From: an uncultured Verrucomicrobiota bacterium | GTDB taxonomy: Bacteria > Verrucomicrobiota > Verrucomicrobiia > Opitutales > Seribacteraceae | Assembly: GCA_902612125.1 (NCBI GenBank) | Contig: CACMBV010000004.1 | Location: 1 to 64,000, forward strand | Reading direction: 5' to 3' | DNA: 64,000 nucleotides | In this document: positions 1-64,000 of the stretch, one piece after another | Position numbering within the stretch: the first letter of the stretch is position 1 | Layout: each line of letters starts with the position of its first letter | Translations under genes and position numbers: made by a program | Notes under the pieces: model-generated | Seen by the model: only the letters and a program-made list of their open reading frames with translations | Told to the model about the DNA's origin: nothing | Database searches by the model: none

Positions 1-2
1 TT

Positions 3-728
3 AATATATATGTTTTTCCAATTTCTATTATAAGTATATGCTTTCTTATATACTATTCAGTATTCCCAATACTTCAGTGTATACCTAAATTTGATCTTAA
101 AAAACCTTATCGTCTTATTAGCTACAATTGGTTGATTATATTATTTATTTTCTTAGTATTAAATAAGTATATTACATTCTTAAATTCTGAACCAACCTAC
201 CTCACAAACCTAACTCATCTCTTAAAACTTTGGCCTATATATTTTTGCATGAAACCTCTAGGTGGTGTGATTGAACACATGCAATCTTTTGGTGTTATTA
301 TTTTCTTAGTCTTGATATATTGGAAAAAAATTGTCTATTACTCTTTCAATCAATATGGAGTTGGTGGATTATTGCTTCTTGTCCTTTTTCCATTATTTCT
401 TATCAAGCCAGAAGCAAGGCATACACTACCCTTTCTTCCTTTTATATCCATTATTTTAATAGTTTCTATACCCTCTAAATATTTTACTAATTACCATCTA
501 TATATACTTTTTATCCTCAATTTCTTATTATCTAAATTCTATTACCCTTTACATTTTGCAGATTTTTCAGATTCTAACTATCAATCTTTCCCTGCACAAC
601 ATTACCTTATGTTTTATGGGTTTTCAGTTAATTTATATCTTTATCTTTTATTCCTTACACTAAATATTTTTCTCTTTTTTGTAATTTATAAGTTATTTTC
701 ACCTAATTATACAAAATCTAATTTGTGA
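3..728 (+). CDS. Polytopic membrane protein, C-terminal part (possible GT39/ArnT-like glycosyltransferase); 5' end outside window
   Basis: The frame is open from the left edge to a TGA at 726-728, so only the C-terminal 241 residues are seen. A TTG at 132 is an internal codon and probably not the start. The sequence is a series of hydrophobic segments rich in Ile, Leu, Phe and Tyr. A loop reading PEARHTLPFLPF precedes one membrane helix; an Arg-x-x-Leu-Pro-x-x-Pro loop of this kind is common near the end of GT39-type, lipid-linked-sugar glycosyltransferases. The next gene is a polyprenyl-phosphate GT2, which would make the lipid-linked donor such an enzyme uses. The family assignment is inference; a Wzy-like protein is possible. 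Confidence 0.5.
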   Translation, partial: NIYVFPISIISICFLIYYSVFPILQCIPKFDLKKPYRLISYNWLIILFIFLVLNKYITFLNSEPTYLTNLTHLLKLWPIYFCMKPLGGVIEHMQSFGVIIFLVLIYWKKIVYYSFNQYGVGGLLLLVLFPLFLIKPEARHTLPFLPFISIILIVSIPSKYFTNYHLYILFILNFLLSKFYYPLHFADFSDSNYQSFPAQHYLMFYGFSVNLYLYLLFLTLNIFLFFVIYKLFSPNYTKSNL

Positions 729-744
729 CAACGAATAACTCATT

Positions 745-1683
745 ATGATCTCCATAATTGCACCTGTATTTAATGAAAAAAATAATTTATCTGAACTTGT
801 TAGTCGCATCGATAATACTCTATCTGACTTAGATTACGAATATGAATTAATTCTTGTCAATGATGGAAGCACTGATGGTTCTGCTGAATTAATCAATAAA
901 CTTTCAAATAAAAACTCTTGGATTAAGAGTATTCATTTACTTAGAAATTACGGCCAAACCACTGCATTAAGTGCTGGAATAGACCATTCTAAATATGAAA
1001 TTATTGTTCCAATTGATGCTGACTTACAGAACGACCCTTATGATATTCCTCGATTAGTCAGTAAATTAAATGAGGGTTATGATATCGTTTCTGGATGGCG
1101 AAAAGATAGGAAAGATTCATTTTTCAATAGAAAATTTCTAAGCATATTAGCCAATTATTTAATTAGTAAGATATGGAGTATCAAATTACATGACAATGGT
1201 TGCTCATTAAAAGCATATCGCAAACATGTGCTTGATGATATCAATCTGTACGGAGAAATGCATCGTCTATTACCGATTTACGCAAGTTTAAACGGTACTC
1301 TTAAGATTTGTGAGTTACCTGTTAAACACCATAAACGAAATCATGGATCCTCTAACTATGGGATGAATAGAATATTTAAAGTGATATTAGACTTAATTGT
1401 AGCTACTTTTTTACATAGATATTCCCAAAAGCCAATTTATGTTTTTGGAACTTTTGGAATATTTAATTTAGTTGCCAGTTTTCTTTGTGGATGTGGAGCT
1501 GTATTCTACAAGTATTTCTCAGCGAGTTATAAGTCATTTATACAAACTCCACTACCATTAATGTCATCAATGTTTTTTTCTGTGGGTATACTTTGTATTT
1601 TGATGGGATTACTCGCTGAATTGAGTATTCGCACATATTACGAATCTCAAAATAAGAAAACCTATAAACTCAAATCTGATTAA
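745..1683 (+). CDS. Family 2 glycosyltransferase, polyprenyl-phosphate sugar synthase type (GtrB/ArnC/DPM1-like)
   Basis: A 312-residue protein with a GT-A domain followed by two C-terminal membrane helices (about 230-255 and 268-292), the layout of GtrB and ArnC. The nucleotide-sugar site is visible as VNDGSTDGS near residues 38-46 and the metal site as DADLQNDP near 91. Such enzymes transfer a sugar from a nucleotide donor to undecaprenyl phosphate on the cytoplasmic face. The start is the ATG at 745, 17 bases after the preceding stop. It lacks a Shine-Dalgarno motif. The sugar carried cannot be told from sequence. Confidence 0.85.
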   Translation: MISIIAPVFNEKNNLSELVSRIDNTLSDLDYEYELILVNDGSTDGSAELINKLSNKNSWIKSIHLLRNYGQTTALSAGIDHSKYEIIVPIDADLQNDPYDIPRLVSKLNEGYDIVSGWRKDRKDSFFNRKFLSILANYLISKIWSIKLHDNGCSLKAYRKHVLDDINLYGEMHRLLPIYASLNGTLKICELPVKHHKRNHGSSNYGMNRIFKVILDLIVATFLHRYSQKPIYVFGTFGIFNLVASFLCGCGAVFYKYFSASYKSFIQTPLPLMSSMFFSVGILCILMGLLAELSIRTYYESQNKKTYKLKSD

Positions 1684-1693
1684 AATCGTTTAA

Positions 1694-3526
1694 ATGTGCG
1701 GTATTTGTGGAATTGTTGGTTCAGGAAACCACGACGATTTACTCAAAATGATGAAACCTTTAACCCATAGAGGCCCTGATGCCCAAGGGGTGTGGAGCAA
1801 TTCCAAGGATATTTATTTTGGACACAAAAGGTTGTCTATCATTGATTTGGAGGGTGGGAAACAACCAATGAGCAGTTTGTGTGGTAAAGTTGTGATAACT
1901 TACAACGGCGAAATTTATAATTCCAATAAGTTAAGGAATGAACTTAAAACAAAGGGTTATGCATTCAAAACTACGAATTCTGATACCGAGGTAATTATTA
2001 ACGGATATTTAGCTTGGGGCGAACAAGTTGTAAAAAAATTAAACGGGATGTGGGCATTTGCGATTTTTGATTCAAAAAATCAAAAAGTCTTTCTTAGCAG
2101 GGATCGTTTTGGGGAAAAACCTCTTTTCTACTACCATAGTAACAACCAATTATTATTTGCTTCCGAACTTTCTTCTTTTGAAAGCCTATCTTCTTTTGAC
2201 AGAGAAATATCGAAAATAGCACTAGCCAAATATATGGCACATGGTTATGTGCCTGCTCCTCATTCAATTTTAAATGGCGTTTATAAATTACCTGCAGGAT
2301 CAAATCTAAGTTTCAATATTTCAAAAAATCAAATTCTTTTAGAAAAGTATTGGGAGTTTATCATTGAACCGCATGCTCCTGGATTAAAAAGTGAGGCTGA
2401 GTATGCAGAAGAATTACTTCATCTACTTTTCGAGTCTGTTAATAAAAGACTAATGTCAGATGTTCCACTCGGAACTTTTTTAAGCGGGGGTATTGACTCT
2501 ACAACAATTACAAAATTAGCAAGAAACTCTCTATCAGATCTTAAGACTTTTAATATTGGTTTCGAAGACACCAGTTTTGATGAAAGTGTTTTCGCAAGAG
2601 AATCTTCTGATTTTATAGGAACTGAGCATTACTCCCAAAAATGCACCGATAACAATATGCTAGAAGCATGTAAAATCCTAACCGCGCACCTTGATGAACC
2701 AATTTCTGATAGCTCAATAATTGGCACTTATCAATTGTGCAAATTCGCTAGCAAAACCGTTAAGGTTGCTCTCGGTGGAGATGGTGCTGATGAACTTTTC
2801 GCGGGATACGATCCTTTTAAAGCACTAAAAACTGCATTCTTTTTTGAAAAACTTGGCGGAAAAAAGATATCTCCTTTCTTACTTAAATTTGCTAATTCTT
2901 TCATACCAGTAACTCACAAGAATATTAGCCTAGATTTTAGAATTAAACGCTTTTTAAAAGGTATGACAAAACCATGGCCATATCGAAACCCATCATGGTT
3001 ATCGCCTTTTACAGTAACACAAATAAATGAAGCCTTAGGAACAAATTTCTCAAATGAAGAAATTTATTCTGAGTCAATTCAGCTTTGGAATAATTGTCCG
3101 CAGGATAACATTTTCGATAAAACCTTGAACTTTTACACTAACATATATCTGAAAAACGGAATACTTACAAAAATAGATCGTTCCAGCATGCTTAACTCAT
3201 TAGAAGTTAGATCCCCTTTTCTTGATATTAACTTTGTTAATTTTGTAAGAAAGATTCCTCATGAATTGAAATTTAAATCTGGAATCTCAAAATATATTTT
3301 AAAAAAATCTGTTTCTAAAATTTTACCGCCTAGTATATTTCTTAGAAAGAAAAAAGGATTTGGGTCGCCAATAGGAAATTGGATAAAAAACGATAAACTT
3401 AAAATTAAACCAAATTTCAGCATCAGCAACAAGTTGCTCTCAGAGCACAAATCAAACAAAGCAGATCATAGACTATCTATATTTGCCGACCATATGCTGT
3501 CTGGTAAAAGTTATAACATTACTTAA
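1694..3526 (+). CDS. asnB: Glutamine-hydrolysing asparagine synthase family amidotransferase (AsnB-like)
   Basis: The 610-residue protein starts MCGICGIVG, so Cys2 is exposed as the class II glutamine amidotransferase nucleophile. HRGPD follows near residue 25. The synthetase domain carries the PPi-loop motif SGGIDS near 264-269 and the GGDGADELFAGY segment. The family moves ammonia from glutamine to a carboxylate activated as an adenylate. It may make asparagine, but within a polysaccharide locus and directly before genes for a uronic acid, a role in turning a sugar carboxylate into an amide (as proposed for WbpS-type proteins) is an equally good inference. It begins 10 bases after the GT2 gene. 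Confidence 0.88.
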   Translation: MCGICGIVGSGNHDDLLKMMKPLTHRGPDAQGVWSNSKDIYFGHKRLSIIDLEGGKQPMSSLCGKVVITYNGEIYNSNKLRNELKTKGYAFKTTNSDTEVIINGYLAWGEQVVKKLNGMWAFAIFDSKNQKVFLSRDRFGEKPLFYYHSNNQLLFASELSSFESLSSFDREISKIALAKYMAHGYVPAPHSILNGVYKLPAGSNLSFNISKNQILLEKYWEFIIEPHAPGLKSEAEYAEELLHLLFESVNKRLMSDVPLGTFLSGGIDSTTITKLARNSLSDLKTFNIGFEDTSFDESVFARESSDFIGTEHYSQKCTDNNMLEACKILTAHLDEPISDSSIIGTYQLCKFASKTVKVALGGDGADELFAGYDPFKALKTAFFFEKLGGKKISPFLLKFANSFIPVTHKNISLDFRIKRFLKGMTKPWPYRNPSWLSPFTVTQINEALGTNFSNEEIYSESIQLWNNCPQDNIFDKTLNFYTNIYLKNGILTKIDRSSMLNSLEVRSPFLDINFVNFVRKIPHELKFKSGISKYILKKSVSKILPPSIFLRKKKGFGSPIGNWIKNDKLKIKPNFSISNKLLSEHKSNKADHRLSIFADHMLSGKSYNIT

Positions 3527-3589
3527 TTTGAAGTTAAGCTAATGATTATTATTTTTGGATCCAACGCTCTGAACTAGCACTACAGAGAT

Positions 3590-4075
3590 ATGCCAATTTC
3601 AGATAATACTACTATCGGACATAAAGTGACAATACATCACAAGGAATTGGTCAACCTATATGGTTGCAAAATAGGTGATTATACCAAGATTGGTACCTTT
3701 GTAGAAATTCAGCAAAATGCTACGGTAGGCAAATACTGTAAAATTCAATCCCATTCATTTATTTGTGAAGGTGTAACTATCGAAGATGAGGTTTTTATTG
3801 GACATGGCGTGCTGTTTATTAATGATAAATTTCCTAAATCGACAACTAAAGATGGTATTTTAAAAACTAAAGAAGATTGGAATTTATCAACCAGTTTGAT
3901 AAAGAAAGGAGCATCTATTGGAAGTGGAGCAACAATAATGTGCGGCGTTACTATTGGGGAAAATGCTATAATTGGTGCTGGATCTGTTGTAACAAGAAAT
4001 ATTCCACCAAAAGTAGTAGTCGCCGGGGTTCCGGCTGTAGTGATCAGAGACTTAGAGAAAGGTGAAGATTCTTAA
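3590..4075 (+). CDS. Left-handed beta-helix N-acetyltransferase (WbpD/WlbB-like)
   Basis: A 161-residue protein made almost wholly of hexapeptide repeats of the type (I/V)G-x-x-x-x, for example at KIGDYTKIGTFVEI and ASIGSGATIMCGVTIGENAIIGAGSVV, ending in the usual VVAGVPAVVI. This is the trimeric LbH acyltransferase fold. With the aminotransferase and Gfo/Idh genes that follow it matches the WbpD-WbpE-WbpB set, where this enzyme acetylates the 3-amino group of UDP-GlcNAc3NA from acetyl-CoA. The substrate is inferred from the neighbours; related dTDP-sugar N-acetyltransferases look alike. The ATG at 3590 opens directly into the first repeat. Confidence 0.85.
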   Translation: MPISDNTTIGHKVTIHHKELVNLYGCKIGDYTKIGTFVEIQQNATVGKYCKIQSHSFICEGVTIEDEVFIGHGVLFINDKFPKSTTKDGILKTKEDWNLSTSLIKKGASIGSGATIMCGVTIGENAIIGAGSVVTRNIPPKVVVAGVPAVVIRDLEKGEDS

Positions 4076-4084
4076 AAGCTTATT

Positions 4085-5185
4085 ATGAATGTTCCATTAA
4101 TGGATATAAAATCGCAGAATGACTCTTTAAAGCATGAACTTAAGACTGCAATCAATCGAGTTTTAGAACATCAGGGCTATTGCTTGGGTCCCGAAACAGA
4201 GTCTTTTGAAAATAAATTTGCGAACTGGTTGGGAATAAAGTATGCCGTAGGCTGTAATAGTGGAACTTCAGCATTACATATTGCTGCGAAGCTTCTAAAT
4301 CTTAGTCCTGGTGACGAGGTCATCACCACACCCCTGACTTTTGTATCTACAAGTTGGGCATTATCATATGTTGGTGCAAAACCTGTCTTTGCTGACACTG
4401 AAGAGAATTCTATGAATATTTGCCCAGAGAGTGTCAGGTCGAAAATATCCAAAAAAACAAAAGCGATTTTACCAGTACATTTGTATGGTCAAATGTGTAA
4501 TATTGATGCACTTCAAAAAATTTCCTTAGACTATAACTTGTATTTAGTTGAAGATGCAGCACAAGCTCATGGAGCAACTCGTAACGGTAAAAAAGCTGGA
4601 ACGGTGGGAGATATATCAACATTTAGTTTTTACCCTGGAAAGAATCTAGGCGCACTAGGAGAAGGGGGCGCTCTACTCACGAATTCATTTGATTATTATT
4701 CTCGAGCACAATCACTACGTAATCACGGATCTAGTCAAAAATATTATCATGATGAAATCGGTTTTAATTACAGGATGGAAGGTATTCAAGCTGCGGCTTT
4801 ATCAGTTAAACTTCGTAAAATTGATCAATGGATTCAAAAGAGACGAGAAATAGCAAATATATATTTATCAGAGTTATCAGATTTACCCCTACATTTGCCA
4901 AAACCTGAATTAAACTCCCAACCAGTTTATCATTTATTTGTCATAAGACATACCGAAAGAGATAAGATTGCAGCTCATCTTGCAGAAAAAAATATCCAAA
5001 CATCTCTACATTACCCAATTCCGCTTCACCTGCAGAAATGCTTTTCAGAACTTAATTACAACAAAGGTGCGTTTCCCAATGCTGAAAAAGCTGCAGCAGA
5101 ATGCTTAAGTATACCACTATTCCCGGAAATGTCTGAGAATCAACAACGATATGTCTGTGAAAGTATCCGTGGATATTTTAATTAG
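4085..5185 (+). CDS. DegT/DnrJ/EryC1/StrS sugar aminotransferase (WbpE/WlbC-like)
   Basis: A 366-residue PLP enzyme of usual family length. The cofactor pocket is seen in EDAAQAHGA (about residues 159-167) and the Schiff-base lysine in FSFYPGKNLGALGEGG (Lys near 191). NSGTSALHIA near the N-terminus binds the PLP phosphate. It should move an amino group from glutamate to a 3-keto sugar nucleotide. It lies 9 bases after the acetyltransferase gene and before the Gfo/Idh dehydrogenase that would supply the keto substrate. The start ATG at 4085 gives NVPLMDIK, the normal N-terminus of this family. Confidence 0.92.
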   Translation: MNVPLMDIKSQNDSLKHELKTAINRVLEHQGYCLGPETESFENKFANWLGIKYAVGCNSGTSALHIAAKLLNLSPGDEVITTPLTFVSTSWALSYVGAKPVFADTEENSMNICPESVRSKISKKTKAILPVHLYGQMCNIDALQKISLDYNLYLVEDAAQAHGATRNGKKAGTVGDISTFSFYPGKNLGALGEGGALLTNSFDYYSRAQSLRNHGSSQKYYHDEIGFNYRMEGIQAAALSVKLRKIDQWIQKRREIANIYLSELSDLPLHLPKPELNSQPVYHLFVIRHTERDKIAAHLAEKNIQTSLHYPIPLHLQKCFSELNYNKGAFPNAEKAAAECLSIPLFPEMSENQQRYVCESIRGYFN

Positions 5186-5247
5186 TCAGCTTGGTATTAT
5201 TTATTATCCAAGATCAATTTTTTAGAAGATTTTATAATTAAAATTTC

Positions 5248-6273
5248 ATGATTAGAATTGGACTTGTTGGACATGGATATTGGGGTCCTAATTTATTAAG
5301 GAACTTCTATGAATGCACTAAAACAGAAGTCAAGATGGTATGTGATTTGAGTCCAAATAATTTAAACAAAGTATTATTAAAATATCCTAAAATTCATATT
5401 ACAGTTGATTATAGCGAGCTTCTGAAAAGTAAAGAAATCGATGTTATCGTTATAGCAACCCCAGTAGGAACACATTACGAGTTAGCTTTAAATGCTTTAA
5501 AATCTGGCAAACATGTCTTTGTGGAAAAACCGTTAACTAATTCTTCGGATCAGGCCACAAGTCTTATAAATGAAGCCGAAAATCGTAATTTGATTTTGCA
5601 TGTAGATCATACATTTATATACACAACTGCTGTTCGTAAAATCTACGAATTAGTCACAAATGGTACTATAGGAGAATTGTTTTATTACGACTCAGTAAGG
5701 GTCAATCTCGGACTATTCCAGCACGATGTAAATGTTATATGGGACTTAGCTGTCCATGATCTATCAATTATGAACTATTTAATTCAGGAGAAACCAATTG
5801 CGGTCTCAGCCACCGGCATGAGCCATTTATCTGGGAATCCTGAAAATACCGCATACTTGACATTGCACTTTAATAGCTCCACGATTGCACACATTCATGT
5901 TAATTGGCTATCTCCTGTAAAAATTAGGCAAACATTACTTAGCGGAAGCAAGAAGATGCTAGTTTACAATGATTTAGAACCCATTGAAAAAATCAAAGTT
6001 TATGATTCTGGCGTCAATACTGAAACCAACCCTAATCATCGGTATGAAATGCTTGTAGGTTACAGAACTGGTGATGTTTGGTCACCCAATATTCGAGGTA
6101 CAGAAGCACTTCATGACGAAATTGAGCATTTTGTTGCATGTGTGGAAGAGGAGAAATCTACGCTTACTGATGGACTTGCTGGACTTGCAGTCGTCAAGAC
6201 ATCGGAAGCAGCTATTAAATCAATTTCATTGAGAGGCAGACCTGTAGATATAGAAACCCTCGAAGTCATTTAA
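5248..6273 (+). CDS. Gfo/Idh/MocA family sugar-nucleotide dehydrogenase (WbpB/WlbA-like)
   Basis: A 341-residue oxidoreductase with an N-terminal Rossmann motif GLVGHGYWGPN (residues 5-15) and the family's EKPL signature in HVFVEKPLTNS (Lys near 97). The C-terminal half is the alpha/beta substrate domain. WbpB-type members oxidise C3 of UDP-GlcNAcA with NAD. The presence of the acetyltransferase and aminotransferase just upstream makes this reaction the best guess. The 6-dehydrogenase (WbpA) that makes the uronate and a 2-epimerase (WbpI) are not in this window and would have to be elsewhere. Confidence 0.88.
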   Translation: MIRIGLVGHGYWGPNLLRNFYECTKTEVKMVCDLSPNNLNKVLLKYPKIHITVDYSELLKSKEIDVIVIATPVGTHYELALNALKSGKHVFVEKPLTNSSDQATSLINEAENRNLILHVDHTFIYTTAVRKIYELVTNGTIGELFYYDSVRVNLGLFQHDVNVIWDLAVHDLSIMNYLIQEKPIAVSATGMSHLSGNPENTAYLTLHFNSSTIAHIHVNWLSPVKIRQTLLSGSKKMLVYNDLEPIEKIKVYDSGVNTETNPNHRYEMLVGYRTGDVWSPNIRGTEALHDEIEHFVACVEEEKSTLTDGLAGLAVVKTSEAAIKSISLRGRPVDIETLEVI

Positions 6274-6293
6274 TATTCAAAATAATTCTTTAA

Positions 6294-7286
6294 ATCATCA
6301 AATCTAAATTATTCAACTCTTCGATTCTCGTAACAGGTGGAGCAGGTCTAATTGGTTCGCATACAATCGATCAGCTATTAGTTCATTCTCCAAATCGAAT
6401 TGTAGTAATTGACAATTTCAGTAGAGGAAAAATTAAAAATCTTGAAAGAGCTTTTAAGAGCAAGAAGTTAGAAATTATTGATGGAGACATAACAAATAAA
6501 GAATTAATCTTTAATGTAACAAAAAATATAGATTTCTTATTTCACTTTGCGGCAATTAGAATTACTCAATGTGCTGAGGAACCTCGGCTTGCTCACGATG
6601 TTTTAGCAACTGGGACGCTTAATCTTCTCGAAGCAGCGGTAAAGAATAAAATCAAAAAAATTATATGTGCTTCATCAGCTTCCATTTACGGACTTGCAGA
6701 TAATTTTCCCACAAAGGAACACCAACACCCATACAATAATCGCACACTCTATGGTGCAATTAAATGTTATAATGAGGGATTACTACGTTCTTACTGCGAC
6801 ATGTACGATCTTAAATATGTAGTTCTTAGGTATTTTAATGTCTACGGTCCCCGTATGGACATGCACGGAGCATATACAGAAGTGATGATAAGGTGGATGG
6901 AAAAACTTTACCAAAATGAAGTGCCAATCATTTTTGGGGATGGTACTGACACAATGGATTTTGTTCATGTTGAGGACATTGCAAAAGCAAACATATTAGC
7001 TCTACTTTCAAATATTTCAGATATAGCTATCAATATTGGTACAGGTGTTGAAACAAGTTTAAACGAACTTGCCAGTTTTTTAATTGATGCATTCGGTCAA
7101 AATGCAAATCCTAAATATGCTTCCGCTCGTAAAGTTAATCCAGTATCAAAAAGAATAGCAGATACAAGTATGGCAAAAAAATATCTAGGATTTAGTGCTG
7201 AATTTGACATAAAAGAAGGGTTAAAATCACTTGTTGATTGGTGGATTAATGCGAGGGAGCAGATGGATGCACACAAAACTGATTAA
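6294..7286 (+). CDS. NAD-dependent sugar-nucleotide epimerase/dehydratase; no canonical start codon
   Basis: An extended short-chain dehydrogenase. The NAD motif TGGAGLIG is encoded at 6333-6356, the catalytic Tyr-x-x-x-Lys as LYGAIKCYNEG near 6750-6782, and the typical LRYFNVYGPRMD follows. The frame is open only from 6294 (after a TAA at 6291). Between there and the NAD motif the only candidate initiators are ATC (6294, 6297) and ATT (6324); there is no ATG, GTG, TTG or CTG. The first ATG, at 6801, would delete the whole NAD site, so a call starting there is wrong. The full frame gives about 330 residues, normal for a UDP-glucose/UDP-GlcNAc 4-epimerase-type enzyme. The precise substrate is unknown. 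Confidence 0.8.
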   Translation: MIKSKLFNSSILVTGGAGLIGSHTIDQLLVHSPNRIVVIDNFSRGKIKNLERAFKSKKLEIIDGDITNKELIFNVTKNIDFLFHFAAIRITQCAEEPRLAHDVLATGTLNLLEAAVKNKIKKIICASSASIYGLADNFPTKEHQHPYNNRTLYGAIKCYNEGLLRSYCDMYDLKYVVLRYFNVYGPRMDMHGAYTEVMIRWMEKLYQNEVPIIFGDGTDTMDFVHVEDIAKANILALLSNISDIAINIGTGVETSLNELASFLIDAFGQNANPKYASARKVNPVSKRIADTSMAKKYLGFSAEFDIKEGLKSLVDWWINAREQMDAHKTD

Positions 7287-8157
7287 TAAAAGGTTACTTA
7301 TTACTGGTGCGGGTGGATTTATTGGTAAAAACTTACTAGAATCCTTAGAAAATAAAGTTGAATCAATAATAGCTACATACAAAAAAGGGCCCATACCCCA
7401 AAATTTAAAAAGTAGAATTCGATGGGTTAAAAATCCTTCTGCTGAAATGATGTATGATCTAGTGCAAGAAATTAAGATAAATGTTATATTGCATCTAGCA
7501 TCTCCTAGGGCAAACAGCGGAGAAAAAGATGAATTTTACATGACGAACTGCACAATGACAGAGAATTTGCTAAAAATATCGCAGTCAGCGAAAGTTGATC
7601 ATTTCATATTTTGTTCCACTGGATCAGTGTGTAATGAATCTTGCATGGAGTTGCCAGATGGTTTTTGTCCAGACCTCTCATCTAAATCTGATTACACAAA
7701 CTCGAAAGCAATTGGAGAAATGTATACTCGTAGGTATGGAGCAACCCTTAATACACTTATATTTCGTATTTTTCATCCGTATGGTAAGCATGAAGACTAT
7801 TTTTTGGTAAACAAACTAGTCAAACTAATCAGAAATGAAGAATTAATAACTATACACGGAAAATATGGACCTTTATTAAATCCGGTTAGTGTTAAAGATG
7901 TTTGCAAAGCATTTGAGCTTTCAATGATTCAAAGAAAAACCGGTGTGATCAATGTTGGCGGACCATCATACTTAACTCTGTATGAACTTGTTAAAAAAAT
8001 TGCACATTGTTTAGATGTAAAATTAGAGATAGAGCACTTAAAAGAAAAGCCAGATAAAAATCATGCTTGTTCTATAAAATACTTGGCAAAATATTTAAAT
8101 TGGTCACCACAGATAACGATAGATCAAGGTCTCTTTGATATCTACAAAAATAAATAA
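7267..8157 (+). CDS. NAD-dependent epimerase/dehydratase family protein
   Basis: A 296-residue extended SDR with TGAGGFIGKN at the N-terminus and the active-site motif DYTNSKAIGEMY (Tyr-x-x-x-Lys). It ends in the usual LNWSPQITIDQGL segment seen in dTDP/UDP-sugar epimerases. I chose the ATG at 7267, which overlaps the previous gene by 20 bases; an ATG at 7252 and a TTG at 7231 are alternatives in the same frame. It likely modifies a nucleotide sugar for the same locus, for example as a 4-reductase or epimerase. The reaction cannot be assigned more closely. Confidence 0.82.
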   Translation: MHTKLINKRLLITGAGGFIGKNLLESLENKVESIIATYKKGPIPQNLKSRIRWVKNPSAEMMYDLVQEIKINVILHLASPRANSGEKDEFYMTNCTMTENLLKISQSAKVDHFIFCSTGSVCNESCMELPDGFCPDLSSKSDYTNSKAIGEMYTRRYGATLNTLIFRIFHPYGKHEDYFLVNKLVKLIRNEELITIHGKYGPLLNPVSVKDVCKAFELSMIQRKTGVINVGGPSYLTLYELVKKIAHCLDVKLEIEHLKEKPDKNHACSIKYLAKYLNWSPQITIDQGLFDIYKNK

Positions 8158-8172
8158 ATAAAACGATATAAT

Positions 8173-9111
8173 ATGATATCAATAGTTATTCCGGCATTTA
8201 ATGAAGAAAAGAATCTTCAAATTCTATACAAAAGTATCAAAAAAGAAATGCGGAGAATAAATGAAGATTACGAAATTTTATTTATTGATGATAACTCTAA
8301 AGATAGGACTTTAGAAATCATATCGACCATAGCCAAAAGAGACAGAAGAGTCAAAGCAATAAAATTCTCTAGAAATTTTGGATCACATAATGCCATTTAC
8401 TGTGGATTAATGCATGCCAAAGGTGAGGGAGTTGTAACTATTGCAGCCGATATGCAAGATCCACCCGAAATGATTCACAAACTTTGGGGAAAATGGCAAA
8501 AGGGGTTTGATGTTGTATGGGCAACTCGAGATAAAAGACTTGGTGAAAGTATTTTAACACTGTTTTTTGCAAAAGTATTCTACATTGTAATGCGAAAAAT
8601 TATAGGTATCAATGAAATACCTGAGAATGGTGCAGACTTTTTTTTAATAGACCGTAAGGTTATAGATGCATTAAAGAATTATAATGAAAGAAATCTACAT
8701 CTAATGAATTTAATTTGTTGGATTGGATTTAAACAAACTGCAATACCCTACACAAAACAACCCAGAATACATGGAGTTTCAGGTTGGAGTTTTGCAAAAA
8801 AAATAAATTTTTTCTTGGATTCAATAATAAGTTTTTCACACTTGCCTCTTCGTATCATGTCTCTTTTGGGCGTATTATTAGGTACCTTAGGATTTATTTA
8901 TTTAGCTGTTGTTTTTTATGCAAAATTAACAGGGAATGTAGTATCAGGCTGGTCATCTTTGATGGCAGTAATTTTACTTATTTCTGGTTTTCAATTTTTT
9001 TTAACAGGAATGATGGGCGAATATTTGTGGAGAACCTTGGAACAATCGAGATCTAGACCAAAATACATCATTGAAAAGAAAATTGGAGTAGAAATTGATT
9101 TTAAAAAATAG
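8173..9111 (+). CDS. Family 2 glycosyltransferase, polyprenyl-phosphate type with two membrane helices
   Basis: A 312-residue protein with the same plan as the gene at 745: GT-A domain with FIDDNSKDRT and the metal motif ADMQDPPE (near residue 97), then two C-terminal helices around 232-252 and 262-288. The motifs VIPAFNEEKNL and SRNFGSHNA are those of the DPM1/GtrB group. It presumably charges undecaprenyl phosphate with a second sugar. Two such genes in one locus suggest two sugars added on the periplasmic side, which fits membrane proteins such as those at 3 and 13,273. No Shine-Dalgarno precedes its ATG. Confidence 0.86.
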   Translation: MISIVIPAFNEEKNLQILYKSIKKEMRRINEDYEILFIDDNSKDRTLEIISTIAKRDRRVKAIKFSRNFGSHNAIYCGLMHAKGEGVVTIAADMQDPPEMIHKLWGKWQKGFDVVWATRDKRLGESILTLFFAKVFYIVMRKIIGINEIPENGADFFLIDRKVIDALKNYNERNLHLMNLICWIGFKQTAIPYTKQPRIHGVSGWSFAKKINFFLDSIISFSHLPLRIMSLLGVLLGTLGFIYLAVVFYAKLTGNVVSGWSSLMAVILLISGFQFFLTGMMGEYLWRTLEQSRSRPKYIIEKKIGVEIDFKK

Positions 9112-9168
9112 CATTCGAACAAAAGCTTTCATTTACAGTTAGACATCATCTTATTATAAATCAGTTTA

Positions 9169-9996
9169 ATGCTATCAGTTTCTGCATATATACCATGCTT
9201 TAATAATGAAGAAACAATACAGCAAACTATCAAAAGTGTACAGTTACAGAATTTTGTCCCGAGGGAAATATTTGTAATTGATGATGGTTCAGAGGATGAC
9301 TCTATTAATCTAGCAAAGAAAGCAGGTGTTAGAGTTGTTGAAAATAAAGAAAATAAAGGTAGAGGTTGGATTAGAAATCAAGCTATGATTATTTCTAGGT
9401 ATGAATATGTGTTATGCGTAGATGCAGGTAAAAAGATAGAATCTGATTTTTTAGAAAAAGGGTTAAAATGGTTTAAAAATAATAATGTAGCTGCGGTCTT
9501 TGGTAGTTTAAATCAAAAAAAACCACGGACTGCAGCAGAAAGATGGAGAGGTATTTATCTTTACAACGAAAGAATCCAAATTCCAATAATCCAAGAGGAC
9601 CCACCTTTCATAACTTTCGCCGCTATAGTCAGAAAATCTAAAATTATGAAAACCGGAAATTATAATATTCAATACACTCATACGGAAGATCTCGAACTAG
9701 GTAATAGATTAAAAAAAGCAGGTTTTAAAATCATTTCCGATGGAAGACTAAGATGTTTAACAATAAAGTCGTGTACGACCAAGGAGATTTTAAACAGATA
9801 TTGGCGATGGAATCTTGGAGAAAAAGAAGATTTATCTTTATCAGGATACATTAAGAAAATTAACTACTCGTTTAAAGAAATGGTATATTATGATATAAAA
9901 GATAGAGACTGGAAAAGAGCATTAATAAGTCTATTATCTCCTCATTATGAATTTTGGAAAACTGTTATAAAAAAAATAAAGATTGAAAATAGATAA
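9169..9996 (+). CDS. Family 2 glycosyltransferase
   Basis: A 275-residue soluble GT-A enzyme. SAYIPCFNNEETIQQTI and VIDDGSEDDS mark the nucleotide-binding half. The metal motif position reads VDAGKKI (DxG rather than DxD), a modest departure from the family. HTEDLELGNRLKKAGF is the usual acceptor/base segment (ED near residue 171). No membrane helix is seen. It probably adds one residue of the repeat unit on the cytoplasmic side. It overlaps the next gene by 14 bases. Confidence 0.82.
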   Translation: MLSVSAYIPCFNNEETIQQTIKSVQLQNFVPREIFVIDDGSEDDSINLAKKAGVRVVENKENKGRGWIRNQAMIISRYEYVLCVDAGKKIESDFLEKGLKWFKNNNVAAVFGSLNQKKPRTAAERWRGIYLYNERIQIPIIQEDPPFITFAAIVRKSKIMKTGNYNIQYTHTEDLELGNRLKKAGFKIISDGRLRCLTIKSCTTKEILNRYWRWNLGEKEDLSLSGYIKKINYSFKEMVYYDIKDRDWKRALISLLSPHYEFWKTVIKKIKIENR

Positions 9997-10816
9997 AATA
10001 ATTACAATGGCAAATAAATCGGTTGAAATAAGATTTAATGCCATGGTAAGATCATTAAGAGCAGTCGGTTGTTCATTGCCAGTAAAAGTAATTCCTTTTA
10101 ATGATAAGCTTTTCAATTTACCAGACGGTTGTAAATGGTGGAAAGACGAAAAACTATTTAAGTGGATAAAAAATAATCGTAGTCCTAACTTTCATAAAAA
10201 ATATTTAATACTTACAGAATCTAACTACCAGTTTGTCGATCCAGATATTATTTTTTTAAAAAATCCTCAGGTAGTTCTTAGTAAATACCACGGATTTATA
10301 ACAAGTTGTGGCCATTGGAATAATCCAGAAAATACTGTAACGGTGCATTCAGAAAGAATTTTTAAAAATTATAGCACTACATGGCCATCATTATGTTTTA
10401 ATGGAGGACAATTTGCATGTGATCAAAAATTATATGAGATAGATTCAATCATTAAAATATCAGAAAATAATGATTACAGAGAAACACTAATTCATTGTGA
10501 AACAGACCAGCCTCCACTTAATTTACTTGTCTTGTTATCTGGAGTAAAAATCAAAAACCTAACACTACCACCTTATTCCATGGCATCAACTTGGTCTGGA
10601 GACTATGATAATGATTATAGGAGGTATTGGACAACTGAAAATAAAACACCATACATAATTCATTGGGCAGGTGACAAAAACAAACTTAATAAGCCAATAG
10701 ACAAGTTGTTTTTAAACTATCTCTCTACCGATGAAATTAATTTAATTAAAAACAATCAAGTTAATCAAAATTTATTAATGAAAATAAAAACGGTAGTTAA
10801 AGATTTTATCCGGTAA
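9983..10816 (+). CDS. GT-A-like nucleotide-diphospho-sugar transferase, function not known
   Basis: A 277-residue protein with the feel of a GT8/GT-A fold. It has an N-terminal IITMANKSVEIRFNAMVRSL strand-helix, the acidic pair in FVDPDIIFLKNP (like the DxD site), CETDQPPLN, and a late IIHWAGDKNKLNKP in which His-Trp-Ala-Gly resembles the C-terminal His of GT8 enzymes. The TTG at 9983 overlaps the previous gene; the ATG at 10,007 would cut the first strand, so TTG or one of two nearby ATA codons is likelier. It is set among glycosyltransferases and probably is one. No exact family is recognised. Confidence 0.6.
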   Translation: MKIDKIITMANKSVEIRFNAMVRSLRAVGCSLPVKVIPFNDKLFNLPDGCKWWKDEKLFKWIKNNRSPNFHKKYLILTESNYQFVDPDIIFLKNPQVVLSKYHGFITSCGHWNNPENTVTVHSERIFKNYSTTWPSLCFNGGQFACDQKLYEIDSIIKISENNDYRETLIHCETDQPPLNLLVLLSGVKIKNLTLPPYSMASTWSGDYDNDYRRYWTTENKTPYIIHWAGDKNKLNKPIDKLFLNYLSTDEINLIKNNQVNQNLLMKIKTVVKDFIR

Positions 10817-11671
10817 ATGCATAGTGATATCCAGTTATCGATAGTAATACCTACCTATCAAAGAATTAATGATCTCATAGTATGTGTAGAAAAAATTACC
10901 GAGTCATGTAAATATGTAAAAAACATATGCTATGAAATTGTAATAAGTGATGATGAATACTCGAAAACTACACAAAGCATTGCTAGTATATTCCCAAATG
11001 TGAAAATCATTCGAGGGCCAAATAAAGGCCCTGCTGCTAATCGTAACAATGGTGTAAAACATGCAAAAGGTGAATGGATCATATTTACAGATGATGATTG
11101 TGTTCCAGATAAAAACTGGATTAGCGAAATCACACGAACCATAAAGAACAAACGTAAAATAGTTGGTATAGAAGGTGCGATTCATCCTCTTTACCATACA
11201 AAATGTAACCTAGATGAATGTCCCGTTAACCTTAGTGGAGGTAATTTTTGGTCAGCAAATATAGCAATCAATAAGAAAGTTTTTGATGAAATAGGCGGGT
11301 TCGATGAAAACTACAAGTTTGCAGCATACGAAGACATGGACATTTATTACCGCTTAAGGGAAAAAGGCGAAGTACCATTTATCAAAAAAATAATCGTGTA
11401 CCATCCTCCCCGGATTGCTACGATCTATGGTTCCATCAAAAAAATGACTAGAATATGTGAATCGTTTGCTTATCACCTGAATAAAAATGGCGATTATCTA
11501 AATTTAGAAAATAATACTGATAAAATTAAGTACTATATAAATCTAAATTTACATTTTCTTCTGCACTATCTTAAAGTTCTCAATTTAAAACAGAGTTTTC
11601 TTAAATTTATGTATATAATTATTGGAACGCATATCTTCCTTTTTTTTTTAAATAAAAAGATAAATATTTGA
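10817..11671 (+). CDS. Family 2 glycosyltransferase with galactosyltransferase-type C-terminus
   Basis: A 284-residue GT-A protein: SIVIPTYQRINDL, PNKGPAANRNNGVKHAKGEWIIFTDDDC split over residues 70-97 with the metal motif DDDC, then GGFDENYKFAAYEDMDIYYRLREKG, the usual acceptor region with ED as catalytic base. The far C-terminus has a hydrophobic run encoded partly by ten T in a row (11,640-11,649), ending IFLFFLNKKINI, perhaps a membrane contact. It abuts the preceding stop and ends in a TTGA overlap with the next gene. Confidence 0.85.
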   Translation: MHSDIQLSIVIPTYQRINDLIVCVEKITESCKYVKNICYEIVISDDEYSKTTQSIASIFPNVKIIRGPNKGPAANRNNGVKHAKGEWIIFTDDDCVPDKNWISEITRTIKNKRKIVGIEGAIHPLYHTKCNLDECPVNLSGGNFWSANIAINKKVFDEIGGFDENYKFAAYEDMDIYYRLREKGEVPFIKKIIVYHPPRIATIYGSIKKMTRICESFAYHLNKNGDYLNLENNTDKIKYYINLNLHFLLHYLKVLNLKQSFLKFMYIIIGTHIFLFFLNKKINI

Positions 11672-12405
11672 AATTTATTTTAATAAACTTCCTTTCAAAA
11701 TATCCATGGTTATACAAGACTATCCTAGAGATATGTAATTCAGATAATTACGAAAAAATCTTATATCTCAACCAAGTCAAGAAAGGTCAAACCGTATTCG
11801 ACATAGGTGCTAATGTTGGTAATTTCACAATATTATTCAGTAATATCGTAGGAAAACAAGGTAAAGTATTTTCCTTTGAAGCAGTACCTAAGACTTTCGA
11901 ATATCTTTCGAGAAATGTTGAATCATTAAAAATTCATAATGTCATTTTAGAAAACTTAGCAATTGGGGATAAACAGGGGAATTTCAATATATATACCCCT
12001 GGGAACGATTCAGGACAATCATCACTAATGATACACAATAAAGGATCATGGAAAAATAGCGATATTCAAAAAGTCACATGTAGCATGGTCACATTGGATA
12101 AGTATATTAAAAAAAATAATATTGAACGACTAGACTTCATAAAATGTGACATCGAAGGTGCAGAACTCCTTGCACTTAAGGGAATGACCCAAATTCTAAA
12201 CAGACACAGACCCAAATTGTTATTAGAAGTGAACGACAAATGGACTAAATCTTTTGGCTATACTTCACATGATTTGATAGTTTTTTTAAAAGAAGTTGGT
12301 TACAAGACTTTTTTTAAAGTAGATAAAAGACCAATCATCCTTTCCGATAATGACCTGAAGAATCTTCACCAATGCAATGATTGGGCAAATATATTTTGTA
12401 TCTAA
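11668..12405 (+). CDS. FkbM family methyltransferase
   Basis: A 245-residue SAM-dependent methyltransferase with motif I TVFDIGANVGNFTILF (residues 42-58), FSFEAVPKTFEYL (motif II acidic residue) and the FkbM hallmark DFIKCDIEGAELLALKGM. In polysaccharide loci such enzymes O-methylate sugar residues. The TTG start sits inside the stop of the previous gene (TTGA). A second FkbM gene follows at once, so the two may methylate different positions. Target unknown. Confidence 0.85.
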   Translation: MKFILINFLSKYPWLYKTILEICNSDNYEKILYLNQVKKGQTVFDIGANVGNFTILFSNIVGKQGKVFSFEAVPKTFEYLSRNVESLKIHNVILENLAIGDKQGNFNIYTPGNDSGQSSLMIHNKGSWKNSDIQKVTCSMVTLDKYIKKNNIERLDFIKCDIEGAELLALKGMTQILNRHRPKLLLEVNDKWTKSFGYTSHDLIVFLKEVGYKTFFKVDKRPIILSDNDLKNLHQCNDWANIFCI

Positions 12406-13283
12406 TTATTTCCTTAAATAACATTCCTTCGTTTCTCAAAAGACATTCATTTATTAAAATGATGTTAAAAGCAGGGTTTCTGTATCCTGTACAAGAAATC
12501 TCATTTAATGGAAATAGCAAAATCTATATTGATTTAAATGATCCGGAACCAAGAAATGTTTATTTGAAAGGAGAGTTTGATCCTTTTTTTTTTAATGTTG
12601 CATCTACTTTCCTAAAATCAGGCAGTCATTTTTTTGATATTGGAAGTAATGTAGGTTTCTGTTCTTTCGGTTTAACATTCCAAGTTTCAACTTCTGTTAA
12701 TTTTCATTTATTTGAAGCGAATAAAAATCTCTTTTCTCTACTTCTTAAATCAAGAAATCTCTATCCTAATTGGAATTTTTCAATTAATAATGTCTGTGTT
12801 TCAGATAAGTTTGGAGACTCATCATTTTCAGTGGTAGAGGAACAAACTGGACAATCCTATGTATCTGAAAATTCAAGTACGAATTTTAAAATCAACAATC
12901 TTTTAATTGATGAGTATTGTATTAAAAGAAATATTAAAACAATAGATTTCATGAAATTAGACATAGAAGGATACGAACTCAATGCTTTGAAAGGTGCATC
13001 TACCTTGCTTAAAAATAAACAAATTAAATCGATATACATAGAAATTATACCAGAAAATCTTAATCGCTATAAACTTACTCATATTGATATACTAAACTAC
13101 TTAGAAAAATTTGATTACAATTTCTACTTTTGTAAGAGTGAGGATAAGTATTTATTAAAAAAAGATGTAATAAAGTTTCGAAACTTAGAACTTCTTCCAT
13201 TCAACCCAATTGAATATCCTGTGAATTACAGTACAGATATTTTGTCACTCCCAAAGAATAAAGAAGTGAGTTATGGTAACTAA
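12381..13283 (+). CDS. FkbM family methyltransferase
   Basis: A 300-residue protein. The SAM-binding motif reads HFFDIGSNVGFCSFGL near residues 83-98 and the FkbM signature is DFMKLDIEGYELNALKGAS near 190-208. Starts at TTG 12,381 or 12,396 overlap the previous gene; an ATG at 12,459 is also possible because the first 25 residues are poorly conserved in this family. A run of ten T (12,584-12,593) lies early in the gene, where slippage would truncate the protein. It overlaps the next gene by 11 bases. Confidence 0.82.
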   Translation: MGKYILYLIISLNNIPSFLKRHSFIKMMLKAGFLYPVQEISFNGNSKIYIDLNDPEPRNVYLKGEFDPFFFNVASTFLKSGSHFFDIGSNVGFCSFGLTFQVSTSVNFHLFEANKNLFSLLLKSRNLYPNWNFSINNVCVSDKFGDSSFSVVEEQTGQSYVSENSSTNFKINNLLIDEYCIKRNIKTIDFMKLDIEGYELNALKGASTLLKNKQIKSIYIEIIPENLNRYKLTHIDILNYLEKFDYNFYFCKSEDKYLLKKDVIKFRNLELLPFNPIEYPVNYSTDILSLPKNKEVSYGN

Positions 13284-15072
13284 AACCAAACTGTTCAATA
13301 TATTAAATAATTCAAAACTTGCAGTATTAACATTGTTCGCTTTACCGATTCTATCTTGTGTTTTAGCGATTGGAATCATTCCTATGGTAGTCGATTCAGA
13401 TAATGGATTGATGATGAGTGCATTAGAGCAATATCACTCAAAGCAAGTATCTCAAATTCACACGTTTACAGGTGTCTCTCCATACGATTTATCTAAAAAT
13501 GTAAATGTATGGATAAGTTGGTATACTCCAGGAGTTAGTCTATTATTTTACCCCGCTAAATACTTACCTTTTTCATTAGGTGATTCAATCCGACTTTTAG
13601 GGTTGTTTTATTACCTGTTAGGTCTTTGGGGCTGGTTCAGCACTTGGAAGTACCTTAAAGGGCATGTTTTTAGTCTATGGATGATGGTGTTTACGGGCTT
13701 TGTTTATTATCAACGTATTGGTGGATTACTTTATCTACACGCAGATGTTTTACCATTTTGTATATTTCCATGGCTTTTATTATGGGGATTAAATCTTATA
13801 AATTACTGTCATAAATGTACCGGGATTTCTTTCATGGATTCATTACGATTACATACAAGATCCATCACTTTCGGTTTAAGTTGCGGATTAGTCTATTGGT
13901 TAAAATACTCGGGTTTTATATCGATTGCTGCACTGTTAACAGGCGTATGCTTGTGGATACTTATAAAGTGTAAGAATTTCCCCCTTCTGAAAAGAATATT
14001 TGTCTGCTCATCAATTTCTACTGCTTTATTACCTGTGATTCTATTGAATCTCATAAACTTACATTTTTCAGGAGTTTACAGTCTAGCCGACGAAGCTAAT
14101 ACAGCTGGATTCAATCAAAATACAGTTGGTTTTATTGATCTCTTTTTTTCAATCATTGTTGGCCCAGGATTAAGTCTTTTCAATTTCCACAGCATTGCAC
14201 AACATTTCTTTTGTTTCATGGATCCCACCTTTCCTTTTTTAAAAATATTTGGTGATTTTTCGGATCGAATCGTATGGATGCCATTATTAGCAATTCCTCT
14301 AATTTCTTTTTTTTATTATTTATTTTGGAAGTCTAAACGCCATTTTTCCACTGAAACTTACTGGTTAGCCACGAACATTTGGATTATCACCTTTTCATTG
14401 ATGGGTTTTATGAGTTGGTACATTGGTTGCCATTACATAAATATGGGGGTACGCTACACATCTGTTTTCATTTTCTTGTTTCATTTAATAATTACGGAAA
14501 CACTCATAAATGAATTTCATCACTACAAAAAATACACAAAAGTATTTGTTTTCTTTTGCGTTTTTATATTTGTTATCACACCTGGAATTTTTGAATCATT
14601 CAGATCATTTCGAGGAATGTTCTTTGATTCAAAATTAGTTACATACAAATCATCAGAAAAGAATTTATACTTTCATTATCTTGCTAAAGATGACTTAAAA
14701 GAAGTAATTGAAGAAGTTGATAGTCTTACTTTAAGACCTAACGATATTGTTGCTGTAGCTCATAATTTGGAGACTACAAATTTCGGAGCCTGGATTGAAT
14801 TTTCAAATAAAAGAATTCTTCCGCTTTGTTCAGTTGATGATGCACTCAAGCATGTTTACCATGGCAAAGCCAATTGCTTTAGCAAAAGTCCTTTTAATTC
14901 TTCTGAAAATTTACGGGTAATATTAGTCCTCTCTCAAGAATTTCTGAATGTAGAGGATGATATGCTACAGATAATCAAAACTCGATTTCCTCAAGCAACT
15001 GAATGGCATACCACGCAAAAGAGTTTGAAAAAAAACCGTGCACAAATTTGGTATACAGATCTAAAGGTTTAG
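13273..15072 (+). CDS. Large polytopic membrane protein, possible GT39/GT87-like glycosyltransferase
   Basis: A 599-residue protein. The N-terminus has one helix (about 17-40) and then a periplasmic-type loop with VVDSDNGLMMSALEQYH and WISWYTPGVSLLFYPAKYL, followed by about ten further helices to residue 445 and a soluble tail of about 150 residues. The first loop carrying an Asp near the end of helix 1 and a WYTPG element resembles polyprenyl-phosphate-sugar-dependent GT-C enzymes. This is inference; no signature strong enough to name a family is seen. The setting between methyltransferases and an aminotransferase supports a role in building or decorating the glycan. Confidence 0.6.
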   Translation: MVTKTKLFNILNNSKLAVLTLFALPILSCVLAIGIIPMVVDSDNGLMMSALEQYHSKQVSQIHTFTGVSPYDLSKNVNVWISWYTPGVSLLFYPAKYLPFSLGDSIRLLGLFYYLLGLWGWFSTWKYLKGHVFSLWMMVFTGFVYYQRIGGLLYLHADVLPFCIFPWLLLWGLNLINYCHKCTGISFMDSLRLHTRSITFGLSCGLVYWLKYSGFISIAALLTGVCLWILIKCKNFPLLKRIFVCSSISTALLPVILLNLINLHFSGVYSLADEANTAGFNQNTVGFIDLFFSIIVGPGLSLFNFHSIAQHFFCFMDPTFPFLKIFGDFSDRIVWMPLLAIPLISFFYYLFWKSKRHFSTETYWLATNIWIITFSLMGFMSWYIGCHYINMGVRYTSVFIFLFHLIITETLINEFHHYKKYTKVFVFFCVFIFVITPGIFESFRSFRGMFFDSKLVTYKSSEKNLYFHYLAKDDLKEVIEEVDSLTLRPNDIVAVAHNLETTNFGAWIEFSNKRILPLCSVDDALKHVYHGKANCFSKSPFNSSENLRVILVLSQEFLNVEDDMLQIIKTRFPQATEWHTTQKSLKKNRAQIWYTDLKV

Positions 15073-15082
15073 ATTTCACAAT

Positions 15083-16384
15083 ATAAAATACTTCGACTCA
15101 AATTTAATAGCTAGGAATAGACCGCTACCTCGGTTTAGGATTTATACAAATTTTAGAACCTACCTAATTGGGCTCAAAGGATTATTTAAAATAAAACACT
15201 TTAACAGCGACAGAGTAGGAATTCTTGAAAAAGAAATCAGCCATTATGTTGGTGCAAAGTATTGTATTGCAATGCCTCAAGCAAGGGTCGGTATATACTT
15301 TGCAATTAAAAATATTGTTGGTAAAAAAAGAAAAATTCTTCTTTCCCCTTACACAATACACGATGTTGTTAACATGGTTTTATGTGCAGGTGGAATACCT
15401 GAGTTCATAGAACTTGAAAGCACAACATGTAATTTAGATCCAAATAAAGCAATTGAACAAATTGATGAAGAAACTGCAGCCGTAATGGTTACTCATCTTC
15501 ACGGATTTGGAGTAGATTTAAATAAATTGAAGACAATATGTTGTTCCAAGGGAATTCCTCTAATCGAAGACGCAGCACAAGCATTTGGAACCATAGTAAA
15601 TGGTTCACATGTAGGAACTATTGGAGATATAGGAATATACAGTTTTGGTATGTATAAAAACCTAAACTCTTTTCAGGGAGGAATGTTGGTCACTAAACAT
15701 AAAGAAATTTATGAAAAGATTAAGAACGATATTTGCGATCTTGCTGTTTTGGATAACTTCTCATACTTGAAAAAAGTTCTGAACGCATTTGTTACTGACT
15801 TAGTAACATTTCCACTATTCTTCAAGCACTTCACCTATAAAATCTTTCGCTTTGGACACTTGAAACGTGTAGAATTTTTAAATAAGCGTGTAAGAGTTGA
15901 AGATAACCCTCGTAAAAAAGAGAATATACCAAACTCGTACCTGAAAGGTATGAATAACATTCAAGCAGAGATTATTCTGAATAATTTAAAGTATGTAAAA
16001 AATAATAACAAAAAAAGGATTGATTTTGCAAAGCTGTATTTCAACAAACTAAAGAAAATACAACACATTCAAATTGCACCTTTTCATCGAGACTTTAAAC
16101 ACACATACTCTTACTACACCATACAGTATGACAAGAGAGATGATTTAGTTGATTATTTAATGTTGAATGGTTGTGACCTAGCTATTCAACATATCAAAAA
16201 CTGTGCAGACTTAGAATGCTTCAAGGACTACAGGAAAAGACTACCAATTGCTAGATCAGTGGCAAGAAAGACTATTCTATTACCATGTTACTCTCGTTAT
16301 AGCGAAACTGATATAAAAAGGAATGTATTTTACATAGAAAAATACTTTAAGGAACATAAAAAAAAGATTAGCAGTTATAGGTAG
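15083..16384 (+). CDS. DegT/DnrJ/EryC1/StrS family aminotransferase; no canonical start codon
   Basis: The frame is open from 15,065 to the TAG at 16,382-16,384. EDAAQAFGT and the lysine segment YSFGMYKNLNSFQGG identify a PLP-dependent sugar aminotransferase. The first ATG, at 15,272, falls inside the conserved core (CIAMPQARVGIY), so about 55 normal N-terminal residues lie upstream. These read as coherent protein (RPLPRFRIYTNFRTYL, then VGILEKEISHYVGAKY), but contain no ATG, GTG, TTG or CTG; ATA at 15,083 or 15,107 is the likeliest initiator. I give 15,083 with low certainty. With the formyltransferase at 18,108 it may make an N-formylated amino sugar. Confidence 0.75.
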   Translation: MKYFDSNLIARNRPLPRFRIYTNFRTYLIGLKGLFKIKHFNSDRVGILEKEISHYVGAKYCIAMPQARVGIYFAIKNIVGKKRKILLSPYTIHDVVNMVLCAGGIPEFIELESTTCNLDPNKAIEQIDEETAAVMVTHLHGFGVDLNKLKTICCSKGIPLIEDAAQAFGTIVNGSHVGTIGDIGIYSFGMYKNLNSFQGGMLVTKHKEIYEKIKNDICDLAVLDNFSYLKKVLNAFVTDLVTFPLFFKHFTYKIFRFGHLKRVEFLNKRVRVEDNPRKKENIPNSYLKGMNNIQAEIILNNLKYVKNNNKKRIDFAKLYFNKLKKIQHIQIAPFHRDFKHTYSYYTIQYDKRDDLVDYLMLNGCDLAIQHIKNCADLECFKDYRKRLPIARSVARKTILLPCYSRYSETDIKRNVFYIEKYFKEHKKKISSYR

Positions 16385-17987
16385 TGGTCCATCTGGAGTA
16401 GCAACAGCATCAGCACTCCTGAAGGACGGCAACGAGGTGGTTATGTTCGACTTCGGTAACGAAAAAAACGAGGAAGCTGAAAAATTAAAACAAAAGCTCA
16501 AGGCAAATAATTGTGATAATAGCGACTTAGAATCACTAAAACCAAAAATCAGTAGTGATAGTCCATTTAAAATTTCCCTTAATTTTATTAAAGCACTATT
16601 AGGAAAATCGGGCGTTTTAAATTTAACAGACAAGCCAAGTTTTGGATCAAATTATGTATATAAAGATATAGAATGGGGAATACCATTAAAATGTAATGAG
16701 AATATAGCACGTTCTCTAGCAAAATCGGGACTTAGTAATGTATGGGGAGCGACATGTTATCCACTTACTAAAGATGATTACCATAAATGGCCAATATCAA
16801 TGAAAGATATGGACACTCACTACAGATCAGTTAGTAAACTTTTGTCAATAACAGAAGCAAATGATTGTCTAAATACTTTTTATCCGAAGTACAGAGATGA
16901 GAACAGACTCGTTACATTAAATAAGAATAGCGAAATAATATATAAAAAATGGGTTAAGAACAAAGATCTTCTAGTAAAAGAATTTATTTGGGGTGGTAGA
17001 TCTAGATTAGCAGTAAAAACAAAGGAAGAACAAGGTTCAAATAAATGCGTTTATTGCGGACATTGCCTTAGTGGTTGCCCGCATGACGCCATATACAAAT
17101 CAGAATATACAGTAAGTGTTTTAAACAAAAGTGAAAGATTCACATACAAAAGACCATTCTTACTGAATAAATTTTTCGAAAAAAATGATAAAGTAAAGTT
17201 GAGCCTTCTAAATATTGACGAAAATAAAGAATCTAATGAAACTTATGATTCAATATTTCTTTCGACTGGAGTTTTATCAACATTGAGAATAATTGATGAA
17301 TCAATTGATACAGAAAGTAACAATTTTAAGTTATTAGATAATGATTTATACCTTATACCATGTATGAATTTTGAAGGAAGTAAAGAGAGATTAAGTGTAG
17401 ATTTCACATTAAATCAATTAAGTATGAGATTAATCACCGAAGGAACAGCATGTCATATACAGTTATACAATATGAGTAATACAATTATTGACCGTTTTCG
17501 TCCACTCCTAAATATAATCCCAAATTATTTTCAAGAAACTGCACAAAACTATCTACAGAATATATTTATACTTTTTGTTTATTTTCCAAGCGATTACTCA
17601 GCAAATATAAATGCACAAGTATTAAAAGATAAGAATATAAATAAAATTCATTTAACATTTGAAAGAAATAAAAGGAGTAATACTCTAATTAAGCGAGTGT
17701 ATAAAAAGTTACTTAATAACCGTAAACAACTTGGAATTACTCCAATTGGGCCGTACTTTCCAGCAAGTCGAAGTGCAGCGAGCCTTAGTCACTTAAGTGG
17801 AGGAATACCAATGAAAAAGAATCCCAAAAAGTTTGAAACTTCTCTTAATGGCCTTCTACATGGTACTAATAATGTCTACATAACAGATGGTACTTCTATG
17901 CCATTCTTACCTTCTCAAAATTCTACAATGACAATTATGGCAAATGCACATCGGGTAGCAACAATTTACAACAAACAATTATTATAA
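16356..17987 (+). CDS. GMC-family FAD oxidoreductase with ferredoxin-like cysteine motif; ATA start
   Basis: About 543 residues. The N-terminus RLAVIGSGPSGVATA is an FAD dinucleotide motif. The C-terminal part (SHLSGGIPM, then GTNNVYITDGTSMPFLPS and a Thr-rich TMTIMANAHRVA) is that of glucose-methanol-choline oxidoreductases, including a His in the active-site position. In between, near residues 231-242, is CVYCGHCLSGCP, a C-x2-C-x2-C-x3-C-P pattern like a 4Fe-4S site. The usual start would precede the FAD motif; the only initiator there is ATA at 16,356 (a 29-base overlap with the aminotransferase). The GTG at 16,437 would remove the FAD site. Substrate unknown, probably a sugar or lipid-linked alcohol. 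Confidence 0.72.
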   Translation: MKKRLAVIGSGPSGVATASALLKDGNEVVMFDFGNEKNEEAEKLKQKLKANNCDNSDLESLKPKISSDSPFKISLNFIKALLGKSGVLNLTDKPSFGSNYVYKDIEWGIPLKCNENIARSLAKSGLSNVWGATCYPLTKDDYHKWPISMKDMDTHYRSVSKLLSITEANDCLNTFYPKYRDENRLVTLNKNSEIIYKKWVKNKDLLVKEFIWGGRSRLAVKTKEEQGSNKCVYCGHCLSGCPHDAIYKSEYTVSVLNKSERFTYKRPFLLNKFFEKNDKVKLSLLNIDENKESNETYDSIFLSTGVLSTLRIIDESIDTESNNFKLLDNDLYLIPCMNFEGSKERLSVDFTLNQLSMRLITEGTACHIQLYNMSNTIIDRFRPLLNIIPNYFQETAQNYLQNIFILFVYFPSDYSANINAQVLKDKNINKIHLTFERNKRSNTLIKRVYKKLLNNRKQLGITPIGPYFPASRSAASLSHLSGGIPMKKNPKKFETSLNGLLHGTNNVYITDGTSMPFLPSQNSTMTIMANAHRVATIYNKQLL

Positions 17988-18107
17988 CAATTTAGATAAT
18001 TACTAATTCTGCTCAAAAATAATGAGCTTATTATGTTAATTTATTAAAAGTTTTTAAAAGTAGAAAATTAGAAAGAAATTACTGCATTAACTATTAATTT
18101 TTAAGAT

Positions 18108-18929
18108 ATGAGCTCTACAAAAATAATAAAAAAAGAAAAACCTGAGGTAATTTTATTAACGAATTATGATTCTATAAAAGGTAGAAAAATGCTCGAATCT
18201 TTTCAAGAAAGAAATATAAAAATAGAAAAGATTATAGCAATTAAAACAGGTATAAACTACAACATAAAACTATTTGGATTTGTGAGTAAAAGAATAGGTT
18301 TTATTGAAGCAACGATATTTTCTTTTTATAAAATAGCATGTGATTATATTCATGAAATTTTTCTTTGTGATTTGGAGAGTTTGAATAATCTAGCATCGAA
18401 AAATAAAATACCATTAGTGATAATTAAAGATGATGGAAATTGGCAGAAGATAGCAAGTGAAACTATAGATGATAGCAATGCGAAAATAATAGTTATGGGT
18501 CAACTGGGAATTCTAGGAAAAGACTTTGATCTTAAAAGAAACGATAGATTATTTCTAAATTGCCACCCTGGAAAACTTCCTGAATATAGAGGTCTTGATA
18601 GTTTTAAATGGGCAATACTTAATAAAGATTGGGAAAATTTTTCTTGCACAATACATATTGCAAGACAAAAGATTGATGCTGGAGAAATATTAGAAATTAA
18701 TAATTATAATTGGAGAAAATTAAACTGGTTATTTCTAGACAGGCAATTATTAGTAATAAGTGGAATTGATCTTGTTAACTTCATAAATAAATTATCACCC
18801 AATGATACATTAAACGAAATTCATAAGATTAAAAATATAGAAGGAAATAATTTTGATTTATATAATAAGATAAATATATACAACGAAATGAAATGTCTTA
18901 TAATTTATTTAATCCGTAAATATTATTGA
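18108..18929 (+). CDS. Formyltransferase family protein (sugar N-formyltransferase-like)
   Basis: A 273-residue protein whose middle part carries the formyl-transferase fold signature: LNCHPGKLPEYRGLDSFKWAI, with the catalytic Asn-x-His pair, and later IDAGEIL. These motifs are shared by methionyl-tRNA formyltransferase, GART and sugar N-formyltransferases using N10-formyl-tetrahydrofolate. It lacks the C-terminal tRNA-binding domain of Fmt and stands in a glycan locus after an aminotransferase, so formylation of an amino sugar is the likely job. It is one of the most AT-rich genes in the window and follows a 120-base intergenic gap that may hold its own promoter. Confidence 0.75.
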   Translation: MSSTKIIKKEKPEVILLTNYDSIKGRKMLESFQERNIKIEKIIAIKTGINYNIKLFGFVSKRIGFIEATIFSFYKIACDYIHEIFLCDLESLNNLASKNKIPLVIIKDDGNWQKIASETIDDSNAKIIVMGQLGILGKDFDLKRNDRLFLNCHPGKLPEYRGLDSFKWAILNKDWENFSCTIHIARQKIDAGEILEINNYNWRKLNWLFLDRQLLVISGIDLVNFINKLSPNDTLNEIHKIKNIEGNNFDLYNKINIYNEMKCLIIYLIRKYY

Positions 18930-18956
18930 CCTCTTAAAATTATTATGAATCAAATT

Positions 18957-19961
18957 TCATCTACTTTTAAGAGTTACTTTCTTAGATAAAATGTGACATG
19001 GATGTTCAATAATTTTAAAAAATAAAAAACTGATAAATATACAAACAACTGTAGCGACTATAGCTGATATGAAAAGACAAATGTCAGACACACCGAATAT
19101 TCTAGTTGTTGCGTTTATAATTTTTTGTCCGAGTGGTACATGTATTAAGTACAAAGAGTATGAAATATTCCCCATAAATGAAAGTATCTTAATTTTGTAT
19201 TTCAAATGGTAACATAATATTAGTTGTGATGTTACAACTGAAGTAATAATGCATGGTAAATAATCATAATGGTTTATTATTATTATTAATAAACATACTG
19301 AAAGGTATGTGTAATAACTCGTTACACTTGATTTCGTTATCCTGTACATATAGGTCTCTCCTCCAATAATGAACAAAGGTAACCACGCTGAAATTAAAAT
19401 TTGCTTATATTGAAAAGGCGTAATTAAACTCGTTATAATTAATATAATATAAATAATCATCTTTGACATTTTTTTATTCATTAATGGCACCGCTAATCCC
19501 ATTAGAATATAATATTGGAATTCGATACTTAGTGTCCAATATGCAGGATTTATCCAATTCTCACCATAAAATCGTGTCAAGAAAACAAAATGAAGTAAAA
19601 TGTCTTTTATTTCGTACACAGATAAGTTACCACGATATGAAGGTAACATTTGTGCAATCATCGTGATTAAGATTATGAATATAATTGATGCATAATATGG
19701 GTAGTTTACACGTATGAACCTTCGTTTTAGGAATGTAATAATATGAGAAATCCTATAATTATTTTTATCCAAAAAATAAGTAATCACATAACCTGATATA
19801 ACAAAGAATGCATGTACACCATATTGTCCGTAATATCCCAATGATTGTATTATCTTGCTTTCACTCGCTCCAGGGTAACATGTAGTTAAATGGTACCAAC
19901 ATACCGATAGCGAAGCTAATCCTCTTATATAATTTACAACATCTAGTTTCTCTTCATTCAC
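18957..19961 (-). CDS. Acyltransferase family 3 membrane protein (OafA/WecH-like O-acetyltransferase)
   Basis: A 334-residue protein with about ten membrane helices. It begins with DVVNYIRGLASLSVCWYHL, the family's R-G-hydrophobic-x6-His element whose His and Arg are needed for acetyl-CoA-dependent transfer. HAFFVISGYVI (F-F-x-x-S-G-[YF]) and YWTLSIEFQYY (W-[ST]-L-x-x-E) are two further signatures. It should O-acetylate a sugar of the glycan in the inner membrane. It is the only gene of the locus on the minus strand; its start faces the GT2 gene at 20,075 across a 113-base divergent region. Confidence 0.88.
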   Translation of the reverse strand: MNEEKLDVVNYIRGLASLSVCWYHLTTCYPGASESKIIQSLGYYGQYGVHAFFVISGYVITYFLDKNNYRISHIITFLKRRFIRVNYPYYASIIFIILITMIAQMLPSYRGNLSVYEIKDILLHFVFLTRFYGENWINPAYWTLSIEFQYYILMGLAVPLMNKKMSKMIIYIILIITSLITPFQYKQILISAWLPLFIIGGETYMYRITKSSVTSYYTYLSVCLLIIIINHYDYLPCIITSVVTSQLILCYHLKYKIKILSFMGNISYSLYLIHVPLGQKIINATTRIFGVSDICLFISAIVATVVCIFISFLFFKIIEHPCHILSKKVTLKSR

Positions 19962-20074
19962 AATTTATTTTTGTACTATTCATTTTACATCTTCTAAAGA
20001 TCAATCATAACTATTTTATCTTGAATGCTTAACTTTCAGATTTTCATATACATATATCTCATCCTGTCATAACT

Positions 20075-21244
20075 ATGGAACTATCAATTGTCATTCCATG
20101 TCTTAATGAAGAAGAAACTTTAGCTACGTGCATAAAAAAATGTCTTAGCATCATAAAAGACCAAAATCTGTCTGCCGAGGTTATTATTGCTGATAATGGA
20201 AGTACCGATAACTCACTTTCTATTGCATACAGTCTTGGTGTTGAAATAGTAAAAGTCACTGACAAAGGATACGGTTTTGCTCTTATGGGGGGAATAGATG
20301 CAGCACAGGGAAAATACATCCTTATGGGAGATGCTGATGATAGTTATAATTTTCTCGAAATTCCAAAATTTTTAAATGAAATTAGAAAGGGTTATGATCT
20401 TGTACAGGGTTGTAGGTTACCAACAGGAGGCGGTAAGATAGAAAAGGGTGCGATGCCTTTTTCGCATAAGTATATTGGAAACCCTGCCCTCACAAATCTT
20501 GCGAAATTTTTTTTTAATGTTCCAATTAATGATATTTATTGCGGAATGAGATGCTTTAAAAAAGAAATGTATTTAGATATTCAGCAAAAATGTGGTGGTA
20601 TGGAATTTGCAACTGAAAATATTATAAAAAGTTCTCTTCTTGGGTACAAAATTTCGGAGGTTCCTATAACTCTACACAAAGATGGCAGAATAAATAATGT
20701 ACCACACTTAAGGACTTTTAAGGATGGATGGAGGACTCTTCGTTTTTTTCTCTTATATTGCCCAAAATATCTCTACATGTATCCTGGTTTCTGTTTATTG
20801 CTTATGGGTTTTATCGGTTTTTTATGCGGGTTGTTAAACTTAAACTTTCTAGGAGTAACTCTGGACGCACATACATTAGTTTTTTCTTCACTTTCAGTGA
20901 TTATTGGCTTTCAATCTTTGTTGTTCGGTCTACTGACATACCAGTTTTCTTCGAACGAGGGTCTCTATTTTATAAATGATGTTTTTAAAAAACTTAATAA
21001 ATTTTTTACATTGGAAAAATCTATTTTTATTGCAATTATAGTCATTGCTTTAGGTATATTTTCTCTTGGTTATAGTATTAATAAATGGAGACTATTAAGT
21101 TTTGGTGAGTTTTCGTATTCTGAAAACATGAAGATAATAGTTCCAGGAGTGACTGTTACAGCAATTGGCTTTCAACTAATCATGTACTCATTTTACACTA
21201 ATATTTTAAATATACCTAGAAAAGCAGTTTCAAAACGGTATTGA
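20075..21244 (+). CDS. Family 2 glycosyltransferase with four C-terminal membrane helices (DPM-like)
   Basis: A 389-residue protein. The GT-A part has VIPCLNEEETLATCI, ADNGSTDNS and GDADDSYNF as the metal motif. A conserved IYCGMRCFKKE and MEFATENIIKSSLLGYKISEVPI follow. From about residue 230 on there are four membrane helices in two pairs. Proteins of this shape are widespread in bacterial surface-glycan loci and annotated as dolichol-phosphate-glucose synthase-like. A run of nine T lies at 20,507-20,515. The ATG at 20,075 has no Shine-Dalgarno. Confidence 0.85.
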   Translation: MELSIVIPCLNEEETLATCIKKCLSIIKDQNLSAEVIIADNGSTDNSLSIAYSLGVEIVKVTDKGYGFALMGGIDAAQGKYILMGDADDSYNFLEIPKFLNEIRKGYDLVQGCRLPTGGGKIEKGAMPFSHKYIGNPALTNLAKFFFNVPINDIYCGMRCFKKEMYLDIQQKCGGMEFATENIIKSSLLGYKISEVPITLHKDGRINNVPHLRTFKDGWRTLRFFLLYCPKYLYMYPGFCLLLMGFIGFLCGLLNLNFLGVTLDAHTLVFSSLSVIIGFQSLLFGLLTYQFSSNEGLYFINDVFKKLNKFFTLEKSIFIAIIVIALGIFSLGYSINKWRLLSFGEFSYSENMKIIVPGVTVTAIGFQLIMYSFYTNILNIPRKAVSKRY

Positions 21245-22275
21245 AGAATCAGTCTAAGATATTTATTTTAAGAAATAATGACTTAGGGGATGTTCTCACT
21301 TCAACTCCTCTTTTGTTCAGTATAAAATCTAACAGACCTGATCTTAAAATTTCAATTGGAGTAGGATCATGGGCAACACTACTTTTGCAAAATAATCCTG
21401 ATATAGATGAAGTCATTCACTGCAATGCTCCTTGGCATAATAAACAAAACTGTTTTTATCCTGCAAATTCTCCTAAAACATTCTTAACGGGATTAACTTA
21501 TGTACTCTTCTCTAATGAGTCCAATATAATTACCAAAAATAGATTTACGCATGGAATAGATATTCTCGGAAGCAGGCAAGGATCATGGCTTTTGCGAAGG
21601 GCCAAAATTCGAAACCGATATGGAGTGAAAGGATATGCAGGAGGTTATAAATGGTGCCAAAAATTCATCACTTATAGAAATGATAGGCATGTTATAACCT
21701 CCAGCCTTAAGTTCACGGAATTTTTGGGAATAAATGACTCAACCGAGCCACGCCCGAGAATCTATTTAACCAAAAAAGAAATAATTGAAGGGCAAAGTTT
21801 TTGGTCTAATACAGAGAGTAAAAAACAAAGGTTAGTCATTGCACCAGGAGGAGGTTTCGAGGAAAAATGTTGGGGGAACATCAATTACTCAAAATTAGTA
21901 ACCAAACTATCGCAAGATAACACAAATGAAATTGTAATAGTCGGAGCGAGAGAAGATTCATCTAGAATTACTGTAACAGATTCAACAAAGATTAAAAATT
22001 TGTGCGGGAAGACTAGTTTACGTATGACAGCATCAATAATAAAAAACGCAGATTTAATTATTAACAACTCATCCGTTGCCATGCATTTTGCAGGTGCCTT
22101 CAGGATACCTTCAATTACTCTGTTAGGGAATCATTATGAAAGTGCATCACTTCATCGTAAACAATGGGGATATCCTGAATCTGTGGTTTTAGGAAAAGAG
22201 ACCAGTATTGGCATAGGTCAAATTGCGAAAGTAGATGAAGTCCTGACTAAAGTAAAAGTAATGATGAAATTTTAA
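21241..22275 (+). CDS. Family 9 glycosyltransferase (heptosyltransferase-like)
   Basis: A 344-residue GT-B protein. FILRNNDLGDVLTSTPLLFSI matches the N-terminal acceptor-binding segment of WaaC/WaaF enzymes (with the Asp after Gly-Leu/Gly). The donor domain shows VIAPGGGFEEKCWGNINYSKL, LCGKTSLRMTASII and INNSSVAMHFAGAFRIPSITLLG, the GT9 signatures, though the usual Asp before S-x-x-M-H is Asn here. Start is a TTG sharing bases with the preceding TGA. It implies LPS core or a heptose-like sugar, but some GT9 enzymes use other donors. Confidence 0.85.
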   Translation: MKNQSKIFILRNNDLGDVLTSTPLLFSIKSNRPDLKISIGVGSWATLLLQNNPDIDEVIHCNAPWHNKQNCFYPANSPKTFLTGLTYVLFSNESNIITKNRFTHGIDILGSRQGSWLLRRAKIRNRYGVKGYAGGYKWCQKFITYRNDRHVITSSLKFTEFLGINDSTEPRPRIYLTKKEIIEGQSFWSNTESKKQRLVIAPGGGFEEKCWGNINYSKLVTKLSQDNTNEIVIVGAREDSSRITVTDSTKIKNLCGKTSLRMTASIIKNADLIINNSSVAMHFAGAFRIPSITLLGNHYESASLHRKQWGYPESVVLGKETSIGIGQIAKVDEVLTKVKVMMKF

Positions 22276-22284
22276 CTAACGCAA

Positions 22285-23310
22285 TTGAAGATTTGTATTT
22301 TATCCGGTCCTTACAATCCTGAAAAATGTGGAATTTCGGATTATATTGAGCTCCTTATCTCTGAGTTTACTAGAAGCGGTATTAAATGTATTCATATAAC
22401 TATTGACGAAAAAAATTTATTTACTCACATAGCAAAAAATCTTCCCAACGCGGATATTTACAGTTTTCAATTCGCACCATATTTTTTTTCGCCTATTGGC
22501 TTAACAGGCAAGTCACTTCAAAAATTAGCGAAATCTCTTAGTAATCGTGAACTTCACATCAATTTCCATGAAATTTGGGTTGGTGCATACCCAAAAGCGA
22601 AATGGAAAGAAAAAATTTGGGGATGCTTACAGAAAAGAGAAATTAAATCCTTAGTAGAAACAAGTAAGCCAAAAACTATTACCTGCTCAAACTCTGCCGC
22701 CTTGGATCGTTTACAAAAAGAAAATCTAAAAGCTAAGTATCTTTATCTTTGCGGTACTGTCCCCTTTTCTCCCTCTAGGGAGACTGATACTTCCGACCAT
22801 ATAAGAGTTGCTTTTTTCGGAACCCTTTACGAAAAGTTTAATTACGGACATACAGCAGCTCTGTTAAAAAAAATTTCAATCTCTCTCAAAAAAGACATTT
22901 TGATAGTGGTAATTGGAAGGCGAAGAGAACATGAAGGATTTAAAAAAATGCAAGCTGCTTTTAAACCCTTTGGTTTTGTGACTACCGTAACTGGAGAATT
23001 GAATAGAACTCAAATTTCGCAAAAAATTCAAAATTGTGAAATTGGAGTATCAACCACACCTTTCGATATAATCGGAAAAAGCAGTGCTACCGCAACTCTT
23101 TTTGAGCATAGAATGCCAGTTATTGCATTTGACGATGGAGATACGCCAAAAGAAAAATTGTTTGTAATCAAAGAATTTGAAGAACAATTATTTTTACTAA
23201 ACGACGATTCGGTGAGTGACCGCTTAATTAAATCAATCCGAAAACCTAAGAAACAACATTTTGATGGTGTTGCTTACACCGCAAAAGAGATGATAGGATT
23301 ATTCAGTTGA
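22285..23310 (+). CDS. GT-B glycosyltransferase (GT4-like)
   Basis: A 341-residue protein beginning [24 protein letters not shown], typical of GT4 enzymes (glycine-rich N-terminal loop, Cys-Gly-Ile). The C-terminal donor domain is weakly conserved: [20 protein letters not shown], then [11 protein letters not shown] and [35 protein letters not shown] in place of the E-x7-E motif. The TTG at 22,285 is the start. It probably adds a hexose to the growing lipid-linked oligosaccharide. It overlaps the next gene through TTGA. Confidence 0.72.
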
Positions 23311-23855
23311 AACCAAAAACACAGAAAAAAAAATTTCAAAGTCCATGGCCGTGGTGGACTCAAGTAATTTTGATATTTTGGCGATTCATTTGGTTTTTCA
23401 CTTGTTCATGGAATCCTAAGTTTATGAATCCGTGGAGGTTATTTATTCTTAAAATATTTGGAGCTAATATTTCGGGAATCCCTTTTGTACATAGCACTGC
23501 AAAAATTGAAATTCCATGGCATTTAATTATGATGCATCGAGCATGCCTTGGTGATAGGGCAAATGCCTACTCACTTGCCAAAATAGAGGTACATGAGGGT
23601 GCTACAGTAGCTCAAGAAGCATATCTATGTACCGGAACTCATGATTTCAAATCTCCTACCCTTCAACTAGTAACTGAAGAGATCATTGTTGAAAAAAATG
23701 CTTTTATAGGTGCAAGAGCCGTTATTTTACCAGGAGTCAAAATTAGTGAAAATTCTGTCGTAGGAGCAATGTCTGTGGTCACTAAAGATGTGGGTAACCA
23801 ACAAATTGTTGCAGGAAATCCGGCTCGTAAAATTGGGTTGAGAACAGATTGTTAA
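23307..23855 (+). CDS. WcaF-type colanic-acid-like acetyltransferase
   Basis: A 182-residue protein with an N-terminal amphipathic or membrane-associated segment rich in Trp ([30 protein letters not shown]) and a C-terminal left-handed beta-helix with hexapeptide repeats ([50 protein letters not shown]) closing in [11 protein letters not shown]. The Trp-rich start and CTGTHDF motif are those of WcaF acetyltransferases that add O-acetyl groups to glycan precursors. Start TTG at 23,307. Confidence 0.87.
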
Positions 23856-23857
23856 AG

Positions 23858-24838
23858 ATGGATATTTTTAACAAAAAAATATTAATTACAGGGGGATTAG
23901 GTTTTATTGGATCTAACCTTGCCCGTCGTCTTGTCGAATTGCAAAATGAAGTAACTATAATTGATAGTTTGATTCCGGAATATGGAGGGAACCTTAGAAA
24001 TCTTCATGACATTCAAGGTCAAGTGGATATTAACATTTCAGATGTACGGGATCCGCATGCAATCCATCAATTGATTCAAGGTAAAGATTATCTTTTTAAC
24101 TTGGCAGGTCAGACTAGCCACATGGACTCAATGAATGATCCAATCACTGACTTAGATATTAATGCCAAGGCCCAATTATCAATCTTGGAAGCTTGCCGTA
24201 AATACAATCCTGATGTTCGAATTGTATTTGCCAGTACTAGACAAATCTATGGGAAGCCAAGTTATTTGCCGGTTGATGAGAAACATCCCCTCCACCCTGT
24301 AGATGTAAATGGAATAAACAAAATTGCCGGAGAGCAATATCATATTTTATATCAAGAAGTATACGGAATTGCAACATCTGTGCTTCGCCTCACCAATACA
24401 TATGGACCAAGAATGCGAATCAAGGATGCCAGGCAAACCTTTCTTGGTATTTGGATAAGAAATCTCCATGAAGGAAAACCAATACAAGTTTTTGGAGACG
24501 GAACTCAACGCAGGGACTACAATTTTGTGGATGACGTTGTGGGTGCACTTCTCATAGCAGCAACATCGAAAGAAGCTGTAGGCAAAGCTTTTAACCTTGG
24601 TTCACCCGACCCGCTAACCCTCGAACAGACCGCCACGATTCTTTGTGATCAAAATCCGAGCTCTGTTTACAATTTAGTACCCTTTCCAAAAGACAGAAAG
24701 GCAATCGATGTGGGCGATTTCATCTGCGATTACTCTGCGTTTCGTGATCAATTTGACTGGGAACCAAAAGTGAATTTTGAAGAGGGCATACAGCGATCCC
24801 TTGAGTATTTCAAAGATGAAATTGAACATTACATTTAG
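23858..24838 (+). CDS. NAD-dependent sugar-nucleotide dehydratase/epimerase with Asn in place of catalytic Tyr
   Basis: A 326-residue extended SDR with ILITGGLGFIGSNLARRL and an NAD ribose Asp (IIDSL). The segment that usually holds Tyr-x-x-x-Lys reads PVDVNGINKIAGEQYH, so Asn stands where Tyr is expected while Lys is kept. LTNTYGPRMRIKDARQTFLG and GTQRRDYNFVDDVVGAL follow. I have the impression that this NGINK form recurs in a subfamily found in surface-glycan loci, which would argue against a sequencing error. The ATG at 23,858 is preferred over a TTG at 23,849. The reaction is unknown; it precedes an aminotransferase, so it may make a keto sugar. Confidence 0.78.
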   Translation: MDIFNKKILITGGLGFIGSNLARRLVELQNEVTIIDSLIPEYGGNLRNLHDIQGQVDINISDVRDPHAIHQLIQGKDYLFNLAGQTSHMDSMNDPITDLDINAKAQLSILEACRKYNPDVRIVFASTRQIYGKPSYLPVDEKHPLHPVDVNGINKIAGEQYHILYQEVYGIATSVLRLTNTYGPRMRIKDARQTFLGIWIRNLHEGKPIQVFGDGTQRRDYNFVDDVVGALLIAATSKEAVGKAFNLGSPDPLTLEQTATILCDQNPSSVYNLVPFPKDRKAIDVGDFICDYSAFRDQFDWEPKVNFEEGIQRSLEYFKDEIEHYI

Positions 24839-24847
24839 CAATTCCTG

Positions 24848-25957
24848 ATGATTCCGTTTAGCGATCCATCTGCTTCCTACCATGCCCATAAGTCTGAAAT
24901 GGATCAGGCGATCAAGCGGGTACTCGATTCAGGGTGGTATGTATTAAGTTCTGAAGTCGATGCGTTTGAAAAGGAATTCGCATCGTTTCATGGCAAAGAT
25001 TTGCATGCTCTGGGAGTGGGAAATGGAACCGATGCGATTGCACTGTGCCTCCGAGGTCTTGATCTAGGAATCGGAGACGAGGTTATCACCACGTCCCACA
25101 CAGCTGTAGCCACGGTTGCTGGAATTGAACAGGCAGGCTGCACTCCGGTTTTTGCAGATATCGATCCTCATACAAGATGCATTGCACCCGAGTCAATTGA
25201 TGAGAGAGTGACTACCAAGACCCGTGCGATCATGCCGGTTCATATTTATGGGCAACCAGCTGAAATGCACAGGATCTTGGATATTGCCAATGTCCATAAC
25301 CTAGCTGTGATTGAGGATTGTTCGCAGGCACATGGAGCGGAGATCAATGGACAAAAAGTAGGCACATTTGCAGATATTTCAGCTTACAGCTGTTATCCGA
25401 CTAAAAACCTAGGAGGTACGGGAGATGGCGGTGTGATTCTTTGTCGATCTGAAGAGTTTGCCGAAAAGATTAAATCTCTCCGGCAGTACGGATGGAACGA
25501 AGCAAGGGAAAGTGTCAGCCCGGGTTTTAATTCGAGACTTGATGAATTACAGGCAGCCATCTTACGGGTCAAGCTACAACACCTCGCGGATGACAATGCT
25601 AAACGCAGAGCAATCGCACTAAGGTACAATGAAGCTTTTAAAGATTTACCCATTACCTTACCCACCTTATGTGAAACTGAACTTCATGCGATGCATCTTT
25701 ATGTGATTGAATGTGATCAAAGAAATGAATTGATGGAATACCTACGATCCGATCAAATCGGAGCCAGTTTACACTACCCCAAGGCGGTTCATCAACACTC
25801 TGCCTATAAAAATCGAATCCGCGGATGGGATAACCTGCCAGTTACCGATCAGTTCTATCAAAGAAACCTTACTCTGCCAATGTACCCGGAGTTATCGAAT
25901 GATTCGGTCGAAAATATTATTTCAACGGTCCAAAACTGGTTCCAAGAAGAAAACTAG
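24848..25957 (+). CDS. DegT/DnrJ/EryC1/StrS sugar aminotransferase
   Basis: A 369-residue PLP enzyme. It starts IPFSDPSASYHAHKSEMDQAI, has GNGTDAIALCLRGL (phosphate-binding), EDCSQAHGAE (cofactor Asp) and the Schiff-base lysine in SCYPTKNLGGTGDGG. It lies 9 bases after the SDR at 23,858 and probably aminates its product. Base composition rises abruptly here relative to the genes upstream (26 G+C in the 60 bases from 24,841), so this gene may mark the edge of a segment of different origin. Confidence 0.92.
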   Translation: MIPFSDPSASYHAHKSEMDQAIKRVLDSGWYVLSSEVDAFEKEFASFHGKDLHALGVGNGTDAIALCLRGLDLGIGDEVITTSHTAVATVAGIEQAGCTPVFADIDPHTRCIAPESIDERVTTKTRAIMPVHIYGQPAEMHRILDIANVHNLAVIEDCSQAHGAEINGQKVGTFADISAYSCYPTKNLGGTGDGGVILCRSEEFAEKIKSLRQYGWNEARESVSPGFNSRLDELQAAILRVKLQHLADDNAKRRAIALRYNEAFKDLPITLPTLCETELHAMHLYVIECDQRNELMEYLRSDQIGASLHYPKAVHQHSAYKNRIRGWDNLPVTDQFYQRNLTLPMYPELSNDSVENIISTVQNWFQEEN

Positions 25958-26860
25958 ATGGAGGTACAAGAGGATGGAAAAATTATTATACAATCACTCA
26001 TTGGTGGCACCCAATTACCCTTTTATCTTTGCTGCTTAAAATCACTGTTTACATTTTGCCAAGACCGAATTGTTCTGCAACTTCACACCGACTGCTCCCT
26101 CTCTCAAGAAGACAAAGATTTCATCCATTCCGAGCTGGATGGAACGATGGTTACCATCACCGACTCCTCTGAAAACAAGAACCGAGTGTTGGATTGCCTG
26201 CAAGGCAGAGCAAACTGCCAGAAGGTTAGAAAGGATTCTATTTGGGGAATTGAGTTCTTTGACCCCATTTTCGCATTCCCCGAAGATCCGATCAGTTTTT
26301 ATCTCGATGCCGACATTCTCTTTCTTCGTCCCTTCTCCGGATTATTTGACCGAAAGGAGGTAAAAAATGGTGCTATTTTCCTCAAGGACACTCAGTGGGA
26401 TGCGTATTGTTTTCGCCCTTGGCAAATGCTTACAGGTAAAAAAAAACCTCAAGTAGTCGAGGGTATCACCACAGGACTGGTGTTTTGGGACAAAACAGCA
26501 ATCGACTGGGATTACCTGGAGTGGTTTCTCGGAGAAAATCGGCTCCACCAAATTCCTGAATGGATTATGCCCACCGCCCAAGCTGGACTGGCCAATCGAT
26601 GTAAGGCAAAAACGATTTGTCCTAAACAAATACCCAACCTCTATCCCAACACCCAAATTCATGAAGATACCTTGGGGGTGCACCTGCTAGGTTCATACCG
26701 AAAAGAATGGATGGAAAAGCTTAAGGCGAGCGAAAACAATCAAACAAAAAGTCCACCAACTATCGTCTCATCCTTTGAAAAATGTGTAAGTCAAAACATT
26801 TTTGGGTATTCGCTCAGACAAATGAGAAGGTGGAAGAATACGAGGCTAAATCTTTGGTAG
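25958..26860 (+). CDS. GT-A glycosyltransferase-like protein (GT8/nucleotide-diphospho-sugar transferase)
   Basis: A 300-residue protein. It has an N-terminal strand-helix IIIQSLIGGTQLPFYLCCLKSL, the acidic metal motif in FYLDADILFLRPF (DxD near residue 118) and GITTGLVFWDK; the C-terminal half ends in VHLLGSYRKEWM where GT8-type proteins have a His. It has the same general plan as the gene at 9,983 but little direct likeness. The ATG comes right after the preceding TAG with no gap, and the next ATG is equally close behind, so the three genes are co-transcribed. Confidence 0.65.
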   Translation: MEVQEDGKIIIQSLIGGTQLPFYLCCLKSLFTFCQDRIVLQLHTDCSLSQEDKDFIHSELDGTMVTITDSSENKNRVLDCLQGRANCQKVRKDSIWGIEFFDPIFAFPEDPISFYLDADILFLRPFSGLFDRKEVKNGAIFLKDTQWDAYCFRPWQMLTGKKKPQVVEGITTGLVFWDKTAIDWDYLEWFLGENRLHQIPEWIMPTAQAGLANRCKAKTICPKQIPNLYPNTQIHEDTLGVHLLGSYRKEWMEKLKASENNQTKSPPTIVSSFEKCVSQNIFGYSLRQMRRWKNTRLNLW

Positions 26861-27955
26861 ATGGCTAATCTTACCAACCTCAAAATCCTGATGCTTGCTC
26901 CCTGTTTGGGCAAATTCGGGGGAATTGAAACTTTTTGCCTGACCTTGATTGAAGATCTGATCCATAGGGGCGCATCCGTTCGCTTACTTAGAAAAAAAGT
27001 AGCTGGTTTTCAGGACAATGGATCGATCCAAAAAAACGAAGGCGAAATTCGTTCATCTTGGACAGAAGAAGAAAGCAAACGATTTTCCAGCCAATTTGTT
27101 TCCCCAAGAGATGCAGTAATCAAAAGTGCCGTGCGAGAATCCGACTTAGTCCACCTCCACAACCCCATAGTGGAAGGCGAATGGCATGCCAAAAAATTTA
27201 ATAAACCCTGTGTGATGACTATTTATAACTGGCGAAGAAAGGGAATTCACCCGAGACTTTTGGCTTGGCGGTGGGCAGTGAGTCAAGCCGACAGAAGGTG
27301 GTATATATCCGAGTTTGTCTGGGATAGTTGGGAAAAGAAAAGGAAGTATGCAAGTGCTCGCCTACCAGTTGTATCGCGGATGCCCCAAGGGGAAACACCC
27401 CCCGACAAAAGAAAAGGATTTTTATTTATCGGCAGGTGGGTACCGAACAAAGGAATTCGTATTTTGCTGGAAGCATACGCCCGACTAGAGGCGGATCCCC
27501 AAGAATGGCCCCTTACCATCCTTGGGGATGGGCCCTTACGGGAAGAAGTTTTGCATAAGATTCAAGAGAAAAGAATACAAGGGGTGCAATTGTGTGGGTT
27601 TGTCAGTGAATCTGAAAGGCACCGCTACACCCGGGAAGCCAAATGGATGGTCACCCCACCTCATACAAAGGAAGACCTAGGCTTGACACCACTGGAAGCA
27701 CGCTCGGTTGGAGTGCCATGTATTGCCTCCACTGATGGTGGAGTAAGAGAAACGGCCGGGAAGCATGCTTTATTTTGCGAGCCTGGTAATGTCAAATCCC
27801 TCCTTAGGTGCCTAAGGATTGCTGTAAAAATGAATGAGACGAAATATGCTGAGATGGTAAATCTAGCGAAAATAGGACTTAAAGACTATGTAAGACCTCT
27901 TGATGAATATTCAGAAAATTATCTTCAACTTATCAATCAAAACTGCAGTAATTGA
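26861..27955 (+). CDS. Family 4 glycosyltransferase
   Basis: A 364-residue GT-B enzyme. The N-terminal domain has ILMLAPCLGKFGGIETFCLTLIEDL with the Gly-Gly-x-Glu element of the GT4 acceptor domain. The donor domain has FIGRWVPNKGIRILLEAY and TKEDLGLTPLEARSVGVPCIASTDGGVRE, holding the E-x7-E-like motif that contacts the nucleotide sugar. No membrane helix. It ends overlapping the next gene by 4 bases (TTGA). Confidence 0.88.
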   Translation: MANLTNLKILMLAPCLGKFGGIETFCLTLIEDLIHRGASVRLLRKKVAGFQDNGSIQKNEGEIRSSWTEEESKRFSSQFVSPRDAVIKSAVRESDLVHLHNPIVEGEWHAKKFNKPCVMTIYNWRRKGIHPRLLAWRWAVSQADRRWYISEFVWDSWEKKRKYASARLPVVSRMPQGETPPDKRKGFLFIGRWVPNKGIRILLEAYARLEADPQEWPLTILGDGPLREEVLHKIQEKRIQGVQLCGFVSESERHRYTREAKWMVTPPHTKEDLGLTPLEARSVGVPCIASTDGGVRETAGKHALFCEPGNVKSLLRCLRIAVKMNETKYAEMVNLAKIGLKDYVRPLDEYSENYLQLINQNCSN

Positions 27956-29154
27956 AAGCAAATTTTTTAGTATCACACCCAACTGGAAATAACTTTGTGC
28001 GGGCATTAATAGAGGAGCTCTTTAAAGCAGAAAAATTAGAAAATTTCTTCACCACCATTGGTTTTGGGTATGATGCCATCACAAGAAAGTGTGTAAAAAA
28101 CAGAAGAGGCTACAACATTCCGGATAACTTAATAAAAAAACAAGTGCTAAGGGAAATCATCAGACTTTCCAGCTTTACTTGTGGAAGTTATTCAAAAAAG
28201 AAAATAGCTGTCGATAAAGCCTATCGTTCTTTGGATGAAAGAGTGGCCAAAAACTTAAGAAAACTAAATGTAAAAGTCCTCCATACTTATGAAGATTGTG
28301 CCAATTTAAGTTTTAGGGAAGCAAAACAACTTGGCATCCATTGTTCATATGAATTACCGATTGCACATTGGACTACTGCACGCAGACTCCTGGCAGAAGA
28401 AGCTGAAAGATACCCTGACTGGGAAATCACTTTAGAGAACAATGAAGAACCGGAAGGAAAATTAATCCAAAAAAATGAAGAATTAGAACTAGCAGATTCA
28501 ATTAACTGTCCTAGCCGCTTTGTTCTCGAATCACTTCCAAATCAAATAAGGCAAAATAAATCCTGCCAAGTCTCACCTTTTGGCAGTCCATTCATCTCAT
28601 TCAAAGATAATCGAAATAATACTCGATCAAAAGAAGAAAAATTAAAGATTCTATTCGTCGGATCTATGACGCAAAGAAAAGGGCTTGCAGATGTTTTTGA
28701 GGCTTTAAAGTTACTAAAAGATGAACCGGTATCATTATCGATTCTTGGGCAGCCTTCCATGCCTCTTGAATTTTATCGTAAGAAATTCTCAAACTTTACT
28801 TATTTCTCTCCCCGATCAAATTTAGAAGTGCAAAAAGTTATGCAAAGTCATGACATTCTGGTTTTACCTTCAATCATAGAGGGTCGAGCACTTGTTCAAC
28901 AAGAGGCACTTGCATGTGGGCTCCCAATTATTGTTACTCGCAATGCAGGTGCAGAAGACTTAATCGAAGAAGGAATTACAGGTTTTCTAGTACCAATTCG
29001 GAACCCCCATAAGATTGCACAGAAAATTTATTACTTTATCGAGAATTTCATAACACAAGAAATCCGTAATTATTGCCAAAAAAAATCTGCTAGTTATAAG
29101 TGGGAGACTTACGCCAAAAAAATTATTGATTTTCCTTTTTCAAATAAAGCGTGA
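27952..29154 (+). CDS. Family 4 glycosyltransferase
   Basis: A 400-residue GT-B protein. The N-terminal domain begins FLVSHPTGNNFVRALIEEL, a form seen in GT4 enzymes of exopolysaccharide loci. The donor domain has ILFVGSMTQRKGLADVFEAL and VLPSIIEGRALVQQEALACGLPIIVTRNAGAEDLI, with the E-x7-E pair in EGRALVQQE. Start is TTG at 27,952 overlapping the preceding TGA; its end overlaps the ligase gene through GTGA. Composition is again more AT-rich than in the gene before. Confidence 0.87.
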   Translation: MKANFLVSHPTGNNFVRALIEELFKAEKLENFFTTIGFGYDAITRKCVKNRRGYNIPDNLIKKQVLREIIRLSSFTCGSYSKKKIAVDKAYRSLDERVAKNLRKLNVKVLHTYEDCANLSFREAKQLGIHCSYELPIAHWTTARRLLAEEAERYPDWEITLENNEEPEGKLIQKNEELELADSINCPSRFVLESLPNQIRQNKSCQVSPFGSPFISFKDNRNNTRSKEEKLKILFVGSMTQRKGLADVFEALKLLKDEPVSLSILGQPSMPLEFYRKKFSNFTYFSPRSNLEVQKVMQSHDILVLPSIIEGRALVQQEALACGLPIIVTRNAGAEDLIEEGITGFLVPIRNPHKIAQKIYYFIENFITQEIRNYCQKKSASYKWETYAKKIIDFPFSNKA

Positions 29155-30479
29155 AAACAAATCAGTCGAAAACTAATAAAATCGCAGAAAGGGAAGATGA
29201 TTTTGGCTTTATTCGAATACTAATTTGGGTCTATTTTTTCTTACTACTTTTTGAGGGTTCACTTAGAAAATGGTTCCTACCGAGTCTATCTACTGGACTT
29301 CTCATTGTAAGAGATCCCATCGTAATATGGATCTATTTCTTATGTTACCAAAAAAATATTTTACCGCTCGACAACATTTACATTAAGAGGCTGTTACAAT
29401 GGGTTATTGTAGCTTCTTTTATTTCGCTAATATTAGGCACAAATCTTTACACGATTGCCTACGGTGCCAGAACAAACCTCCTTCATTTCCCATTAATTTT
29501 TATCCTATGGCGAATATTATCTAAAGATGATGTGATAAACTTTGCTAAAGCTTTTTTATTACTGTCTGCACCGATGACTATGCTAGTAAGCGAACAATTT
29601 CAGGCAGATCGTGAAGATATTTTAAATGTAGCGGCAGGCGGAACTGGTTACCAATTAGAAACTTCTGGGGGGAAGGTAAGGGCATCTGGCACATTTTCCT
29701 TTGTTAGTGGTATAGTATATTTCTATTGCTTTACAGTCGCTTTCATTATCTGGGGTTTTTTAAATCGAGGCAGAATTCCTCTATGGATGCTTTATTTGGG
29801 AATAAGCTCCAGCCTTTTAGCGATGGTTACCGCAGGTAGCAGAACAGTTATTGCAGAGTCTCTACAAGTAATCGCATGTTTTGCATTCCTTGCTTACATA
29901 AAACCAGAGGCTTTTGGTAAAATAACATTTACCATTTTTGGATTCAGTTTAGTCGGAGGATTCCTTTATTTACAAGCTGATGTTTTCAAAGAAGGAATTG
30001 AATTCTTAAGTCTGAGATTCGAAGAGGCAGCCAATGTGGAAGGTAATCCAATCGAAGCCTATTTCTTAAGATATTGGACTATAATTGGTGCTCCTTTCAA
30101 CTACCCAATATCAGATGTGACAGGTTATGGGCTTGGCTCTGCAACTCGTGCAGGTGCATCTTTTGGAGGTTATTTTTGGACAGAAAACCCATGGGACCGC
30201 CATCTCCTTGAAAATGGAATCATAATTGGTTCAATATTCATTGTCTGGCGCATTTGGATAACAAAAGACATTTTTAAAACTAGTATTAATGAAATCAAAA
30301 GAGGAAATTATTTACCGATTTTTTTATTTGGTGCTTGCGGTCCAGTTTTACTCACAGGACTATATGGTCAACCCACAACTTTAGGATTTGCAGCATTTGG
30401 TACTGGATTATGCTTAGCTTCAACAAAGGACCAATTATTTGAAAAGCAAAAAAAAGATACTTCTATTATCAAATTATAG
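29151..30479 (+). CDS. O-antigen ligase/polymerase-like membrane protein
   Basis: A 442-residue protein with about eleven membrane helices starting at residue 18 and a large periplasmic loop near 275-345. The loop holds TGYGLGSATRAGAS and ENPWDRHLLENGIIIGSIFIVWRIW, the usual Wzy/WaaL region where a late Glu/His precedes the closing helices. The family covers O-antigen polymerases and ligases that join lipid-linked glycans in the periplasm; which of the two this is cannot be told. It begins with GTG, overlapping the previous stop. It is the only Wzy/WaaL-type candidate seen with confidence. Confidence 0.72.
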   Translation: MKTNQSKTNKIAEREDDFGFIRILIWVYFFLLLFEGSLRKWFLPSLSTGLLIVRDPIVIWIYFLCYQKNILPLDNIYIKRLLQWVIVASFISLILGTNLYTIAYGARTNLLHFPLIFILWRILSKDDVINFAKAFLLLSAPMTMLVSEQFQADREDILNVAAGGTGYQLETSGGKVRASGTFSFVSGIVYFYCFTVAFIIWGFLNRGRIPLWMLYLGISSSLLAMVTAGSRTVIAESLQVIACFAFLAYIKPEAFGKITFTIFGFSLVGGFLYLQADVFKEGIEFLSLRFEEAANVEGNPIEAYFLRYWTIIGAPFNYPISDVTGYGLGSATRAGASFGGYFWTENPWDRHLLENGIIIGSIFIVWRIWITKDIFKTSINEIKRGNYLPIFLFGACGPVLLTGLYGQPTTLGFAAFGTGLCLASTKDQLFEKQKKDTSIIKL

Positions 30480-31569
30480 ATTAGATAATCAGTTTAGCAT
30501 GCTCAAGTTTTCTGAAATGTTACACTCAAAATTTCATCAAAAATTTGAATTAGAAGAAATTTATCCAAAAGCATTTTTTTCGATCTTCTTAAATAAGGGT
30601 AGATTAAGTAAGTGGTCATCATACATTGATAAATATTTAGTATTTAAAAACCAATTAAATAATCGATTAAAGGAGATGATCGATATCATTCACATAACTG
30701 ATCAGTCAAATACAATCTATACATCTGAAATAAAAAAGATATTAAATGCACCGATCCTAGTCACTTGTCATGATCTTATCGCAATCCGTCAGGCAAAAAA
30801 CGAATTTAAGGAAGCTCCGAAAACAACCCAAACTGGCAAGTTACTACAATCGTGGATTCTAAAATCTCTGAAAGGTGCTGATTATTTTGCGTGTGATTCA
30901 AATCAAACTTTAAAAGACTTAAATCGACTAATTCCAAACTCTAGTAAGCGATCAGAAATAATCCATTTAGGAACTGATTTAAGAGAACATAATCATCCTA
31001 TAAGAGAAGTTACTGCACTCCCAAATTTTGATCCTCGAAAAGAAAATTTTATCATGCATGTTGGAAGTTCAGCATGGTACAAAAATCGAAAAGCTGTTTT
31101 TCGTTCTTTTAAAAAAGCTCGAACAATTTTACCTAAGAAAAACCTAAAGCTTGTGCTGGTCGGACCCGGAGCACAAAAAGAGGAATTGGATGATCAAATA
31201 TCGAATTGGATAAAAGCTAACCCGAATGCCATCTTCTCTTTCAAAAACCTTCCGGAAAACACTTTGGGAGAGCTCTACAATTATGCCAAAGCCCTAGTTT
31301 TTCCATCCTACATTGAAGGTTTTGGCTGGCCCCCCATGGAAGCGGCGGTTCGGGGATGCCAAATAATCACAACACGCACGGGGGCAATTCCAGATTTACT
31401 GGGAAACTTCGCAAAATATGTTGAGGTAAAAAATCAATCATCGATCGATCAATCCGTTCAAGAATTATTACGGTCTCCCAAATCAAAGAGAAATGCCATG
31501 AGTTTACCTACCCATGAAGATTGCAGGAAGCAGTATTTCGATCTGTACGAACAGATGATGGCAAACTGA
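30439..31569 (+). CDS. Family 4 glycosyltransferase (mannosyltransferase-like)
   Basis: A 376-residue GT-B enzyme: DIIHITDQSN and VTCHDLIAIR in the acceptor domain, FIMHVGSSAWYKNRKAVFRSF at the domain junction, and ALVFPSYIEGFGWPPMEAAVRGCQIITTRTGAIPDLLG with the E-x7-E motif (EGFGWPPME). The wording EGFGxPPxEA is typical of mannosyl- and rhamnosyltransferases. The proposed TTG start overlaps the ligase gene by 41 bases, a rather long overlap; an ATA at 30,457 would cut it to about 23. The core begins ILLLSNYRLD in either case. Confidence 0.85.
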   Translation: MKSKKKILLLSNYRLDNQFSMLKFSEMLHSKFHQKFELEEIYPKAFFSIFLNKGRLSKWSSYIDKYLVFKNQLNNRLKEMIDIIHITDQSNTIYTSEIKKILNAPILVTCHDLIAIRQAKNEFKEAPKTTQTGKLLQSWILKSLKGADYFACDSNQTLKDLNRLIPNSSKRSEIIHLGTDLREHNHPIREVTALPNFDPRKENFIMHVGSSAWYKNRKAVFRSFKKARTILPKKNLKLVLVGPGAQKEELDDQISNWIKANPNAIFSFKNLPENTLGELYNYAKALVFPSYIEGFGWPPMEAAVRGCQIITTRTGAIPDLLGNFAKYVEVKNQSSIDQSVQELLRSPKSKRNAMSLPTHEDCRKQYFDLYEQMMAN

Positions 31570-31584
31570 ACTGGTTTTATTTTT

Positions 31585-32433
31585 TTGTTAGTGCTTCTTT
31601 TTAAAGCCCCATTACATGTCCTACGAAAAACCAAAGCGTTTCAATCTCTGCTCAAAAGTCGATTAAATCTTCCCAAGCTTTATGATCTCGGATACAGACA
31701 CAAAGTTGCCTTAAGACCCTTCACCCACGCGTCCATTCGATGGAAAAAACAACAATTGGAACCGGGTATTATCAAACTGGTCAAAAATATCGCAAAAGAG
31801 TTGGATCTTCAAAATGATCGAGGGTGTTTTTTTGATGTCGGTGCAAATGTCGGACTGTATACATGGGAAGTTAGCAAAATCTGTCCGCACCGAAAGGCTT
31901 TGGCCTTCGAACCAGACCCCGAAAACATAAAGCTACTCCAAAAAACCCTCAGTGCAGCAAATTTACAAAATTTAGAAATTTGCAAGTGTGCCCTTAGCAA
32001 TAGGGTAAGTGAGGTTTTGTTTTTGCAGGACAGCTTAACATCTGCTACTGGATGTGTCGCAGGAATAGATAAGCCTTGGATCGAACAATATCTAAACAGT
32101 TCCGCAAATGAAATTAGAGTGAAAACTAAGACCCTGGATTCAGTGGTCTCAGACGACAATAATCCAAGTTTGATAAAAATTGATGTGGAAGGGCATGAAG
32201 TTGAGGTTTTGGAAGGAGGCAGAAATACCTTAACCAAAATAAAACCGCTGCTCATCGTTGAATCTTTTCCGCCAAAGCAACACAACGTTCTTTCTATCTT
32301 GCAAGAACTTGGCTATAAATTAATCGATGCCGATCTTCATGCTTCGATAAACCCAAATACCACCAATCTGTTTGCCTGGCATCCACGAGGCCCCCTACAA
32401 GAAGCCTCCATTCATAAATTAATTAATTCATGA
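31585..32433 (+). CDS. FkbM family methyltransferase
   Basis: A 282-residue SAM-dependent methyltransferase, the third FkbM protein of the locus. Motif I reads CFFDVGANVGLYTWEV (residues about 80-95), followed by AFEPDPENIKLLQKTL and LIKIDVEGHEVEVLEGG. The first 70 residues are basic and poorly conserved. TTG at 31,585 or GTG at 31,591 can start it. It probably O-methylates a terminal or branch sugar and ends in a 4-base ATGA overlap with the next gene. Confidence 0.86.
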   Translation: MLVLLFKAPLHVLRKTKAFQSLLKSRLNLPKLYDLGYRHKVALRPFTHASIRWKKQQLEPGIIKLVKNIAKELDLQNDRGCFFDVGANVGLYTWEVSKICPHRKALAFEPDPENIKLLQKTLSAANLQNLEICKCALSNRVSEVLFLQDSLTSATGCVAGIDKPWIEQYLNSSANEIRVKTKTLDSVVSDDNNPSLIKIDVEGHEVEVLEGGRNTLTKIKPLLIVESFPPKQHNVLSILQELGYKLIDADLHASINPNTTNLFAWHPRGPLQEASIHKLINS

Positions 32434-33296
32434 CCCCAGGCACCAAAGTTCCAATCAGTTTATTCGTTCCCTGCAAAAACGAGGAAGCCAATCTAGAAAG
32501 ATGCTTACGGTCGGTATCGTGGGTAGATGAGATATTTGTGGTTGATTCGCAAAGTAACGACCACACGACAAAAATCGCAAAAGAGCTTGGAGCAACTGTC
32601 GTGCAATTCGAGTACAAAGGAAGATGGCCTAAGAAAAAGAATTGGGCATTGGAAAATCTTCCATTTTCGTATGAGTGGGTCTTAATTCTGGATGCGGATG
32701 AATGTCTACCTCCCGAAGCGGAAGAAGAAATCAGGAACATTGTTTCTAACCCGATTGAAAAACATTCTGGGTATTGGATAAATCGTAGGTATTTCTTTTT
32801 GGAGAAACCTCTCAAGCACGCTTATTTCCCAAATTGGAATCTGCGTCTATTCAAACATAAGTTCGGACGATATGAAAAAGTAACCGAGCTAAACACGAAT
32901 AGTGGCGACAACGAGATTCACGAGCATGTGGTGGTCAAAGGTACTACCGGAAAACTCAATTCAATCATGGATCATTATGCATTTCCCACTATAGATAGCT
33001 TTATTGAAAAGCATAACCGATACTCCAACTGGGAAGCCGTGGTTGAAAGTTCTGCTGAAGACGATGAAACGGCTCTTCAGCACGATGGAGTCAAAGGAAA
33101 GCGTAGATTAAGAAAGATTTTTCGAAAATTGCCTTTTCGTCCAACCCTTCGTTTTCTTTATGTGTATTTTTGGCAAAAAGGAATCTTGGACGGATGGCGG
33201 GGCTATATTTTTGCGAGACTACACGCACAGTACGAATTCTTATCACAGGCCAAAGCCAAGGCAATCTTAGCAGGAAGGGAAGAGACTAGGGATTAA
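32430..33296 (+). CDS. Family 2 glycosyltransferase, WaaE/KdtX-like (LPS core)
   Basis: A 288-residue GT-A protein. ISLFVPCKNEEANLERCL and the phrase WVDEIFVVDSQSNDHT are the signature of the WaaE/KdtX beta-1,4-glucosyltransferase group, as is GRWPKKKNWALENL and ILDADECLPPE (DxD). The C-terminal part carries FWQKGILDGWRGYIFA, a helix seen in the same group. It likely adds a hexose to the LPS inner core. Its last 30 bases overlap the 3' end of gluQRS on the other strand. Confidence 0.86.
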   Translation: MTPGTKVPISLFVPCKNEEANLERCLRSVSWVDEIFVVDSQSNDHTTKIAKELGATVVQFEYKGRWPKKKNWALENLPFSYEWVLILDADECLPPEAEEEIRNIVSNPIEKHSGYWINRRYFFLEKPLKHAYFPNWNLRLFKHKFGRYEKVTELNTNSGDNEIHEHVVVKGTTGKLNSIMDHYAFPTIDSFIEKHNRYSNWEAVVESSAEDDETALQHDGVKGKRRLRKIFRKLPFRPTLRFLYVYFWQKGILDGWRGYIFARLHAQYEFLSQAKAKAILAGREETRD

Positions 33297-34079
33297 TCTC
33301 GATGACTTCGATAACTTTGTCCCATCTTTGCCAAGAGATAACGAACAATGAAAAAATTTCGGTCTCGTGTACTTAAGAACATCAAAAAGTAAACATTGCC
33401 TGGCACTTGAAACAAGCAAGTCTTCTCCTCTTACAATTTCAGTTATTCCCATCAAGTGATCATCCACCACAGTGGCAAATTCGTAAGCTGGTATTCCATC
33501 TTTTCGCCAAACTAAAAAATCTGAAAAATCTTTTCCTATTTCAAAATTAAGTTCTCCGAGCTTTCCATCTCTGAATGTGATTCGGTCGCCCCAGTTCGTA
33601 CCAATCCTCCAATTTTGATGAATTGGATTGTGATCGTCAGTTTGGTTATCATAACGACCTCTCCACTTTTCGGGAAATAAATACTCCTCCCCGGAATTGC
33701 TTTTTATTCCAGTCTTCCGAATTTCACTTCGAGTTCGATTACACGGGTAAATTAATCCGGTTTTAATTAACTGTTGAAGTGCCACATCATAAAATTGCCT
33801 GCGGTAGCTTTGCCTATAAATCCCTTCTAATTCCTGCATATCGGGTAATTTATCCCAGCTTAATCCGGCACTCCTTAAATCTTCTACACAGGCATCAAAA
33901 TACTCCTGTTTGCATCTGGCAGAGTCCAAATCATCCATGCGTAAAAAAAGTTTCCCTTGTGCATTTCCGGCTCGTTGCATCGCAACCTGAAAAGTCTTGA
34001 TATTACCTTCGTGTAAGTAACCAGATGGGGTCGGTGCCAACCTTCCACGATATTGTTTTTGTGCTTTGTCCTCGCCCAT
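33267..34079 (-). CDS. gluQRS: Glutamyl-Q tRNA(Asp) synthetase, reduced form
   Basis: A 270-residue GluRS-like catalytic domain without anticodon-binding domain, which charges queuosine-34 of tRNA(Asp) with glutamate. RLAPTPSGYLHEGN is the HIGH-type motif and DGTKLSKS the KMSKS motif. Two oddities: where the family has a zinc site of the form C-x-C...Y...C, only one Cys is left (IYPCNRTRSE), and the protein stops eleven residues after KLSKS, whereas E. coli GluQRS continues for some 40-50. It may still be active, since some family members lack zinc. Start ATG at 34,079 faces the helicase gene. Confidence 0.87.
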   Translation of the reverse strand: MGEDKAQKQYRGRLAPTPSGYLHEGNIKTFQVAMQRAGNAQGKLFLRMDDLDSARCKQEYFDACVEDLRSAGLSWDKLPDMQELEGIYRQSYRRQFYDVALQQLIKTGLIYPCNRTRSEIRKTGIKSNSGEEYLFPEKWRGRYDNQTDDHNPIHQNWRIGTNWGDRITFRDGKLGELNFEIGKDFSDFLVWRKDGIPAYEFATVVDDHLMGITEIVRGEDLLVSSARQCLLFDVLKYTRPKFFHCSLSLGKDGTKLSKSSRLIPSLFPSC

Positions 34080-34116
34080 TTTGTAAAAGTAAGATTTAGA
34101 TTACCTTTGCGATTAC

Positions 34117-34133
34117 GAGAAGAAAATCTTCTC
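34117..34133. other. Perfect 7-3-7 inverted repeat between divergent gluQRS and helicase genes
   Basis: GAGAAGA-AAA-TCTTCTC lies 17 bases before the ATG of the DEAD-box helicase gene and 38 bases before the gluQRS start on the other strand. No run of T follows, so it is not a simple terminator. In the helicase mRNA it would form a small hairpin close to the start codon, or it may be a protein-binding site in the divergent promoter region. Function is inferred from position only. Confidence 0.4.
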
Positions 34134-34149
34134 ACGAAAAAGTTATATA

Positions 34150-35367
34150 ATGAATTTTAAAGAACTGGGTTTATGCCCTCCCCTGCTTAAAGCGATCGAA
34201 GAAATGGGTTATGAAGACCCAACCCCGATCCAAAAAATGTCAATCCCCCCAATTCTAGAGGGTCGTGACTTGGTCGGATCCGCTCAGACGGGAACCGGAA
34301 AAACGGCCGCTTTTGCCCTACCAAGCCTACATCGACTCGAAAAGCATGGGGGTTGCCGACTCTTAGCCTTGGCTCCAACCCGCGAACTAGCCATTCAAAT
34401 AGAAGAGAACTTCAAAAAATATGGAAAATTTCTCGCTCTACGAATGGCCCTGCTTTATGGGGGAGTAAAATATGGCAAGCAATTGGAACAACTGGGAAAC
34501 GAACCTGATATCATTGTCGCTACGCCAGGTAGACTGCTTGATCATTTAAGCCAAGGAAACCTCAATCTCAGAAAAATCGAAATTCTGATTCTAGATGAAG
34601 TTGATCGGATGCTGGACATGGGCTTTGTCGAAGATGTAACCAAGATCATTCAGAAAACCCCAAAATCTAGACAAACGCTCTTCTTCTCCGCCACCATTCC
34701 CGATTCAGTCAGGAGGCTATCAAAATGGGCACTAGACAACCCCGCCGAAGCCAAAATAGATATCAAAATTTCGGCTGCCGATACTGTCAGCCATGCCCTA
34801 TATCCGGTTCCTGCGATCCAAAAGTTCGACCTATTGATCGCCTTATTAAAGAAAATTAATTTCGAGAACCTGATCATTTTTTTCCAAACGCGACGGGGCA
34901 CCGATAAGATCAGCAGATGGCTTACTGAACATGGACAAACTGTCCGTGTGCTTCATTCCGATTTAAAACAACGAGACCGTACCAAAGCACTCGAGGAATT
35001 CAAAGGTGGAGAAGTGAAAATCCTTTGTGCTACCGATGTCGCCTCGCGGGGATTGGATATTTCTAATGTTACCCATGTGATCAATTATGATGTACCTCAG
35101 CATTCTGAAGACTATGTCCATCGTATTGGCCGGACAGGAAGAGCAAGATCCGAGGGAGAAGCTTTTACCTTGTGCAAACCTGAGGAATTATCAATGGTTG
35201 ACTCAATTGAAAAACTATTGGGTAACTCACTCCCCAGAAAATTTGTCCATGAATTCAACTACCGAGATGAACTCTCAAGCCTTGCACCAACAAGTCCTGA
35301 GGTTTCCAAAAAAAGAAATCGAGGGTTTGGTAAGCAAGTTTCTTTTGGTGGCAGAAGAAGAAGGTAA
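34150..35367 (+). CDS. DEAD-box ATP-dependent RNA helicase with DEVD motif II (RhlE-like)
   Basis: A 405-residue two-domain RecA helicase. Seen in order: Q motif (GYEDPTPIQ), Walker A AQTGTGKT, PTRELA, TPGR, motif II LDEVDRMLDMGF, SAT, IIFFQTRRG, DVASRGLDI and HRIGRTGRA. Motif II is DEVD, not DEAD; Ala to Val keeps the Asp-Glu pair that binds magnesium. A short basic tail (KKRNRGFGK, then GGRRRR) is like that of RhlE. It unwinds RNA duplexes in ribosome assembly or mRNA decay. Confidence 0.93.
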   Translation: MNFKELGLCPPLLKAIEEMGYEDPTPIQKMSIPPILEGRDLVGSAQTGTGKTAAFALPSLHRLEKHGGCRLLALAPTRELAIQIEENFKKYGKFLALRMALLYGGVKYGKQLEQLGNEPDIIVATPGRLLDHLSQGNLNLRKIEILILDEVDRMLDMGFVEDVTKIIQKTPKSRQTLFFSATIPDSVRRLSKWALDNPAEAKIDIKISAADTVSHALYPVPAIQKFDLLIALLKKINFENLIIFFQTRRGTDKISRWLTEHGQTVRVLHSDLKQRDRTKALEEFKGGEVKILCATDVASRGLDISNVTHVINYDVPQHSEDYVHRIGRTGRARSEGEAFTLCKPEELSMVDSIEKLLGNSLPRKFVHEFNYRDELSSLAPTSPEVSKKRNRGFGKQVSFGGRRRR

Positions 35368-35401
35368 TCCTTAGGGGAAAAGATTTCCCATTAAACTTGG
35401 A

Positions 35402-35572
35402 TTAGTCCAGGTTAGAGGTTTTCACGGAATCTTGAGTAAGATCGTGAGTGGATGTGGTTCTCACTCGCTCTACCTTAGAAGGCATGTCAAATAAGGTGCG
35501 AACAGGAATAGTGACCACTTGAGTGCATGAGGTAAAAGCTAGGAGTAAAGTTACCATAAGAATCTTGCACAT
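35402..35572 (-). CDS. Small predicted lipoprotein, 56 residues
   Basis: This short reading frame lies in the 302-base gap between the helicase and DUF445 genes. It starts ATG at 35,572 (MCKILMVTLLLAFTSCTQ) and ends with TAA at 35,402-35,404. The first 15 residues form a hydrophobic signal segment, and Cys16 after F-T-S is a plausible lipidation site, although Leu rather than Phe is more usual at -3. The mature part is polar and basic-acidic mixed (PSKVERVRTTSTHDLTQDS). No homologue is recognised. Tiny lipoproteins of this kind are often entericidin-like or of unknown use. Confidence 0.5.
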   Translation of the reverse strand: MCKILMVTLLLAFTSCTQVVTIPVRTLFDMPSKVERVRTTSTHDLTQDSVKTSNLD

Positions 35573-35669
35573 ATCTTACTTAGAAACTAAATCGAATGAC
35601 TTAGCAACACACTTCTTTATGTGATCAGTTATTCTAACCAATTGCCCTCTTTTTTAGAAAACATCGACG

Positions 35670-36290
35670 ATGCAAACAGCTAACGAAATCCACTGGCTTC
35701 TCTTTTTGCTTCCATTGATTGCAGCTCTAATTGGCTGGATGACAAATTACATCGCAGTCAAAATGCTTTTTCATCCCAAAGAGCCAAAAAAAATTGTCGG
35801 AATTACTTTTCACGGAGTTTTCCCAAAGCGACAAAACATCCTTGCAGAAAAACTCGGTCAATTGGTCGCAGATGAACTTTTTTCTGTTTCAGATGTTTCA
35901 GCAAAAATAAAAGAATTTGCCACCAGTGATGAGGCCATGAACGAAGTGGGAAAGAGGATTGAGATGACGATTAGGAATAAATTGGTACAGGCATTTCCGA
36001 TGCTCGCGATGTTTCTAACCGATGAGATGGTGGAAAAGGTAACCGGACTTTTTAAGAATGAACTCAAAGATTTTTTGTCAGCCACCTCCCAGGGCATGGG
36101 AGAAAAACTTGAAGAAAATCTAAATGTTGAGGCAATGGTGAAAGAGAGGGTTAACGCTTTTTCATCGGAAAAATTAGAAAAACTGCTCAATCAATTGATG
36201 AAGAAAGAATTTAAGTTCATTGAATTAGTTGGAGCAATTTTGGGATTTCTGATCGGATGTCTCCAATTAGTTATTTCGTTGTTCGCTTAG
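35670..36290 (+). CDS. DUF445 family membrane protein (YheB-like)
   Basis: A 206-residue protein with a membrane helix at each end (about 9-30 and 184-205) and a long helical middle. The N-terminal IGWMTNYIAVKMLFHP followed by GVFPKRQNILAEKLGQLVADEL is the DUF445 signature (W-x-T-N-x-x-A-[IV]-x-M-L-F-x-P). The function of the family is not known; it is anchored in the inner membrane. Length is about half that of the two-repeat members, matching the short form. It stands alone between a lipoprotein on the minus strand and a dead channel gene. Confidence 0.88.
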   Translation: MQTANEIHWLLFLLPLIAALIGWMTNYIAVKMLFHPKEPKKIVGITFHGVFPKRQNILAEKLGQLVADELFSVSDVSAKIKEFATSDEAMNEVGKRIEMTIRNKLVQAFPMLAMFLTDEMVEKVTGLFKNELKDFLSATSQGMGEKLEENLNVEAMVKERVNAFSSEKLEKLLNQLMKKEFKFIELVGAILGFLIGCLQLVISLFA

Positions 36291-36346
36291 AAACAGTATT
36301 ACTCAATGCGAATTTAAATTGCCTTCCCCCCTATCAAAAATAAGTA

Positions 36347-37073
36347 ATGATCTCCAATAGTTCTGATTCCTTAGCAAACAGTACATTTGCCCATAATCAA
36401 TATGGATTTGAGATTACGATTGCTTTATTGGCAATCATTTCTCTACAATATTATTGATAGCAGTATTCACTTCTACTTTTGAAACCTCGTTTTCTGGTAG
36501 TACAGGAGAAAAAAGAATCAAAAAACTCCCACATATTCAATCTTCGCTACAGACATTATTGGTAAATAATTTCCTAACGATTTTGTTGTTTATGAGCTTT
36601 GCCATCGCTCTTTCGACCATCAGTTTGAATTTGTTGCAATTCTTGTCACTGCAATAGGAGAAGGTATGGGATTTTTCTAAAGAGTCCTTTCTAATCTGGT
36701 AAACTCACTGATTCTTCTGATCGACCATTTGATTAAGACCAAGAGATGTGATCGAAATCGATGGGACATACGGGTGGATTAATTTATTTCGAGCAGGTTA
36801 TGCTAGGATGATTAAAAGGGATGGGACAGAGCATCTTATTACAAATTAAGATTTAATTAAATTGTACCTTCAGAGCTTGATTCTCAGATACTGGTTTTCA
36901 CGAAAACGCCCCTCGATCTCAGATTGCGTTTCTGGATCAATCGTCCTTCCAACGGAGTTGATAATCTCCGAAGTGAAGTGCTTTGGGAATTTGGAATTAT
37001 TTTTAAAGATCATGGTATAAGCATTCCCTTTCCTCAACGAGTCATTGGTATAATAAAGGCCGAATTATCCTGA
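36347..37073 (+). pseudogene. Decayed MscS-family mechanosensitive channel gene
   Basis: No intact frame spans this stretch, but fragments of one protein appear in order across frames. They are a membrane-helix region at about 36,550-36,655 (NNFLTILLFMSFAIALSTISL), a gating-helix-like TAIGEGMGFF at about 36,642-36,677, then [17 protein letters not shown] (about 36,688-36,738). Next come [12 protein letters not shown] and DGTEHLITN (to about 36,847) and, in another frame, DLRLRFWINRPSNGVDNLRSE to HGISIPFPQR, ending at TGA 37,071-37,073. These are the pore helix, beta domain and C-terminal GI-x-I-P-F-P-Q signature of MscS-like channels. At least three frame changes and two stops separate them. 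A short frame at 36,454-36,657 is part of the wreck, not a gene. Confidence 0.82.
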
Positions 37074-37166
37074 ATCTAACCTATGGGCTAGGAGAAATTC
37101 GCCCATAACCCAACCTATCGATGCTTGCCAAGACTAAAGAATAAGGTTTTATTTGTTTGCTTTAAT

Positions 37167-37493
37167 ATGGATCAGACTGACCTCACTTCACTTATACACA
37201 CTATTGCAATGGCCCCGCCACCCGGTGAATCGGGCGGAGGGGGTCTCATGGGATTCTTGCCCATGATTCTTATTTTTGTTGCTTTCTACTTTCTGTTAAT
37301 TGCTCCGCAAAGGAAAAAACAAAAACAGCACCAAAAAATGATTAACGCTCTAGAAAAAGGGGATAATGTCAAAACGATCGGTGGAGTATTTGGAAAGATT
37401 ACCGGAGTTAAAGAAGATCGGGTTGTCGTACAGATTGCAGAAAATGTGAAAGTGGAAGTGGCCAAAGACGCCGTCTCTGCAAAAGTCGAGTAA
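37167..37493 (+). CDS. yajC: Preprotein translocase subunit YajC
   Basis: A 108-residue protein with a short N-terminal tail, a glycine-rich hinge (GESGGGGLMG), one membrane helix (about residues 33-48, LPMILIFVAFYFLLIAP) and the signature APQRKKQKQHQKMINALEKGDNV cut at QKQ, followed by the small beta domain (TIGGVFGKITGVKEDRVVVQIA). ATG 37,167 is chosen; an upstream TTG at 37,125 would add an unlikely leader. It sits 48 bases before secDF, the classic pairing, and belongs to the Sec holotranslocon. Confidence 0.93.
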   Translation: MDQTDLTSLIHTIAMAPPPGESGGGGLMGFLPMILIFVAFYFLLIAPQRKKQKQHQKMINALEKGDNVKTIGGVFGKITGVKEDRVVVQIAENVKVEVAKDAVSAKVE

Positions 37494-37541
37494 AAGATCT
37501 TTAACTTTTTTCCCGATTACGGGAACCTAATTGCTAGCACC

Positions 37542-40220
37542 ATGAATAAGAATCAAGTTTGGAAACTTCTTTTTATAGTAATACTGTTTTTCATCAGTAT
37601 TGGGTTCATATCCCCCTTCGAAGATCGAGAACTTGGAGAATACGCCCGAAGCCAAGTTACAACTGATGCAAATTCATCCAACCATATCGGCTATGAATCT
37701 TTCGACGAAGTGATCGAGACCCTCCGCAGGCAGTTACCCATTGAACAACCAATCGATTTCCGCGCTCTTCGTGATTTTGGTACCACTAACCAATTAGACT
37801 ACTCCGCGTATTTTAAAGCACCCGAAGGAGTCTTGGGTACGGTTGCATCCCGTATTCTTCCGGTTTTAGTAAAACCAGGCATTCGTGTAGGTCATGTCAA
37901 AGATCGTGAAAAAAGAAATGAGTTGGTTCTTCGTTCGCTTCTCCGAGGTTCTCAGGCAGCGATAAAGAAAGGATTAGACCTCCGGGGGGGAATTGCCTTT
38001 ACCATGGAAGTCACAGACCTGAACGAAAGTGATAATTCTCCAACTGGAGGGGTATCGCCTATGGACAAGGTTGTCGAGATTATGAGCGACCGTCTGAATG
38101 CATTTGGAGTGGCCGAGACTCTAGTCCGCAAGAAAGGCGATAACGCTATCGAGATTCAAATACCTGACCTGACTACCAAACAAGACCCCGGTATGGTTGA
38201 AGACCTCCAAAAACCGGCTAAGTTGGAGTTCCGTATTGTCAATGTCGATTCCAATGCACCACCCCCACAAGCCGGGGAAACATGGACCGATGATGAAGGT
38301 ATCCCCTATGTTGCGATGCTGCGCGGTGATGCCGAACCAAACGAAAGGCCCATTTGGGTAAGGCGTTTGTGGTCAGCAGACGGTGAGATCATTGATAAAG
38401 CTTATCCGCGTCAGGATCAAATGGGAGGCTGGGAAGTCGGGCTTGATTTTACTTCCGAGGGAGCCCAAATTTTTGCTAGTCTTACCGGAGAGGTTGCTCA
38501 AATGTCAGATCCTGTCACAGGTCAACCCGGCAGAATGGCCATTGTTTTGGATGGACAGTTGGAAAGTGCTCCGTCGGTGAGACAAAAAATTGATGGGGGG
38601 AGTGCGGTTATTGAAGGAAACTTTAATCAGCGGGAAGCCAAAATGCTCTCCGATATTCTTAATAATCCTCTCAAAGTCTCCCTTGAGATAGGAGAGAAAT
38701 ACGAGGTTTCCCCGACCCTTGCATCGGGTGCACTGAGTAGTAGCTTACAGGCTTGCGTATTGGGTGCCGTACTCGTGATTGCTTTCATGGTGGTTTACTA
38801 TAAGGCAGGTGGGCTGGTGGCCGTTTTCTCCGTTGGTACCAATGTCCTGCTGGTAATTGCCTGTCTGGCTGGAATTTTCCAAGCCACTTTTACACTACCC
38901 GGCATGGCTGCTCTGGTACTAACCATTGGTATGGCAGTAGATGCTAATATTCTTATTTTTGAAAGAATTCGAGAAGAATTAAAAGCAGGCAAAAGCTCCG
39001 AGAATGCATTACTTGGAGGCTATGAAAAAGCTTTCTCTACCATCATTGACGCTAATTTCACCACTTTGATTACTGCAAGTATTTTGATATGGCTAGGAAC
39101 TGGCCCAGTTAAAGGGTTCGGGATAACTCTGGCCATTGGTATTGTAACATCCGTTTTCTGTGCCCTCTTTATAAGTCGACTGTTGCTTACCATACTCATC
39201 TCGTCTGGGGTCAAAAATTTGATCAGCCTCAGTACCATTGCCAAAAGCAACCCGCGGAAAGAAATTGATTTTCATAAATATCGTAAGGTTGCTTTCTTTT
39301 TTTCCTGGGTTGTGGTTGCCGTGGGCATCATTTCAATTTATTTAAATAAGGATCGAATTTTGGGAATTGATTTTCGTGGCGGCGAAGAAAGTATCGTTTC
39401 TTTTTCTCAAAAGATAGACGCGGGAGACTTGGAGACTACTTTCGCCAGTGCCCCCGAAGTCGGAGAAGTTCAGCATGTATATCGTTCCGAAGTTGGTTCC
39501 GGGAATGAAGCTTCCCGTCTGGTTTTGCAAAGCGAAGTGGGTAAAAGTCGTGAAGCCCTTTCACTCTTACAATCTCAATTCCCCGCAGCTGAATTGGTGG
39601 AGGAAGGTCTAAGCAATATCGGAGCTTCGGTGAGCGATCAAATTACAAGTGATGCAATCTCCTCTGTTCTAGTCGCCCTCCTTGGTATCCTACTTTATGT
39701 GGCAATCCGTTTTGAAATGGGATATGCAATTGGTGCGGTTGTTGCTACGGTACACGATGTGCTGATGACCATCGGGCTCTTTGTTTTACTTGGAACTATT
39801 TCAGGAGGGACGCTTTGTTCAGGGCAGTTTACTGCACCCATGATTGCATCCATTTTGATGATCGTTGGCTACTCAATCAATGACACTATTGTGGTTTTTG
39901 ACCGCATAAGGGAGGAACTTGAACTGAACCCCGTGACCAATCTCAAGAAAATCATTTTAATTGCGATCAATCGTGTTCTTTCACGATCAATCATTACCAG
40001 TTTTACCACTCTTTTGGCTGCCATATCACTATGGATTTTCGGAGCAGGAATCATCAACGATTTTGCATTTGTTTTTGTCATCGGAATCGTGACTGGAACT
40101 TTCTCCTCCATCTTTATTGCCAGTCCGATTTTCTACTTTTGGCATAAAGGCGACCGAAAACATGTCGAAGAAGGCGAGATCTTGCCTAAATATGATTGGC
40201 AGACTTCCACTTCCAAATAA
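37542..40220 (+). CDS. secDF: SecD-SecF fusion, protein translocase export subunit
   Basis: An 892-residue fusion. One N-terminal helix (9-27) leads into the SecD P1 region starting KKGLDLRGGIAFTMEV (near 150), then the D5-type VGLDFTSEGAQIF and five helices from about 405 with GMAVDANILIFERIREEL. SecF begins near 590 with a helix, GIDFRGGEESIV, and ends with GYSINDTIVVFDRIREEL and three closing helices. The two Asp residues in the middle helices (VDANI and NDTIV) mark the proton path. Fused SecDF is normal in Bacteroidota and Verrucomicrobiota among others. It pulls proteins through SecYEG using proton force. Confidence 0.96.
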   Translation: MNKNQVWKLLFIVILFFISIGFISPFEDRELGEYARSQVTTDANSSNHIGYESFDEVIETLRRQLPIEQPIDFRALRDFGTTNQLDYSAYFKAPEGVLGTVASRILPVLVKPGIRVGHVKDREKRNELVLRSLLRGSQAAIKKGLDLRGGIAFTMEVTDLNESDNSPTGGVSPMDKVVEIMSDRLNAFGVAETLVRKKGDNAIEIQIPDLTTKQDPGMVEDLQKPAKLEFRIVNVDSNAPPPQAGETWTDDEGIPYVAMLRGDAEPNERPIWVRRLWSADGEIIDKAYPRQDQMGGWEVGLDFTSEGAQIFASLTGEVAQMSDPVTGQPGRMAIVLDGQLESAPSVRQKIDGGSAVIEGNFNQREAKMLSDILNNPLKVSLEIGEKYEVSPTLASGALSSSLQACVLGAVLVIAFMVVYYKAGGLVAVFSVGTNVLLVIACLAGIFQATFTLPGMAALVLTIGMAVDANILIFERIREELKAGKSSENALLGGYEKAFSTIIDANFTTLITASILIWLGTGPVKGFGITLAIGIVTSVFCALFISRLLLTILISSGVKNLISLSTIAKSNPRKEIDFHKYRKVAFFFSWVVVAVGIISIYLNKDRILGIDFRGGEESIVSFSQKIDAGDLETTFASAPEVGEVQHVYRSEVGSGNEASRLVLQSEVGKSREALSLLQSQFPAAELVEEGLSNIGASVSDQITSDAISSVLVALLGILLYVAIRFEMGYAIGAVVATVHDVLMTIGLFVLLGTISGGTLCSGQFTAPMIASILMIVGYSINDTIVVFDRIREELELNPVTNLKKIILIAINRVLSRSIITSFTTLLAAISLWIFGAGIINDFAFVFVIGIVTGTFSSIFIASPIFYFWHKGDRKHVEEGEILPKYDWQTSTSK

Positions 40221-40241
40221 GGATTTACTAATTTCGCAGAG

Positions 40242-41993
40242 ATGAAAAGCCCTGCTGTGATATGGCAGGAAAAATCTTTTGACCAGGAATCCGCAAGATT
40301 ATTCGAAAGAGCCTTAAACTTATCCCCTCTGTTATCTAAACTTCTCGCGGGAAGAAAAATTAAATCGGTCCCTGAGGCGAAAAATTTCATCGGTCCCAAA
40401 CTGGCACATTTACAAGATCCGTTTGATATAACCAACATGGAACAGGCTGTCGAACGGATCAAAGACGCAATCAAAAGAAAAGAAAAAATACTTTTGGTTG
40501 GAGATTATGATGTGGATGGAATCTCGTCTGTAAGTATTCTACAGAAAATCCTCACAGATTTGGGAGGCCAATCGAGCCTGATCATCCCCAGAAGAAAAGA
40601 CGAAGGGTACGGGTTGACCATTGCTGTGCTCAAAAGAGGTCTGAAGAAAAAAGGTTTTTCCCTGGTGATTGCACTAGATTGTGGAACCAATTCTGTGGAG
40701 GAAGCGGTTTTCCTCCATAAATCAGGGATTGACCTAATTGTGGTTGATCATCATCAGGCTAAGGAAGAGGTGTCAAACATTCCAATTATTTTAAATCCTC
40801 ACTTACTTGATGACCCCGAAGCCACTTGGTTTAATCTTTGCACTGCTGGTCTGGCCTTCAAGTTGGCCCATGGGATCATCAAAAGCTTGAAGAGGGAAGG
40901 CTTCAATATCCCAGAAAAAATTGACCTCAAAGAATATCTGCCTCTTTCAGCTTTAGGTACCATTGCAGATTTAGTCCCCCTGCAAAAAGAAAATAGAATT
41001 ATATCTAAATTCGGGCTCAAACATTTGGGCTTCAACCCATCAACAGGTCTCAACGCCCTTATTCAAGAGAGCAAAATAGACCGGAATTCATACCCCAAGA
41101 GCGAAGACATTACCTTTAAATTGGCTCCCATGATCAATGCCTGCGGCAGAATGGATGACCCCACAATCGCAACTTCCCTTTTTTTGGAAAACGATGCTGT
41201 ACGCTGTAAAAAGCTAGCCGGTAAGATGAATGAATACAACGAGAAAAGAAAATTCATTGAATCGCAACTCACCGAAGAGACTCAAGCACAAGCAGAAAAT
41301 TTGTTTGCAGACAAGGTAGCCTTGGTCGCTCACGGAGATGGAGAGTATTGGAACCCAGGGGTTGTGGGAATAGTAGCTGGAAAATTGGCAAATTTTTTAC
41401 GAAAACCCTGCCTGATTCTGGCTAAATCAGAAAATGGAGAATACCGCGGTTCCGGTAGAGGGGTGAAAGGATTGGATTTGGTACAAGCACTGAGCCAGTG
41501 CAAGAACTTTCTGCTTCATTGGGGGGGGCATCCGATTGCTGTTGGCTTAAGCATTTCAGAAGAAAACCTAGAAGAATTCACCAAGAACTTTTTAATTGCT
41601 GTTGAAAAACAGATTGGAACAAATGCTCCCGATCAGCACTTTGTAATTGATACCTATATTCAACAAAATCAATTGCGTGAGGGTCTTTTAGTAGAGATTG
41701 AAAAGCTGGCTCCTTTTGGCCAGGGGAATCCCGAACCTGTTCTTGCTATTGAGAAAGTAAGATTAAATGGAAAGCCAAAAGTAGTTGGTTCAGGAGAACA
41801 TTTTCAATTCTCTGTTCACAATGGTCGTGAAGCAGTCACGGGGATCGCATGGAGGATGGCCGAAAATATTCCTCCTTGTGATCAAGAAATTGATATTGCC
41901 TTCCGATTGCAGTGGAATCATTGGAATCAAAGGAAAAGATTACAAATGGTAATGGATTCCTGGAAGATCCATGAGACCTTAATTGAAAAATAA
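40242..41993 (+). CDS. recJ: Single-stranded-DNA-specific exonuclease RecJ
   Basis: A 583-residue DHH-family 5'-3' exonuclease. LLVGDYDVDGISSVSILQKIL is motif I, VVDHHQ (near residue 168) motif III, and NACGRMDDP lies in motif IV. The DHHA1 domain reads GIVAGKLANFLRKPCLIL and HWGGHPIAVGLSI (GGH with I-A-V rather than the usual A-A-G). An OB-like C-terminal domain follows with LAPFGQGNPEPVL. It acts in recombination and repair. The start ATG lies 21 bases after secDF. Confidence 0.95.
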   Translation: MKSPAVIWQEKSFDQESARLFERALNLSPLLSKLLAGRKIKSVPEAKNFIGPKLAHLQDPFDITNMEQAVERIKDAIKRKEKILLVGDYDVDGISSVSILQKILTDLGGQSSLIIPRRKDEGYGLTIAVLKRGLKKKGFSLVIALDCGTNSVEEAVFLHKSGIDLIVVDHHQAKEEVSNIPIILNPHLLDDPEATWFNLCTAGLAFKLAHGIIKSLKREGFNIPEKIDLKEYLPLSALGTIADLVPLQKENRIISKFGLKHLGFNPSTGLNALIQESKIDRNSYPKSEDITFKLAPMINACGRMDDPTIATSLFLENDAVRCKKLAGKMNEYNEKRKFIESQLTEETQAQAENLFADKVALVAHGDGEYWNPGVVGIVAGKLANFLRKPCLILAKSENGEYRGSGRGVKGLDLVQALSQCKNFLLHWGGHPIAVGLSISEENLEEFTKNFLIAVEKQIGTNAPDQHFVIDTYIQQNQLREGLLVEIEKLAPFGQGNPEPVLAIEKVRLNGKPKVVGSGEHFQFSVHNGREAVTGIAWRMAENIPPCDQEIDIAFRLQWNHWNQRKRLQMVMDSWKIHETLIEK

Positions 41994-42028
41994 TTTTAAA
42001 ACGAAATATTTGAACACTCTCTACAAGC

Positions 42029-43534
42029 TTATGGGTTTATTTCCCTTTCAATCATATGAATCGCTTCCTCTACATTAAACCTTGCTTGCTCCGTGGTGTC
42101 ACGATTACGAACGGTAACCGATCCATCTCCTTCGATTGTATCAAAATCTACAGTTACACCAAAAGGGACTCCGGCTTCATCAATTCTTCTGTATCTTCTA
42201 CCAATGGCACCTGATTGATCGTAAATAACATTCCACCGCTTTTGCATTTTTTTATAAATTTCCATAGCCCTATCAACCAAAGCAGGTTTGTTTTTGACGA
42301 GAGGAAAGATCCCTACTTTAATCGGAGCAACTCGGGGGTGAAAGCGAAGAACGGTCCTTTTCTCGCCTTCTATTTCATCGACCGAGTACGCGGAGCATAG
42401 TACCGCAAGAAAAGTACGGTCTACACCCAAACTCGGCTCGATCACATGAGGAAGATATTTCTCTCTCCTTTCCTCGTCAAAGTACTCAAGATTTTTTCCG
42501 GAATGCTTCTGATGCTGAGAAAGGTCGAAATTCCCTCTCGCGGCAATACCTTCCAGTTCATGTTCGCCGAAAGGAAACTTGAAAGTAATGTCTGTGCAGG
42601 CTTTGGCGTAGTGAGCGAGTTTGTGCCCGGGATGAATCTCTTCCCCCAAGTATTCAGGTGTCAATCCGATCGATGAAAACCAGTGCTTCCGTGTTTGGAT
42701 CCACTCGGCATGGTATTTTGGCCAGTGTTCTTCACCCGGTGGAATGAAATATTCGATTTCCATTTGTTCAAATTCCCGTGAGCGGAAAATAAAGTTACGG
42801 GGGGTTATTTCATTACGAAAAGCTTTTCCTATCTGAGCTATTCCAAAGGGAATTTTTACCCGGCCCGTATCCACCACATTTTTGAAATTTGCGAAAATCC
42901 CCTGAGCCGTCTCTGGTCGTAGATAACATAAGGATGATCCATCTCTAAGGGCACCCACATGGGTTTCAAACATCATGTTGAAATCTCTGGGAGGGGTAAG
43001 TGATCCAGGTTTTCCGGTGGCAGGAGAAGGAACAAGCCTCTGTTCCTCAAGGGAAAGCTCATCGTAAGCTCTTAAATTAACCGGCTCAAGCGATCCCTGC
43101 TTAGATGCCTTTCTTTTCATCGATTCAGCCATTGATTCAGCTTCCTCTCGCATATTTTCTGACTCAATTAAAGAAATCCAACCAAGACTTTCCTTACTTA
43201 CCTTAACTTCTGAGGCAAAAAGTTGATCTGCCCGGTATCTCATTTTAGATTCCTTACAATCAACCATCGGGTCGGTAAAACCATCTACATGGCCTGAAGC
43301 CTGCCAAACCTTTGGATTCATAATGATCCCGGAATCCAAACCAACCATATCATCCCGTCTTCGCACCATATCTTCCCACCAGGCATCTTTGATATTTTTA
43401 CGGAGTTCAACCCCGAGAGGTCCGTAGTCAAAAAAACCATTCTGACCACCATAGATTTCCGAGGATTGAAATACAAAACCCCTGCGTTTCGCAAGTGCCA
43501 CTATTTCTTCGATTAGGGAAACACCTTTTGCCAT
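42029..43534 (-). CDS. glyS: Glycyl-tRNA synthetase, single-chain class II type
   Basis: A 501-residue class II synthetase of the alpha2 kind. [16 protein letters not shown] is motif-1-like and [23 protein letters not shown] (in parts) motif 2; the anticodon-binding domain is the last 100 residues ([12 protein letters not shown], and [11 protein letters not shown]-like [19 protein letters not shown]). I start at [14 protein letters not shown] (43,534) rather than at an ATG 13 codons upstream. This type, not the alpha2beta2 GlyQS, is normal for Verrucomicrobiota, Bacteroidota, Actinobacteria and eukaryotes. It converges with recJ across a 35-base gap. Confidence 0.95.
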
Positions 43535-43632
43535 AGTGCAATCTCTTTTACTTGATCGAATCAACAGTCTCAATCAATAAACATAGTTTGAAATAAATTG
43601 ACTATCCCATTTACGCCGATTGAATTATAGTT

Positions 43633-43911
43633 ATGTCATGGAATAAATTTGTAAACCTGAGACTGAAGTGTTTTTTGCTAACCCTGTTTTGCATTTCCAT
43701 GTCATCTGGTTGCAAGTTTTTGCCGAATCCTAAAAAGTATTTTTCAAAAGATTTCAACGCAGCGGGGGCACTTTCCCATTCAAGAAGCTCTTTTGAACCG
43801 GTTGAAACTGGAACGATTCATCTACGGTCCAATGAAATTTGGAACAGGAGAGATTTTTCCGGGGACAAAACATCTGCACTTTGGGGATTGATAACTTACA
43901 CTGATTACTAA
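43633..43911 (+). CDS. Small predicted lipoprotein, 92 residues
   Basis: The N-terminus is a lipoprotein signal: basic start (MSWNKFVNLRLK), hydrophobic core (CFLLTLFCISM) and S-S-G-C with Cys27 as lipidation site. The mature part is 66 residues, rich in Ser and Asn, ending LWGLITYTDY, with no recognised domain. It is probably exported and anchored in the outer membrane. It stands between glyS (divergent) and the palindrome before the Fur-type gene; no homologue is recognised. Confidence 0.7.
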   Translation: MSWNKFVNLRLKCFLLTLFCISMSSGCKFLPNPKKYFSKDFNAAGALSHSRSSFEPVETGTIHLRSNEIWNRRDFSGDKTSALWGLITYTDY

Positions 43912-43923
43912 ACGGAACCCATG

Positions 43924-43948
43924 TTTAATTAGAATTATTCTAATTAAA
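43924..43948. promoter_or_regulatory. 25-bp palindrome, probable Fur/PerR-type operator of the suf operon
   Basis: TTTAATTAGAAT-T-ATTCTAATTAAA is a perfect inverted repeat of 12 bases on each side of a single central base. The inner 15 bases TTAGAATTATTCTAA have the 7-1-7 form of a PerR/Fur box (B. subtilis PerR consensus TTATAATNATTATAA; 13 of the 14 defined positions agree). It lies 36 bases before the preferred ATG of a Fur-family gene that heads the suf operon, the right spot for autoregulation. It has no G+C-rich stem or T run, so it is not a terminator. Binding is inferred. Confidence 0.75.
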
Positions 43949-43984
43949 CTTGCGATTGGATCAGAGGTGCCTAATAAGATATGT

Positions 43985-44419
43985 ATGAATTCATCTAGGA
44001 ATCACTTATCAACTAACGATCTTTCGCTCTCCCTTAAGGAACATGGCCTTCGTTCCACCAAGCAAAGATTGTGTGTATATGATATAATCCTGGAAAAAAG
44101 AGATCATCCGACGGCAGATGACATTTTCATACGGGTACGTAAAAAACTTCCGAAAATTTCCTTTGCGACTGTCTATAATTGCCTTGAAACATTCGTGAAA
44201 TACGGCCTGGTCAAGAAAATAAATCTCGATCGATCTTCCTCACGCTACTGCCCGAACCTATCTCCACACGCACACTTTAAATGCTCAGACACAGGGCAAA
44301 TCATCGATCTTCCCATCACAGGTGACACCTTAATTTCTTTGGAATCAATCCTGCCCAAGGGATTTTCTCATAACGGATTTGATTTGTCATTTCACGGCAC
44401 CACTCCATCCAACAACTAA
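43985..44419 (+). CDS. Fur-family transcriptional regulator (PerR/Fur-like)
   Basis: A 144-residue metalloregulator (a GTG at 43,967 would add six residues). The winged helix is LKEHGLRSTKQRLCVYDII then HPTADDIF and KISFATVYNCLETFVKYGLV. The dimer domain has SSSRYCPNLSPHAHFKCSDTGQIIDLP, keeping the His-x-His and acidic residues of the regulatory metal site. The structural zinc ligands are incomplete: only one Cys of the usual C-x-x-C is present (CSDT) and the C-terminal C-x-x-C is absent. It lies 12 bases before sufC and behind a 25-bp palindrome, so it most likely controls Fe-S assembly in response to iron or peroxide. Confidence 0.88.
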   Translation: MNSSRNHLSTNDLSLSLKEHGLRSTKQRLCVYDIILEKRDHPTADDIFIRVRKKLPKISFATVYNCLETFVKYGLVKKINLDRSSSRYCPNLSPHAHFKCSDTGQIIDLPITGDTLISLESILPKGFSHNGFDLSFHGTTPSNN

Positions 44420-44431
44420 TACAATCTTAAT

Positions 44432-45184
44432 GTGAGTACGCTTAAAGTACAGAATCTATCAGTCTACATCGAAGATAAACCTATTCTTAATGATTTCTCA
44501 TTGGAAATTCCTTACGGAGAAGTTCATGCCATCATGGGTCCCAATGGTAGTGGAAAAAGTACCCTCTCCAAGGCATTGGCTGCTCACCCTAATTACGATA
44601 TTCGTAACGGCACGGCAGAATTAGACGGTCATAATCTGATTGACATGGAACCTGACGAAATATCCAGAGCAGGCCTCTTCCTCGCATTTCAATACCCGAT
44701 TGAAGTTCCCGGCGTAACTATTGCCAATTTTATAAGAGCGGCCATCCAAGCAAGGATGGAAGAAAGTAAACTGTTCAAGGCCGTTGATTACTACAAGAAA
44801 CTTTATCAGAAAATGGACGACCTGGGAATTGACCGCAAGTTCACCGCACGCTCTCTGAACGATGGATTTTCCGGTGGGGAGAAAAAAAGATGTGAAATTC
44901 TACAAATGGCGATGCTCGATCCGAAATTTTGTATCCTAGATGAAACCGATAGTGGTCTGGATATCGACGCATTACGGGTTGTCTCTGCTGGAGTTAATTC
45001 AATGCGTAGTTCAAACCGAGGATTCCTTGTTATCACTCACTATCAACGACTTTTAGACTATATCGTACCCGACAAAGTACATGTAATGTGGGAAGGTAAA
45101 ATTGTCCGCTCAGGAGATAAAGATTTGGCTTCTGAGCTAGAAAGTAAAGGCTACGATTGGATCAAAGAAGAATTGGCTGCCTAA
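44432..45184 (+). CDS. sufC: Fe-S cluster assembly ATPase SufC
   Basis: A 250-residue ABC ATPase without membrane partner. Walker A is [15 protein letters not shown], the signature [16 protein letters not shown] and Walker [19 protein letters not shown], with the SufC-specific Asp-Glu-x-Asp-Ser-Gly-Leu-Asp. [17 protein letters not shown] is another SufC hallmark. It starts with GTG. It forms the SufBC2D scaffold with the next two products. Confidence 0.96.
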
Positions 45185-45204
45185 CGAAAAGGAAAATTTC
45201 AATC

Positions 45205-46611
45205 ATGATAAAAACTAACCCAATCGAAGTTGACCGCGAAAAAGGTAATTTTCACTACAATACTGATTACGAATTTGATGCAGGAATCGGGCTCTCCGAA
45301 GATGTCGTTCGATACATATCTGGTGTAAAAAAAGAAGATTCCTGGCTTCAAGACTTTCGTCTTAAAGCCTTGCAAACATTTGAAAAGAAAAGACTCCCCA
45401 CTCACTGGGCCACAAACGATCTCGAGAATATTGATTTCGATGTTATCCGCTATTACCTATCAAAAGGGCAAATGCCCAGCCGTACATGGGAAGAAGTTCC
45501 AGACGATGTTAAGAGCACTTTTGAAAGACTAGGGATTCCTGAGCAGGAAAGAAAATTTTTGGCCGGGGTTGAAGCTCAATTTGATAGCGAAGCGGCTTAC
45601 TCTAGAATGAAGGATGATCTTACAGAGAAAGGGGTAATATTCGTGGGCTCTACCGAGGGTCTTAAAGATCATCCTGAAATCTTTAAAAAATGGTTTGGCA
45701 AAGTTATTCCCACATCAGATAACAAATTCTCTGCACTCAATAGTGCTGTTTTCAGCGGTGGAAGTTTTATTTATGTTCCTCCAGGGGTAAAACTTGAACA
45801 ACCCCTTCAAGCTTACTTCCGCATCAACGCCGAAAATTTTGGCCAATTTGAAAGAACCCTAATCATCGCAGATGAAGGTGCTGAAATTACTTACATGGAA
45901 GGCTGCACCGCACCTAAGTTTGAAACGTCCACTCTTCACAGTGCGGTGGTTGAATTAGTTGCATTAAGAGGTGCTAAGATTCAATATGTGACCGTACAGA
46001 ACTGGTCAAACAATGTATTCAATCTTGTGACCAAAAGAGCAATGGCGCACGAAGAGTCAGAAGTCAGGTGGATTGATTGTAATATCGGCTCACGACTCAC
46101 CATGAAATATCCTGGAGTCATCCTTCGAGGTAGGAAAGCCCGCGGGGAAGTTCTTTCCATTGCTCTAGCTAATGATGGTCAGCACCAGGATACAGGTGCA
46201 AAGATGGTTCATGCCGCCGATGAAACGACAAGTAATGTCATAGCTAAATCAGTGTCCATTGGCGAAGGCAGGTCGACTTATCGGGGACTAGTGCAAATGC
46301 CTGGCCATTTAAAGCACTGCAAAAACAACACCGAATGTGATGCCTTGTTGATTAATTCCGATAGTCAAACTGACACTTATCCCGCCATCACTGTACAGGG
46401 TGAAGACCACAGCGTGCAACATGAGGCAAGTGTATCAAAGGTAAGTGCGGAACAAATTTTCTACATGCAACAAAGAGGCCTTTCTGAAAGCGACGCCATG
46501 AGTATGTGCGTAAATGGATTTGTAAATGATTTAATCCGAGAATTCCCCATGGAGTACAGTGTGGAACTCAAAAGACTCATCGATTTAGAAATGGAAGGTT
46601 CTGTAGGTTAA
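45205..46611 (+). CDS. sufB: Fe-S cluster assembly scaffold SufB
   Basis: A 468-residue protein of normal SufB length. It contains [31 protein letters not shown] and the beta-helix core ending in [18 protein letters not shown] (the SUF-conserved segment). Cys at CTAPKF and the [12 protein letters not shown] stretch are typical; clusters are built at the SufB-SufD interface. ATG 45,205 gives [12 protein letters not shown]; an earlier in-frame start would overlap sufC. It overlaps sufD by one base (TAATG). Confidence 0.96.
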
Positions 46612-47855
46612 TGATAATCGATAAAAAAAATCCTGCTACTACTCCCGCTTTTTTTTCGGAAGATTATTTCGAAAGTTTTGCTTCCAACCACTCATGGGAA
46701 CCCGGATGGTTGGTGGACCTTCGTAAAGAATCTTGGGCGACTCTACAGGAAGATGAACTCGTCAGTCTAAAGGATGAACGCTGGCGTTTCTCTCCCAAAA
46801 GCAGGCTAAGTTATTCTCATTTTAAAAGTATTTCGGAATCTTCTAATTCTATAAATTTTGACCATGCATCTGGTTCCCCGCAAAATATTTTGAACACCAT
46901 TGACAACATTCTGTTGGATAACTCCGATTTAATTGCAGACTTTGCGGAAATCCAAGGACCAAATCTTGGTGCAACCCAGTCCTATCATCTCACAAACACC
47001 TATTTTACGAATGGTTTTTTTCTGAAAGTCTCCGGAAATCAAAATCAGAAACTACATCTTTTGGTCAATCATACCTGCCCAGAGGAAAGATTCGTCACCT
47101 TTCATAAGAATTATGTGATATTGGATGATTTTACAGAAGTAACTCTCGTGGAGAATTTCATTTCAGAGGATGATTTTTCTCGAGGTGGTTTGTCTAATTT
47201 GACCCATTTTAAAATCGGTAAAGGGGCGAAATTAAATCGAATCCTCATTCAAAACATGGCCGAAGGAACAAGTTTTCATAACCTAGAAAATTTTGATCTT
47301 CACGCCGATTCATTGGTAGTCAATGTTCAGTGTCATTTGGGTGCTAATCAAAGCCGTATTGAAACTAAAGGCAATCTACGGGAACCTGGTGCTAATTTTG
47401 AAAACTTCTCATTTGTTTCTGGACGCGGTGAGCAGCTTTTTGATCAGCGGACCGAACAATACCACTTTGCCCCGCACTGCTCTAGCAACTTGCTAGCAAA
47501 AAATGTACTGCAAGATGAAGCGAAATCAATATTTGCCGGGCTGATAAAAGTAGATCCTAAGGCTCAGCAAACTAATGCCCTTCAAACAAATCGAAATCTC
47601 CTGCTCTCGAGGGATGCTGAAGCCGATTCCCTGCCGGGACTGGAAATTTTAGCTAATGATGTAAGATGCACCCATGGAGCCACTACCAGCCGACTGAATC
47701 AAGAAGAATTATTTTACCTCCTTAGTCGGGGTATTGAAAAAAAGTCTGCCGAATCCCTGATCTCACTGGGGTTTTTAGAAGAAATTATTGGAAAAATACA
47801 GGACGATGAATTGACCAAGAGGATTCGGGAAATGGTCTTTACTCATTTCAAATAA
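46611..47855 (+). CDS. sufD: Fe-S cluster assembly protein SufD
   Basis: A 414-residue SUF beta-helix protein, paralogue of SufB with lower conservation. The C-terminal half shows FAGLIKVDPKAQQTNALQTNRNLLLS, CTHGATTSRLNQEELFYLLSRG and the closing helix EKKSAESLISLGFLEEII, with the His of the T-H-G motif present. It joins SufB and SufC. The gene order C-B-D is that found in many non-enterobacterial suf operons. No cysteine desulfurase (SufS) or SufU/SufE gene follows, so those lie elsewhere. Confidence 0.94.
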   Translation: MIIDKKNPATTPAFFSEDYFESFASNHSWEPGWLVDLRKESWATLQEDELVSLKDERWRFSPKSRLSYSHFKSISESSNSINFDHASGSPQNILNTIDNILLDNSDLIADFAEIQGPNLGATQSYHLTNTYFTNGFFLKVSGNQNQKLHLLVNHTCPEERFVTFHKNYVILDDFTEVTLVENFISEDDFSRGGLSNLTHFKIGKGAKLNRILIQNMAEGTSFHNLENFDLHADSLVVNVQCHLGANQSRIETKGNLREPGANFENFSFVSGRGEQLFDQRTEQYHFAPHCSSNLLAKNVLQDEAKSIFAGLIKVDPKAQQTNALQTNRNLLLSRDAEADSLPGLEILANDVRCTHGATTSRLNQEELFYLLSRGIEKKSAESLISLGFLEEIIGKIQDDELTKRIREMVFTHFK

Positions 47856-47866
47856 ATTACTGGAAA

Positions 47867-48418
47867 ATGTCGAATCCACAGGAAGAAGTCACCTTGACCC
47901 GCGATGTTATTGCCACACTTATTCCTCATGGTGAGGAATTCACCCTTGGAAGCGGGGAAAAAGTAACAATTACCCACAAACTTGGTGGTAATTTCACCGT
48001 AATGACCCTGCAAGGAATGTATAGAATTGCTGCACGGGATGCTGACGCACTCGGAGAAATAAGCATTGAGGCCACCAAGCCCAACAAGGAATGTGGAGGA
48101 CAACCCGCAAATGAAGATGAAATTCGGGAAAACCTCAAAAGTGTCTTTGATCCCGAGATTCCAGTCAATGTCGTGGATCTGGGCCTAATCTACAAAGTCG
48201 AAATCGAAGATACGGAAGATCGCGGCCGCGTTGCATTTGTTGATCTCACCCTTACCGCACCCGGTTGTGGCATGGGCCCGGTCATTGCGGAAGATGTAAA
48301 AGGGAAGGTCATAGAACTACATGGCATTGACAACGCAGAGGTTGAAATTGTTTGGGATCCTCCATGGACTCAGGATATGATTTCTGAAGAAGGCAAAATG
48401 GAATTGGGTTTAATCTGA
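47867..48418 (+). CDS. sufT: Fe-S assembly/maturation protein SufT (MIP18/DUF59 family)
   Basis: A 183-residue protein. The N-terminal domain (TLTRDVIATLIPHGEEFTLGSGEKV, GGNFTVMT) is the part peculiar to SufT, and the rest is a DUF59 domain: SVFDPEIPVNVVDLGLIYKVEI, LTAPGCGMGPVIAEDV with the conserved Cys, and IVWDPPWTQDMIS. SufT aids maturation of Fe-S proteins under high demand. It sits 11 bases after sufD in the same operon. Confidence 0.93.
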   Translation: MSNPQEEVTLTRDVIATLIPHGEEFTLGSGEKVTITHKLGGNFTVMTLQGMYRIAARDADALGEISIEATKPNKECGGQPANEDEIRENLKSVFDPEIPVNVVDLGLIYKVEIEDTEDRGRVAFVDLTLTAPGCGMGPVIAEDVKGKVIELHGIDNAEVEIVWDPPWTQDMISEEGKMELGLI

Positions 48419-48446
48419 GTTCCTTACTTCTTTCCTTTTTTACACC

Positions 48447-48899
48447 ATGTCAGAAACCAATAATAAAGTACTCTCCTTTGCATTTGGTTCAGATCATGCA
48501 GGCTTCCTTTACAAGGGAGCAATCAAAGAACATTTGCACAATCTTGGTCACCAAACCAAAGATTTCGGTACATTTAGCGAAGAGCCCGTTGATTATCCCG
48601 AATTTATCGTACCCGCGGCAGAAGCGGTTGCCAATTCATTAGTCGATTATGGAATTGTGCTCGGCGGTAGCGGAAATGGCGAAGCGATGGCCGCCAATAA
48701 AGTAAAAGGGGTACGCTGTGCATTGTGCTGGTCATTGGAAACTGCTAAGCTTGCAAAACAACATAACAATGCTAATGTACTCGCCATCGGTGAGCGACAA
48801 ATCTCCAAGGATTTGGCAATCGGAATCATTGACACCTGGCTCTCTACCGAGTTTGAGGGAGGCAGACACGAGCGAAGAATTCAGATGCTCGACTCTTAA
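48447..48899 (+). CDS. rpiB: Ribose-5-phosphate isomerase B
   Basis: A 150-residue RpiB/LacAB protein. FGSDHAGFLYKGAIKEHL is the phosphate-binding N-terminus; the active-site loop reads VLGGSGNGEAMAANKVKGVRCALCWS. This GGSGNGE wording is like the actinobacterial type, in which Glu acts as base in place of the Cys used in E. coli RpiB. The late C-terminal GGRHERRIQML agrees. It interconverts ribose 5-phosphate and ribulose 5-phosphate. It follows sufT by 28 bases. Confidence 0.93.
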   Translation: MSETNNKVLSFAFGSDHAGFLYKGAIKEHLHNLGHQTKDFGTFSEEPVDYPEFIVPAAEAVANSLVDYGIVLGGSGNGEAMAANKVKGVRCALCWSLETAKLAKQHNNANVLAIGERQISKDLAIGIIDTWLSTEFEGGRHERRIQMLDS

Positions 48900-48923
48900 T
48901 CAAAATTTGATAGACAGTATTTA

Positions 48924-49499
48924 ATGAACGAAGAAAAAGATAAAAAGCCCAGTTCAGTCACCGAACAAATTCAAAACAAGTTTCTTGAACAACGAAAGAT
49001 TTTCCTCTGGGGGGAAGTCAGCGACCGTTCAGCAAGAGATTTAACCGAGAAACTTCTCTTCCTGGAATCCGAGGATCCAGGAAAAGAGATTACTTTTTAC
49101 ATTAACTCACCCGGAGGATCCATTACTGCAGGGATGGCTATCTTTGACACCATGCAACTTATTACCTCTCCGATTGCAGTTGTAGTGACTGGAATGGCGG
49201 CAAGTATGGGTTCCATCTTACTTTGTGGAGCCACCAAGGGTAGGCGATTGCTTTACCCCCATTCCAGGGTATTGATTCACCAACCCCTAATCACAGGAAG
49301 AATGGTCGCAGCCGCTGTTGATATAAATATCCAGGCACAGGAAATGGAAAAACTTCGGGAGGAATTAAATGGCATCCTTGCCAAGACTTCTGGTCAGCCA
49401 CTCGAAAAAATTCAACAGGATACGGACCGTGATTTTTATCTTAATGCTGAAGAGGCTATTGAGTATGGACTGGCGGATGAAATAGTGACGAAGGACTGA
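48924..49499 (+). CDS. clpP: ATP-dependent Clp protease proteolytic subunit
   Basis: A 191-residue serine protease subunit. YINSPGGSITAGMAIFDTM is the substrate-loop region, Ser94 in VTGMAASMGSIL and His119 in PHSRVLIHQP are two triad members, and the Asp lies in the DTDRDFYL segment. Length and motifs are normal and nothing points to a processing propeptide longer than a few residues. No clpX follows. It ends seven bases short of menE on the other strand, so the operon stops here; no clear terminator hairpin is seen. Confidence 0.95.
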   Translation: MNEEKDKKPSSVTEQIQNKFLEQRKIFLWGEVSDRSARDLTEKLLFLESEDPGKEITFYINSPGGSITAGMAIFDTMQLITSPIAVVVTGMAASMGSILLCGATKGRRLLYPHSRVLIHQPLITGRMVAAAVDINIQAQEMEKLREELNGILAKTSGQPLEKIQQDTDRDFYLNAEEAIEYGLADEIVTKD

Positions 49500-49506
49500 A
49501 TTCAAG

Positions 49507-50610
49507 TCAATGCTTCCAGTTTTTGCCCTTGGCGGCTTGAAGCGTATCAATTGTATAAAAATCCTTGGGCACTTCATGTTTTTTCAACCGAGCTTCAAGA
49601 AAAAGCCTTAATCCTTTACTGCAGATGGACTTGGGAGTTACATAAGCAACAACTTTTTCAACCCATTTTTCATCTTTTTCCGAAGATACGAGACAAGATT
49701 TGACCGATGGGAATTCTAAAATGTTTTTTTCGACTAGGTCCGGATTCACTTTTTCTCCTCCCGTGTTAATAAGACGATCCACTCGGTGCAGAACCTCCCA
49801 GTAACCGTTTTTTTCTTTACCAAGATCAGATGTCACGAACCATTTCTGGTCAAAAGATGCAGATTCCTCTTCAGCGAACCCTATACTTGGACACTTGATG
49901 CAGATTCGACCTTCGGAATCTAGTCTCATCGATACACCTTGCATCGGCTGTCCCACCCCCGAAATACCATTGGCAAAATCATCCTTATCAAGAACAGCCA
50001 CCATTCCGGCCGTTTCGGTCATCCCATAGCAAAGGTAAATGGGTAATTCTGCTTCCCTCGCTTTTTTTGCAATTTCACTGCTGCAATGGGCCCCTCCGAC
50101 AAAAATACCACGGCATCTCCGCAGGTGGGCAATTGCATTTTCAGATTTTAATAATTCATACAATTGCGAGGGAACAAGGGATATGAATCGGTTATCATAA
50201 AGGTTTAGTTTTTCAGATTTCGTCAAATCTTTGTAGTCAACAAAAAGCACGCTCCCGCTTGAAAACCAGGCTCTCACAACCTGCATCCACCCACCCACAT
50301 GATGTATCGGAAGGGAACTGATTGTGTTAATGGGTTCATCCAAATTAAAATATGACTCCAGTCTTTGTGACGCCTTATTTAAAGCTTCCCATGAAAGTAT
50401 TATTTCTTTTGATTTACCACCTGTGCCGCTCGTCTTGAACTGTAAGGAAGGTATGTCCTTCAACGAAGAAACAGGCAAAGGGAATTTCGGGTCCATCATA
50501 ACTGAATCACCCTCATTCAATATCCTGAACACGGCTTGGGCATAATTGAGTGAAATGAGATCAGATGAATTGATTGACTTTTTCCAAAACCGATGATCAG
50601 ACAGCTTCAT
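49507..50610 (-). CDS. menE: o-Succinylbenzoate-CoA ligase MenE
   Basis: A 367-residue AMP-binding enzyme, short as MenE proteins are. The P-loop is FKTSGTGGKSKEIILSWEAL, followed by GGAHCSSEI and CYGMTETAGMVAVL (A5 motif), SDLGK (A7), and RVDRLINTGGEKVNPDLVE (A8). A late Lys near KGKNWKH is the adenylation lysine. I start at ATG 50,610, one base past the menC stop; an in-frame ATG at 50,643 would overlap it. It activates succinylbenzoate for menaquinone synthesis. The pairing with menC makes the assignment strong. Confidence 0.92.
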   Translation of the reverse strand: MKLSDHRFWKKSINSSDLISLNYAQAVFRILNEGDSVMMDPKFPLPVSSLKDIPSLQFKTSGTGGKSKEIILSWEALNKASQRLESYFNLDEPINTISSLPIHHVGGWMQVVRAWFSSGSVLFVDYKDLTKSEKLNLYDNRFISLVPSQLYELLKSENAIAHLRRCRGIFVGGAHCSSEIAKKAREAELPIYLCYGMTETAGMVAVLDKDDFANGISGVGQPMQGVSMRLDSEGRICIKCPSIGFAEEESASFDQKWFVTSDLGKEKNGYWEVLHRVDRLINTGGEKVNPDLVEKNILEFPSVKSCLVSSEKDEKWVEKVVAYVTPKSICSKGLRLFLEARLKKHEVPKDFYTIDTLQAAKGKNWKH

Positions 50611-50611
50611 T

Positions 50612-51565
50612 TTAAAATTTTGTCCACAAGACATCAAGTTCACTTATGGTAACCGATGGGGGACGGATAATTTCTGCATGGTGTGCGGGTAATTCAGTTG
50701 GTATATGTCCGAATGGAGTCCGACCTATCCCAGGTTTCAATTCTGAAAAAATACAAGCTCTAACTAGGGCTTCATAGCCGAAAGGAGACTCGTAAACAGT
50801 GGAAAAAACACTTTTTTCCGGGTTTTCGCGGGCAAAATTTAAAGTTAAGTTCCAATCATGTAAAAGAGTGGGTTTGATAACATAATAACCATTCCAGTCC
50901 TTTTCTTTTGCAGCTTGTGGGCTTCCCAACGCCACTATGGTTTCGTCGATAGCCAATGGGAATTTTGTTTGTCTGGCAAAATCAAACAAATCTTCACGAA
51001 GGTCATCACTCACGGGTTGCTCAAGATACTCTATACGCTTTTCAGTCAAAAATTCATCCTTCCAGTGTTGAAGTTCATCCATGGTTAAGCAACCGTTTGC
51101 ATCCAGTCGGACTTTGCAAGATTGATTAAGGGTTTGAAACCATTCTTTGGTTTTTTTTATTTCTTCCAAGATCGGTAATAAGCCAATCTTTTTCTTGATG
51201 GAAAACTTTCGACTTTCCGATTCATGAGATGAAAGAAGATCCGATCTCTCAATTTTTTTTCCAAATCCTTTGCCTTTCATTTTCCAGATCTCAGATTTCA
51301 TGCAGCTTAGGGCAGGCTCTAATGTGCTAGATTCAGGCCAATTTTGGCCTAAAGACCAATTTTTTGCTTCATCCAAAATGTCCGAAATTTTAGGCTGCTC
51401 CGGGAAACCGGGTACTGGAGCAATTTCTCCATAGACGAAATCCCCATTCTGATTTAGTTCTCTTAGCACAATTGACTCCCTAACCTCCCATTTTCTTTTG
51501 GAGGTGACATGGGGTCTGTCAAATTTTTGAGAAATTAACTTAAATTCCCGCACAACATTCATCAA
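50612..51565 (-). CDS. menC: o-Succinylbenzoate synthase MenC
   Basis: A 317-residue enolase-superfamily dehydratase. Metal ligands are visible in VRLDANGCLT (Asp), RIEYLEQPV (Glu) and LAIDETIVA (Asp); the catalytic lysines are in FSIKKKIGLL and YYVIKPTLL. ESPFGYEALVRACIFSELK lies in the C-terminal strand region. It makes o-succinylbenzoate from SHCHC. It starts divergently from guaB across 51 bases that must hold both promoters. The rest of the men pathway is outside the window. Confidence 0.92.
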   Translation of the reverse strand: MMNVVREFKLISQKFDRPHVTSKRKWEVRESIVLRELNQNGDFVYGEIAPVPGFPEQPKISDILDEAKNWSLGQNWPESSTLEPALSCMKSEIWKMKGKGFGKKIERSDLLSSHESESRKFSIKKKIGLLPILEEIKKTKEWFQTLNQSCKVRLDANGCLTMDELQHWKDEFLTEKRIEYLEQPVSDDLREDLFDFARQTKFPLAIDETIVALGSPQAAKEKDWNGYYVIKPTLLHDWNLTLNFARENPEKSVFSTVYESPFGYEALVRACIFSELKPGIGRTPFGHIPTELPAHHAEIIRPPSVTISELDVLWTKF

Positions 51566-51616
51566 TTATCCTTGAGGGCAAAGGTGAATTCAGACATACA
51601 CTAACTATGTCCATTA

Positions 51617-53188
51617 ATGACGAATTACCCAAGCATGGATAAAGAAATTTTTCTTCCCGCTGAACAGTTTTTTGAGCAGACTAAACCTACTGGTCTAACT
51701 TTTGACGACATATCCTTGGCAACCAGGTACTCCGAAGTGCTTCCAAGTGAAGCACATCTTGAAACCAAGCTCACCGAGCAAGTGACCCTCAACCTCCCCA
51801 TTCTATCTTCAGATATGGATACGGTCACAGAATCAGAAATGGCTATTGCCATGGCACTTTGTGGAGGAATGGGGTTGATTCATTATAATATGAGTCACCG
51901 TCAGCAACTTAAGGAGGTTGCAAGGGTGAAATATCATGTGCACGGACTTATTCAGGATCCAATCACGATTACAGCAGATAAACTAGTTGGAGATGTCCTT
52001 GACCTTATTGACAGCAAGAACTTTCAGTTTAGAACTTTCCCCATTCTAGAAGAAAAAGGAAAACTACTCGGTTTACTGCCTGGACGAGTCGTTAAGCATC
52101 GCTATCGGAATCGTAAAGTCACCGAAGGCATGCTGGCCCGAGACGAAGTTTATACGGTTAGACAGTCAGAAATTGGAGAAGATCCTATTGAAACGGCGGA
52201 TCGTTTCTTCAGCGATCATATGGGGATTCATAAACTGTTGGTCGTTGATGATGATGATAAACTGTGTGGACTTTACACACTTAGCGATATTGAGCGAATA
52301 ATGGGAGAAGCAGGGAACCATCTAAAGCCTGCAAGAGATGATAACTTCAGACTGTTATGCGGAGCTGCCATATCGATTACACGACTGGAAAATGGTGAAA
52401 TCGACAAAAATGGTCTTCTTAGTCATGTCGGAGAGTTGGTTGATAAAGGGTTAAACTTGGTTGCAGTATCCACAGCTCATGGCCACACCGCAAGCGTGGG
52501 TCAGGCAACCAAAATTTTGCGGCAGGAATTCTGCGATCTCTCCGTTATGGCTGGCAATGTCACATCTGGAGAAGGGGTTCAGTTTCTTGCGGACGCAGGA
52601 GCAGATATAGTTAAAGTAGGACAAGGTCCGGGTTCCATTTGTACAACCCGAATTGTGGCAGGCGTTGGAATTCCTCAAATGAGTGCACTCTATGCTGCTT
52701 CCCTACAAGCAAAAGCACAGGGGGTTTCCATACTTGCCGATGGAGGGCTTTCCAAGTCAGGTGACATTGTCAAAGCGCTCACACAAGCAGACGGTGTTAT
52801 CTGCGGCAGCCTATTAGCCGGGTGCAGGGAAGCACCTGGCCGCATTATTGAAATTGAGGGAAAATACTATAAGCAATATCGGGGAATGGGGAGTCTTGAA
52901 GCAATGAGGGATGGATCTGCCGCCCGCTACGGACATTCCCCAATAGATGTTGGTTCCAAAAGCACTGCAGAGGGAATAGAAGCCCTTAAAGAAGTAGCGG
53001 GTGCCGTGACTGAAACTATTAATATTCTCGCTGGTGGAATCCGATCGGGCATGGGTTATCTCGGAGCACGCAATCTTTCTGAACTTAAAGAAAATGCCAG
53101 ATTTGTTCGGGTAACCCCAGCAGGACAACGAGAATCCTCCACACATGATGTCATAGAAATTAAAAATAGTGAATTTTCACGCTCCTGA
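51617..53188 (+). CDS. guaB: Inosine-5'-monophosphate dehydrogenase
   Basis: A 523-residue IMPDH of the full-length kind. [18 protein letters not shown] opens the barrel; a tandem CBS insert covers about 107-235; the active-site loop is [22 protein letters not shown] with catalytic Cys; the flap has [10 protein letters not shown] and a following arginine-tyrosine (ARYG). [16 protein letters not shown] closes the site. It oxidises IMP to XMP. ATG 51,617 is used; ATG 51,635 would also fit. It is followed directly by the purA-like gene, so both IMP branch enzymes are together. Confidence 0.95.
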
Positions 53189-53201
53189 GCCGGAAATTTC
53201 A

Positions 53202-54752
53202 ATGGAGTATTCCAGCAAATCAAAATTTCACTCTCTCGTGTCCGTCCTTGGAATCAGCATGGGAGATGAGGGGAAAGGCAGGGTCGTTCATGAAATTCTG
53301 AATGATATTGAAAAAACGACCGGTGAACCTGTAAGTGGAGTTATGAAAGTGAATGGGGGAGCCAATGCCGGTCACACGGCGGCCGGTCTCAAACTCAACC
53401 TCCTTCCGTCCGGTGTGGGTAATCCACGGGTTAAAGACTTAATCGTCGGAGCCGGAGTGGTCGCGGATCCAAGAAAGTTTTTGTGGGAGGCCCTGCCTTT
53501 GGAGCAAAGGAATTTATCGGTTTTATCTAGGCTACGAATTGACGAAAAATGCCAAGTAAGTGATCTTTCCCATAGGCTTCTAGATTTGGCGTGGGAGAAT
53601 TATCGTGTGAGTCAGCTCAAAAAGCAAAGCAGGGGTTCAACCGGGCGAGGAATCAGTCCCGCATACTGTGATGAAACGGGACAGTGGCAGATTTTCTACC
53701 AAGCTTTTTGCGAAGATCGAAAACTATTTGAAACTGACCTGAAACACCGTGTTCAACGTGCCCTTGATACCATTCAACATGTTTGCAAGGTGAATGATGA
53801 GGATTGGTTTGGCTTTTTTGACACCCTTACAAGTGCCGAAAAGCACGCAAATCATGAATCTATAAACAATCAAATTTTCCCGAAAGAAGAATTTGATTTT
53901 AAATTCTTCTCAACGGAAAATCCTTTCGAACTTAATTTCGAGCTCCTCGAGAATACTTACTGGGAAGCGGGTCAACGTCTTACCGAATGTATTTTCGATA
54001 TTCGACCTCAGATTCTCGAAAACCTAAATAATAACCGATCAATCGTAGTTGAATTTGGTCAGGCATATTGGCTGGATAAAAGGCACGGCTTTACTCCAAA
54101 TGTTACCGCTTCCCACACTTTCTCAAGCGAGATTTTTCAATCTGTAGGTATCCCTATGGGCAAGCTCACCCAAGTTGGATGCTGTAAGGCTTATGACACA
54201 AAAGTGGGCACTCATCACTTCTTGACCCAAATAAATCCTGATAAAAATCAACTCGGAAAGAAATTATCCGAAATGGAATTTGGTACTTCCACCGGCAGGC
54301 AAAGAATGGTCGGTTGGTTCGACGCGGTTGAGAAAGGAAATGCGCTTCGTTACGGGGGATTTGACTGGTTGGTCATCAATAAGCTCGATGCACTAAGTGA
54401 TCTCAAAGCGGAATTTGATGAGCTGAAAATCTGTGTTGCCTACGAAAATGAATCTGGGGATAAAATCACCAACATACCCCGTAGTGAAAAAATCAGAAAA
54501 TCTTTTACCCCATGCTTTGAAATACTTCCCGTTTGGAAGGAGGATATTAGTGGGTGTAAAAGCTTTGAAGCATTACCCGTTCAGGCCAAGCATTATGTCA
54601 AAAGGATGCTCCACAGTATCTGCGAAGTAGCATATGGTGAAAATTGGACAAAAATGCAACTTCCTGAATTACTTTACATTGGAGTTGGACCAAATCCTGG
54701 GCAGGTTATTAACTGCCTACCAAAAACTTCTGAAATTCTTGGTCTTTCTTAA
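53202..54752 (+). CDS. purA: Adenylosuccinate synthetase, long divergent form
   Basis: A 516-residue GTP-dependent ligase that makes adenylosuccinate from IMP and aspartate; most bacterial PurA are near 430. The P-loop reads SMGDEGKGRVVHE, keeping the catalytic Asp and Lys but with Arg and His where the usual motif has Lys and Asp (GKGKIVD). GGANAGHT keeps the catalytic His. STGRGISPAYCDE and GTSTGRQRMVGWFD match the IMP and GTP loops, and VINKLDAL the guanine-binding NKxD. The additional length sits mostly between about 130 and 260 and at the C-terminus. It lies 13 bases after guaB. ATG 53,202 chosen, since upstream codons overlap guaB. Confidence 0.85.
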   Translation: MEYSSKSKFHSLVSVLGISMGDEGKGRVVHEILNDIEKTTGEPVSGVMKVNGGANAGHTAAGLKLNLLPSGVGNPRVKDLIVGAGVVADPRKFLWEALPLEQRNLSVLSRLRIDEKCQVSDLSHRLLDLAWENYRVSQLKKQSRGSTGRGISPAYCDETGQWQIFYQAFCEDRKLFETDLKHRVQRALDTIQHVCKVNDEDWFGFFDTLTSAEKHANHESINNQIFPKEEFDFKFFSTENPFELNFELLENTYWEAGQRLTECIFDIRPQILENLNNNRSIVVEFGQAYWLDKRHGFTPNVTASHTFSSEIFQSVGIPMGKLTQVGCCKAYDTKVGTHHFLTQINPDKNQLGKKLSEMEFGTSTGRQRMVGWFDAVEKGNALRYGGFDWLVINKLDALSDLKAEFDELKICVAYENESGDKITNIPRSEKIRKSFTPCFEILPVWKEDISGCKSFEALPVQAKHYVKRMLHSICEVAYGENWTKMQLPELLYIGVGPNPGQVINCLPKTSEILGLS

Positions 54753-54769
54753 ATAGCAGCAATTCAGTT

Positions 54770-55699
54770 TTGAAAGATAATCCTCCAGCCCTAGAAAAAT
54801 TCAAACAAAGATTATCATGGCAAGATTTGGACAAAAACCTCATTGAAAAACATCTTGCGATCTGTGTAGAAGAGGATCTTGGTCTGTACTTAAGAGAAAG
54901 TTCAGCTTGTCAATTGGATGTCACCACCAAATACTGCGAAATTTCAAATCCTGGAACCGCTTATCTTACGGCTCGCGAATCGATGATTCTTTGTGGAATA
55001 AATTTGGTTCCTCATATTTTTAAAGTTTTCGAAACTAAAGGAATTAGCTTCCATTCTAATTACATTGATGGGGATACCTTAAGTGGAAATGACATCATAG
55101 GTGCCATGACCGGTCCACTGAATGAAATTCTGTTTGTTGAACGCGTTGTGCTGAATTTCTTACAAAGACTCTCCGGGATTGCCACTTCCACCTTGAAATT
55201 TAAAGCAACAATTAATGAATTTGGGGTGGGACTGCTGGATACGCGCAAAACGACGCCAGGTTTAAGGCTTCTCGAAAAGTATGCCTCTGCCTGCGGTGGA
55301 AGTTTCAATCACCGTATTGGCCTCTTCGACCGAATCTTAATCAAAGACAACCACCTTGCCGCGGTGCAGGCAACTCAAGGGAAGGAATTAACGAACTTTC
55401 TTCATTCAGTAGCAGTCAAGAGCCCCAATCATTTTTTGATCGAAGTTGAAATTGATGAAATAGAACAACTTGAACCCGCCATAGCTGCAGGAGTTGATGC
55501 GGTATTACTTGATAATTTTTCCCCTGATTCGATCAGCAAAGCAATACTGCAAAACGAAAACAGAGTGGTTATCGAAGCAAGCGGAGGAATCACCGAGACA
55601 ACCATCTCGGATTACGCCAAAGCAAAACCACACTTTATTTCAACGGGTGCTCCGGTCCACTCTAGCAGATGGGTAGACATCGGCCTTGATTGGAACTGA
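54770..55699 (+). CDS. nadC: Nicotinate-nucleotide pyrophosphorylase (quinolinate phosphoribosyltransferase)
   Basis: A 309-residue NadC. EEDLGLYLRESSACQLDVTT matches the N-terminal domain; LNFLQRLSGIATSTLKF and LDTRKTTPGLRLLEKYA are the substrate-binding arginine/lysine stretches; RIGLFDRILIKDNHL follows, and IEVEIDEIEQL, VLLDNFSP and IEASGGIT mark barrel strands. It converts quinolinate and PRPP to nicotinate mononucleotide. Start TTG at 54,770. Confidence 0.94.
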   Translation: MKDNPPALEKFKQRLSWQDLDKNLIEKHLAICVEEDLGLYLRESSACQLDVTTKYCEISNPGTAYLTARESMILCGINLVPHIFKVFETKGISFHSNYIDGDTLSGNDIIGAMTGPLNEILFVERVVLNFLQRLSGIATSTLKFKATINEFGVGLLDTRKTTPGLRLLEKYASACGGSFNHRIGLFDRILIKDNHLAAVQATQGKELTNFLHSVAVKSPNHFLIEVEIDEIEQLEPAIAAGVDAVLLDNFSPDSISKAILQNENRVVIEASGGITETTISDYAKAKPHFISTGAPVHSSRWVDIGLDWN

Positions 55700-55706
55700 T
55701 TTAAAG

Positions 55707-56762
55707 ATGTCCAAATACCCTTCAGGTAAAAGAAAAAAAATTGGGTCTGTCAAAATAGTTCCAAGATCAAAAGGCGAGAAAGATCCCAGCAGTTACTTAT
55801 TACGGATGCTTATCAACGCGTCGCCCTATTATGTTTCTGGAAGTGTGCTTGCACAAAAGCTTAAGATGTCAAGGGTGGGAATTTGGTCAAGAATAGATAA
55901 ACTTCGAAAAGCAGGACTCAGGATCGAGGCATCCCAAAACCTTGGCTATCGCTTAGCTGGTGAACCAAATCAACTAAACTTATCGTTGCTCAATGCTTGG
56001 ATGAAAGAAAATAGAAAGATTTGTGATGTCTTTATCCATGATGAAGTGGATAGTACAAACAGTGAAGTTGAGCGCTTATTGGCAAGCGATGTCAAAACTC
56101 CTTTTGCTGTTTTATCAAACAGGCAGAAAAAAGGTCGAGGTCGACTAGGCCGTCACTGGCATAGTCCCAAGGGTGGCAACATTTACCTCTCGTTAGGTTT
56201 CAGACCGAATATCCAAGCAATACGCATAAGAAATTTTACCCTTTGGCTAGGTCTCAATATATGCAGGTTTCTTAGACATTTTATGAGTACTGATAAAATA
56301 AAGATCAAATGGCCCAATGATATTTATTTTGATGGAAGAAAACTTGCGGGAATGCTTACCGAAGCCTCGATTGACTGTGAAAGTATTAGGTCTCTTGTAT
56401 TTGGAATCGGATTAAATGTGAACACTCAACCACAGCGTTATCCGAAGAATTTGGCCATGCACTCGGTTTCTTTGCAGAATATAAATGCTGAACAAATACG
56501 AATCCATGAATTAGCGGCCAAACTTATCAAAATTATTCTCAACTGCTACAAGAATTGCATTTCTCAAAACATACAAGACCAACTTCTGTGCGGATGGCCC
56601 GAAGTCGATGAACTCAGTGGGAAAAAAATTGAGGTGTACTGTGGCAAAGAAACTTTTCTTGGAAAGGGCTCTGGTATTGATACGGAAGGGAACCTTCTTT
56701 TAAAACTCAGAAATGGCAGAATTAAAAAAGTACATAGTGGAGAAATCGAAGTACTCGTTTAA
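55707..56762 (+). CDS. birA: Biotin-protein ligase with N-terminal HTH (BirA type)
   Basis: A 351-residue protein. A basic leader of about 30 residues precedes a winged helix (YVSGSVLAQKLKMSRVGIWSRI), then the ligase core: DEVDSTNSEVERLL, the adenylate loop KKGRGRLGRHWHSPKGGNIYLS (GRGRxGR-x-W), KIKWPNDIYFDGRKLAGMLTE and GIGLNVN. The small SH3-like C-terminal domain ends it. The HTH suggests a bifunctional enzyme and biotin-responsive repressor; no operator is seen. ATG 55,707 chosen, leaving seven bases after nadC. Confidence 0.92.
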   Translation: MSKYPSGKRKKIGSVKIVPRSKGEKDPSSYLLRMLINASPYYVSGSVLAQKLKMSRVGIWSRIDKLRKAGLRIEASQNLGYRLAGEPNQLNLSLLNAWMKENRKICDVFIHDEVDSTNSEVERLLASDVKTPFAVLSNRQKKGRGRLGRHWHSPKGGNIYLSLGFRPNIQAIRIRNFTLWLGLNICRFLRHFMSTDKIKIKWPNDIYFDGRKLAGMLTEASIDCESIRSLVFGIGLNVNTQPQRYPKNLAMHSVSLQNINAEQIRIHELAAKLIKIILNCYKNCISQNIQDQLLCGWPEVDELSGKKIEVYCGKETFLGKGSGIDTEGNLLLKLRNGRIKKVHSGEIEVLV

Positions 56763-56774
56763 TCACACCCATAG

Positions 56775-57530
56775 ATGAACAAAATTCAATGCTTAGATAT
56801 TGGGAATTCAAGCACAAAGCTTGGGATCTTCAAGGGTGAGGAACTACTTAATTTTTTTCAGTTCAAAACCTGCGATTTACTGACAAATCCTGAGTTGTTA
56901 GTATCGGAAATCCAAAAAAATCAGATAAACTTAGTTTATTGTTCCGTGGTTCCAAAGGTAGAGGTTTCCGTGAAAAAAGCCCTTACATCTTATGATCAAG
57001 AAATTCTTGCGATTAGCTCGGATGTCTGTGCTGGTATTCCCTTATCTTACTCTAATAAAAGAGAGATTGGAGCGGATAGAATTGCCAATTCAATCGCAGC
57101 CTTTCATTCATTAGTGCTCCCTTGTGTTGTCATTGATGTGGGAACCGCCACCACCTTTGATATCATAAGTCAAAAGGGTGGTTACGAAGGAGGGGTCATT
57201 CTCCCTGGGCCTCAAGGTTTCTTGGATTTTCTTGAGTCAAACACGGCCTTGTTACCAAAAATTGAATTGCCGCACAAATATCATAGCAAACGCCCCTATG
57301 GGAAAAGCACTCTGGATGCCATGTTAATTGGTGTCTTTTCCGGGTATAAAAATATGATAGAAGGCGTCGTTCGCGACTTACGAGAGTACCTAGCCAAGAA
57401 GCACTCTAGTGAGGTAAAATTTGTGATTTGCGGAGGATCAAACTTGGAACTGGATAACGATGAAATTGAAATATCCGAAAACCTCACTCTGCACGGTCTT
57501 CGCATTGCATATGAATTTTATCATAAGTGA
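56775..57530 (+). CDS. coaX: Type III pantothenate kinase
   Basis: A 251-residue ASKHA kinase. CLDIGNSSTKLGIF is the phosphate 1 motif, REIGADRIANSIAAF the family's G-A-D-R signature and VIDVGTATTFDII phosphate 2; GGVILPGPQG and ICGGSNLELDN follow. It starts coenzyme A synthesis and, like other CoaX enzymes, is not expected to be inhibited by CoA. The birA-coaX neighbourhood is common in bacteria. Its end overlaps an in-frame GTG of the next gene by four bases. Confidence 0.94.
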   Translation: MNKIQCLDIGNSSTKLGIFKGEELLNFFQFKTCDLLTNPELLVSEIQKNQINLVYCSVVPKVEVSVKKALTSYDQEILAISSDVCAGIPLSYSNKREIGADRIANSIAAFHSLVLPCVVIDVGTATTFDIISQKGGYEGGVILPGPQGFLDFLESNTALLPKIELPHKYHSKRPYGKSTLDAMLIGVFSGYKNMIEGVVRDLREYLAKKHSSEVKFVICGGSNLELDNDEIEISENLTLHGLRIAYEFYHK

Positions 57531-57538
57531 AAAACACA

Positions 57539-58561
57539 ATGAGTGCTGAGACAAAACCACTCCCAATCATTGAGGTTTTAAACCTGAAAAAAAGATATGG
57601 CCTCATTCAAGCGCTCAAAGGGATAAGTTTCTCCGTAGGAAAAGGTGAAATTATTGGTTTTCTAGGTCCAAACGGGGCAGGCAAGAGCACAACCCTTAAA
57701 ATCCTCTCCGGATTAATTCCCGCTGATTCTGGAGAAGCCAAAGTTTGTGGAGTGGATTTAGCTGAAGAAGGGGGAGAGGTCAGAAATCACATCGGTTTTT
57801 TACCTGAAAACAATCCTCTCCCAGAAGAATTACGCGTAATTGAATACTTGCATTTCAGAGCCATGCTTAAAGGACTTCGAGGAAGTAGAAAAAGAGATCG
57901 TATCCGCATTGCCCTTGATATTTGCGACTTAGAAAGAAAAGTCTCGGAACGAAAGATCGGTAATTTGTCAAAAGGTTACAGACAAAGGGTCGGAATCGCT
58001 GATGCCCTTTTGACTGAACCGCGTTTAGTGATTCTTGATGAACCAACCATTGGATTGGATCCCAGGCAGTCCGCGGTTACCCGAAAGATGATGGAAAGAT
58101 TGCGAGGAGAGGTAACTTTTTTATTGTCCAGCCACATCTTATCTGAAGTAGAGGCTTGTTGTGACCGAATGATTATTCTCAGTCATGGCCAAATTGTTAC
58201 TGAAGGTACTCTTAATGAACTTCAAGAAGAATTCATCAATCGGACCATTTTCGAAGTGATTGCCTTAACCGACAGAATGTCATTACAAAAAAGTGTGCGA
58301 GAAATTGATCAAACATGTGAATTACTTCAGGATGAACCGGTAGATGTCAGCGGGAAAAAAAGATTTATATTTTCAACCGAGAAAGGTGAAGTGGTGGCGG
58401 AAGCTATATTGAGGTATCTCGTGAAAATTCCCGACCTACGAGTTTTTGAATTTCAGATTGAAAGACCCGACTTGGAAACAATTTTTTTACGAGCAACGAA
58501 AAAAAACTGGGAAGAAAACGACCTGCTAGGAAAAAGGTCGCGTCGCTTTAAAATAGAATAA
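57539..58561 (+). CDS. ABC transporter ATP-binding protein, GldA-like
   Basis: A 340-residue ABC-2 type ATPase. LGPNGAGKSTTLKIL is Walker A, LSKGYRQRVGIADALL the signature and LVILDEPTIGLDPRQ Walker B, with HILSEVEACCDRMIIL as the H-loop. A C-terminal domain of about 110 residues follows, as in GldA/NatA-type proteins. GTG at 57,527 would add four residues. It heads a five-gene run with a matching permease, a GldG-like protein, a DUF4340 protein and an AsmA-like protein. Confidence 0.9.
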   Translation: MSAETKPLPIIEVLNLKKRYGLIQALKGISFSVGKGEIIGFLGPNGAGKSTTLKILSGLIPADSGEAKVCGVDLAEEGGEVRNHIGFLPENNPLPEELRVIEYLHFRAMLKGLRGSRKRDRIRIALDICDLERKVSERKIGNLSKGYRQRVGIADALLTEPRLVILDEPTIGLDPRQSAVTRKMMERLRGEVTFLLSSHILSEVEACCDRMIILSHGQIVTEGTLNELQEEFINRTIFEVIALTDRMSLQKSVREIDQTCELLQDEPVDVSGKKRFIFSTEKGEVVAEAILRYLVKIPDLRVFEFQIERPDLETIFLRATKKNWEENDLLGKRSRRFKIE

Positions 58562-58576
58562 CCGTTATATTTGAGC

Positions 58577-59359
58577 ATGACACAGGGTTATTGGGTTATC
58601 TTAAGAACTGAAATCTTTAGTTTATTTATATCGCCAGCAACTTATGTTTCGACATTCTACTTTCTCGCTCTGTTAGGGGTGGGTTTTCGCTTTTTTATCG
58701 AAAGCTTTCCTGCTACAAATTGGATACTCCCACCCCTATCTTCCTTGGCTTTGGGATTACTTTTCGGTGCTCCTGCATTGATCCCTTTTCTAACAATGAG
58801 AACAATTGCAGAGGAAAGGAGACTCGGTACACTTGAAACCCTAATGACTGCTCCGGTCGATGCAGTTTCTATTATCGCGGGCAAATGGAGTGCCAGTTAC
58901 TTTTTTTACTTGTTGATTTGTTGCGGAGCTTACTCCTATCCTCTGCTTGTTTGCATCATTTTCCCAAGTCAGGCTGAGAGTCTGGGTTTCCTTAAACCTG
59001 AGCATTGGATTGGGGGTTTCGTTTTCCTCATGTCCTTTGGGGCGAGTTTTTGTGCAATTGGTATTTTTTCAAGTTCCATAACCAGAAATCAGATGGTGGC
59101 GGGGATGCTAAGTTTTTCATTAATTACTCTATATTTAGCAATTATGGCCTTTTCTTACGGTGAGCCTACAAAAATAGATGAATTCCGTTCTTACGATGAT
59201 TTATTCGCCATGGTCGGAGGCTCCCTACATAGGGGGTTAGACAAAATACAATTTTTTGCACTTGGGGTATTACATATTCCAACCATCTTACACCAATTAA
59301 TTGTGGTTTTCTTCTTTTTAAGCCTTGCTAAATTACAAGTAGAAAAAATTCGGCACTAA
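58577..59359 (+). CDS. ABC-2 type permease, GldF-like
   Basis: A 260-residue membrane protein with six helices. Between helices 2 and 3 it has MRTIAEERRLGTLETLMTAP, the defining cytoplasmic helix of the GldF/ABC-2 permease family (E-[RK]-x-x-G-T-L-E-x-L-x-[TS]-x-P). ATG 58,577 is used; a TTG six bases upstream is possible. It pairs with the ATPase before it. Despite the name, such pairs occur in many non-gliding Verrucomicrobiota and others, so gliding is not implied. Confidence 0.88.
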   Translation: MTQGYWVILRTEIFSLFISPATYVSTFYFLALLGVGFRFFIESFPATNWILPPLSSLALGLLFGAPALIPFLTMRTIAEERRLGTLETLMTAPVDAVSIIAGKWSASYFFYLLICCGAYSYPLLVCIIFPSQAESLGFLKPEHWIGGFVFLMSFGASFCAIGIFSSSITRNQMVAGMLSFSLITLYLAIMAFSYGEPTKIDEFRSYDDLFAMVGGSLHRGLDKIQFFALGVLHIPTILHQLIVVFFFLSLAKLQVEKIRH

Positions 59360-59361
59360 AC

Positions 59362-60966
59362 ATGGACTTTCGAAATTCTAGCAGGAACAAAAGAATTGAA
59401 CACTGGATCATTGTGATTTTGATAAGTTCTTTGTGCATGGGATTAAATTTCTTTGTTTCAAAGCTTACTTGGCAGATAGACTTATCCAAAGAAACAAAAT
59501 ATTCACTTTCACGAGAAAGTTTAGCCCTGCTCAATAAACTCGAAGAACCAGTTGAAATTATTGTCACGATTAAAGAAAAAAACAATTTGCCCAAAATAAC
59601 CCATAAATTTCTGCAAGATCTCAAACTTTTGCTGGGAGCTCTGGAAAATGCACCCACATCAAAACAAATAAGAATCACCTATCTTGATGTAGATTCACCG
59701 AGGAATCTTCCTGATTATTTGAGTGCATTTCAATTAAACGAACCGAATTTGATTGTGGTCGCATCCCCAAAGGGAGGTCAAAAAACACTGTTTAGGTATA
59801 AAGTAGAATCAGCAAGCAATCCTTATGATAGTTCGACCCCTTTTCGATCAAATGATAACGCAGCAAGACAAGCTTTATGGGAATCAAACTTTTATGCAGA
59901 TTGGAAAGAGAGTTACAATGGAGTTATGGAACCCACAAAGTTTAGAGGAGAAGAAAATTTAGTCAGGTCAATATTGGAAATTGCAGGTCAAAAAAATAAG
60001 CGAAATACCGCTTATTTCACCACAGGCCATGGCGAAAAAAGCCCCTTCGATCTCGATGAAGAAAATGGGCTTTCTGCCTTATCAGGAATCCTCCAAGACA
60101 GAAACATAAAAGTTTCCACCATTGACCTGAGCGTGAGTAAAAGTGTCCCGGAGGATGCAATCATGCTCGTGATTGGAGGCCCAAGAGGGACATTTCAGGA
60201 TCAGGAGGTTGCGAGCATTCAATCATTTCTCAATAACAGGGGGGGTAAGCTTATTTTGTCAATTGACCCGGTTGAAGAACTATCTGTGCTTGATAGACCT
60301 GCGTTCGGTTTAAGATCCATTTTAAAAGAATGGGGCATTCGTTGTCACGACATGTTAATCTACGACTCAAGTCCAGAGAACTATGATTTTTTTACTGGAT
60401 CTTACATTCTTCGGACTTTTCTGCAGAAAAATAATCACAAAATTGTTGAACAACATATCCGATTGGGCTTATCCATTCAAAGCGACCGATGCAGACCGGT
60501 TGAAACCCTTGAGACTAATGTAAATAATTCCACCATGTGTGAAATTCTCTTTTCCTCTCAGAATGCCTTGGGTCTTTCTGGATGGACCCAAAGAAAATCA
60601 CCTCCCGAGAAAAATGAATTACTTGATTTAGAAGGCAATATTCCGATCATTTCTGTCTCAGAAAAAGGTTCTGGCAAAAACAATCAAACGAGCCAAGATA
60701 CCAAAGTGATTGTGTTAGGAAGCTCATCGATTCTTTCTAATAAGTACTTAACCAAAAGTTCAGGAAACCAGTTACTTGCCAAAAACATCGTTTACTGGAT
60801 CAACGAAATTCCAGAGATGTTAGATATACCTCCAAGGGAATTAAATACATTCTCTATTTCAATGCAGGAAGAGGAATTCCAAGCGCTTCTTTATTCAATT
60901 GCAATTATTCCAGGATTTATTGCATTAAGCGGAATTTTTGTTGGCTGGTTACGAAAAGAATTATGA
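59362..60966 (+). CDS. GldG-like ABC-transporter auxiliary protein
   Basis: A 534-residue protein anchored by one N-terminal helix (about 14-35) and one at the C-terminus (about 509-530), with a large periplasmic part between. The first section has QIDLSKETKYSLSRESLALL, the start found in GldG/IFT52-like ABC_transp_aux proteins (W-x-x-D-L-T-x-x-x-x-Y-S-L-S), then AYFTTGHGEKSPFD and VIGGPRGTFQDQEV. It begins two bases after the permease gene and overlaps the next by four bases, so these act together. The transported substrate is unknown. Confidence 0.88.
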   Translation: MDFRNSSRNKRIEHWIIVILISSLCMGLNFFVSKLTWQIDLSKETKYSLSRESLALLNKLEEPVEIIVTIKEKNNLPKITHKFLQDLKLLLGALENAPTSKQIRITYLDVDSPRNLPDYLSAFQLNEPNLIVVASPKGGQKTLFRYKVESASNPYDSSTPFRSNDNAARQALWESNFYADWKESYNGVMEPTKFRGEENLVRSILEIAGQKNKRNTAYFTTGHGEKSPFDLDEENGLSALSGILQDRNIKVSTIDLSVSKSVPEDAIMLVIGGPRGTFQDQEVASIQSFLNNRGGKLILSIDPVEELSVLDRPAFGLRSILKEWGIRCHDMLIYDSSPENYDFFTGSYILRTFLQKNNHKIVEQHIRLGLSIQSDRCRPVETLETNVNNSTMCEILFSSQNALGLSGWTQRKSPPEKNELLDLEGNIPIISVSEKGSGKNNQTSQDTKVIVLGSSSILSNKYLTKSSGNQLLAKNIVYWINEIPEMLDIPPRELNTFSISMQEEEFQALLYSIAIIPGFIALSGIFVGWLRKEL

Positions 60967-62711
60967 AAAAAGGAAAATTTCTGCTGATCCTAGCTAATAT
61001 AGTGGTTGGCATCGCGATTTACTTTTCCTTGCAAAAAGAAAACCAGAAAGAGATGTCTTTGGACGAAGTTTTGATTTCCACCCTATCGAATTTAAAAACT
61101 CTTGAAATTCATCCTGCTTCTTCGGGTAAAAAAATTAAGATTGAAAAAAAATCAAGTGATTGGATTGTGACTGAACCTTTTATCTGGGCATCGAATAAAT
61201 TGGCACTGGCTAATTTTCAGACAAAATTTGCCCACCTATCTGCTACAAGACTTTATGAAATAAACGAGCTTCGAAAAAAAGGAGAAATTATTGAAGATTA
61301 TGGGATCAGAGAAAACTCTCCAACAATCAAAATAGCAGGGATAAATAACCAATTTGAATTTAAGTTTGGTTCTTTTACCAGAAATGAAAATGATATTTAC
61401 AGTTTGGTGCATCTTTCACACCTAAATAAAAAATATATCTTTAAATTAGACAGTGAAATATCAACATTTTACAACACAAAAGCTATAGATTGGACTGAAA
61501 ATAGTTTTATTAAGACACCGTTGTACGCAATTGATCACCTTTCCATTACTTTCGAAAATCAAGAAGTAAAAAATACCACCAGCCTGACCAAACAGGAAGA
61601 AGAATGGTTTTTCACAGAACCATTTTCTGGAAAGGCAGATACTGAAAGGGTGCTCCTTCTTCTCAATAGCCTAGTATCTGCAAAAATAATCAATTATGAC
61701 CTAAATCACGCTGACCAAAATAAGTCTTACAACAAATGGAAGGCCAAACTTGCAATTACTGGTTTCAATCAAACTGAAGTTTTTCACTTCCAAGAAACTG
61801 CTCAGGGAAAGGTGGTTGGTCATGCGGATGAAACCAAAACCAAATTTATTCTAGAGGAATCTTTCTTAACTCAACTTAATGATTGGAGCAGTAAACTTAG
61901 AAGCAGAATCCTCTTTGAATTCTCTATGGATGAAATCCAAGTATTCGAAATCCTTCAAGAAAATAAAAAAGTCCAGTTAACCAAAACCGTCGAATCTAAA
62001 TGGGAAGTTGGAGAATCAAACGGTTCAGAGATGACCTATCAGGATGCTGATGAAGATGAAATTCTTAACTTTTTTAGGAAAATGAATTCCGCGACTGTGG
62101 ATCAATTTCTTTCCATCAAAATGGTAGAAGATCCATCTAACAATGGACCGACATTCAGTCCTATTTTTACGGTTAATGCGATCTCAGAGGATTCGAGATT
62201 AAATTCATATCTTTTTTCGAGAACTACTGACGAAGATCAAGTTTGGACGGTCAGCGACAGAGACCGAGCATTGCTATGTCTGATTAATCAAGACTTTAAC
62301 CGCTTGCTTAAAGTAAACTTACTTGACTTTAGAGCGAAGGAAGTACTTCCGCCCAAATTTAATTTTTCAGAGATTCAATTTCTCAATATTGAATCAAATG
62401 AAAGTAAAATAATAAATATGGATACTGCCCCGGAAACCTACGGTGTGTTTTCTGATTTTAATGCGGAAACATTCATAAGCGATCAATATTTAGATGATGG
62501 TGTCTGGATCTCCGGAGATTGGATTCCCTGGAAGTATAAATTATCTTTTGCGAATAACGAAAATAATACCACCAAAACATCTGACTTCAGGTTAAGCGAA
62601 AGAAAAGGTGCAACTACATGGTATGGGGGTAATCCAAAGAATAAACTAGTTTTCAATTTACCCATCAATCAAATTGATAACCTTGAACAACTTACAAAAG
62701 AAATAGAATAA
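60963..62711 (+). CDS. DUF4340 domain protein
   Basis: A 582-residue protein with a short cytoplasmic start, one helix (about 5-21) and a long exported part built of repeated beta-rich DUF4340 units: LKTLEIHPASSGKKIKIEKK with DWIVTEPF, later VKNTTSLTKQEEEWFFTEPFSGKAD, and IQVFEILQENKKVQLTK with SKWEVGE. The repeated W-x-[VF]-[ET]-x-P-F element is the family signature. DUF4340 proteins accompany GldA/F/G-like transporters; their role is not known. Confidence 0.82.
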   Translation: MKKGKFLLILANIVVGIAIYFSLQKENQKEMSLDEVLISTLSNLKTLEIHPASSGKKIKIEKKSSDWIVTEPFIWASNKLALANFQTKFAHLSATRLYEINELRKKGEIIEDYGIRENSPTIKIAGINNQFEFKFGSFTRNENDIYSLVHLSHLNKKYIFKLDSEISTFYNTKAIDWTENSFIKTPLYAIDHLSITFENQEVKNTTSLTKQEEEWFFTEPFSGKADTERVLLLLNSLVSAKIINYDLNHADQNKSYNKWKAKLAITGFNQTEVFHFQETAQGKVVGHADETKTKFILEESFLTQLNDWSSKLRSRILFEFSMDEIQVFEILQENKKVQLTKTVESKWEVGESNGSEMTYQDADEDEILNFFRKMNSATVDQFLSIKMVEDPSNNGPTFSPIFTVNAISEDSRLNSYLFSRTTDEDQVWTVSDRDRALLCLINQDFNRLLKVNLLDFRAKEVLPPKFNFSEIQFLNIESNESKIINMDTAPETYGVFSDFNAETFISDQYLDDGVWISGDWIPWKYKLSFANNENNTTKTSDFRLSERKGATTWYGGNPKNKLVFNLPINQIDNLEQLTKEIE

Positions 62712-62732
62712 CTGTGTGAAATTTATTTCTAG

Positions 62733-64000
62733 ATGGACTTGAAACACAAAAATACATACAAATCACACCGAACAAATAATTTCGGTACCAAATCTTTGTT
62801 TTTGCTCCTTCTTACACTAATCAGTGTTTTTTTTGCTAAAAATACTCTCATTAAAGTACCTCATTTTCTGTCCAACCATTTAACCAATTTTTTTTGGAAA
62901 TCATCTGAATTAACTATTGGGTATCAGGATCTTCGTTTTGCGATTGATGGAACGATTCTTTTCTCAAAACTCAAGGTTTCCGACATAAACGGAACTCAAT
63001 TAATTGTTAAGAAAGGTAGATTAAATTTAAATCCTTTCTCTTTTTTAAGTTCCAAAAAGTATCTGCTAGAATCGTTACAGTTTAATAACATTTCATTTTT
63101 TTCTAATTTCACTGAAACTCAATTAACGATCAGCAACCTAAAATCATCCATTGTGAAAAATAATCAATGGTACTACGAAATAGGAGCAGATTTCCTCAAC
63201 CAATCCCTGAAAGCAAAGGGTATTTTGTCTCTCCCTTTAGCTGAAAAAGAACAAAAAAGGAAACCTCCATCACTTTCGCAAATACTGTCTAAAATTTCTC
63301 GGGAAACCCGGAAAGTATTTCATTATTTCCAGCAAGTTATGGTCAAGAATCTTTTCACAAAGGTGGAGATTGATAACCTTATGACTTTATTTGCCAGAAT
63401 TGACACTAAGCCTAAATCAATCCAGGCAGCAAAATTAAACTTACTTTCCAGTTCATGTTTAGTAGAAATAAGCAATGATTTTAAAGATTCAATTGGCCGC
63501 ATATCTCTCGGAGACGTATCCTGCAATCTCGATAATCAATTAATTAAAACTCCAAATCTTTTGGCGAAAATAAGGCTAAATGATTTTTCCTCATATTCCA
63601 TTTTACTCAGTTTTAAAAAAATAGTGTGCAGCGGAAAAGTCGAAGGAATTCTTGAGCCTTTTGATTTAAAAATTCAAAAAAAGAATGGAAGATCTAATGT
63701 CATGCTTTTCTCCTCAACTAAAACTTTCAATTCTTCGCTCAACTACGAAAAGATCGCAGGAAAAGAATCTATTCGTGGATTCCTAAAATTAAAACCTAAT
63801 GCCTTTCAATTAGCCTGCATTAAAAATGGAAAGAAATTAAAAATTTTTGGAGGCGATTCACTTTATGTAAACTTTAATGAAAATTATGCCCGTAGTGATG
63901 AGAGTTTTCTCACTTTATTTTCGGTCAATGCAGGCGACTTCTCTGTTCTAGAGTCACCAAAAGGGAATTACTTTTTAGAGGGCGAATTAAAAAATGACCT
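62733..64000 (+). CDS. AsmA-like exported protein, N-terminal part; 3' end outside window
   Basis: The frame from ATG 62,733 has no stop up to the right edge (422 codons). The N-terminus has a single signal-anchor helix (TKSLFLLLLTLISVFFA, about residues 20-36). What follows is a run of short amphipathic beta strands: LTIGYQDLRFAIDGTILFSKL, then VSDINGTQLIVKKGRLNLNPF split over residues 77-100. This L-x-x-[ND]-x-x-x-x-x-hydrophobic pattern is seen at the start of AsmA/TamB-type proteins that span the periplasm. The link is inference from pattern. It is 21 bases behind the DUF4340 gene and so part of its operon. Confidence 0.6.
   Translation, partial: MDLKHKNTYKSHRTNNFGTKSLFLLLLTLISVFFAKNTLIKVPHFLSNHLTNFFWKSSELTIGYQDLRFAIDGTILFSKLKVSDINGTQLIVKKGRLNLNPFSFLSSKKYLLESLQFNNISFFSNFTETQLTISNLKSSIVKNNQWYYEIGADFLNQSLKAKGILSLPLAEKEQKRKPPSLSQILSKISRETRKVFHYFQQVMVKNLFTKVEIDNLMTLFARIDTKPKSIQAAKLNLLSSSCLVEISNDFKDSIGRISLGDVSCNLDNQLIKTPNLLAKIRLNDFSSYSILLSFKKIVCSGKVEGILEPFDLKIQKKNGRSNVMLFSSTKTFNSSLNYEKIAGKESIRGFLKLKPNAFQLACIKNGKKLKIFGGDSLYVNFNENYARSDESFLTLFSVNAGDFSVLESPKGNYFLEGELKND

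Follow-up and report, generated by a model that had tools for sequence, protein, structure and literature searches.

A sugar epimerase gene of an uncultured Verrucomicrobiota bacterium as a candidate for AUC initiation, and the recurrence of start-less polysaccharide genes in its genus

The epimerase gene and its putative start

How can an apparently intact enzyme be translated from a reading frame that holds no canonical start codon ahead of its nucleotide-binding site? The question is raised by a sugar epimerase gene in the window, the 64,000-nucleotide stretch of DNA analysed here, with which contig C4 of a draft genome (G000; 2.41 Mb, 84 contigs, 64% complete) begins. The gene belongs to a polysaccharide-biosynthesis locus that occupies bases 1 to about 32,000 of the window. 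A sharp step in G+C is seen along this stretch, with 26-36% GC in the first 20 kb of the locus and mostly about 42% in the housekeeping part past about 32 kb; the start-less genes found in the window are almost confined to its AT-rich part.

The epimerase frame, on the forward strand at 6294-7286 (330 codons plus stop), encodes an NAD-dependent sugar epimerase/dehydratase of the extended SDR type. It is intact over 6294-7283 and is closed on its 5' side by an in-frame TAA at 6291-6293. Ahead of the NAD motif TGGAGLIG (GxxGxxG) at 6333-6356, the only initiators of table 11 are ATC 6294, ATC 6297 and ATT 6324, and no in-frame ATG, GTG, TTG or CTG was found from 6294 until ATG 6801; if NTG makes up 3.9% of codons, as in AT-rich genes here, a run of 169 codons free of it has a probability of about 0.001. 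The TAA, the NAD motif, the three candidate initiators and ATG 6801 had been placed exactly in an earlier, sequence-only reading, and its view that the protein is otherwise intact was borne out as well: the PF01370 match covers profile positions 1-240/240 (174.7 bits, E 2.9e-51), and the catalytic Ser and YxxxK are present as SSASIYG at residue 127 (SSASxYG) and YGAIK at residue 153. The protein falls below the cut-off of every NCBIfam equivalog listed, the best being galE with 162.5 against 262.3 bits, and it therefore appears assignable to the general PF01370 extended SDR family only, with no substrate subfamily such as GalE or LegB.

No frame near the start was found to which a missed indel, as considered in the sequence-only reading, could link this one; an upstream NTG or a frameshift was ruled out, as the nearby NTG codons in other frames (TTG 6229, CTG 6242, GTG 6337) run into stops within 42 bases. 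In the comparison with orthologues that the same reading had proposed for placing the start, relatives from outside the genus (52-59% identity), aligned on the NAD motif without gaps, begin at query residues 1-4, that is at 6294-6303, an interval whose only initiators of table 11 are ATC 6294 and ATC 6297. The closest of them (59% identical) comes from an Acidobacteria MAG; no close orthologue was found inside the genus, the best being about 42% identical. The start is most likely ATC 6297 (6297-6299), rather than ATC 6294, because its next codon is AAA, which in G000 stands second after canonical starts more often than any other codon (15% against a background of 4.5%). The upstream oxidoreductase gene ends at 6273, 23 nt ahead of ATC 6297, and the 20 nt 5' of this codon (tcaaaataattctttaaatc) lack a Shine-Dalgarno (SD) motif.

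Two further start-less genes had been pointed out in this locus, and both were confirmed. The first encodes a DegT/DnrJ/EryC1/StrS aminotransferase (15083-16384, forward strand; PF01041, E 7.5e-55), whose open frame (15065-16381) runs for 69 codons without a canonical start, the first being at 15272; its proposed start is ATA 15083 (ATA AAA), 10 nt past the upstream stop. The second, a GMC-type/ferredoxin-like oxidoreductase (16356-17987, forward strand), has an open frame from 16338 and overlaps the 3' end of the aminotransferase gene with its 5' end. From the proposed start ATA 16356 it reads ATA AAA AAA AGA TTA GCA GTT ATA GGT AGT GGT, and its nucleotide-binding motif (GxGxxG) begins 8 residues past this ATA; GTG 16437, the first canonical codon, comes only after the motif. 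Rhizobium homologues of this oxidoreductase align from residue 7; plasmid homologues of both proteins were too distant (about 25%) to serve as start guides.

Recurrence in the genome and comparison of orthologous starts

The survey took in 856 kb of G000 and 34 congener stretches; in G000, frames were sought whose coding signal reaches well upstream of the first canonical start. About 30 frames with a conserved N-terminus and no canonical start were found, nearly all of them in AT-rich polysaccharide loci. Those of G000 include the three window genes, a GT4 glycosyltransferase (contig C10, 92 codons), an FkbM methyltransferase (C3, 97 codons), a PseF-like cytidylyltransferase and a GT2 glycosyltransferase (C13), and a DHDPS-family gene beside pseF was added through homology. 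Among the polysaccharide regions of congeners, G004 contributed a methyltransferase in which 100 codons pass without a canonical start, together with a glycosyltransferase; in G001, a RmlD homologue has profile position 2 at residue 14 and its first canonical codon at 77; and GT2, GT4, GT9, sulfotransferase and other cases occur in G007, G010, G011, G014 and G021. A xylose-isomerase-like frame of C3 (L068:1591) was set aside as a fragment. The earlier argument that recurrence makes chance error unlikely was thus right, and the pattern extends well past the three genes on which it was based.

The triplets ATT, ATC or ATA (ATH) followed by AAA stand near the frame start in 19 of the 31 curated frames, against 5.1 expected (P<1e-5), when counted in the first 30 codons ahead of the first canonical codon and compared with windows in the same genes. 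In some cases, namely the G014 and G022 methyltransferases and the C13 GT2, the start may instead be CTG. The two methyltransferases are orthologues (L248:7169-8059 in G014; L220 in G022) that both carry CTG at the likely start and have no ATG, GTG or TTG for 55 and 36 codons, respectively.

The controls were eleven E. coli regions with O-antigen clusters, which hold 73 AT-rich frames, and 20 stretches from the order's other families, which hold 41, high-GC loci being excluded because spurious long frames arise there. A crude count of long frames without an early canonical start did not separate the genus from the controls (21/509 vs 4/114, p=0.5). The four raw control matches at the 30-codon threshold proved to be two internal fragments by Pfam (SppA, MBOAT), one gene that PGAP flags as partial and one frame that looks spurious; therefore, curation by profile and homologue was needed. 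After removal of internal fragments the counts were 16/509 and 0/114 (p=0.04), with a curation that was done by the author and was not blind. The frequency of ATH starts outside the genus is poorly bounded by this sample.

The PseF-like gene can be compared between two species. Around the proposed start G000 reads TTT ATT AAA AGG TTA GCA ATA ATT CCA and G014 reads CAA ATT AAA CGA CTT GCT ATA ATT CCT, so that ATT-AAA is kept in both, with the first canonical codon at 24 and 56, respectively. The two proteins are 69% identical, with dN of 0.22, dS of 1.79 and dN/dS of 0.12, and these values point to an ATT start of the G000 gene that is conserved between species under purifying selection.

In other families the initiator itself appears to change within a single alignment column. 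For the FkbM methyltransferase, an alignment read by eye places ATC of G000 in the same column as GTG of G028 and ATG of G031. A glycosyltransferase with the motif FEEEFLGVYPS starts with ATT AAA AAG in G004, GTG AAA AAG in G007 and ATG AAA AAG in a truncated G000 copy. The GT9 gene of the window (21241-22275, forward strand) has a TTG start, as does that of G010; at the corresponding place its other relatives have ATA AAA (G007), ATT AAA (G021) or ATT AAG (G011). For GT4, ATG is found in G004 and G001, ATA AAA in G014, ATT AGA in G007 and ATT AAG in G010; against the ATH reading, the GT4 orthologue of G021 has an ATG four codons past the shared ATT-AAA. Such same-column swaps of ATG, TTG or GTG with ATH would be the expected outcome of an interchangeable set of initiators. 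Taken together, the PseF pair, the recurrence and the swaps are a strong argument against sequencing error or fresh start-loss as a general explanation.

Alternative explanations

The sequence-only reading had left two options for the epimerase: either a rare initiator is used or the start was lost recently. The first is supported and the second disfavoured, on the basis of recurrence in several genomes, one conserved orthologue pair under purifying selection and the lack of other lesions. According to the start-loss explanation, a recent mutation removed the start codon, and the gene, now silent or dying, would resemble the other decayed genes of the polysaccharide loci. ATC, ATA and ATT are indeed one base from ATG, and decayed genes of this kind exist in G000: on C10 (L078:7264-9190; G000:C10:57264-59190), each of the rmlD and rmlB homologues is interrupted by two in-frame stops and altered at conserved sites, and on C3 (L068:1588-2551, minus strand) a glycosyltransferase (MKKKIGFIFEEDYLGSYPS) has been reduced to 106 residues. 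However, with about 1000 coding bases and 3 start bases as targets, random decay should far more often be seen in the coding part, yet the start-less genes of the window show no other damage and its remaining polysaccharide genes are complete. A recent loss also sits badly with a PseF-like gene that has no canonical start in two species at a dS of 1.8 and a dN/dS of 0.12, and with start-less frames in several independent genomes, and we consider it unlikely. As to the decaying genes themselves, the dTDP-rhamnose genes of C10 adjoin intact genes, and the shortened glycosyltransferase of C3 is followed by an N-terminally short xylose-isomerase-like frame, an arrangement that looks like the scar of a deletion or frameshift close to an A8 run.

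Translational coupling alone, in which post-termination ribosomes restart nearby on any codon and ATH is not recognised as such, was judged to be similarly improbable. It draws on the finding that the proposed starts in about half of the 22 best cases lie between 29 nt before and 54 nt after an upstream stop. Nevertheless, the nearest upstream stop found lies 125-400 nt away for the FkbM gene, the G004 methyltransferase, the G011 GT9 and the G010 GT2, which indicates that re-initiation, though it may help, cannot be the whole story; the enrichment of ATH-AAA and the conservation of ATT in PseF also speak for recognition of the codon.

An assembly or base-calling error at the start codons of a metagenome-assembled genome could be invoked from its draft state, yet errors specific to start codons are implausible, and start-less frames turn up again in other species that were assembled independently, as well as in an orthologue pair, so that this explanation is very improbable. 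Slippage or frameshifting that fuses the frame to an upstream gene is hardly credible: the run of eight A at 16358-16365, where the aminotransferase and oxidoreductase frames overlap, is a possible slippage site, but no such run occurs at 6271-6333 or 15060-15083 and no linkable frame lies near 6294.

Proposed initiation, precedents and machinery

We therefore favour initiation at ATH codons, and regard it as probable that the epimerase is a functional gene translated from AUC, one of many polysaccharide genes in the genus that would be initiated at AUU, AUA or AUC. The codon AUC 6297 (AUC AAA; possibly 6294) would be decoded by the ordinary initiator tRNA despite a mismatch at the third position, and translation would start with methionine and at a low level. 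Upstream of the epimerase site the sequence is A/T-rich and SD-less, and its second codon is A-rich, as at its fellow sites; most of the 22 best sites have an A/T-rich upstream region that is SD-less. ATH starts would often be found inside tightly packed operons, with ribosomes arriving from the upstream gene, and expression would probably be low but sufficient. A low yield is also expected from work in vitro, since AUU pairs weakly with the CAU anticodon and IF3 selects against it (PMC10158994). Lineages differ in this respect: in one 5' UTR, AUU, AUA, CUG and AUC starts reached 5-20% of AUG in two clostridia, against 0.1-0.3% in E. coli (PMC9680021).

The phenomenon is of a known kind. The E. 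coli gene infC, encoding IF3, has an established natural AUU start (cited in PMC2268962), which is likewise one base from AUG; however, it is a single self-regulated gene, whereas many unrelated polysaccharide genes are concerned here, and infC of this genus starts with ATG. The gene pncA (BBE22) of Borrelia burgdorferi was experimentally proven to start at AUU (PMC13398362) and shares with the present cases a conserved N-terminus upstream of the first canonical start and a protein that is truncated in databases. It is a single proven gene, in contrast to the recurrent pattern seen in sequences here. In Streptomyces, sigR has a GTC start that is repressed by IF3 (PMC5472188), again a non-canonical start that keeps expression low in an IF3-dependent manner, although the codon is another one, the product is a regulatory protein and the regulation is proven there. 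In a survey of 36 genome groups, Belinky and others described in 2017 that orthologous starts switch among AUG, GUG and UUG, with a change from AUG to AUU in 1 of 61,358 reconstructed ancestral AUG starts (PMC5622118). Start codons switch between orthologues here too, the difference being that ATH takes the start position in several gene families within a single genus. What is new is this recurrence in one genus and its concentration in polysaccharide loci.

Whether the genus as a whole has relaxed start-codon selection, with AUU, AUA and AUC routinely acting as weak initiators for several per cent of its AT-rich polysaccharide genes, is a broader proposition to which we give even odds. If true, a hidden layer of weak translation would be mis-annotated by callers limited to ATG, GTG and TTG, and because common gene callers accept only these codons, N-termini would be shortened or genes missed in many environmental genomes. 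AUH starts have so far been single curiosities such as infC and pncA, and a lineage in which they recur in glycosyltransferase, aminotransferase, epimerase and methyltransferase genes would lend itself naturally to testing how start-codon fidelity evolves.

Among the components of initiation, IF3 was found in 25 of 29 genomes and is intact in the genus by sequence, with infC of the relatives starting at ATG, and loss of IF3 was rejected as the cause; infC of G000 itself was not found in its incomplete assembly. No genus-specific factor that would relax start selection was found. Two traits possibly contribute to relaxed selection, the scarcity of SD-like motifs, which precede only 12% of the confident canonical starts in G000, and the anticodon stem of the initiator tRNA (L102:6963-7039; G000:C3:106963-107039), which has A29-U41 where E. 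coli has G29-C41. The pair 29-41 is contacted by G1338 of 16S rRNA (PMC11497404). A29-U41 is common to all families sampled in the order, and it is therefore at most a predisposition to ATH starts. At the acceptor end, this tRNA carries A1:U72, which was seen only in the genus and in its sister genus g2.
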